Translations under genes and position numbers: made by a program
Part shown: positions 1 through 33,818 of the stretch, piece after piece
How positions within the stretch are numbered: the first letter of the stretch is position 1
Layout of the letters: the number at the start of each line of letters is the position of its first letter
Notes under the pieces: model-generated
Seen by the model: the letters and a program-made list of their open reading frames with translations, nothing else
Told to the model about the DNA's origin: nothing
Databases searched by the model: none
DNA from: Candidatus Methanomethylophilaceae archaeon
GTDB lineage: Archaea; Thermoplasmatota; Thermoplasmata; Methanomassiliicoccales; Methanomethylophilaceae
Assembly: GCA_017540825.1 (NCBI GenBank)
Contig: JAFYAH010000039.1
Coordinates: forward strand, 1-33,818
DNA: 33,818 bases
Direction of reading: 5' to 3'

Positions 1-250
1 AGGTTACAAGCGGAACTACGTTGCCTCCGATGAGCTTGGAGTCCCATGCCGACCCCATATGCTCGGAGAACCTTTCGTTAAGTATTTGGCAAGCTAATGC
101 ATCACTGACGCTGGGACTTTGTTTCGTTTGTTTCACCAACTATCGTCACGAAGTCCCTCTTTTTAGAGTCTTTGAGCAAGATGTCTCGTTCTGGCGAGCG
201 ATGCGTACGCCTCGCTCACGAACTGTGTGTTTAGTACACCGCCGATTAAG
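1..250. other. Region upstream of the L1 operon, no convincing gene
   Basis: No protein-coding frame here has the GC-rich third positions of the neighbouring genes. The open frames contain CGA and rare codons and match no family I know. A hairpin-prone stretch lies at 196-217 (GAGCG at 196-200 pairs with CGCTC at 213-217, with the palindrome GCGTACGC at 203-210 inside). A 27-nt segment at 207-233 recurs near 30918-30944, see findings. It may be the far upstream part of the ribosomal promoter or the 3' region of a gene outside the window. Confidence 0.4.
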
Positions 251-260
251 TTTAAATATA
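251..260 (+). promoter_or_regulatory. TATA box of the L1-L10-L12 operon
   Basis: TTTAAATATA is a good archaeal box A. It predicts transcription start near 280-285, giving a leader of about 45-50 nt before the TTG start of L1 at 330. Confidence 0.6.
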
Positions 261-301
261 AGTCATGTTTAAGGCGCTCTGCTTGTAGGAGAGTTGCAAG
301 A

Positions 302-318
302 CTCGTTCGTACTACGAG
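302..318 (+). promoter_or_regulatory. Leader hairpin overlapping the L1 ribosome binding site
   Basis: CTCGT (302-306) pairs perfectly with ACGAG (314-318) around a 7-nt loop. The 3' arm includes the first bases of the Shine-Dalgarno sequence GAGGAGG (316-322). A competing stem, GAGT (291-294) with ACTC (301-304), shares bases with it. In archaea L1 represses its own mRNA by binding a structure that mimics its rRNA site, so this leader could be the autoregulatory site. That role is inferred; I do not see a full match to the rRNA site. Confidence 0.4.
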
Positions 319-329
319 GAGGAATCGTA

Positions 330-971
330 TTGGCAGAAAAACCAACCGTAATGGCTGTGCAGAAGGCACTGGATAGTGCGAAGAAGCGCAATTTCACTGA
401 AACGGTTGAGTTGGCCATCAATCTCAAAGACGTTGACCTCACGATTCCCAAGAACCGTATCACGGAGGACATCATCCTCCCGAACGGCCGCGGGAAGCCG
501 GTCAAAGTCTGCGTCATTGGTGGTGGCGAACTAGCCCTTAAAGCCAAAGACGTGGCCGATCGCGTAATCACCCCCGACGAGCTCGGGGAGATCGCGAGCG
601 ACAAGAAACAGGCTAAGAAGATCGCCAACAGCATCGACTACTTCATCGCCGAGGCGCCCCTGATGGCTGTCGTCGGTAAGAGGCTCGGTACTGTTCTCGG
701 TCCTCGCGGAAAGATGCCTAAGCCCATCGCCCCTGGAGCTGATCCCGCTGCGATGATCGACGGTCTCCGCAAGTCTGTGACCATCAGGACGAAAGACAGG
801 AAGACTTTCCACGCGCCCGTCGGAAACGTCAACATGAACGCCGAGGATATCGCCGACAACATCGAGCTCATCCTCAAGCGTGTAGAGGCTCACCTTGAGA
901 AAGGAAAGCACAACATCGCTTCCGTTTATGTCAAGACGACCATGGGACCGTCGGAGAAGATCGTATTGTGA
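330..971 (+). CDS. rpl1: 50S ribosomal protein L1
   Basis: L1 (213 aa) forms the mobile L1 stalk of the large subunit, binds 23S rRNA and usually also represses its own operon. The family signature GTVLGPRGKMPKP is visible in the middle of the protein, with the conserved N-terminal AVQKALDSAKKRNFTETVEL. I chose TTG at 330 because GAGGAGG (316-322) lies 7 nt upstream and the protein then begins AEKPTVMAVQ; the ATG at 294 lies too close to the expected transcription start and has no good ribosome binding site. Stop is TGA. It is the first gene of the L1-L10-L12 operon, 12 nt before L10. No CGA codon occurs in the frame. Confidence 0.95.
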   Translation: MAEKPTVMAVQKALDSAKKRNFTETVELAINLKDVDLTIPKNRITEDIILPNGRGKPVKVCVIGGGELALKAKDVADRVITPDELGEIASDKKQAKKIANSIDYFIAEAPLMAVVGKRLGTVLGPRGKMPKPIAPGADPAAMIDGLRKSVTIRTKDRKTFHAPVGNVNMNAEDIADNIELILKRVEAHLEKGKHNIASVYVKTTMGPSEKIVL

Positions 972-983
972 GGAGGTTCAAAG

Positions 984-1988
984 ATGGCACACGTCGCAGC
1001 TTGGAAGAAGGACATGGTAAGCGAGCTGGTACAGGATATGCGTGAGTACCCCGTCGTCGCTATCGTCGACATGGAGGGTATCCCCGGACAGCAGATTCAG
1101 TCCATGAGGGCTGGCCTCAGGTCCCATGCGAAGCTCAAGATGACCAAGGACAAGCTTATTCTCCTTGCCATCGAGGAGATCGCCAAGGAGAAGCCTGGCA
1201 TCGCAGACCTCAAGGAAGCTGTTCACGGGCAGTGCGCGGTGGTCACCACCGACATCGACTCGTTCAAGCTCTTCAAGAAGCTCGAGGCGACCAAGACTGC
1301 TGCTCCTGCAAAGGAGGGGCAGCTCGCACCTTATGATATCGTCGTACCAAAGGGGCCGACCCCGTTCGGACCTGGCCCGATTATCGGTGAACTTCAGAAA
1401 ATAGGCATTCCTGCAGCAATCGAGGCAGGAAAGATAGCAGTCAAGAAGGATACGACGCTCGTCAAGGCCGGGGAGCCGATTCCCGGACCTGTGGCAGCGA
1501 TGCTTCCCAAGCTCGAGATACTCCCGATGGAAGTGGGCATGGACCTCAGGGCCGCCTACGAGGACGGAGTCATCTACAAGAGGGACGTGCTCAACATTCC
1601 CGACGACTACTATTCCACGATGTTCGCTACGGCTGCACACGACGCCCTCGCGCTCGGCGTATCGATCGCGTTCCCCACGAAGGAGACGATCGTCCCGTTG
1701 ATCGCTAAGGCGTTCAGAGAGACTATGGGACTCTCGATCGCGGCCGCGATACCGACCAAAGAAAACATCGACATGCTCTTGGCCAAGGCAGACGCCCAGA
1801 TGCTCGCTATAGCATCTGCTTGCGGATACACCAACGACTCGATCGCAGCGAGGCTCAGCTCCGCTGCCGCAGCCAACACCGCTGCGTCCACGGTCGCCCC
1901 GTCCGCCCCTGCAGAGAGCGTGGAAGAGGAAGAAGAAGAGGTCAGCGAGGAAGAAGCAGCCGCTGGCCTTAGTGCATTATTCGGCTAA
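984..1988 (+). CDS. rplP0: 50S ribosomal protein L10 (acidic stalk protein P0)
   Basis: P0/L10 (334 aa) anchors the P1 dimers to 23S rRNA at the GTPase centre, where elongation and initiation factors bind. The N-terminal half carries the L10 fold (LVQDMREYPVVAIVDMEGIPGQQ), the central part has the archaeal/eukaryotic insertion with KGPTPFGPGPIIGELQ, and the C-terminus is Ala-rich then acidic, ending [14 protein letters not shown]. That tail is shared with L12 and is the docking peptide for translation factors. GAGGAGG sits just before the ATG. Stop is TAA. Length is normal for archaeal P0. All arginine codons are AGG, CGT, AGA or similar; CGA is absent. Confidence 0.96.
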   Translation: MAHVAAWKKDMVSELVQDMREYPVVAIVDMEGIPGQQIQSMRAGLRSHAKLKMTKDKLILLAIEEIAKEKPGIADLKEAVHGQCAVVTTDIDSFKLFKKLEATKTAAPAKEGQLAPYDIVVPKGPTPFGPGPIIGELQKIGIPAAIEAGKIAVKKDTTLVKAGEPIPGPVAAMLPKLEILPMEVGMDLRAAYEDGVIYKRDVLNIPDDYYSTMFATAAHDALALGVSIAFPTKETIVPLIAKAFRETMGLSIAAAIPTKENIDMLLAKADAQMLAIASACGYTNDSIAARLSSAAAANTAASTVAPSAPAESVEEEEEEVSEEEAAAGLSALFG

Positions 1989-2007
1989 ATATAAGGAGTT
2001 GAAATAA

Positions 2008-2322
2008 ATGGAGTATATCTACAGTGCAATGGTGCTCTACTCTGCTGGCAAGGACATCACCGAGGACGCTCTCAAGGCCGTCCTGACCGCCGCCGGAGTC
2101 GATGCTGACGCAGCCAAGATCAAAGCACTGGTTGCTTCTCTCGAGGGAGTCGACATCAAAGAGGCTATCGCTAGCGCAGCTTTCGCCGCGCCCGCAGCCG
2201 CTGCCGCCCCCGCCGCTGGAGCCGCCGCTGCCCCCGCAGCCGCTGCCGCAGCCGAGGAGCCCGAAGAGGAAGCAGTCAGCGAGGAAGAGGCTGCTGCCGG
2301 ACTCTCCGCTCTGTTCGGATGA
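2008..2322 (+). CDS. rpl12: 50S ribosomal protein L12 (P1)
   Basis: Archaeal P1/L12 (104 aa), the dimeric stalk protein that recruits EF-1A, EF-2 and aIF5B. The N-terminus [26 protein letters not shown]-type dimerisation domain is followed by a long Ala/Pro hinge (about residues 55-85) and an acidic tail ending [13 protein letters not shown], identical to the end of L10. It lies 19 nt after L10 with AAGGAG upstream of the ATG, and ends in TGA followed by a strong terminator. It is the last gene of the operon. Confidence 0.95.
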
Positions 2323-2326
2323 TTCG

Positions 2327-2370
2327 GTTGGTCTGACTGGCCAACACAAACCTTTTACCCTTTTCTCCAC
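2327..2370 (+). terminator. Terminator of the ribosomal stalk operon
   Basis: GTTGGTC (2327-2333) pairs with GGCCAAC (2339-2345), one T-G wobble, 5-nt loop, followed by pyrimidine-rich CCTTTTACCCTTTTC. It starts 4 nt after the L12 stop codon. Confidence 0.65.
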
Positions 2371-2451
2371 ATTCATCCATGGTGCTCATATGGCGGAGGC
2401 TTTCTTCGAACTCATGCGTCCAGGCTCTCCGCTTCCCGAGAGGGAGGGCAG

Positions 2452-3270
2452 ATGACGCAGGACGTCCTGGTGGTCGCATGCGGAGGCGCCGGCTGCAACG
2501 TGTTCTCCGAGGCGGAGAGCGTCCTGGAGTGCCCCGTGATGCTCTTGAACTCGAACAGCAGCAGCTCCATCCGGCTTGCTCCGGAAGGGATGGACGGCTG
2601 CCGCGGGGATCCCGGTTTGGCGTTCTCCATAGCCTTCGAGAACATGGACGCGATAAAGGAGGCTTTCAAAGGGTTCCGCGCGGTTGTCGTCTTCACCATC
2701 CTGGGCGGCGGGACCGGAACAGGGATGGTCCCGATAATACTCCAGTGCGCGGTGGAATGCGGCTGCCGCACCATATCCGTCATGGGCCTCCCGATGTCCC
2801 TGGAGACGGAGAGGCGCGCCCTGGCGCAGGAGTCCCTCGCCGAGATATCGGGGCTCTCCGACCGTATGTACCTCCTGGACGAGGACGCGGTCATCAGCAT
2901 GTGCCCGGACACGAAGGCGCATAGCATCTTCAGGATGATATCCCACTCCATACTCTTCACTGTGAAATGCATCGTGGACCTCCTCTCGGGCCCTTTCTTC
3001 GCCACTTTCTTCGACAAGGTGTACACCTTCGCCTACGTTTCCGAGCTGAGCCCGGTGAAAGCGGTCGAGAAGGCGGTGAATTCGTCGGTGCCCACCGTGG
3101 TCGACCCCATCGGGAGGATCGTGGTGGCCGTGAGTTCGGAGATGGGGAGCGTCGAATTCGACGCGATATACGAGAAGGTGGCGGAGATGACGGGGGTGGT
3201 CCCCGACATAGTCCGCAGGAACGACAGGGAGGACACTAAGATGGTCGTGTTCTTCTCGGTCTGGAGCCGA
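2452..3270 (+). CDS. Divergent FtsZ/tubulin-like protein, ends at CGA
   Basis: A 272-aa tubulin/FtsZ superfamily protein. Residues 11-16 are GGAGCN and 85-92 are GGGTGTGM, the nucleotide-binding glycine loops. The region equivalent to the T7 loop (about 182-190, PFFATFFDKV) lacks the Asn-x-Asp-x-x-Asp pattern that completes the GTPase site, so nucleotide binding without normal hydrolysis is likely. It is shorter than cell-division FtsZ (about 350 aa) and is probably an accessory cytoskeletal paralogue. GAGGGAGGG lies just before the ATG. The last beta strand (TKMVVFFSVWS) is followed by CGA at 3268-3270, the first CGA in the frame. With the standard code the frame would stay open to 4149, entirely antisense to the next gene. 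I take CGA as the stop. Confidence 0.75.
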
Positions 3271-3273
3271 TCG
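3268..3273. other. Back-to-back CGA stop codons of two convergent genes (CGATCG)
   Basis: The palindrome CGATCG provides CGA on the plus strand (3268-3270, end of the FtsZ-like gene) and CGA on the minus strand (3273-3271, end of the methyltransferase gene). Neither gene has another CGA upstream, and neither has a TAA, TAG or TGA near here. The two genes then end exactly back to back with no overlap. Confidence 0.8.
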
Positions 3274-3996
3274 CTCCTCCTTCTTCTCCCAGGACTTGCC
3301 GTGCCTGATTATCCTGGAGGCGTCTCCGAACACCCCCATGATGGTGTTGTACTCGTACTTGGTGGGTATCGAGCGCCCCATCATCCTCCTGAACATGACG
3401 CGCGTGGTCTCCCGCCTGTTGGAGGGATAGTCTATGGCGTCCATGAGCTCGTCGAAGAACCTGAACATCCGCTCCCTCTCCGCCCTGTCGGCAGGCTCCG
3501 GCCTCCTGTTCTCGTGGCAGGACTGGAAGAACTCGTACATCACTATGTTCGCCGCATGGGAGAGGTTCAGTATCGGGTACTGCTCGCCGGAAGGGATCGT
3601 TATCAGGACGTCGCAGAGGTTCAGCTCGTCCTGGAGGAGGCCTATGTCCTCTCTGCCGAACACTATGGCGATCTTCTCGGGATATCCCCTGCAGTGCTCT
3701 GCGAACTCGCGTACGGGCACAGGGACGCGGGTGTAGTTGCGGTCTCCCTTGGTGGTCACGCCGCTGGTCCCCACGACCAGGAAGCAGTCCTTCACGGCGT
3801 CCTCGAAGCTGGTGACGATGTGGGCCTCGTCCAGGATCTGCGACCCGTGCTTGGACCTGCGGTAGGCGTCGTCGCCCAGCTCGCAGGGGTTCACGAGGTA
3901 GAGGTCCCTGATGTCGAAGTTCGCCATGGACCTCGCTATGGCGCCCACGTTGCCTTCGAACTTGGCTCCTACCACAACGATGCGTATGTTATCCAT
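3271..3996 (-). CDS. TrmJ-like SPOUT tRNA/rRNA 2'-O-methyltransferase, ends at CGA
   Basis: A 241-aa SpoU/TrmJ family RNA 2'-O-ribose methyltransferase that uses S-adenosylmethionine. The three SPOUT motifs are visible: NVGAIARSMANF (about 16-27), IVFGREDIGLL in the middle and ILNLSHAANIVMYEFF. The C-terminal helices (TKYEYNTIMGVFGDASRIIRH) are where this family normally ends. Translation stops at CGA 3273-3271 after SWEKKEE. A codon-by-codon reading found no CGA in the 241 preceding codons. With the standard code the frame would run to 2386, fully antisense to the FtsZ-like gene, giving an implausible 536-aa protein. ATG at 3996 has GAGGGA upstream. The exact target nucleotide (tRNA position 32 or other) cannot be told from sequence. 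Confidence 0.85.
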
Positions 3997-4143
3997 TCTG
4001 TTCCCTCATGTCTCGGCGTCGCCAGGAGAGGCCGCTGTCAGCTCTTGTCGAAGAAGGCCGCAGCCGACGCTCCGTCCGCGGTCGCAGGAACGGATACGGC
4101 TATAACTATGCATCGCACGGACGTCGGCCCCATGAGCCAAGAG

Positions 4144-4153
4144 TTCTAAAATA
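4144..4153 (+). promoter_or_regulatory. TATA-like box for the phosphopantothenate synthetase operon
   Basis: TTCTAAAATA lies about 25-30 nt before the ATG at 4176, so the transcript probably starts at or very near the start codon (leaderless). The rest of the divergent gap 3997-4143 shows no clear promoter for the minus-strand methyltransferase. Confidence 0.45.
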
Positions 4154-4175
4154 CGTGCGTGCAGGTACCCTCCGC

Positions 4176-4928
4176 ATGGAAATACCGAAGGACCACCCTA
4201 GATACAAGTCTCTGATGACGAGGGAGCGTCTTGCGGAGATGGTCCAGAGAGGTCTCGTGACCCCTACCGGGCTGATCTCCCACGGGCGCGGGGAAGCATA
4301 CGACTACCTCATGGGGGAGAAGAGCACCGAAGCCGCCCTGGATGCGGAGAGGGCGGCCGCAGCCTTCCTCCTGAACGCGAAGAACCCCGTGGTCTGCATA
4401 AACGGGAACGCCGCCGCCCTGGACCCGGAGGGGCTCATAGCCTTGGCGGAAGCCATCCCGGCGAAGATCGAGGTCAACCTATTCCACAGGACCCCCGAGA
4501 GGATGGAAGGGATCATATCGTACCTCGAGTCCAAGGGCGCCAAGGAGGTCCTCGGGAGGAACCCGGACCGCAGGATAGCCTCCCTCAACCACGACCGCGC
4601 CCTGTGCACCGAGGAGGGCATATTCTCCAGCGACGTCATCGTGGTGCCGATAGAGGACGGAGACCGCGCCGAGGCCCTTGTGTCGATGGGCAAGACGGTC
4701 ATCTCCATAGACCTGAACCCCCTGTCCCGCACGTCCCGCACCGCCACCGTCCCGATCTCCGACGAGATGTCCCGCGCGCTGGAGAACATGATCAGGTTCA
4801 TCGGGGAGCTGCGCGGGGACGAGGATGCAATATTAAAGGAGATGAAGGCTTTCTCCGCCAAGGACAGCCGCCGCAGAACGGTTCAGTGCATATGCGATTC
4901 GCTGATGTCCGAGTTCGAAGAGGATTGA
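4176..4928 (+). CDS. 4-phosphopantoate--beta-alanine ligase (phosphopantothenate synthetase)
   Basis: The archaeal enzyme (250 aa) that joins 4-phosphopantoate and beta-alanine with ATP to give 4'-phosphopantothenate in coenzyme A synthesis. Family features: IPKDHPRYKSLMTRERL at the N-terminus, GLISHGRGEAYDYLMGE (about 37-53), NPVVCINGNAAAL, KIEVNLFHRTPER and DLNPLSRTSRTA near the C-terminus. I placed the start at ATG 4176 because the protein begins exactly as the family does and a TATA-like box lies 25 nt upstream; an upstream extension to 4008 has non-native codon use and contains no family sequence. It ends in TGA, 4 nt before ahcY. Confidence 0.92.
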   Translation: MEIPKDHPRYKSLMTRERLAEMVQRGLVTPTGLISHGRGEAYDYLMGEKSTEAALDAERAAAAFLLNAKNPVVCINGNAAALDPEGLIALAEAIPAKIEVNLFHRTPERMEGIISYLESKGAKEVLGRNPDRRIASLNHDRALCTEEGIFSSDVIVVPIEDGDRAEALVSMGKTVISIDLNPLSRTSRTATVPISDEMSRALENMIRFIGELRGDEDAILKEMKAFSAKDSRRRTVQCICDSLMSEFEED

Positions 4929-4932
4929 TCGT

Positions 4933-6171
4933 ATGGACGACCTGCTGAAGAAAGGGTCCCTGAGGCTGCATTGGGTGGAGAGCCACATGCCCGTCCTCAA
5001 GGAGATAAGGAAACGGTTCATAGACGAGCAGCCGCTGGCCGGCCTCAAGATAGGGATGGCGCTCCACACCGAAGCCAAGACGGGCATGCTGGCCGTCACC
5101 CTGGCCGACGCCGGCGCCAAGATAAGGCTGGCGAGCTGCAACCCGCTGTCCACGGACGACTCCGTGGCCCTGGCCCTCCGCGAGGAGTACGGGCTCGAGG
5201 TGTTCGCCAAGAAATGGGAGTCCTCGGAGGAGTACTACCGCAACCTGAACAGCGTCCTGGACATGTCCCCGGACTTCATCATCGACGACGGGGCCGACCT
5301 CATAGCGATGGCGCACACCACCCGCAAGGAGGTCCTGAAGACCGTCAAGGCGGCCAACGAGGAGACGACCACCGGTGTCGTGCGCCTGAGGGCCATGGCG
5401 GCGGACGGAGCCCTGAAGTTCCCTGTGCTGGACATCAACGACGCCAAGATGAAGTTCCTGTTCGACAACAGGTACGGGACCGGTCAGTCCGCCTTCGACG
5501 GATGGATGAACGCCACGAACCTCATCGTCGCGGGGAAGAGGCTGGTCGTCGCCGGGTACGGATGGTGCGGGAAGGGCGTGGCCATGAGGGCCAAGGGCCT
5601 GGGAGCCACCGTCATCGTCACCGAGGTGGACCCTGTGAAGGCGATAGAGGCCAAGATGGACGGCCTCGAGGTCATGAGGATGGCGGACGCCGTCAAGATC
5701 GCCGACATAGTCATCACCGTCACCGGCTGCAAGGACGTCATCGCCGCCGAGCACATCGCCGCCATGAAGGACGGGTGCATCATGGGCAACGTGGGCCATT
5801 TCGACAACGAGATCAACAAGCCCGCCCTGCAGGAGGCCTCCGTGTCCTGCGAGAGGGTCCGCGACTTCATCGACGAGTACAGGACGAAGGACGGGCGCAG
5901 GCTGTACCTGATCGCCGAGGGCCGCCTCATGAACCTGGCGGCGGGGCAGGGGCATCCCGCGGAGATCATGGACATGAGCTTCTCCACCCAGGCTCTGGGC
6001 ATAGTGCACATGTCCAGGCACTACGGGGAGATGGAGAGCAAGGTCTACGCGGTGCCGGACGAGATCGACGCCGAGATAGCGACGATAAAGCTGAGGTCCA
6101 TGGGCGTGGAGATCGACACCCTTACTGAAGCACAGGTGAAGTACGTCACCGGATGGGAGGAAGGCACGTGA
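4933..6171 (+). CDS. ahcY: Adenosylhomocysteinase (or S-inosylhomocysteine hydrolase)
   Basis: A 412-aa NAD-dependent enzyme that splits S-adenosylhomocysteine, the product of methyl transfer, into homocysteine and adenosine. Seen: HTEAKTGMLA near residues 46-55, the substrate/NAD region TTTGVVRLRAMAADGAL, the Rossmann motif VVAGYGWCGKGVAMRAKGLGA and the GNVGHFDNEI strand. In some methanogens this protein prefers S-inosylhomocysteine made by a deaminase; sequence alone does not decide. It is 4 nt behind phosphopantothenate synthetase and overlaps the next gene by 4 nt (GTGA). Stop is TGA. The neighbouring PfkB kinase suggests that the released nucleoside is phosphorylated. Confidence 0.95.
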   Translation: MDDLLKKGSLRLHWVESHMPVLKEIRKRFIDEQPLAGLKIGMALHTEAKTGMLAVTLADAGAKIRLASCNPLSTDDSVALALREEYGLEVFAKKWESSEEYYRNLNSVLDMSPDFIIDDGADLIAMAHTTRKEVLKTVKAANEETTTGVVRLRAMAADGALKFPVLDINDAKMKFLFDNRYGTGQSAFDGWMNATNLIVAGKRLVVAGYGWCGKGVAMRAKGLGATVIVTEVDPVKAIEAKMDGLEVMRMADAVKIADIVITVTGCKDVIAAEHIAAMKDGCIMGNVGHFDNEINKPALQEASVSCERVRDFIDEYRTKDGRRLYLIAEGRLMNLAAGQGHPAEIMDMSFSTQALGIVHMSRHYGEMESKVYAVPDEIDAEIATIKLRSMGVEIDTLTEAQVKYVTGWEEGT

Positions 6172-7082
6172 AGCCGTTCCTCTCCGTGTACGGGCATGTC
6201 ACAGTGGACCAGATAATGACCGTCAGGAAGTTCCCCGCCGTGGGGACCACCGAGGACGTCATCACGGCCACCACTACGCTCGGGGGGACCGGGACCAACA
6301 TCGCGCTGACCGCGGCCAGGCTCGGGTGCCCCACGGCGCTGTGCGCTATGGTCGGGAACGACTTCCCCCAGGCGTACGAGGACGAGATCCGCGCGTCCGG
6401 GATGATCATGGACGACTTCAGGCGCCTGGAGGGCTACGACAGCTCCAAGGCGATCGTGGTGAACGACCCGTCCCTGGACCAGAAGGTCCTGTTCTACGCA
6501 GGCCCACAGGGGGAGGCCGACAAGACCGGCGTGATGCTGGACTCGATGGCCTCCCAGTCGGAGCACGTCCACTTCTGCACCGGCCAGCCGTCGTACTACA
6601 TGTCCATCATGGAGAGGATACAAGGCGCCAGCATCGCCATGGACCCCGCGCAGGAGACTCACCGCATATGGAACGCAGACAACTTCCCCAAGGCTCTCGC
6701 GATGGCCGACGCCCTGTTCTGCAACAGGATAGAGGGCGAGTCCCTCAGCAGGTACGTAGGCGTTAAGGACATATTCGACGCCGACGTCGGCCTCGTGGTC
6801 TGCACCTACGGCGCCGAAGGGAGCGTGGCGCGCATAGGCGACGAGAAGGTCAGGATCCCCGCGGTCAATGCGGACAGGGTCGTGGACGTCACCGGGGCGG
6901 GCGACTCCTACCGCGCAGGCTACTACGCGGCGCTCTATCGCGGCTACGATGCCCCGGAGGCCCTGGTCGTCGCCGCGGCCGTAGCATCGTTCACCGTCGA
7001 GAAGATAGGCGCGCTGACCAACACGCCCACGTGGGATGCGGCTCTGGAGAGGGCCGAGCCCTACTTCAAGGAGATATCCTGA
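6168..7082 (+). CDS. PfkB-family carbohydrate/nucleoside kinase
   Basis: A 304-aa ribokinase-superfamily kinase. The N-terminal signature is GGTGTNIALTAARLG (about residues 40-54) and the C-terminal signature is DVTGAGDSYRAGYYAAL, whose GAGD loop holds the catalytic Asp. I chose GTG 6168, overlapping the ahcY stop as GTGA, because GGAGGAAGG lies just upstream and the protein then starts with the family beta strand. PfkB kinases of methanogens include broad nucleoside kinases; the tight coupling to ahcY suggests adenosine or inosine as substrate, so the pair would clear S-adenosylhomocysteine and recover the nucleoside. That substrate is an inference. Stop TGA overlaps the next start (TGATG). 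Confidence 0.85.
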   Translation: MKPFLSVYGHVTVDQIMTVRKFPAVGTTEDVITATTTLGGTGTNIALTAARLGCPTALCAMVGNDFPQAYEDEIRASGMIMDDFRRLEGYDSSKAIVVNDPSLDQKVLFYAGPQGEADKTGVMLDSMASQSEHVHFCTGQPSYYMSIMERIQGASIAMDPAQETHRIWNADNFPKALAMADALFCNRIEGESLSRYVGVKDIFDADVGLVVCTYGAEGSVARIGDEKVRIPAVNADRVVDVTGAGDSYRAGYYAALYRGYDAPEALVVAAAVASFTVEKIGALTNTPTWDAALERAEPYFKEIS

Positions 7083-7612
7083 TGCTGGTGGCCGTCACCG
7101 GCACTCCCGGGACGGGGAAGACCTCGGTCGCCGCCGAGCTGCGCTCCCGGGGGTGCGAGGTCGTGGACCTCGGAAGGCACATCCGCGAGAACGGCCTCCT
7201 GGGCGAGCTGGACGAGGCCAGGGACACCCATGAGGTGGACCTCGACCTTCTGAACGAGTCCCTGGAGGAGTACCGCAGGAAAGAGGGCACGGTGTTCATG
7301 GAGGGGCACCTGTCCCACTTCATGGACTGCGGGAGCATAGTCGTGCTCAGATGCCGCCCGGACGTCCTCGCCGAGAGGCTCAGGGCAAGGGGGTACGGCG
7401 AGGAGAAGGTCCGCGAGAACGTCCAGTCGGAGGTCCTCGACGTGATACTGTGCGAGGCGACCGATTCGGACATCCCCGTGCACGAGGTCGACTGCACGTC
7501 GGCTTCGGTCGAGGAGACGGCGGACGAGATACTTTCAATAGCCAGCGGCGAGGCGGAAGGGCATCTTCCGGGAAGCGTCGACTGGTCTTCGGAGATGGAA
7601 ATATGGTTCTAG
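7082..7612 (+). CDS. Fap7/adenylate-kinase-like P-loop NTPase
   Basis: A 176-aa P-loop protein beginning MLVAVTGTPGTGKTSVAAEL (Walker A GTPGTGKT at about residues 7-14). It belongs to the archaeal adenylate kinase-like family related to Fap7/hCINAP, which acts with ribosomal protein S11 in small-subunit maturation and has adenylate kinase activity. HVEDL-type residues, VFMEGHLSHFM and the LRCRPDVLAERLRARGY lid helix are all present, and the C-terminal tail VDWSSEMEIWF is typical. ATG at 7082 overlaps the upstream TGA by one base. The stop is TAG at 7610-7612, the only TAG terminus I see in this window; in the same frame CGA follows four codons later (7625-7627). Confidence 0.85.
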   Translation: MLVAVTGTPGTGKTSVAAELRSRGCEVVDLGRHIRENGLLGELDEARDTHEVDLDLLNESLEEYRRKEGTVFMEGHLSHFMDCGSIVVLRCRPDVLAERLRARGYGEEKVRENVQSEVLDVILCEATDSDIPVHEVDCTSASVEETADEILSIASGEAEGHLPGSVDWSSEMEIWF

Positions 7613-8259
7613 ACGGGCAGAGAGCGAGGGCTGACTTCGCGCTGGCCCCTGTGGCGAAGCGGCTGATAAACGTAAACCCGAACATGATCTCGTGGGTCGG
7701 GCTCATAATCGCGCTCCTCTGCGGGGTGATATTCTACTTCAGCGCCTACGAGGGCAAGGGATACCTGCTGCTGGTGGGCGCCGCCGCGGTCATCGTGTCG
7801 GGGTACTTCGACGCCCTCGACGGGAAGGTGGCCAAGCTGGCCGGGAAGGCCTCCCGCAAGGGCGACTACCTCGACCACGTGTTCGACAGATACGCCGACG
7901 TGTTCATGATCGGCGGAGTGGCGTTCAGCGCCTGGTGCAATCCCTACCTGGGGATGCTGGCCCTGATCGGGGTGCTGCTCACGTCGTACATGGGCACGCA
8001 GGCCCAGGCCATCGGGGCCCCCCGCCTGTACGCCGGGCTGCTGGGGCGCGCGGACAGGGTCGTCCTCTCGACCATATTCCCGATCGTCCAGTACGCCATG
8101 TCAGCCGTCGGGTACGGGTCCTTCGAGGTGCTCGGGTTCGACGTCAACTGGCTGGAGGTCATGATGCTGTGGTTCGCCGTGGTGGGCAACCTCACCGCGA
8201 TCCAGAGGGCCATAATCACCTGGAACAACCTCAGCAAAGAAGATTCCGCCAAGAAATGA
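7603..8259 (+). CDS. CDP-alcohol phosphatidyltransferase, probably archaetidylinositol phosphate synthase
   Basis: A 218-aa integral membrane enzyme that transfers an archaetidyl group from CDP-archaeol to an alcohol headgroup. The family motif is seen as DALDGKVAKLAGKASRKGDYLDHVFDRYAD (shown in the middle third), which keeps the four metal-binding Asp; the usual second-half Arg is Lys. About five or six hydrophobic helices follow (for example ISWVGLIIALLCGVIFYF and GMLALIGVLLTSYM). The N-terminus (APVAKRLINVNPNMISWVGL) resembles archaetidylinositol phosphate synthases. ATG 7603 has GGAGA upstream and overlaps the previous gene by 10 nt. Stop TGA. It closes the operon and meets a hairpin region. 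Confidence 0.8.
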   Translation: MVLDGQRARADFALAPVAKRLINVNPNMISWVGLIIALLCGVIFYFSAYEGKGYLLLVGAAAVIVSGYFDALDGKVAKLAGKASRKGDYLDHVFDRYADVFMIGGVAFSAWCNPYLGMLALIGVLLTSYMGTQAQAIGAPRLYAGLLGRADRVVLSTIFPIVQYAMSAVGYGSFEVLGFDVNWLEVMMLWFAVVGNLTAIQRAIITWNNLSKEDSAKK

Positions 8260-8362
8260 AGCCTTCGATCGGTTCCGACCGGTTCGCTGATTGGTTCGTA
8301 ACCGGTTCGTAACCGGTCCAAAGGCTTGGTTTCCTGGCGATGGGCCGTTATCTCATCGCCAG
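8259..8362. repeat. Tandem GGTTCGTAACC repeats and nested hairpins between convergent genes
   Basis: AAGCCTT (8259-8265) and GACCGGTT (8277-8284) pair with AACCGGTC (8311-8318) and AAGGCTT (8321-8327). Inside lie two head-to-tail copies of the 11-mer GGTTCGTAACC (8293-8303, 8304-8314). A second stem has 9-bp arms CTGGCGATG (8334-8342) and CATCGCCAG (8354-8362). It sits between two convergent genes and is likely a bidirectional terminator, although no T-run follows. Confidence 0.5.
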
Positions 8363-8390
8363 AGGCCTCTGCAGACCGTAGGGACAGGCT

Positions 8391-10214
8391 TCGACGATAC
8401 GTACCTGCATGGCCTGCCGGCCCGTTGTCCAAGCTGAAAGCCACGTCCACGTTCTTCATATGCAGGCCTATGCCGACGGCTATGGCGCCTGCGTCCATGG
8501 GCTCTTTGGAATATTCGTTGTCGGATATCTGTTTCAGAGCTTGTCTGGCCAGCTTCATGAGGTCTTTTTCGGGGTCGGAAGTGGTCTTCACCTCTATTAT
8601 CACAGGAGGCTTTCCGTTCGAGGGAGGGATGTAGATGTCTGCGATCCCGAAGCCCTTGGAGACTTCCGTGTCAACATCCAATCCTGCCAGCAGAAGGTCC
8701 GTGGAAATGAGGTCGCGGTACTTCTCGTGGCGCTCTCTGTCTTTTCCGACGAGCCTCCAGGAGCCGTCCAGGCGCACCACGCCGAGAAGCTTCTGTAGGC
8801 TGACCTTCAGAGATAGGGCGTCCTTTCCGTATATGGATGCGACCAGGCTCTGCGACATCCGCCTTGCGTTCGACACCCTGTCGCGAACGGTCATGAAGAA
8901 GCTTCTGACCTCTTCGTCAGGGATGCGCACGTCGCATACAGGGTCGTTGTTCTCGGCCCATTCCACTGCTTCCGCCGTCAGGTAGCCGGACATGAGCAGA
9001 TACGAAAGCATGAACGATCCGTCTGAATCGTGGGATACGAGGTCATCGAAGACCATGCCGGGATGAATCGGGCTTCTCACAGAGTTGCCCAGGGATTCGC
9101 ACAGGTAGTCCAGATTGAGAATCGTCTCCAAGGAGGCGCCAGCCATCATGGATTCGAACAGCTCCGATCCGGTGGAATTCTCCCAATATTTCGCAGGCAT
9201 GCACTTCGATGCCAGGTACATGTTCACGCTCATCGGGTTGTAGACCGAAGACGATCCGAAGCTGTATCCGTTGTACCATCTTCTGATCTCGTCCAGTACG
9301 GTTTCGGATGTTTTTCCTGACCTCTCTGTTATGTCCGGGTCGGAATGCACGAGCCTCTCCACCTCTTCTTGGGTGAAGCCGAACCATTCGTTTCCTTCGT
9401 CTGTCAGCACGTCGCGGCTTACAAGGTTGTTGAGGTCGCTGAACATGCTCTCTTTGGAGACCCTCATTATGCCTGTGATGACTCCTAGCCTCATGCAGTC
9501 GTTGCCCTTGAAGGTCTTGGACATGAGGTCTCTGAGGATGGGAAGCACAGCATCGTACAGCATAGGGTCGGATATCCGCTGTATAGGGTGGTCGTATTCG
9601 TCCATCAGTATGACCACGCTGCGAGGGTTTCCGCACTTTTTGGATTGCATATGCCTCTCAGACAGGATGGAGGAGAGCGACCTGAGTATCGACGTCAGGT
9701 CGTCTGGGCTTATCCTGTCGTCGAACAATCTGGCCAGGCTCTCGCAGGCGATGCGGTCAGTAGAACCATCAGCCATACGCCTGTATTTGGACAGCTGGGC
9801 CCTGAAGGAAGCGGTCATCTGGGATACGAAGTCCTTTTGGACGGCTTCTCTGACTGCGTGCGGATCTCCCGAATCCACATATACATGTCTTGGCGAGAGG
9901 TCTTTGAGGCTCACCCTTATCACGGGGCTGGAGCATATATTCTCGGCATATCCTTTTGCGCTGGATATGGCTAAGTCTTTGAAGAGGTCCGGTTCGGGGC
10001 GATCCTCGTCGAAGAAGTACCCTATCATGGACTGATTGATCGTCTTGCCGAATCTCTTGGGTCTTGTGTACAGATATACGTTGCCATCGGCTTCGAACAG
10101 GCTCTTCAGCATCATCGTCTTGTCGACGAAGTTGCGCTTGAAGCGGATGGTCTTGAAGTCCTCATCCTTCTCTACGTATGCATCTTTCAACATGTTGACC
10201 GGCCCTTTGTTCAT
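8391..10214 (-). CDS. AAA-ATPase-like protein with C-terminal PD-(D/E)XK nuclease domain, ends at CGA
   Basis: A 607-aa protein of the family common in gut anaerobes: an AAA-like domain followed by a DUF1703/PDDEXK_9 domain. Seen: the degenerate Walker A RPKRFGKT (51-58), Walker B VVILMDEYDHPI (DEYD at 205-208), the middle RRWYNGYSFG, and the nuclease core FGIADIYIPP...VIIEVKTT near residues 535-556. Function in this family is unknown; it is often patchy and thought to be mobile. The domain ends near VGIGLHMKNVDVAFSLD, then CGA at 8393-8391, the first CGA in 608 codons. With the standard code the frame runs to 7944, overlapping the convergent lipid gene by over 300 nt. TATA box and ATG at 10214 fit a near-leaderless start. 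It uses more A/T-ending codons than its neighbours, consistent with transfer. Confidence 0.85.
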
Positions 10215-10248
10215 GGGTGCTTCGAATCTTTCATCGGACTGCAGTTAT

Positions 10249-10260
10249 GCTTATATAAAT
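10249..10260 (-). promoter_or_regulatory. TATA box of the AAA/nuclease gene
   Basis: TTATATAA at 10251-10258, flanked by A/T, lies about 37 nt before the ATG at 10214 on the minus strand. The remaining gap 10261-10328 shows nothing further. Confidence 0.5.
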
Positions 10261-10328
10261 CAAATCCAGGGGCGTCTTCTTCGGACCGGCCCATTCACGC
10301 TATGTTTTCAGAAGCAGCAACCGGATCG

Positions 10329-11393
10329 TCATGCTTCAGGCCGGCTCGGCTTCTTCTCCGGGGCCTGGCCCTGGGTCGATTTCCTGGACTTGAATCTGTA
10401 GTATTTCAGAGGGTGGGTCATCCATTCCTGCTCGCACAGGCCGTCCGGATCGAAGCAGAGGCCGTTGGTCTTCATGGTCTTGCATTCCGGAGGGGTGTAC
10501 GGGTCGGTCCCGTTGAGCTCCCCTGTGATGTGCTTTATCTGGTACTCCGACTTGGACTCGTCGAAGTCCGGGGATTCCGAGAATATCCTGATTATGGAGT
10601 CGTAGTCCAGGCCGAGGGCGCACATGAACGTCACCAGGGCGAACCTTCCGCTGTGGGGGAGGTTGATGCCCTTGAGCGACGCCTCCAGCAGGTGCTTAAC
10701 GCAGGGAGGCAGGTACTCGTCCTTCATCCCCTCGCCTCTGGTGGGGCTCATCTTCATCTTCGCCTCGTCCAGGGCGAGCTTGACTACGGCCGCGTCCCTT
10801 TCCAGGTACTGCCTCATGTCGTCCGGGGGCATGAGCGGGAGCTCGGACTCTATCTTGTCCTGGAGGGCGTTCTGCATCAGGCGGTTGAACTTCTCCTTCG
10901 GGAGGAAGACCATGCCGTCCCTGACGTCGCAGTTTATCAGCTTCCAGTCGACGCTCTTCATCCTGCTCGACAGCATCAGATAGTCGGCGAACCTCATGTG
11001 CATCACGCCGTCGGAGTCCGTCGAGGCTTCGAAGCCCATCTCCTCCGAAACCTTCAGGATGGTCTGGTGGTCCTCCCCGGAAAGCACCTTGTTCATGCGG
11101 ACGGCTTCCCCGAGGGCGTACCTCTTGGTGAGGTAGCGGTCCCATACCATGGACACCAGCATCCTGGCGTAGGGGTACGACATCACCTCCATGAGGCAGT
11201 CGTAGTCCTTCATCAGAGGCTTGTACTCCACCTCTCCGGAGCTTATGGCGTCCAGGACGCGCTCTCTGCCGCGGATGCGGGCCGGGGACATGACCTCCGA
11301 CTCGAGAAGGGACTCCAGGTCGACGTTGTTCTCTGCGACGAAGGCGGAAGCCTCTTTCAGGAACGGGAATTTGGCCGACAGTCTGGCGTCCAT
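10329..11393 (-). CDS. priL: DNA primase large subunit PriL
   Basis: PriL (354 aa) is the iron-sulfur subunit of the archaeal primase; with PriS it makes RNA/DNA primers. The N-terminal helical domain is followed by the C-terminal Fe-S domain: PPCVKHLLEASLKGINLPHSGRFAL, then PPECKTM, TNGLCF and GLCEQ supply the four cluster cysteines, ending HPLKYYRFKSRK. The start at 11393 (MDARLSAKFPFLKEA) matches the family; with the standard code the reading frame is falsely fused to the upstream surface-protein gene because only CGA separates them. There is no CGA inside PriL. It ends in TGA (10331-10329) followed directly by CGA (10328-10326), a tandem stop. Confidence 0.92.
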   Translation of the reverse strand: MDARLSAKFPFLKEASAFVAENNVDLESLLESEVMSPARIRGRERVLDAISSGEVEYKPLMKDYDCLMEVMSYPYARMLVSMVWDRYLTKRYALGEAVRMNKVLSGEDHQTILKVSEEMGFEASTDSDGVMHMRFADYLMLSSRMKSVDWKLINCDVRDGMVFLPKEKFNRLMQNALQDKIESELPLMPPDDMRQYLERDAAVVKLALDEAKMKMSPTRGEGMKDEYLPPCVKHLLEASLKGINLPHSGRFALVTFMCALGLDYDSIIRIFSESPDFDESKSEYQIKHITGELNGTDPYTPPECKTMKTNGLCFDPDGLCEQEWMTHPLKYYRFKSRKSTQGQAPEKKPSRPEA

Positions 11394-11447
11394 GCGACGG
11401 AATCGGGGTCGTCGTAGAATATCCTTTCCCGATGGCGCGCGTCGTCC

Positions 11448-12569
11448 TCGGGAGCCGGTTCCGGGAACCTTGGCGGGAATGGGCAGGGACGAGCGGAGGC
11501 TCATATGAACGATCGCGTGCCTGAGGCCGTCGGCGGTGTGCGAGGAGAGGGAGGAGGCCCATTCCATGACGGATCCGCCTTGCATGCGGGCGTAGGAGAA
11601 CCCGTAGGAGGCGTGAGCCTGGTCGGACTTGTCTGAGCAGGGGCAGGTCACGCCCAGGACGTCGGTGCTGCGCGTCTTCGACACGATCTCGTCGTATCTC
11701 AGCACCGAGCCCTTGTCCGTCTGCCACGAGGCCGAGCCGCTCAGCCTGGACGTGTGGAGCATGAACCTGTACTCTCCATCGCGGTCGCTCGCTTGGGAGC
11801 TGTCGACCATCCTCATCCCGTCCTGCACGTCGGAGCGCATCTCCAGGCTCCTCATCGACGCCCTTCCAGGCCCGACGTCGGCGAACGATATGTGGTAGAA
11901 GAACGTGTCAACATAGACGATCACCATGTCGGTTCCGTGGAACACCATGTACGGCTCCCCTTTGGACAGGGTCTTCAGGTATGCGATGTCCGTGAACGTC
12001 GTCGCAGGATGCTCGCCGTCGTCGAACACGGACGTGGATATGCACGAGGGGCGTTCGTTGGTCCTGACGGAGTCGGCCTTCTCCGTGCTCTTCCAGGATT
12101 CGCTGGAGAGGCGCTGCTTCCAATCCGAGCCTCCGGAGCAGCTGAGGCTCAGGCAGAAGGCTGTCGAGCGCTTGCACAGGGCGTTCACCTGGGCGTCCGG
12201 GTCGAAGGACAGCGGGACGGATCCCTTCAGGGAGTCGAAGATCCCGGCGTTGGAGTCCAGAGCGGCCACTGCTGCGCCAGAGGATACCCATTTTTCCAGG
12301 TTCGAGTTCAAGGCTTCCTGGTTGCTGTTCGCCCATGCCTTGCCGACGACCACGGTGTCCGTTCCGTCGACAAGGTGGTCCGGCCCTATCTCCGTGAGCG
12401 TCCCGTCCGCGCCGAGGAGGTACAGCGACCCGTATTCGTCGAGAGGGTCGTGGTTCCCCATGGAAAGATGGTCGGTGGAGATCCCGAATGTCAGGACGGC
12501 CATGGTGAAGGCCATGACGGCCACGCCGCAAGCCACGAAGGCGATGCTCAAGACGACCTTCCTGTCCAT
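11448..12569 (-). CDS. Membrane-anchored extracellular protein (lineage-specific), ends at CGA
   Basis: A 373-aa protein with an N-terminal membrane helix (VVLSIAFVACGVAVMAFTMAVL, seen within residues 4-28) and a large outside domain. Residues about 70-105 (DTVVVGKAWANSNQEALNSNLEKWVSSGAAV) look like the strand-helix-strand of DUF4350/glutamine-amidotransferase-like folds; that is a weak fold guess. It is related to the protein at 30989-32110: same N-terminal anchor, same repeat of this segment, similar C-terminal strand (SLRSSLPIPA here, SITTTIPIGA there), and exactly the same length. It ends at CGA 11450-11448; five in-frame CGA codons fall in the 54 nt before priL, none within the gene. TATATC-type box 25 nt before the ATG suggests a leaderless transcript. 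Confidence 0.75.
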
Positions 12570-12615
12570 GGCGGAGGATGGCGGAATGGGGATATAATGT
12601 ATGAGGCCTGCGTCC

Positions 12616-14229
12616 TCGCTCGAACGACACCAGGCTTCTCAGACCTTCGATCACGGAAGGGTCGTCTATCGCTCTCTTCATATCCTCGAGGTCTTCGAAA
12701 GGCCTCTCGAGCACGAGCTTCGCAGCCCTCTTCTTGCCGATCCCGGGCAGAGCCTCCAGGGCCGAGAGAGGCATCGAGTTTATTTTGAACGGCAATTCCA
12801 CGCCTGTTATCGAGCGGAATCCCCATCCTGTTATGAAGACGTCGCAGAACCTCTCCGTATCCATCCTGTACGGGACTCCGACGAGGAGGGGGTAGGAGCC
12901 GATCTGCCTCCCGAACGTGATGTTCCCGTCGTTGAGCTCCATGTACACGTCTTTCAGGACGGTCCCGTAGGGGACGATGCGCTCCAGCATGGCGCGGTCT
13001 ATCTCCTCGCGGACGCTGTCCTTGAACTTCCTGAACGTCCTCTGGTCCACCCTGGTCTTGAACTCCCTCCTGACCGGGAGGACCTGGCGGATGTTTATGC
13101 GCCTCACCATCAGGCCCTCGTCGCGGACCTTCCTGAGGAAGTCGAGGTCCATGGAGTACGTGGACTTCGTCTCTCCGTCCAGGCCGCAGATTATGTTGAT
13201 CCCGGGGAGCAGCCTGGGCATCCCCCTCTCGCCCCTCTCCCTCCCGACGTCGTTGATCGTCCTGACCGCTTCGAGGACCTGCTCGGAGGTGCTGTTCAGG
13301 TTGTTCTCCAGGACCACCCTCGGGTCGACGGACTCCATTCCCAGCGCCAGGACGTTGCCGTCGGTGCAGTTCCTGGCTATGCTCTCCAGCACCTTGCGGG
13401 ACTCCTCCGGGTAGGTCGCTATCACGGCGGCGTTGGCGTTGTCCACGTGCACGGTGTCGAACTCCAAGGCGCGCAGACCGGAGAACAGCCTCTCGGCGGC
13501 TTCGGGATTCGGCCTGGGGACGGGGGAGTCGTCGAGGGAGCCGTACGAGACGATGCAGGTCTGCCCTCCGACCCTGACGTTCCTGACTCCTAGGTCTTTG
13601 AGCTTCCTGGCTTCGGCGAGGACGTCGTCGGGAGATCTAGTCAGGGGCTTGCCCTTCAAGGCCTCTATGCAGTACGAGCACCCTCCTGTCGAGTACCTGT
13701 GGCACCCGCGGTACGTCTCTATCTCGGCGACTAGGGGCTCCGGGAAGTCCTGGTGCTGCTTCACTATGTCGGCCCCCAGGAGCATCCAGCGGTTCCATTC
13801 GTCTAATGTGCGGAGCCTCTCCCCGACCTCCTTCCCAGTCATCCCGTCGTAGAGCGAAGCGGCCAGGTCCTTCCTGACGACGAAGTCGAAGCCCTCGGCC
13901 TCCACGGTGTCCGCAGCGGATCCGCCTATCATCCGCCAGCCCTTCAGCTTCGGGAATATGCCGCGGAGCTCCTTGGACGACATCGGCATGGAGCGGAGGT
14001 ACTTGCCAGGGACGGTGTTCCCGGATAAGACTATAGTGACTGACGCGTCCGGGATCTCCTTCCCTTGGCGTATCATGTCTATGGAGACGTATTCGACCTT
14101 GTCCGCCCCCGCGTCCAGCGCCGCCCCGGCTATGGAGCGTATCATCGGTGATATGTATGGGGGAACCCCCAGGGCGGCCGGGTCGTCGATGTAGCCGTCG
14201 ATGAGGGCGATGGTGATCTCGTTCTCCAT
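12616..14229 (-). CDS. Radical SAM protein with C-terminal helix-hairpin-helix, ends at CGA
   Basis: A 537-aa archaeal radical SAM enzyme of unknown reaction. The cluster cysteines are C176, C184 and C187 (YRGCHRYSTGGCSYC), a CX7CX2C spacing instead of CX3CX2C, as in one archaeal subfamily. The radical SAM barrel follows (VRNVRVGGQTC, DTVHVDNANAAV, LPGINIICGLDGET). The last 60 residues hold a helix-hairpin-helix (ALEALPGIGKKRAAKLV), pointing to nucleic acid binding. It stops at CGA 12618-12616 after SLVSFE. I read all 537 codons and found no other CGA. With the standard code it would run to 11908 through the next gene. TTTATATCC about 25 nt before the ATG is a leaderless-type promoter. Confidence 0.85.
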
Positions 14230-14484
14230 GCGCCTTCATGTTCTGCTGGATATAAAGGAGGTATGATGGGCTGGATGCCGTTAGCAAAGTCAGTATATAA
14301 ACCACTTTAATAACGCACATCGTAACGAAAATTATTTTCCTAATTTCGGAAGTGTATCGGCGACATATGGCGAATGCGATCGAATCGGCTGGTAAGACTA
14401 TAGTGGTATGAGCACAGGCGTTCCGAACGATCATAGTCTCCTGGTCGAACTCATCTTTATAGTAGCTGAAGCGAATCCGCAGCC
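14230..14484. promoter_or_regulatory. AT-rich divergent promoter region
   Basis: This gap separates the radical SAM gene (minus) from the chagasin-like gene (plus). On the minus strand TTTATATCC (14249-14257) serves the radical SAM gene. On the plus strand CTTTATAGTA (14455-14464) lies about 25 nt before the GTG at 14485. A further TATA-like run at 14291-14298 (GTATATAA) has no evident gene. ACTATAGT at 14397-14404 is one of five copies in the window. Confidence 0.5.
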
Positions 14485-15120
14485 GTGAACAGGAAGCATG
14501 TCGCGATCGTGGCCTTGGCGTCTGCAGCAGTGGTGCTCTGCTTGGCATCGGCCTATCTGGACTCAAAAGACAAGGCTGTGTCCCTGGATGTCAACGAGCC
14601 CTATTATTGGAGCCTGGGCCTGGAGGACGGCTACGACTGGGAGATCGTCGACACATACGATCTGGATATTTCCAAGGCACATCGCGATGATGCGGCCGTC
14701 TTCACGATAGAGGCGTCCCGCCCCGGAACCTACGATCTTCTGGCCGAGCTGAGGAACGTCGGCGATCCCTCGGACGTCAAGAGAACGTCCGGTCTGCGCC
14801 TGTCCTTCACCGGCGAGAAGGGCGGGCACACCGAGCGCTTCGAGGCCGAGCTTCGTCTGGGCGAAGTCTATGAGATATGCCTGAGCGCGAACCCCTCCAC
14901 AGGATACGCCTGGAGAGCGGTGGATCCCGATCCTTCCCTGGCAATCCGCAGCGATTTCTCCGAAGATGCGCAGTCTCCTTGGATCTCTGGTGCCGGAGGG
15001 ACCGAGACGTTCAGGATCACGGCAGAGAAGGCAGGGTCGTACACCGTCCATCTCGTCTATGGGAGGGCATGGGAGCCAGTTCCGGCTAGAGACGTGCTTG
15101 TCGATCTGACGTTCTGCCGA
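14485..15120 (+). CDS. Membrane-anchored chagasin-like (I42) peptidase inhibitor, ends at CGA
   Basis: A 211-aa protein with an N-terminal signal anchor (VAIVALASAAVVLCLASAYL, residues 6-25) and an outside region. The C-terminal half carries all three inhibitor loops of the chagasin/I42 family: NPSTGYAW (136-143), GAGGTETFRI (169-178) and YGRAWE (192-197). Such proteins block papain-like cysteine peptidases; here it may protect the cell from its own or host/gut peptidases. The final strand DVLVDLTFC is followed by CGA (15118-15120), the first CGA in the frame, exactly where the family ends. With the standard code the frame runs antisense through the next gene to 16179. GTG is the start, 25 nt after a TATA box. 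Confidence 0.8.
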
Positions 15121-15141
15121 CGGGCTTCGAACGCATCCGCT

Positions 15142-16494
15142 TCAGGCCCTCCTCTTCATACGGGAGAGTATGCCTTTCCCGCCCCGGACGGCGTCGCGTC
15201 TGCCCCTTATCGTCGTGACATCGGCGTCATCGCCGAAAACGTCCCTCCCGAGCTCGGTACTTGCGTGCACCGTGGCGCTGCGGAGGCTGTCCGTCCTGAA
15301 AGCGCGGTCCCCTACCTTGGCTACCGAGGCGGGGACGTCTATGCGCTCCAGGCCGCTCTGCGAGAAGGCGTCGTCGCCTATCCTTTCGAGGGAAGGCGGG
15401 AGCTCTACGCTCGAGAGCAGCTTGCATCTGCCGAACGATCCCATGCCCAGCGCCTCGAGGTTGTCCGGCAGCGATGCCGATTCCAGGGCGTAGCAGCTGA
15501 GGAAGGCCATCTCCCCGATGCACAGGGCGGAACGCATCTCTATCCGCTCGATGTCCTTGCAGTAGTCGAACGCCCCTCTCCCTATCGAGATCAGCGAGCG
15601 CGGAAGGCTCAGCGACTTCAGCCCGCACCCTATGAAGGCGCAGTCCTGGATCGCTCTTATGGTCGAGGGGAAGGTCGCGTCGAGCAGCCACTTGCTGCCT
15701 TCGAACGCGTTCCGCCCTATGGTCCTCAGACCTTCCGGAAAGGCCAGCGCCCTTATGCCCGACTTGGAGAAGGCCCAGTCCCCTATGCTTCTGACCGGTC
15801 CCGAGAACTCCAGATAGTCCAGGCGAGTCTCGGAGAACGATCCTCTGCTTATCTCGGACACCAGGGGCGGTATGGCGGCGGACCTCAGGCGGGTGCGGTT
15901 GAAGGCGTATTCCCCGATGGACTCCAAGGACTTCGGAAGCGCGATCCATTCCAGCCGGGAGTTCTGGAACGCGAAGGCCCCTATCCTCCTGAGGCCTTCC
16001 GGGAGCTCGACGTCCCTCAGCCTGGAGTTCTCGAATGCCCTGTCGGCTATGGCCTCCACGGTGTCCGGAACGGCGTAGGACTCGATGTCAGCATCGGCCG
16101 GGAACCTTATCAGAGTCTTTTCATCGGCATCGAACAGGACTTCTCCTGTCTCGTGGTTCGCAGCCTTCCTATCCTGTGATCCCGGGCGGCTGTCCTCGGG
16201 ACGAGGGCGGCTCTCACCGACGCGTGTATCCATGACAAGGTCCGCGTCGTTCATCCTCTGGAGAAGCGATGCCGCATAGCTCTGGGAGAGGCCGAGTCCG
16301 GAGGTCTGCTCAAGGAAGATCTCGCCGTCGAACGCGCCGGTCTCGCGGGAGACGGACCCGGGACGCTCGTAGATGTGGCGTCCGACGTAGTCCATGTCCC
16401 TCCTGGAGAATCCGAGCCGCCTCATCCGATCCAGGAAGGCTTCGTTATCGTCGCAGAACGCCTCTGCAGTGGTTATCCGATCTTCTTCCGACAT
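15142..16494 (-). CDS. BspA-like leucine-rich repeat (LRR_5) protein
   Basis: A 450-aa protein with about a dozen LRR_5 repeats from residue 130 to 430 of the form IGxxAFxxxxLxxVxLPxSLxx (for example GLRRIGAFAFQNSRLEWIALP). The first 110 residues are helical and charged, with no signal peptide or membrane helix, so it is probably cytoplasmic. BspA-like proteins are greatly expanded in host-associated anaerobes and usually mediate protein-protein contacts. It ends normally in TGA after RMKRRA, 21 nt from the convergent inhibitor gene. The 450 codons contain many arginines but no CGA. AGAAGGGG upstream of the ATG is a plausible ribosome binding site. Confidence 0.85.
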   Translation of the reverse strand: MSEEDRITTAEAFCDDNEAFLDRMRRLGFSRRDMDYVGRHIYERPGSVSRETGAFDGEIFLEQTSGLGLSQSYAASLLQRMNDADLVMDTRVGESRPRPEDSRPGSQDRKAANHETGEVLFDADEKTLIRFPADADIESYAVPDTVEAIADRAFENSRLRDVELPEGLRRIGAFAFQNSRLEWIALPKSLESIGEYAFNRTRLRSAAIPPLVSEISRGSFSETRLDYLEFSGPVRSIGDWAFSKSGIRALAFPEGLRTIGRNAFEGSKWLLDATFPSTIRAIQDCAFIGCGLKSLSLPRSLISIGRGAFDYCKDIERIEMRSALCIGEMAFLSCYALESASLPDNLEALGMGSFGRCKLLSSVELPPSLERIGDDAFSQSGLERIDVPASVAKVGDRAFRTDSLRSATVHASTELGRDVFGDDADVTTIRGRRDAVRGGKGILSRMKRRA

Positions 16495-16851
16495 CGCGAA
16501 GCCCCTTCTCGCGAGATTCGACCGCTTACGACGGTTGGCATGTTTATTGCGTCTTACATTGCAAGGTCATGGACCAAGAATCGAAGCCTGTTAAAGCACA
16601 TCAAATGCAGCGTGGAGTAATATGCTATCTGCTATAATATGTACTAAGGTCCATCGGTCTTCGATTTTGTGACATTTGCATCACATCACGGAACTGGCAG
16701 TCTTCGGGTTCTGAACCGTTAAGGGTCATCAGCAGGAGAGGCGGAGCCGTCCGACTTTGGCGTACGGAACCGCAGGCGAACGTACGACGTCAGACGGGAA
16801 TGAGGGCATCCAGAAGATCCCGGGGCCGGCAGACGGGCGTAGGACGCAGCG
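16495..16851. other. Intergenic region, no gene recognised
   Basis: No coding frame with native codon use. It contains the promoter of the leucine-rich repeat gene on the minus strand and a TATA-like GCTATAATATG near 16630 that has no evident gene downstream. It also contains the 3' end of the Rrf2 transcript. Confidence 0.35.
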
Positions 16852-17301
16852 TCATGTCCTGAGCTCTTCAGGCAGCCTGCGCTTCTCCGGGGGAAGCTCT
16901 CCTATAAGGTCGGCCAATGTGGTGCGGGAAAGGTCCTCCAGCATGGCGTCCATGGCCGACCGGAAGCGAGAGGACAGGATCCCGTGGATCTCCTTGCCTA
17001 TCGGGCAGCGCAGGTTGGCGGGGTACATGCTGAACGCCGCCTCGGCGTCCTCCTCCTCGGTGGCGAGGAAGACGTCCCTCAGGGAGATCTCCTCGGCCGG
17101 CTTGGCCAGGACGGTGCGGGCTCCCCCCATGCCGGTCCTCAGCAGCCCGGCTTTGGATAGCTTGCTGAACACCTTGCGGACGATGACGGGGTTGCAGCCG
17201 ATGCTCCTGGCCACCGTGTCGCTGGTTATCCTGTCCTCGTCGAAGAACCCGTAGACGAGGAGGGCGTGTATCCCGACGGTGAATTCCGAGTCTACGCGCA
17301 T
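16852..17301 (-). CDS. Rrf2-family transcriptional regulator
   Basis: A 149-aa winged-helix DNA-binding protein. The N-terminal helix-turn-helix (ITSDTVARSIGCNPVIVRKVFSKLSKAGLL, shown here as positions 25-54) and the conserved GGARTVLAKPAEEISLRDVF wing are clear. The C-terminal part has the family CPIG motif (RCPIGKEIHGIL) but only that Cys, so an IscR-type three-cysteine Fe-S site is absent. It lies 4 nt behind the DUF1638 gene in the same orientation and may control that promoter. Stop TGA. Confidence 0.88.
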   Translation of the reverse strand: MRVDSEFTVGIHALLVYGFFDEDRITSDTVARSIGCNPVIVRKVFSKLSKAGLLRTGMGGARTVLAKPAEEISLRDVFLATEEEDAEAAFSMYPANLRCPIGKEIHGILSSRFRSAMDAMLEDLSRTTLADLIGELPPEKRRLPEELRT

Positions 17302-17305
17302 CCTA

Positions 17306-18157
17306 TCACCGGGACAGCAGCGACTTGCATCTGGCGTACAGGTCGTCGGTCGGCTGGAGGTCCGCCCACCCCTCGTCTGCCACCCTTATGCTCAGGCGCG
17401 TCCTCTCCGAGAGCCTCTGCAGGTCCTCGTCGAAACGTTCCCTGTCGCCGATCCCCGTGTCTATCTTCAGCAGATGCTGGTATCCCCCGAGGCTCAGCAG
17501 CCACCTCATGTATCCGTCATGGCCCGGCTCTATCCCCAAGGCCTCCCTCATGTCCGGAGTGATGGACTCCTCCGTGGCATCGGAGTTGGCCGCATCAGCC
17601 TCGTTGAACGCGTCCCAGTTGGTAGCCATGGCGGGGAAGATGTACATGTGGCCCGGGTACCGCTTCTGCATCTCGGAGTACTTGGGGCCTCCCGCGATGT
17701 TTATCCCTACGCAGTCGTGGCACAGGCATCCGTTCCTGTCGCGGAACGTCGCCGAAGGCTTGTATCCTCTCTCCTCGCACCAGGCCGGCACGTCCCATTC
17801 GAAGTTGCCGCAGGTCCCGATGTAGAACCCCAGGGCGTCGACTAGCGGCTGCATCTCGGTCGCCAGCTTCTCCACCGTGGCCTTCAAGGTCTCGGGCACG
17901 GCATGAAGTCCAAGATCGGTCATGTGGATCAGGATGGTGAACCTCCCGTGGTCCAGGGCGATCTTCCCGGACAGCACGTCGTCCCATTCGGCTGTCGAAT
18001 AGCCTATCCCGGACTTGTCCAGCTTCCTTCTGACGGACTCGTTGTTCTTGTTATCGACGATGACGATGTTCTTCTCTTCGGGGTCCTTCGCGAGGCTGTA
18101 GACCAGGTTGTCGTCCACCATCGGGCACGCTATGATCCCGAGCACTCCGTTTGTCAT
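17306..18157 (-). CDS. DUF1638 domain protein
   Basis: A 283-aa member of the DUF1638 family found in methanogens and methylotrophic anaerobes, often near methylamine or corrinoid methyltransferase genes; its reaction is unknown. The Cys pairs GTCGNFEWDVPAWCEERGY and NGCLCHDCVGINIAGG are striking and could bind metal. IHMTDLGLHAVP and GGPKYSEMQKRYPGHMYIFPAMATNWDAF are conserved segments. No CGA is present; TGA ends it. It is co-directional with the Rrf2 gene. A 12-bp palindrome abuts its ATG. Confidence 0.8.
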   Translation of the reverse strand: MTNGVLGIIACPMVDDNLVYSLAKDPEEKNIVIVDNKNNESVRRKLDKSGIGYSTAEWDDVLSGKIALDHGRFTILIHMTDLGLHAVPETLKATVEKLATEMQPLVDALGFYIGTCGNFEWDVPAWCEERGYKPSATFRDRNGCLCHDCVGINIAGGPKYSEMQKRYPGHMYIFPAMATNWDAFNEADAANSDATEESITPDMREALGIEPGHDGYMRWLLSLGGYQHLLKIDTGIGDRERFDEDLQRLSERTRLSIRVADEGWADLQPTDDLYARCKSLLSR

Positions 18158-18190
18158 AATAATTATTACACACTGCGATTATTTGTAATC
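18157..18190 (-). promoter_or_regulatory. Promoter and palindromic site of the DUF1638-Rrf2 operon
   Basis: TAATAATTATTA at 18157-18168 is a perfect 12-bp palindrome that shares one base with the ATG at 18157. An A/T-rich stretch at 18179-18187 (ACAAATAAT read on the minus strand) is a likely TATA box about 25 nt upstream. A repressor bound here would block transcription start; the co-transcribed Rrf2 protein is a candidate. Confidence 0.4.
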
Positions 18191-18250
18191 GACGGCAGGC
18201 ACAGCCTTTGGAGGCGCATCACGAAATATCTCCTTGCACATCCGCAGGGC

Positions 18251-18583
18251 ATGCCATCCACCATAGTCTCCGACATGAGCATCTGCGACAAGAAGATCAA
18301 GGTCACCGTGACGGACAACGGCGACGGTACGATGGCCGTCGACCTGGAGTCCGACTGCCAGGCGCTGGAAGGCTTCTCCAAGAATCTGAAGACTATAACC
18401 ATGGAAGACGTGGTGAGCTTCGAGACCAGCAGAATAAACCGGGAGGAGGTCCGCGGTGGCATGTCCATGATCTGCGTCGCTCCTATAATGGTGTATCAGG
18501 CGGCATGGATGGAGTGCGGGATGCTTTCCAAGAGGATATTCGGCAAGCAGGGCCCGATAAAGATCGACATGGGCGAGGAGCGA
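18251..18583 (+). CDS. Small DUF6951-like methanogen protein, ends at CGA
   Basis: A 110-aa protein resembling the small family annotated DUF6951 in methanogens (family name from memory). It has the core DNGDGTMAVDLESDCQ, NREEVRGGMSMICVAPIMVYQAAWMECGMLSK and a final strand GPIKIDMGEE. The paired cysteines suggest a metal or thiol role, unproven. The first in-frame CGA, at 18581-18583, falls right after that final strand; the standard frame would continue 31 codons through a non-coding region with repeats. Start could be ATG 18251 (about 25-30 nt after CGAAATATC) or ATG 18275. It is divergent from the DUF1638 gene, which occurs in similar genomes. Confidence 0.7.
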
Positions 18584-18853
18584 AGCCTATTTCGAACTAT
18601 AGTGCTCCAATCGAAGCCGAACGGTCTGAGAACAGAGGCCTATACGGAGATTGATGTAGACTATAGTCTTAATTAGGCTGGGACGTCGAGTTTCTGCGGG
18701 ATCGGACAGCAAGGGTCCCGGTCCTCATTTGGAAAGGCCCGACAAGCATCGGCCTCTGCCTTTTATGGGCCGGCGTGGATTATCTGCAACATTGTTTTAT
18801 GTAGGCTTTGTTATCATGTTCTGCCTTGCAGGTGACAGGCTAGGGGCGATACA
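18584..18853. other. Intergenic region with two ACTATAGT palindromes
   Basis: After the CGA stop of the previous gene there is no coding sequence. ACTATAGT occurs at 18596-18603 and, as the 12-bp palindrome AGACTATAGTCT, at 18658-18669. TTGTTTTATG near 18790 is a possible box A for the YbjN-like gene. Confidence 0.45.
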
Positions 18854-19336
18854 ATGTTCGGTAAGAAGAAGAGCGAAACGTCCGGGATGACGCCGGATCA
18901 GGTCTACAGTTTGATCAAGAGCGCTTTCGACAACGCGGAACTGAAGTACGGCGAGGATGCGGACAGGAAGATAATCCACACCGGCTTCATGGGAGACGAC
19001 CTCCCCATAAGGATGAACATCATCGTCGAAAAGCTGGCCATCCGCATCTTGTGCCAGCTGGATTTCAAATCTTCTCCGGACAACTACAGCAAAGTGGCAT
19101 GGGAGCTCAACTGCATCAACAAGACCCTCAGCTTCGGAGCCTTCTATCTGGACCCGGACGACGGATACGTGATGTTCGAGGACGCGTTCCCGTATCGCGA
19201 AGCCCAGATCTCAGAAGGCTTCATCATCGCCTTCTGCAAGATGATGGCGGACACGGTGGACTCGCACGACGGGGACCTCAAGAAGATCGCGGAGAGCGTG
19301 CCTCGTTCCAGGTCCAACGAGCCTATGTTCGGATGA
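18854..19336 (+). CDS. YbjN-domain protein
   Basis: A 160-aa protein with the YbjN/type III chaperone-like fold: LIKSAFDNAELKY, then FMGDDLPIRMNIIVEKLAIRILCQLDF and VAWELNCINKTLSFGAFYLDPDDGYVMFEDAFPY. Family members bind partner proteins and act in stress or motility control in bacteria; the role here is unknown. ATG 18854, stop TGA. The protein starts MFGKKK and ends EPMFG, and has no signal peptide. No CGA codons. Confidence 0.75.
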   Translation: MFGKKKSETSGMTPDQVYSLIKSAFDNAELKYGEDADRKIIHTGFMGDDLPIRMNIIVEKLAIRILCQLDFKSSPDNYSKVAWELNCINKTLSFGAFYLDPDDGYVMFEDAFPYREAQISEGFIIAFCKMMADTVDSHDGDLKKIAESVPRSRSNEPMFG

Positions 19337-19608
19337 TCGAGCACTGAACCACCGAGGCTTGCGCGAATCGCAAATGCAGCATGGCCATGGTCTTCCGGCA
19401 GCCTCCTGTTCGAGGCTATCGGATAGACTATAGTCATCTTAACCTCTTCCAGCCCCTCGCTGCTGGCGGTTTGATGTCCGGTTATTTCTCGGTCCGAGCG
19501 AGTGCTTTGGACTTCGTTATTAGATTACTTATAAATATAGCAAAGCGCATGCAATGTGACAGAATTCGAATCAATCTTTACGAAATTCGTAGAAAGGGAG
19601 TTTGTCTA
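19337..19608 (+). promoter_or_regulatory. Malic enzyme promoter and leader
   Basis: No gene is seen. GACTATAGTC (19427-19436) is another copy of the recurring palindrome. TTATAAATA at 19529-19537 is a strong box A; transcription should start near 19560. The leader contains the inverted repeat ACGAA-A-TTCGT (19580-19590) and AAAGGGAG (19593-19600), the ribosome binding site of malic enzyme. The inverted repeat lies between start site and ribosome binding site, so it could be an operator or mRNA element. Confidence 0.55.
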
Positions 19609-20967
19609 ATGGCAGAAGAAAAGAAGGATTACAAGGATCTCACACCCGAGGAGAGGCTGGAGAGGGCTCAGAAGCCCGGAAAGGACGCGATGGTCATGCA
19701 TCCCTACTACGGCGGGAAGATCGAGGTCGTCCCCAAGGCGTGCGTCAGGGACTTCAACGACTTCGCGATCTGGTATTCCCCTGGCGTCGCGGAGCCTTGC
19801 AAGGACATCGCCAAGAACCCCGACAAGGTTTACGAGCACACCTGGAAGTGGAACACCGTGGCGGTCGTGTCCGACGGTACCCGCGTCCTCGGCCTGGGAG
19901 ACATCGGCCCGGAGGCCGCCATGCCCGTCATGGAGGGGAAGGGGATGCTGTTCAAGTACCTCGGAGGCGTGGACTGCGTCCCGATCTGCCTTGACACCAA
20001 GGACCCCGAGAAGATCATCGAGACCGTCAGGCTGATCGCGCCCTCTTTCGGCGGAATAAACCTCGAGGACATCTCCAACCCCAAGTGCTTCGACATCCTG
20101 GACGAGCTGAGGAGGGACTGCAAGATCCCGGTGTGGCACGACGACCAGCAGGGGACGGCCACCGTCGAGGTCGCAGGCGCGATAAACGCCATGAAGCTCG
20201 TCGGGAAGAAGCTCGAGGACGCCAACATCACCGTCATCGGCGCCGGCGCGGCCTCCATCGCAATAGCCAGGCTCATGCTTGCCACTGGGTTCAAGCCCGA
20301 GAACATGTGCATGTGCGACTCCAAGGGCATCCTCAACCTCGAGAGGAAGGACGTCGAGGGTAGCTTCAAGCAGAAGTGGGAGATATGCAAGAAGACCAAC
20401 GGCGCCGGGAAGACCGGAGGCATGAAGGAGGCGTTCAAGGGCGCGGACATAGTCATCGCCGCATCCAAGCCCGGGCCCGGGACGATCCCGCCCGAGTACG
20501 TCGACCTCATGGCCGACGACCCCATCATCTTCGCCACAGCCAACCCCATCCCGGAGATCTGGCCGTGGGAGGCGAAGGAGCACGGATGCAAGGTGTTCGC
20601 CACCGGAAGGTCCGACTTCCCCAACCAGGTCAACAACTCCATGGGATTCCCCGCGATCTTCCGCGGTGTCCTCGACGTCAGGGCCAAGACCATCACCGAC
20701 GAGATGTGCATCGCCGCCGCCAGGTCCCTCGCCAAGACCGCCGAGGAGAACGGGATCTCCGAGAACTACATCGTCCCGACCATGTCCGAGACCAGGGCCT
20801 TCATCGAGGAGGCCGTCGCTGTCGGGCTCAAGGCCCAGGAGCAGGGAGTCGCCAGGCTCAAGCTCTCCGCCCAGGAGCTCCGCGACAAGGCGGAGTTCAT
20901 GATCAACAGGTCCAGGAGCCTCACGGCCAAGATGATGTCCGACGGGTTCATCAAGGAATACAAGTGA
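19609..20967 (+). CDS. NAD(P)-dependent malic enzyme
   Basis: A 452-aa enzyme that decarboxylates malate to pyruvate with NAD(P)+ and a divalent metal. Seen: WYSPGVAEPCKDI, the metal/substrate segment VWHDDQQGTATVEVAGAINAM, the Rossmann motif ITVIGAGAASIAIARLML and ATANPIPEIWPWEA, GRSDFPNQVNNSMGFPAIFRGVLD. In a hydrogen-dependent methylotroph it links the partial citrate cycle and pyruvate. ATG 19609 follows AAAGGGAG by 8 nt; the upstream in-frame extension contains no family sequence. Stop TGA and a textbook terminator follow. Codon use is strongly GC-biased as in highly expressed genes, with no CGA. Confidence 0.94.
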   Translation: MAEEKKDYKDLTPEERLERAQKPGKDAMVMHPYYGGKIEVVPKACVRDFNDFAIWYSPGVAEPCKDIAKNPDKVYEHTWKWNTVAVVSDGTRVLGLGDIGPEAAMPVMEGKGMLFKYLGGVDCVPICLDTKDPEKIIETVRLIAPSFGGINLEDISNPKCFDILDELRRDCKIPVWHDDQQGTATVEVAGAINAMKLVGKKLEDANITVIGAGAASIAIARLMLATGFKPENMCMCDSKGILNLERKDVEGSFKQKWEICKKTNGAGKTGGMKEAFKGADIVIAASKPGPGTIPPEYVDLMADDPIIFATANPIPEIWPWEAKEHGCKVFATGRSDFPNQVNNSMGFPAIFRGVLDVRAKTITDEMCIAAARSLAKTAEENGISENYIVPTMSETRAFIEEAVAVGLKAQEQGVARLKLSAQELRDKAEFMINRSRSLTAKMMSDGFIKEYK

Positions 20968-20974
20968 TTCCAAC

Positions 20975-20995
20975 GGGGCTTCGGCCCCCTTTTTC
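20975..20995 (+). terminator. Malic enzyme terminator
   Basis: GGGGC-TTCG-GCCCC hairpin (20975-20988) with a stable TTCG loop followed by CTTTTT, 7 nt after the TGA. Confidence 0.85.
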
Positions 20996-21111
20996 AATTT
21001 TATCGAATCCGAATCTTCTGCCCTTGGGGCGATGACACCGGATCGGAATCGCATCGGGTGCAGGCTTCGCACGCCCGATCCCGTTTCAAAGGCGCGTCGT
21101 GGGTTTTCGTC

Positions 21112-21161
21112 TATTTCGATTAATCGATTTGAATCGATTTAAATCGATTAATTGATATAAA
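21112..21161 (+). promoter_or_regulatory. Phased AATCGATT operator array and TATA box of the AlbA_2 gene
   Basis: Three copies of the palindrome AATCGATT start at 21122, 21132 and 21142, exactly 10 bp apart, that is on one face of the helix. Part of a fourth (TTCGATTAATCGA) overlaps the first. GATATAAA at 21154-21161 is the box A, about 20 nt before the ATG at 21181. The downstream protein has a winged-helix tail and may regulate itself here. Confidence 0.65.
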
Positions 21162-21180
21162 CCGAAAAGGATGAGGGTTC

Positions 21181-22449
21181 ATGATGGAGGACCAGAACAC
21201 TGAATTTAAAGCGGAATTCACAGAGAAGCTGATTAAATCGGTAGTTGCCTTCTCCAATACGTCCGGAGGGAGGATAGTCCTCGGAATAGACGACGATGGC
21301 AACGAAGTCGGTCTGGACGATCCAGACGATGTCGCTAAGAGATGCGTCAATGCAATCGCGGACAAGATACGTCCTGATGCTACGCTCACGACCGAAGTGT
21401 CCATTCGTCAGCTGGGCGAGAAGAGTCTTGTCGTCATAGACGTGAGCGAAGGCGAGAAGAAGCCTTATTACCTGCGCGATAAGGGGCTGCGTGCCGAAGG
21501 GGTATATGTTCGCAAAGGCACCGCGTCTGTACCCATCACCGAAGAAGGCCTGTTGGGCATGATCCGCGGTTTGAGGGCGGTATCTTACGAGACTCAGACG
21601 TCTTTCAGACAGGATCTGACTTTTGACGAGCTGAAGAGGGTATTTGATGAACGTTCTGTGGCGCTGGACGAGAATCGCATGTCCATGATGAACATGGTCG
21701 AGAACGGAAAGTACACGAACCTGGCATTCATTCTGTCAGACCAGTTTGACCAGTCCATAAAGATGGCATCCTTCGACGACGAGTACAGGACTGGATTTAT
21801 TGAAAGGTCCGAGACGTACGGATGTGTCCTGAAGCAGATGGGTGATGCGATTTCCTTCCTCAAAAGATATAATACGCCGTCGTCCAGGATAGAAGGCATC
21901 AGGCGCATAGACTCTTACCCTTATTCCGAAGATTCGATCAGGGAGGCCATGATGAATGCTGTGGCCCACAGGGACTATAGCATGGATTCGCCGATACTGG
22001 TATCCGTGTATCCGAAGAAGATAACCATAACCTCACCAGGCGGCATGAAGGAGTACTATACCCTCGACGAGATGCTGAGGGGGGTTTCGTCACTCAGGAA
22101 TAGGAACCTTGCAGGGATCATGTACCGGCTGGGGATGATAGAGGCATACGGCACTGGGATACCGCGCATCTTCGGAGCGTACAGGGGGTCCGAGGAAAAG
22201 CCCATGATAGAGAACGGGGTGTCGTCGTTCACGATAACCCTCCCTTCCAGCAGAGCAGAGGGAAGGGACGACGCCTTGCAGTACTTCCTCGACGCCCATG
22301 ACGAGTTCACCCGCGCGGAGCTGCAGAGAGCGCTGGGCATGAGCAGGAGCAGGGCGGTGGCCGTGGTCGGCGATCTGATGGACGAAGGGGCCGTGTCGAT
22401 GGTCGGACATGGGAGGTCCTCAAGATACAGGGTGAACCGCCTGGTCCGA
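21181..22449 (+). CDS. AlbA_2/HATPase_c_4 putative DNA-binding regulator, ends at CGA
   Basis: A 422-aa protein of the family once called 'ATP-dependent DNA helicase-related'. Residues 6-60 form the AlbA_2/Schlafen-type domain (NTEFKAEF...AFSNTSGGRIVLGIDDDG). Residues about 240-355 are a GHKL-type ATPase (REAMMNAVAHRDY, ITSPGGM, GTGIPRIFGAY). The tail is a winged helix (FTRAELQRALGMSRSRAVAVVGDLMDEGAV). Such proteins are patchily distributed regulators, often horizontally acquired. After RYRVNRLV comes CGA (22447-22449), the first in the frame; the standard frame would run over the next gene's promoter to 22518. The lower-GC codon choice is unlike its neighbours. GAGGG precedes ATG ATG at 21181/21184. 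Confidence 0.82.
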
Positions 22450-22477
22450 ACGGTCGGCGTCGCGGCTTCTTTGCCTA

Positions 22478-22487
22478 TAAATAACAG
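22478..22487 (+). promoter_or_regulatory. TATA box of the aminotransferase gene
   Basis: CTATAAATAA lies about 30 nt before the ATG at 22515, giving a short or absent leader. It falls directly after the CGA stop of the AlbA_2 gene, which supports that stop because the standard reading would place it inside coding sequence. Confidence 0.6.
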
Positions 22488-22514
22488 TAGGGCCGTCACA
22501 AGGCTGGTTTTGCG

Positions 22515-23582
22515 ATGAGGCTTTTCACAGTCGGACCGGTGATGATGTATCCAGAAATCCTCGAGAAGTCGGGGGAGCAGCTCCCTTACTTCAGGACCTC
22601 CGAGTTCTCAGAGATGATGCTCGAGTCGGAGTCCATGGTCAAAGAGCTCATGGGGGCTGCGAAGGATTCGAAGGTCGCCTTCCTCACGGCTTCCGGCACA
22701 GGCGCGATGGAGGCCTCGGTGGCAGGGTTCTTCACCTCCGACGACAGGCTCCTCGTGATAGTCGGCGGCGGCTTCGGGAAGCGCTTCTCGGAGATCTGCG
22801 ACGTCCGCGGCATCGAGCACGACGACGTCGTCCTGCCCTTCGGGAAGAGGCTGGACGCCTCCGACCTGGAGCCTTTCGGGGGCAGGGAGTACGCGGGGAT
22901 GCTAGTGAACATAGACGAGACCTCCACCGGCCAGCTCTACGACGTGCGCATACTTTCGGAGTTCTGCCGCAGGAAGGGCATGTACCTCGTGGTGGACGCC
23001 ATCAGCTCCTTCCTCGCCGACCCTCTGGACATGGACGCCGACGGCATCGACGCGGTAATAGTGAGCTCGCAGAAGGCCCTGTCCCTCGCGCCGGGGCTGT
23101 CCCTGGTCGTGATGAGCCGCAGGATCCATGACGAGAGGCTCATGAAGGTCGACTCCCATCTGTACTATCTGGACCTGAAGCACCATCTCAAGGACCAGGA
23201 GAGGGGCCAGACCCCGTTCACCCCGGCCGTCGGGACCCTGATAGAGCTGAACAGGATGCTGCACATGGTCTGCGACATGGGCCTGGAAGCGAAGATCGCC
23301 CGCACCGCCGAGCTCGCGGCATACTTCAGGAAGGGCGCTAAGGAGATGGGGCTCAGGATCCCCGGCTATCCGCTGTCCAACGCCGTCACCCCGGTCCTTT
23401 TCGACGGCGACGCCTACGACGTCTTCGAGAAGCTCAGGAACGAGCACGGCATCACGGTCACCCCCAGCGGAGGGGACCTGAGGGGCAGGCTCCTGAGGGT
23501 GGGGCACATAGGGAACCTCTCCGAGGAGGACTACGACGCCCTTTTCGAGGCCCTCCGCAAAGTCCTTCCCGCCAGGTCTTGA
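22515..23582 (+). CDS. Class V aminotransferase (PLP-dependent)
   Basis: A 355-aa fold-type I PLP enzyme of the serine-glyoxylate / 2-aminoethylphosphonate-pyruvate aminotransferase group. TASGTGAMEASVAGF is the cofactor phosphate loop, DETSTGQLYD and VVDAISSF the substrate/cofactor strands, and VSSQKALSLAPGLS contains the Schiff-base Lys. The C-terminal domain ends with LLRVGHIGNLSEEDYDAL. The substrate cannot be fixed: 2-aminoethylphosphonate, alanine-glyoxylate or an aspartate-type donor are options; the neighbouring flippase and sugar genes could suggest surface decoration. TGA stop overlaps the next start as TTGA. Confidence 0.85.
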   Translation: MRLFTVGPVMMYPEILEKSGEQLPYFRTSEFSEMMLESESMVKELMGAAKDSKVAFLTASGTGAMEASVAGFFTSDDRLLVIVGGGFGKRFSEICDVRGIEHDDVVLPFGKRLDASDLEPFGGREYAGMLVNIDETSTGQLYDVRILSEFCRRKGMYLVVDAISSFLADPLDMDADGIDAVIVSSQKALSLAPGLSLVVMSRRIHDERLMKVDSHLYYLDLKHHLKDQERGQTPFTPAVGTLIELNRMLHMVCDMGLEAKIARTAELAAYFRKGAKEMGLRIPGYPLSNAVTPVLFDGDAYDVFEKLRNEHGITVTPSGGDLRGRLLRVGHIGNLSEEDYDALFEALRKVLPARS

Positions 23583-25144
23583 TCCAGGACGACGCCGGCT
23601 TCTCCAGCAGGGTGTCCCTGAACGCGGCATCGAACATCCTGCGCACGGCCGTCGTGGCGGCGACCGGGCTCATGATGGTCCCGTTCTACATAGGCGAGCT
23701 GGGCTTCGGGGCGTACGCGGTCGTCTTCCTGGCGACAAGCGTGTCGCTGTACTTCGCATCGGCTTCAGAGGCCGTATCCCAGGCGTTCACCCGGCATCTC
23801 GCATTGTCCATGAGGGAGGAGGGGGAGCTGTCGGCCAGGGCGTTCTCGACGGTCGTTTCGGGGATGCTCAGATGCGTCCTGATCATGCTGGTCCTGTGCA
23901 TCGCGGTGTCGGCTGCGGCGCCATATATGTTCGACATCGGACAGTCCTCCCTTCTGGACGTGCAGGTCCTGTTCGTCTCGGTGCTGGCTTCGGGACTGGT
24001 GATGGCTCTTGCGGACTGCCTGTGCGGGGTCTTCGTGGCGTCCAACAGGCTCTACGTCTCATATGTCGCCAAAGGGTCCCAGGTCCTGCTCCAGGCCCTT
24101 CTGGCCGTGACCTCTATCCTGGCTCTGGGTCCGAGCCTGGCCTTCGTAGGGGCATCCAGCCTGGCGTCCTCCCTCGTCTGCCTGGCTTTCGTGGCGGCTT
24201 GCGTTCACTGGCGCGTTCCGGGCGCCGAGCTGCGCAAAGGGCCTCTGGACCGCAGGCTCATGACGGACATGGGCGGGCTGGGCGCCTGGTCGCTGGCATG
24301 CGAGGTGGGGGCCCTCCTGTTCATCAACGCCTCCCTGATAGTTGCGAACGTCGTGCTCGGCAACGATGCTCAGGCGACGTTCTCCATCGCCGCCAACGTG
24401 TCGTCGATGATCGGCACCGTGAGCATAGCTCTGGCGGCGACGGCCGTCCCGCTGCTCTACAAGCGCTATTCGGAAGGAGATCCAAAGGGGGTAGCGTCGA
24501 CGGCCAGGCTGTTCATGAAGGCGTCCGGAGTCTCCATGGCCTTCGTGCTGGCCTATCTCGCCGTCTTCGCCCCCCAGGCCATAGGGGCGTGGATCGGCCC
24601 GGGGCACGACGACGTCGCCGAGCTCGTGCGCTTCCTGACGCCTGCGGAGGTCGTCCTGTGCGCGGCAGGGCCGCTGGCGCACGTCCCCGTGACGTTCATG
24701 AGGCTCAGGCCGGCGGCCGTGGCGATATGCCTCCTGGGAGCAGCCAACGTCATTGGCGCCGCCGCCGTCATGGCATTCGCCGGCCTGGGCGTCCTAGGGG
24801 CCTGCATGGTTTGGTCCCTGACGATGCTGGCCTTGAAGATGGCAGCATACCCGGCCCTGGCCTCCAGAATGACCGGCTGCAGCGCGATGCTGTTCATTCG
24901 TCCGATCCTGCTGTCCCTGGCCCTCTTCGCAGCGTCGGCGGTCGCCCTCTGGGAGCTGTCAGCGGTCGCGGAGGTACAGGCCAGCATCCTGTCCGTCGCG
25001 CTTCCTGCCCTTGCGCTGTTCCCAGCATACGCGGTGCTCGTCGCCAGGTTCGCGTTCGATCGCGACGAGAAGCTCGTGCTGGCGTCGTTCCTCCCGGAAA
25101 AGCTCAGGAGGCCAGCTGAGGAAATCATCGGAATAAGAAGGTGA
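23579..25144 (+). CDS. Polysaccharide/lipid-linked oligosaccharide flippase (Wzx/MOP superfamily)
   Basis: A 521-aa membrane protein with about 12-14 hydrophobic helices, of the MOP exporter superfamily that flips lipid-linked glycans to the outer face. The first 70 residues have the typical NAASNILRTAVVAATGLMMVPFYIGELGFGAYAVV. The start is TTG 23579, which overlaps the upstream stop as TTGA, so the two genes are translationally coupled. Stop TGA. It is the likely exporter for the glycan built from the sugar cluster at 26.6-30.8 kb. No CGA codon despite many arginines. Confidence 0.85.
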   Translation: MIQDDAGFSSRVSLNAASNILRTAVVAATGLMMVPFYIGELGFGAYAVVFLATSVSLYFASASEAVSQAFTRHLALSMREEGELSARAFSTVVSGMLRCVLIMLVLCIAVSAAAPYMFDIGQSSLLDVQVLFVSVLASGLVMALADCLCGVFVASNRLYVSYVAKGSQVLLQALLAVTSILALGPSLAFVGASSLASSLVCLAFVAACVHWRVPGAELRKGPLDRRLMTDMGGLGAWSLACEVGALLFINASLIVANVVLGNDAQATFSIAANVSSMIGTVSIALAATAVPLLYKRYSEGDPKGVASTARLFMKASGVSMAFVLAYLAVFAPQAIGAWIGPGHDDVAELVRFLTPAEVVLCAAGPLAHVPVTFMRLRPAAVAICLLGAANVIGAAAVMAFAGLGVLGACMVWSLTMLALKMAAYPALASRMTGCSAMLFIRPILLSLALFAASAVALWELSAVAEVQASILSVALPALALFPAYAVLVARFAFDRDEKLVLASFLPEKLRRPAEEIIGIRR

Positions 25145-25169
25145 AGGGGGACGCGCCCCCGTGAAGGTT

Positions 25170-25439
25170 TCAGTAGACGGTCTGGGAGACGCACTCGACG
25201 CCCTCGATCCCTTCGATGGACTGCAGGGCGCTCTCGAGCTTCCCTCCGACGGTCTCGTCCGAGTCGTCGATGAGGAATCCAGCGTTGATCTTCATGAGCC
25301 CGAACGCTACGGGGGCGATCTTGGTCTCGAGGAGCTTCACGCCGGCGGGGAGAACGCTGGGGAGCTTGGAGATGATCGCATCGAGGTCGATGTCGGTGCT
25401 CTCGGGCATGAGGTCATATCCTGCGACGATCTGTCCCAT
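25170..25439 (-). CDS. Translation elongation factor aEF-1 beta
   Basis: An 89-aa protein: the nucleotide exchange factor for aEF-1A (exchange of GDP for GTP). The family fold and ends are clear (PESTDIDLDAIISKLPSVLPAGVKLLETKIAPVAFGL and the last segment SIEGIEGVECVSQTV). GAGGTG lies ahead of the ATG at 25439. It forms a two-gene operon with the zinc-ribbon gene 9 nt upstream, an arrangement common in archaea. Stop TGA; convergent with the flippase 25 nt away. Confidence 0.93.
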   Translation of the reverse strand: MGQIVAGYDLMPESTDIDLDAIISKLPSVLPAGVKLLETKIAPVAFGLMKINAGFLIDDSDETVGGKLESALQSIEGIEGVECVSQTVY

Positions 25440-25448
25440 ATCAACACC

Positions 25449-25616
25449 TCAAGGTCCCATGAACCCGCATTTCTTGCATTCGTAGGGGACGCCCTGGTCG
25501 CGGCACTGGTCGCACCTTCCGATCTCGTACTCCCCGCACTTGGGGCATTTGAAGAAGGTGTTGCCGTGCCCGACGAGCCTCTTACCACAGGAAGAGCATA
25601 TCTTGTCGGCTGCCAT
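25449..25616 (-). CDS. Small zinc-ribbon protein (HVO_2753-like)
   Basis: A 55-aa protein with four CxxC pairs: CSSCGK, CPKCGE, CDQCRD and CKKCGF, enough to bind two zinc ions. It belongs to the archaeal family typified by the Haloferax protein HVO_2753 and is regularly found next to aEF-1 beta; it probably binds RNA or the translation machinery. I chose ATG 25616 (MAADKICSSCGK); a longer upstream frame is not conserved. CTTATATAC about 25 nt upstream on the minus strand (25639-25647) indicates a leaderless transcript. Stop TGA. Confidence 0.88.
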   Translation of the reverse strand: MAADKICSSCGKRLVGHGNTFFKCPKCGEYEIGRCDQCRDQGVPYECKKCGFMGP

Positions 25617-25775
25617 GCGCGAGCGATTACAGTCATCGTATATAAGAGGGATGTTTAAAAGAACGATTCCGCTTCCGAGGGCGCGTTTATCTGGCGGATC
25701 GTCATATGGGAGGCCCTCGTCGTCCGGGCGCACTGTTGATAAGCCTGCACGCGATTCGGCGTCCGGTGGATCCAG
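25617..25775. promoter_or_regulatory. Divergent promoter between zinc-ribbon and DUF89 genes
   Basis: The minus-strand TATA box lies at 25639-25647. For the plus strand GTTTAAAAG near 25650 and GTTGATAAG near 25736 are the candidates; GGTGGA just before the GTG at 25776 is a weak ribosome binding site. Confidence 0.45.
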
Positions 25776-26663
25776 GTGAAGATACAAGCCGACTGCGTCC
25801 CGTGCCTCATGAAACGCGTGCTCTTCCAAGCTAGGCTGGACGGGCGCGCAGACGAACTCGCCTCCGTCGACGCGGGGCTGAAGGCCCTCGCCGCCAATAT
25901 CGATCCCTGCAAGGCTACGACGGACGTCTCCACCGCTGTCCACGAGGCCGCCTATTCCAAGCTCCCCACGGACGACCCATACAGGGAGATGAAGGCCCGT
26001 GCGGACAGGATCGCCGACGGCTTGTCATCGCGCGCCCAGAGCTTCGTGGACTCCTCCGAGGACAGGCTCCGCGCAGCCCTCCTGGTCTCGGCGGTCGGGA
26101 ACATAATGGACTTCGGCTCCGCCGCGCAGGCCGTCGACAGCCCCGAGGAGTTCGAGGCGATGTTCGACGACCTGATCGCCCAAGGGCTCGGCCTATACGA
26201 CGAGGGGAGGATAGGCTCTCTGCTGGCAGGCGCCGAGAGGGTCGTCTACTTCTTCGACAACTGCGGCGAGTCGCAGCTGGACAGGGTGCTGATAAGGGAG
26301 CTCCGCAGGAGAGGGAAGCGCGTCACCGGCGTGGTCCGCGGAAAGAGCATCCTGAACGACGTGACCAGGGAGGACGCCGAGAGGTCCGGCCTGGGCTACG
26401 ATCTGGACGAGATCGTGGACACGGGCGGGTTCTACGTCGGCGTGGACTGGTCGCACCTCCCGAAGCCCCTGGAGGACGCCCTTTCAGGGTCCGACCTAGT
26501 CATAATGAAGGGGATGGCCAACTACGAGTGCACGTCCGAGGTGTCCCTTCCCGTCCCGGTCATCCACGTTCTCCGCGCGAAGTGCCTCCCGGTGTCCAGG
26601 TCCATAGGGGTCCCCCAGGGCACCAACGCGGTCTTCGCGGTCCTCGACGGGAGGAGGATGCGA
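25776..26663 (+). CDS. DUF89/ARMT1-like metal-dependent phosphatase, ends CGA-TGA
   Basis: A 295-aa protein of the DUF89 family, metal-dependent phosphatases thought to remove damaged or side-product phosphometabolites. Seen: CVPCLMKRVLFQARL at the N-terminus, AALLVSAVGNIMDFGS, the metal-site segments FFDNCGESQLDRVLI (Asp-Asn) and LVIMKGMANYECTSE, and IHVLRAKCLPVSRSIGVP. GTG 25776 is the only start that keeps the conserved N-terminus. The frame ends ATG CGA TGA: CGA at 26661-26663, TGA at 26664-26666. If CGA is the stop, it overlaps the next ATG as CGATG, like the TGATG overlap at 7080. It is translationally coupled to the nucleotidyltransferase. Confidence 0.85.
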
Positions 26664-27676
26664 TGAAGGCCCGCCAGGCGGTGATAATGGTCGGCGGGAA
26701 AGGCACCAGGCTCCGCCCCCTCACCGAGACCTGCCCCAAGCCGGTGCTGCCGGTCGCGGGGAAGCCCTGCATCTGGTACCTGATGAGGTCCATGGCCAGG
26801 GCGGGGGTGGAGGAGATAATCCTCGCCTGCGGGTACCGCTCGGAGATGATAGAGCAGGCTCTCGGGGACGGCAGCGACCTGGGCGTCAGGATAACGTACA
26901 CTTACGAGGACGAGCCCAGGGGCACCGGCGGGGCTCTGAAGCTCATAGAGGGCATGCTGGACCCCGTCTTCATTGCTTCGAACGGCGACGTCTTCGCCGA
27001 CATAGACCTGGACGGCCAGGTCGCTCGCCACCTCGAGACGGGGGCGGACGTCACGGTCGCGCTCACTCCAGTCCCCAACCCCTGGGAGTTCGGGGTCGCC
27101 CGCATAGCGGATGACGGGTCCATATCCGAGTTCAGAGAGGGCCTGAAGCCGGGGCAGACGTTCTCCGACCTGATAAACGCAGGCGTGTACGTCGTCGACA
27201 AGAAGGTGCTCGCCGGGATCCCGGAGGGCAGGTTCTACGACTTCTCCAAGGAGCTCTTCCCGAAGATCATAGCCGAAGGCGGCAAGCTGATGGGGTTCCC
27301 GCTGTCCGGGACGTGGATGGACGTGGGTAGGCCGTCAGACTACCTCAAGGCGAACCTGCACGTCGCTTCGGGGAAGGGGAGCGAGGGCGCCGTGGAGCGG
27401 AGCTCCCTCCAGGGTCGCGTCTTCGTCGGAAAGGGCGCCGCGGTTTCGGAATCGGAGCTGTCCGACTCCGTGGTCATGGAGGGCGCCTCGGTGCGCGGCT
27501 CCCGTCTCTCTCGTGCGGTGGTCCTGCCTGGGAGCAAAGTGGAGGGATCCGAGGTCCGGGACAGCATAATCGGGTCGGGATGCGTAGTCGAAGGGGCCGT
27601 GGTGAGGAACTCGGTCCTCGGCGAGGGCGAGGCCGTCAGGCCGGGAGAGGTCAGGGACGACGGGCGCAAGGTCCGA
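26663..27676 (+). CDS. Sugar-1-phosphate nucleotidyltransferase (HddC-like), ends at CGA
   Basis: A 337-aa enzyme with the nucleotidyltransferase core and a left-handed beta-helix tail. VIMVGGKGTRLRPLTETCPKPVLPVAGKP is the nucleotide-binding and catalytic loop, FIASNGDVFADID the sugar/metal Asp, SGTWMDVGRPSDYLKAN the C-terminal mark of the core; from about 230 onward the hexapeptide repeats (VMEGASVRGSRLSRAVVLPGSKVEGSEVRDSIIGSGCVV) follow. With hddA, gmhA and gmhB nearby, transfer of GMP to D-glycero-D-manno-heptose 1-phosphate is the best guess; mannose- or glucose-1-phosphate are alternatives. The frame ends at CGA 27674-27676 after DDGRKV. With the standard code it would run antisense through the GT2 gene to 27880. 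GGGAGGAGG lies just upstream of the ATG. Confidence 0.82.
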
Positions 27677-27681
27677 GGTCG
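27674..27681. other. Second pair of facing CGA stop codons (convergent genes)
   Basis: Plus-strand CGA at 27674-27676 ends the nucleotidyltransferase and minus-strand CGA at 27681-27679 ends the glycosyltransferase. Only 2 nt lie between them. Neither strand has another stop codon near here. Confidence 0.8.
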
Positions 27682-28566
27682 CACCTTCTTGGTGCTCTCC
27701 ACGGGGTCCCAGACGCTCATGTCAGCGTTGCCCTCCTCGACGAACCTCCTGGCTGCGGAGCGAGCTTTCAGCTCCATCCTGGCGGCGTATGCGAACTTGA
27801 ACGGGTGGAATCCCAGGTCGCGGAAGGCTCCGAACGCCGCCTTGACGACCCACCAGGTGTTCCAGGAGGGGTCCGCATAGCCCTGCCTCTTCTTCATGAA
27901 GCATTCGCCGATGTTTATGCGCGTCCTCTGCTTGAGGAAGTCCTCCTCCGTCTCGGGGCCCCTTATGCTCACCGTGGCCTCCGGGACGTACACGCACCTG
28001 TATCCCGCCCGCTCCATGTGCATCCTAAGCAGCGGCTCGTCGGCCTGCTGGTCCTCGGGAAGGCGGACGACTATGTCGCGGAAGGCGATCAGCTCGCCCA
28101 GCTTCGGGCAGAACCGGGAGATGTTGTGGTGCATGGACCAGATGACGTGGTCGGCGAACCCCACCTTGCTGCCCTTGTCGTTGGTGGGGATGGGGCGCCC
28201 GCCTGTCATCCCGACGTCGTCGTCGCGGAACGGCTCGAGGAGGCTGCGCAGCGAGTCTTCGGACGAGAGGATGCTGTCGGCGTTAAGCATGACCGCTATG
28301 CCGCAGGTCTTGGCGTCCAGGAACGCGTTGATCGCAGAGTTCTTGCCCTCTCTGCTCTCCTGGCGGATCAGGGCGATCTCGTTGTGCTCCTTCTGCAGAG
28401 AGCGGACTATGTCGTCCGTGCCGTCCGTGCTCCCGCTGGAGACGACGATCACCTCCTTCACGCGGAAGCGGCCCGTGCGCTGAGAAAAGACGGAGCGGAT
28501 GCTCCTCCCGATGCTGCGCGCCTCGTTGTACGCGCAAATCCCCACGGCCACCTCCTCGGGTTTCAT
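27679..28566 (-). CDS. Family 2 glycosyltransferase, ends at CGA
   Basis: A 295-aa GT2 enzyme (GT-A fold) that transfers a sugar from an activated donor. VAVGICAYNEARSIGRSIRSVF is the nucleotide site, SSGSTDGTDDIVRSLQ and LNADSILSSEDSLRSLLEPF hold the metal-binding DxD-type region (NADS here), and DQQADEPLLRMHMERAGY the catalytic part. It may have a short hydrophobic C-terminal region but no clear membrane helix. I prefer ATG 28566 (MKPEEVAVG) to ATG 28590 because TTTTTAAG lies about 30 nt upstream of it. The frame ends at CGA 27681-27679 after DPVESTKKV. All 295 codons were read and contain no other CGA; with the standard code it would extend to 27340. Confidence 0.85.
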
Positions 28567-28771
28567 CTGCTTCCAGGCCCATCCCGTCATGTCTTAAAAA
28601 CTGTGCCACGACCGTGCCATCGGACGGCGATGGCCGTGATTGTCGAACGAAAGCGTTATCCTCTTTGTACATCTATATATATCTGAATCTCGTAGCCCCG
28701 CACGTTTCAGTCGTCGCGGGACAAGGTCGGTTCGATGGTACGAATCTCTTCGGCCGACGGAAGGTGAATTG
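28567..28771. promoter_or_regulatory. Divergent promoters of GT2 and the heptose operon
   Basis: On the minus strand the GT2 TATA-like TTTTTAAG is at 28596-28603. On the plus strand CTATATATATC at 28673-28683 is a strong box A; the leader before the ATG at 28772 is about 65 nt and ends in GGAAGGTGA, a good ribosome binding site. Confidence 0.55.
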
Positions 28772-29788
28772 ATGGATGGGGTACACTACAGGGCAAGGGC
28801 ACCTTTAAGAATAGGACTGGCGGGCGGAGGCACCGACGTCGATCCTTACGCCACGGAGAAGGGCGGAATCGTTCTCAACACCACTATAAACAGGTACGCC
28901 TATTGCACGATTCGCCCCACCGACGACGGCATCGCGTTCGTACATTCCCAGGAGAACGGCGACTCCGTAGCCAACCTAGGGGACGGGCCGCTCAAGCTCA
29001 ACAAGAACGAGCTCGCGGAGGTCGTCGCCAACCATTTCGGCATCAAGGACGGGTTCTCGATGGACCTCCATTCCGAGGCTCCTCCCGGATCCGGGCTCGG
29101 CGGCTCCTCCACCGTCATCGTCTCCATCATCTCCGCCGTCTGCAAATGGAGAGGCTGCGAGATGTCCGGCATGGACATGGCCAAGCTCGCCTACCATCTC
29201 GAGAGGAAGGAGCTGGGCCTCAAGGGAGGGCGCCAGGACCAGTACGCCGCCGTCTTCGGCGGATTCAACCTGATGAGGTTCAACGGCGACGACGTCGCGG
29301 TGGACCCGGTCCACGTCAGCCAGGACGTCATCAACGAGCTCCAGGCCCGCACGCTCCTCTGCTACACCGGCACCACCCGCGAGTCCGCCGACATCATCGA
29401 GTCCCAGGTCGACGCCTTCAAGAAAGGCGACAACGAGAGGGCGCTGGACGAGTCCAAGAGGATCGCCGTGGACATGGCGAAGGCCCTCGGGAGCGGGGAC
29501 ATAGACGAGGCGGGCAGGCTCCTGCACACCTCCTGGCAGTACAAGAAGCAGTTCTCCAGCAAGATTACCAACCCTCTCATAGACGCCATGTACAACAAGG
29601 CCATCGAGGCGGGCGCCATAGGGGGCAAGGTCTCGGGCGCGGGAGGGGGCGGATTCATGTTCTTCATCTGCGACTGCAATAGCAAGTATAATGTGGCGAA
29701 AGCCATTACGGATGCCAACAAGAAGGCCATCGTCAAGGATTTCATGTTCGAGCCTGGCGGCGTGACTTCTTGGAGGTACCCCAAATGA
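28772..29788 (+). CDS. hddA: D-glycero-alpha-D-manno-heptose-7-phosphate kinase (HddA-type GHMP kinase)
   Basis: A 338-aa GHMP kinase. RARAPLRIGLAGGGTDVDPYATEKGGIVLNTTI is the HddA-type N-terminus; PPGSGLGGSSTVIV (about residues 108-121) is the ATP loop; SGAGGGGFMFFI is the third motif. HddA phosphorylates heptose 7-phosphate at C1 on the way to GDP-heptose. It is followed by gmhA with ATGA overlap, so the genes are coupled. GGAAGGTGA precedes the ATG. Stop TGA, no CGA codons. Assignment to heptose rather than another GHMP sugar rests on the gene context. Confidence 0.85.
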   Translation: MDGVHYRARAPLRIGLAGGGTDVDPYATEKGGIVLNTTINRYAYCTIRPTDDGIAFVHSQENGDSVANLGDGPLKLNKNELAEVVANHFGIKDGFSMDLHSEAPPGSGLGGSSTVIVSIISAVCKWRGCEMSGMDMAKLAYHLERKELGLKGGRQDQYAAVFGGFNLMRFNGDDVAVDPVHVSQDVINELQARTLLCYTGTTRESADIIESQVDAFKKGDNERALDESKRIAVDMAKALGSGDIDEAGRLLHTSWQYKKQFSSKITNPLIDAMYNKAIEAGAIGGKVSGAGGGGFMFFICDCNSKYNVAKAITDANKKAIVKDFMFEPGGVTSWRYPK

Positions 29789-30339
29789 CAGATTCCATAC
29801 AAGACGAGCTGTCCAGGAGCTCCAGCATCATATCCCGCATAGAGCCTGCCAGGATACGCGCGGCCGCCGACGTCCTGATAGAGGCCTTCAAGAACGGCAA
29901 CCAGGCCATCTTCATGGGGAACGGAGGCTCCTCCGCCGACGCCCAGCACATCGCCGCGGAGTTCTCCGGAAGGTATCTCGTGGACCGCCCCGCCCTGCCG
30001 GGGGTCTGCCTCTCCAACATCGCCCCCGTGACCGCCATAGGGAACGACTACAGCTTCAGCATAGTGTTCAAGAGGCAGATAGAGGCCATCTGCCGCAGAG
30101 GGGACGTGGCCGTCTGCTATTCGACGTCCGGGAACTCCGAGAACGTCATCCTCGCAGCGGAGGAGGCCCATGCCCGCGGCGCCAAGGTGATATCCTTCAC
30201 AGGGGACTGCGGGAAGCTCAGGGACATCGCGGACGTGGCGGTGATCATCCCCACCAAGGAGACCCCGCGCGTGCAGGAGGGATACCTCTGCGCGTCCCAC
30301 ATCGTATGCGGCATAGTAGAGCGGGAGCTGTTCGGCAGC
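29785..30339 (+). CDS. gmhA: Phosphoheptose isomerase GmhA (SIS domain), ends at CGA
   Basis: A 184-aa SIS-domain isomerase that turns sedoheptulose 7-phosphate into D-glycero-D-manno-heptose 7-phosphate. Seen: FMGNGGSSADAQHIAAEFSGRYLVDRPALP (substrate phosphate site), VCYSTSGNSENVILAAEEA and the C-terminal helix SHIVCGIVERELF. The length (184 aa) is that of normal free GmhA. A CGA at 30337-30339 sits right at the end of that helix and directly before the HAD domain. With the standard code the two would be one 364-aa fusion. I annotate two proteins but readthrough is possible because no good start for the HAD part follows. Confidence 0.78.
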
Positions 30340-30828
30340 CGAGCCGTCTTCGTGGACAGGGACGACACGCTCGCCCCCAACGTCCCGTACTGCAGCGACC
30401 CCGACCTCTTCGTCCCGTACGACGACGTCCCGAGGGGAATAGCCAGGCTGAAGGAGGCGGGCTTCCTGGTCATAGTGGTGACCAACCAGTCCGGGCTCGG
30501 GCGCGGGTACTTCGACGAGCACACTCTGTCGTCCATCCATTCCAAGCTGTTCAAGGTCGTGGAGGCCGGCGGAGGCCGCATAGACGACGTGTTCTACTGC
30601 CCTCACCGCCCGGACGAGGGGTGCGGATGCCGCAAGCCCCGCACAGGCATGGGGGCGGCCGCTGTCAGGAAGCACTCAATCAACCCTTTCCAGTCGTACA
30701 TGGTCGGAGACTCTGACGCCGACATGGAGTTCGGCCGCCACATGGGGTGCAAGACGTTCCGCGTCGGGAAGGGCGTCACGTTCTCAGACGCGGTTGATTT
30801 CATACTGGATGATGCAAGGCCTCGCCGA
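30340..30828 (+). CDS. gmhB: HAD-family heptose bisphosphatase GmhB, ends at CGA
   Basis: A HAD-IIIA phosphatase of about 163 aa that removes the C7 phosphate from heptose 1,7-bisphosphate. AVFVDRDDTLAPN is the nucleophile motif (DxD), VVTNQSGLGRGYF motif II, the zinc loop CPHRPDEGCGCRKP and MVGDSDADMEFG the last motif. The end VDFILDDARPR is followed by CGA (30826-30828); the standard frame continues 16 codons of no family sequence. The beginning is uncertain: the only start after the CGA at 30337 is GTG 30352, which removes the first beta strand (AVFV). Either it starts there or it is made as a readthrough fusion with GmhA. Coordinates here cover the whole domain. Confidence 0.78.
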
Positions 30829-30988
30829 CATCCCTCCAGCTCGTGGCGAGCCGAGGGATCTCGCCGCGGAGAATAAGGGGGCTACTTCTCATCAGGGCTT
30901 AAGGGCACTGCGCAAAGACGCTTCACTTACGAATTGTGTGTTTACAGTCGGGTTTTTTTTTATATATTTCAAAGGGATTTTTACATAC
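30829..30988 (+). promoter_or_regulatory. Promoter region of the second surface protein
   Basis: GGCGAG (30845-30850) pairs with CTCGCC (30860-30865), a small hairpin after gmhB. The 27-nt segment 30918-30944 resembles 207-233 (23 of 27 identical). TTTTTTTTATATATTT at 30953-30968 holds the TATA box, about 25 nt before the ATG at 30989. Confidence 0.5.
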
Positions 30989-32110
30989 ATGAGGTTGATT
31001 ATCCCGCTATTGATTCTAGCATGTGTGGTGGTCGTGGCAATAGCACTTCAGCTGGATGATGGCAATGCGGCAGACGTCGAGGATACTACCGTGGATACGA
31101 TCTCATGCTACGGCATTGCCGTGTTGAGCGACGGCTCGATACCGTCCGAACTAGGTTCGGTACTCGAATCTTTCAAGATACCTTACCATACTATTTCGTC
31201 GCTGGATGTTTCGGAACCTATCACCATAATCACTTCTACAGCGGAAGGGATGAACGAGAAGGAGTTTTTAGAGAACATAAAAAAAGCGGTTGACAACGGG
31301 AATCTTCTGATGTCATTTGAAGCCGACATAGAATGGGGCAGTACAGGTCTGCCTATGTCTTATTCGAAGGAGGCTCCCGTCAATTACGTCTACAAATACA
31401 AGAACTGCATGAAGTGCTATTCGTGCAATATCGATTCTTCCAGAGCGATCGCTCATTGTTTACTGAAATTGGACAAGCAATTGGAGCAATTCCCTCTTTT
31501 TACACACGAATATGGTGGGGAGCTGGGTTCTGAGATAGAGGCTCACGGGTATTTTGAGAACCAAGGGTACGGATGCACTACGATAGGTACAGATTATTTT
31601 ATTCTTCCTGATGTAAATGACGACTATGGCTATGTTTCTACAAGATATTATGCGGAAATAGACCCTGACAATGGATCGCGCAATTCGGGTCTAGACGTTA
31701 ATTCAAACTGTACCGGGGCATATTGGATGATGAAATACGGTCCGCAGACAACATCTGGGACGTATACGACTCAAAACGGAGTGACAATATCCCTGACTTC
31801 CAGCGAGGCAGGTTTTTCATATACAGGTTCTTGGTCTTATTCTACGCCCGATGTGGTGATATATAATGATTCCAGCACTATTAATAAGCGTCTGAGCATA
31901 GCACACAACATAGATGAGCACAGGGATGTCGGTAATCACACATATTATGTCGAGCCTGGAAAACTTATGAAGATCCCGGTCGGAAACGACTATGTGAACG
32001 TCGATTCCTATCAGGCTCAATTTTGCCATTATTATGATTTTTTGGGTCTTTATGGTTTTTACAATAATGCAAACACATCGATAACAACGACCATCCCTAT
32101 AGGCGCGTGA
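30989..32110 (+). CDS. Membrane-anchored extracellular protein, paralogue of 11448-12569
   Basis: A 373-aa protein with an N-terminal membrane anchor (LIIPLLILACVVVVAIAL) and a Tyr/Ser/Asn-rich outside domain. EPITIITSTAEGMNEKEFLENIKKAVDNGNLL resembles the same region in the protein at 11448-12569; the C-terminal strands also match and both are exactly 373 aa. A cluster of cysteines (NCMKCYSCN) may form disulfides or bind metal. It is much lower in GC than its neighbours, as in fast-evolving or transferred surface proteins. Function unknown. It ends in TGA, so it gives an independent check of where the paralogue should stop. No CGA codon. Confidence 0.7.
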   Translation: MRLIIPLLILACVVVVAIALQLDDGNAADVEDTTVDTISCYGIAVLSDGSIPSELGSVLESFKIPYHTISSLDVSEPITIITSTAEGMNEKEFLENIKKAVDNGNLLMSFEADIEWGSTGLPMSYSKEAPVNYVYKYKNCMKCYSCNIDSSRAIAHCLLKLDKQLEQFPLFTHEYGGELGSEIEAHGYFENQGYGCTTIGTDYFILPDVNDDYGYVSTRYYAEIDPDNGSRNSGLDVNSNCTGAYWMMKYGPQTTSGTYTTQNGVTISLTSSEAGFSYTGSWSYSTPDVVIYNDSSTINKRLSIAHNIDEHRDVGNHTYYVEPGKLMKIPVGNDYVNVDSYQAQFCHYYDFLGLYGFYNNANTSITTTIPIGA

Positions 32111-32230
32111 CATTATCTGTTTTATTGGCAAAACCATCTTTAACTGCAGGAAATCCCCGATCCGAGTCGATTTTATGCAGGTACAACCTATAAGTATGCG
32201 AGCATGGGTTACACGCACCAAGGTGCAGCC

Positions 32231-32593
32231 ATGTATGTCATCTCGCTGATCGTCAAGAACGAGTTCGGAGTCATGCAGAGGGTCATGGGGGAGTTCACCC
32301 GCAACAAGATCAACGTCGAGACCATAGTCGTCGGCAAGTGCGAGCTCCCCGGCAAGTCCCGCATAGTCCTTTCGGTCGTGGACAAGGCGGTCGCAGAGGT
32401 GGCTATCGGAAGGCTGCGGAAGCTCCAGGACGTCTACGACACAGAGCTCGTCCCGGAGTCCGGGCAGTCGGCTTACGCCCTGCTCTCGACGTCCAGCGGC
32501 AACGTGGGCGTCGTCGGAGGCTCCGACCAGGTGGAAGAGCTCATAGAGCGCAGCAAGCCCGAGAGGTATGTCAAGGCGCTGAACGCCCTTTAA
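32231..32593 (+). CDS. ACT-domain protein, acetolactate synthase small-subunit-like
   Basis: A 120-aa protein starting MYVISLIVKNEFGVMQRVMGEFTRNKINVETIVVGKCE, the ACT domain of the IlvN/IlvH type that senses branched-chain amino acids. It lies 20 nt ahead of the branched-chain aminotransferase. It has only one ACT domain and no catalytic subunit nearby, so it could serve a distant acetolactate synthase or act alone. ACCTATAAGTA (32187-32197) predicts transcription start near 32213, which favours ATG 32231 over ATG 32204. Stop TAA. Confidence 0.8.
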   Translation: MYVISLIVKNEFGVMQRVMGEFTRNKINVETIVVGKCELPGKSRIVLSVVDKAVAEVAIGRLRKLQDVYDTELVPESGQSAYALLSTSSGNVGVVGGSDQVEELIERSKPERYVKALNAL

Positions 32594-32613
32594 GCATCTA
32601 GCAAGGTGAAGAA

Positions 32614-33543
32614 ATGGAAAAGACAGAGAAGATTTGGCTCAACGGAAAGCTCGTCGACTGGGCGGACGCCAAGGTCCACGTCCTCGCGCACGCCCTCAAC
32701 TACGGCACTGGCGTCTTCGAGGGGATCAGGGTGTACCAGACCCCCAAGGGCCCTGCGGTCTTCAGGCTGAAGGACCACGTCAGGAGGCTGGTCGACGGTT
32801 GCAAGATGATGGGCTTCGACCTGGTCTTCGACGGCAAGAGGTACACCGAGAAGGACGTCTTCGAGGCCATCAAGGACACCGTCAGGGCGAACGGCGACAA
32901 GGTGGACTACGTCAAGCCCTGCGTGTTCCTCAGCGGCGAGGACGTCGGCCTGAACCCTGTCCACGTGCCTGTCTCCTTTGCCATCTCCTGCGTCCACATG
33001 GGCGCATACCTCGGGCCTGGGGCGGACGCCGGCGCCAAGCTGATCACCTCGTCCTGGCAGAGGCCCGACAACCTGTGCGGCCCTGCCGGCGCCAAGGTCA
33101 ACGGAGCGTACGTCGCGTCCACCCTCGCCAAGAGGGAGGCCGTGTCCCAGGGAGCCAACGAGGCGGTCATGCTCAACTCCGTCGGGCACGTCGCGGAGTG
33201 CACCGGGGAGAACATCTTCATCTACCGCCACGGCAAGATCATGACCCCCCAGACGGCGGAGGCCATCCTCGAGGGGATCACCAGGAACTCCGTCATCCAG
33301 GTCGCCAGGGACATGGGGTACGACGTCGAGGAGACCCAGATCTCCAGGTTCCAGCTCATCTCCTCGGACGAGGTCTGGATGACCGGAACCGCGGCGGAGA
33401 TCGCGCCCGTGACATCCGTGGACGGCAGGCCTGTCGGCGACGGGAAGATCGGGAAGGTGTCCCAGGCCATCCACGCCAGGTTCCACGACATCGTCACCGG
33501 GAAGGTCCCCGAGTACGACGCTTGGCTCGACTACGTCAACTGA
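32614..33543 (+). CDS. ilvE: Branched-chain amino acid aminotransferase
   Basis: A 309-aa fold-type IV PLP enzyme that makes or removes the amino group of Leu, Ile and Val. Seen: IWLNGKLVDWADAKVHVLAHALNYGTGVFEGIRVY, the Schiff-base Lys in GAKVNGAYVASTLAKREA, ECTGENIFIY and TGTAAEIAPVTSVDGRPVG, which mark IlvE. AAGGTGAAG precedes the ATG. It follows the ACT gene in an operon and ends in TGA with a strong terminator. Codon use is GC-rich, with no CGA. Confidence 0.95.
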   Translation: MEKTEKIWLNGKLVDWADAKVHVLAHALNYGTGVFEGIRVYQTPKGPAVFRLKDHVRRLVDGCKMMGFDLVFDGKRYTEKDVFEAIKDTVRANGDKVDYVKPCVFLSGEDVGLNPVHVPVSFAISCVHMGAYLGPGADAGAKLITSSWQRPDNLCGPAGAKVNGAYVASTLAKREAVSQGANEAVMLNSVGHVAECTGENIFIYRHGKIMTPQTAEAILEGITRNSVIQVARDMGYDVEETQISRFQLISSDEVWMTGTAAEIAPVTSVDGRPVGDGKIGKVSQAIHARFHDIVTGKVPEYDAWLDYVN

Positions 33544-33553
33544 AACCCAAAAG

Positions 33554-33590
33554 CGGCTCCGATCCCGGGGCCGTTCTCCATTTTTTTTAT
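33554..33590 (+). terminator. ilvE terminator
   Basis: CGGCTCC (33554-33560) pairs with GGGGCCG (33567-33573, one T-G), followed by TTTTTTTTATT. Confidence 0.8.
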
Positions 33591-33753
33591 TCAGAATCGT
33601 CGGCGGCTGGTGCTCACGAGTACGATCCCGTCTTCGAACCCTTTCTTTGGTTACGATTTAAATTCTGGCCTCTCTTCACCCGAACTCTCGTTTTAAACTC
33701 CGATCTTTTGTAACAAGTTGATTGCTGGCTCTCCATGCATTTATATATTAAAA

Positions 33754-33774
33754 CATTGTTATATTATAACAATG
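33754..33774. repeat. Perfect inverted repeat enclosing the start codon of a probable transposase gene
   Basis: CATTGTTATA and TATAACAATG flank one central T (33754-33774); the right arm ends with the ATG of the next gene. TTTATATATT at 33740-33749 is the TATA box about 25-30 nt upstream. It may be an operator or part of the end of an insertion sequence. The stretch 33591-33739 has no gene that I can see. Confidence 0.6.
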
Positions 33775-33818
33775 ACTTATGACTTCGTCCAGAAGGTCGG
33801 CAACAATTACTACCTCTA
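33772..33818 (+). CDS. Start of a probable transposase (partial)
   Basis: Only the first 15 codons are in the window: MTYDFVQKVGNNYYL. It resembles the start of IS1634/IS4-like transposases (a short lead-in, then NxYYLY), but 15 residues cannot prove it. AT-rich flanks and the inverted repeat support a mobile element. A leaderless promoter precedes it. Confidence 0.35.
   Translation, partial: MTYDFVQKVGNNYYL

Follow-up and report, generated by a model that had tools for sequence, protein, structure and literature searches.

In one genus of gut methanogens, host-associated Methanomethylophilaceae, the arginine codon CGA has most probably turned into a leaky stop, and the CGA located between the GmhA and GmhB domains of a single reading frame would be a conserved instance of this change, with termination yielding GmhA and read-through by arginine insertion yielding a GmhA-GmhB fusion. 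Judging from sequence comparison, the probability of this reading is put at roughly 0.77. An earlier note on this DNA had offered two explanations for the junction, a programmed CGA read-through giving both GmhA and the fusion, or a non-standard restart of translation. The former is now the best-supported reading, given that CGA serves as a stop in this genome, that CGA or TAG is retained at the junction, that the downstream frame is devoid of a start codon and that the gene of the release factor aRF1 has an in-frame CGA; the latter is not supported. The junction CGA matters because CGA acts as a stop in this genome, a premise that was absent from the note and proved right.

The gmhA-gmhB gene and its surroundings

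The window, that is, the whole stretch of DNA that was analysed, is contig JAFYAH010000039.1 (33,818 nt) of assembly GCA_017540825.1, from a Candidatus Methanomethylophilaceae archaeon whose genome is designated G000. The features of interest are as follows.

3268-3273, both strands: CGATCG palindrome, the stop of two convergent genes with no spacing, namely a tubulin/FtsZ-family (CetZ-like) gene on the plus strand (CGA 3268-3270) and a SpoU/TrmJ-like methyltransferase gene on the minus strand (CGA 3273-3271); orthologues in genome G018 end there
12616-12618, minus strand: CGA stop of a radical-SAM gene
26661-26663, plus strand: CGA ending the ORF 25776-26663; the following gene's ATG overlaps it (CGATG, replacing the usual TGATG)
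26663-27676, plus strand: sugar-1-phosphate nucleotidylyltransferase (HddC/GlmU-like) with CGA 27674-27676 as its stop; the CGA stop of the gene upstream overlaps its ATG
27679-28590, minus strand: glycosyltransferase family 2, ending on CGA 27681-27679
28772-29788, plus strand: hddA-like D-glycero-D-manno-heptose 7-phosphate kinase (NF049969 5e-85, below the curated cut-off); its TGA stop overlaps the gmhA ATG (ATGA)
29785-30339, plus strand: gmhA, phosphoheptose/sedoheptulose-7-P isomerase with SIS domain, 185 codons to the CGA (Pfam SIS_2 3e-24; TIGR00441 5e-48; PDB 2xbl aligned to residue 185)
30340-30342, plus strand: CGA between the GmhA and GmhB parts, a putative leaky stop (CGA in 17 species, TAG in 2)
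30343-30825, plus strand: GmhB/HAD-IIIA phosphatase domain, in frame, with no canonical start at its beginning (NF006506 1e-42 from the first residue; TIGR01656 above cut-off; PDB 4pnh/3l8h/2gmw)
30352-30354, plus strand: GTG, the sole start-like codon near the junction, residue 190; as a start it is not conserved (codon comparison, AlphaFold model)
30826-30828, plus strand: second CGA, which closes the GmhA-GmhB frame and where orthologues end (TGA in G029/G026); the next standard stop is TAA 30874-30876

The frame thus runs from ATG 29785 through CGA 30340 and CGA 30826 to TAA 30874, and with translation table 11 gmhA-gmhB forms a single open ORF. The junction codon had been placed one codon too early, at 30337-30339, which is AGC (Ser185); the CGA occupies 30340-30342. 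With this correction, the boundary falls exactly at the CGA, as had been claimed: GmhA extends through residue 185 and the GmhB/HAD phosphatase domain starts at residue 187, the alignment to PDB structures covers residues 21-185 for GmhA chains and begins at 186/187 for those of GmhB, and the NCBIfam gmhA model ends, and the GmhB model begins, at this same point. The HAD frame is indeed open after the CGA and follows with no linker: in an AlphaFold model of the whole fusion (mean pLDDT 83), the last GmhA helix spans residues 160-183 and the HAD domain opens with a strand at residues 187-190. The first ATG, GTG or TTG past the CGA is, as also anticipated, GTG 30352, which corresponds to the last residue of that strand, so that a start there would delete the first HAD strand.

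Scores for the two domains fall under the curated equivalog cut-offs (163 bits against 209.45 for gmhA, TIGR00441; 145.4 bits against 178 for GmhB, NF006506), with GmhB scoring above the cut-offs of the broader TIGR01656 and TIGR01662 models; the two parts work like these families and are not certified as their members. Together with the HddA-like kinase and the nucleotidylyltransferase they probably constitute a GDP-heptose pathway, as suggested by the families to which the genes are related. Throughout the window, conserved genes lack CGA in their bodies, and the codon occurs at their ends instead.

CGA at gene ends in the genome and its relatives

Orthologues were used to fix gene ends in 825 kb of G000 and in samples of its relatives, whose records are labelled Methanomethylophilaceae, Methanomassiliicoccaceae or Thermoplasmata archaea and come partly from rumen or deer. 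Nearly all these genomes are metagenome assemblies, that of G000 being 96% complete with 3% contamination. Among the 137 ends fixed in this way in G000, TGA was found at 85, TAA at 11 and TAG at 6, and 35 were without a standard stop. A CGA stood at the end in 25 of these 35 genes, equivalent to about 24 distinct ones (two sampled pieces overlap, one gene being seen twice), and several of the other overruns resemble antisense alignments.

A line of evidence independent of orthologues was provided by a best-frame coding-potential scan of the 825 kb, used in place of a first search for interior CGA that had been flooded by shadow frames; an ORF-coverage test in which a codon was made a stop was uninformative, as GC-rich antisense frames stay open. 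Since the scan counts positions repeatedly near ends, its numbers serve for the contrast between codons only: CGA occurred 5 times in coding interiors versus 195 at coding ends, with corresponding figures of 2905 versus 289 for CGC and 23 versus 378 for TGA. Three of the five interior CGA (L085:16163, L268:5442 and L274:7586) appear to be stops behind which the following gene lies in the same frame, and the other two are those of gmhA-gmhB and of the aRF1 gene. By these comparisons, CGA behaves as a stop codon in G000, where it ends about one gene in six beside TGA, TAA and TAG.

At L268:5442, the CGA is preceded by an N-terminal domain of unknown type and followed by a frame resembling 3-methyladenine DNA glycosylase, with a GTG three codons on; this site represents either a stop with restart or another leaky fusion.

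Elsewhere in the genus, CGA-ended genes were found among the orthologue-fixed ends of G029 (6 of 24), G021 (6 of 28) and G028 (3 of 24). No such gene held up in the samples of G014, G007, G018, G020 and G010, the single G007 case looking antisense, meaning that the use of CGA as a stop in these genomes rests on CGA avoidance and on aRF1. Regarding the former, interior CGA was restricted to gmhAB and aRF1 in 280 kb of G014 and to aRF1 in 200 kb of G007.

Two other explanations can be confronted with these data. The first is that transcripts suffer C-to-U editing at gene ends, converting CGA to UGA, with CGA itself not being recognised as a stop. The two codons are a single C-to-U change apart and TGA is the dominant stop, but editing leaves the disappearance of CGA from coding interiors unexplained and we know of no such mRNA editing in archaea, making this possibility extremely improbable. 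The second takes CGA as an ordinary, very rare arginine codon and gmhA-gmhB as a plain fusion in which CGA would be kept either to slow the ribosome between the two domains or simply by descent. The openness of the ORF in table 11 and the persistence of tRNA-Arg(UCG) speak in its favour; however, it fits poorly with a codon that stands at the orthologue stops of about 24 of 137 G000 genes and in the interior of only two, and the junction in related species, considered below, also bears on it.

The junction codon in related species

The same junction, which the note had proposed to look for in relatives, was indeed found there. Of the 25 genus genomes that have the genes, 17 carry CGA as the junction codon, and in two others the CGA is displaced within 1-7 codons of the junction: G005 has it one codon earlier, together with another CGA in the DRD motif, and G010 has AAG (Lys) at the junction and CGA six codons on, in the DRD motif. 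TAG occupies the position in G020 and G028. Replacement by an ordinary arginine codon in all close relatives, which had been named as evidence against the proposal, was looked for and not found, G006 being the only genome with such a codon (AGA, giving a plain fusion), while G010 carries the lysine codon just mentioned. Finally, in G003, G012 and G011, gmhA ends on TAA and gmhB starts in another frame on an ATG or TTG located 8 nt upstream (L118:13630-13680, L119 and L120), indicating that the fusion is not essential everywhere. A stop-type codon at or near the junction of the 22 genus species with GmhB in frame is therefore CGA in 17, TAG in 2 and CGA within 7 codons in 2, bearing in mind that species share ancestry and that such counts do not represent independent events. 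In other genera and families, the junction has AAA or AAG (Lys) within a plain gmhA-gmhB fusion.

The choice of codon at this position appears to be conserved more than chance would allow. In the 17 species, eight alignment columns of GmhAB are all arginine; the junction column has CGA in 17 of 17 and the other seven have none in 119 codons. Furthermore, synonymous sites adjoining the junction are free to vary, contrary to the CGA itself. The exchange of CGA for TAG, for TAA plus restart or for a nearby CGA means that termination near the junction has been kept. This is hard to accommodate if CGA were just a rare arginine codon: the Lys fusions of other genera and the AGA of G006 agree with that idea, but TAG in two species and TAA with restart in three point to termination as the favoured event, and the constancy of CGA amid freely varying synonymous sites adds to the difficulty. 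Overall, the rare-codon explanation is regarded as improbable.

Of 31 genus genomes, 27 have a pylS gene scoring above cut-off, among them the two with TAG at the junction. The 825 kb of G000 contain about 20 TAG codons within strongly coding sequence (loci L078-L282), and many ordinary genes of this genome seem to have TAG translated as pyrrolysine. From the presence of pylS and of these interior codons it follows that a junction TAG would be read as Pyl, not Arg.

No conserved GmhB start codon was observed among the genus species with GmhB in frame, the valine codon two positions after the CGA being GTG, GTC, GTA or GTT according to species and the position of GTG 30352 having ATC, ATA, GTC or GTA elsewhere. 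The retention of the GmhB frame with no start codon means that read-through has been kept as well. These observations bear directly on the possibility that CGA is an absolute stop separating two proteins, with GmhB restarting at a non-standard codon (the CGA itself, GCC or GTG 30352). The role of CGA as a stop in G000 and the existence of separate genes in three species are in agreement with it. Nevertheless, there is no start conserved past the CGA, the GTG would remove the first HAD strand, the species with separate genes resort to a normal ATG or TTG in a frame overlapping the TAA, and a restart would not require the GmhB frame to be kept. In addition, the aRF1 gene, presumably an essential one, has an internal CGA that must be read through. 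An absolute stop is thus considered quite unlikely, and the non-standard restart of the earlier note found no support.

In the preferred reading, that of a conserved leaky stop, one feature of the junction is unfavourable: the base 3' of the CGA is G and not the C of a leaky context. A stimulating RNA structure was also considered and set aside, as sliding-window consensus folding of the whole gmhA-gmhB gene revealed no conserved peak near the junction.

Release factor, arginine tRNA and the proposed leaky stop

The aRF1 gene of G000 (L074:5681-6877, corresponding to G000:C72:25681-26877; TIGR03676, 534 bits) has a single in-frame CGA, at L074:5882. In 24 of 25 genus genomes CGA is the codon at this conserved arginine (SAIDSIAA-R-LKTFK), the exception being G028, which has CGC and forms the deepest genus branch in a FastTree phylogeny of the aRF1 gene. 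The other 17 all-arginine columns of aRF1 contain no CGA among 408 codons in the 24 genomes. The context of the codon is equally constant (T-CGA-CT), with the preceding base always T even though the residue there is Ala or Ser, and the following base always C. Other genera have AGG, AGA, CGC, CGG or CGT at the position, with one CGA (G045) in a gene having several. The presence of CGA inside a presumably essential gene implies that it can be translated at some level, and lends indirect support to the proposed recognition of CGA by aRF1. Changes in the factor itself offer no clear explanation for such recognition, since most species retain the stop-recognition motif NIKS (G001 has NIRS), with small genus-level changes beside it.

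On the decoding side, tRNA-Arg(UCG) persists in G000 with a damaged anticodon arm (genus loci L067/L162, L318:19887-19960 and L340-L347). A mismatch (A.A or C.A) replaces the 31-39 pair in G000 and most of the genus, and most of one subclade has C33, together with a 27-43 mismatch, in place of U33, a position where U is near-universal in tRNAs. The arms are intact in other genera. A BLAST and a pattern search first pointed to loss of the tRNA from 14 genomes, a conclusion withdrawn when most of them proved to carry diverged copies, in several cases with C33. No copy was seen in the incomplete assemblies G013, G016, G017 and G028. The remaining arginine codons are covered by tRNA-Arg(GCG), -(CCG), -(UCU) and -(CCU), and superwobble by tRNA-Arg(UCG) in compensation for a missing GCG tRNA was rejected, tRNA-Arg(GCG) being present in most regions examined. 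With tRNA-Arg(UCG) present in G000, CGA could be partly sense. Four-base-pair anticodon stems change stop read-through in other systems (PMC13092985), meaning that the effect of the damage in tRNA-Arg(UCG) may go in either direction.

The most likely course of events would be that CGA first turned rare, that its tRNA was then weakened, and that the release factor took over CGA as a near-UGA codon. At the gmhA-gmhB junction, termination, presumably through aRF1, would give the 185-residue isomerase GmhA. Read-through, most likely with arginine (probably Arg186) delivered by the crippled tRNA-Arg(UCG), would give a 347-residue bifunctional GmhA-GmhB ending at the second CGA. The leak may have been kept where it is useful, that is, in aRF1, where slow termination would allow full-length factor to be made, and in gmhAB, which would supply the isomerase alone and the isomerase-phosphatase. 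A more specific version, in which CGA is a true fourth stop read by aRF1, the crippled tRNA acts as a weak suppressor, and the leak is used by exactly aRF1 (for autoregulation) and gmhA-gmhB, is held to be rather probable.

The aRF1 site likely represents a release-factor autoregulation resembling that of bacterial RF2, whose gene prfB carries an internal in-frame UGA followed by C (PMC5009743). As in prfB, what would be a stop lies early in the aRF1 gene at a very conserved site, with C as the next base (almost always so in prfB). In contrast, the stop is CGA, the factor is the archaeal aRF1, and the expected event is in-frame read-through, with the frame unchanged and no +1 frameshift encountered. 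The gmhA-gmhB junction is in turn comparable to programmed stop-codon read-through, given the conserved in-frame extension after the stop and the two products expected from one gene. It departs from such cases because the stop is CGA, and because the TAG that takes its place in two pylS-bearing species is expected to insert Pyl, not Arg.

Reassignment from sense to stop has been described in mitochondria, for example for UCA in sphaeroplealean green algae (PMC6821328). The situation described here is similar in that the former sense codon is gone from coding interiors and present at gene ends. It differs in concerning a cellular archaeal genome with 53-62% GC and an arginine codon one transition away from UGA, in the persistence of a damaged cognate tRNA and in the two genes that keep the codon internally. 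The parts of Shulgina and Eddy 2021 (PMC8629427) considered here describe CGA/CGG to Trp in Absconditabacteria, CGG to Gln or Trp in Bacillota and AGG to Met, cases in which, as here, rare arginine codons (CGA/CGG) change meaning in prokaryotes. Those changes are bacterial and sense-to-sense, unlike the archaeal, sense-to-stop change proposed here, of which the same parts of that work report no case. No report of CGA as an archaeal stop was found in searches of the open-access literature.

Stop-to-sense and sense-to-sense changes of the genetic code are known in cellular genomes. To our knowledge, a sense codon turned stop is known in organelles only, and CGA in this genus would be the first in a cellular genome. 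If true, and with TAG as pyrrolysine, one codon would have moved each way between sense and stop. The ambiguous stage of a codon would also become directly testable, as a damaged tRNA, a release factor with an internal CGA and close species using or not using CGA as a stop are all at hand. For these gut methanogens, it would mean that standard annotation over-extends many genes, about one in six of the checkable ends in G000.
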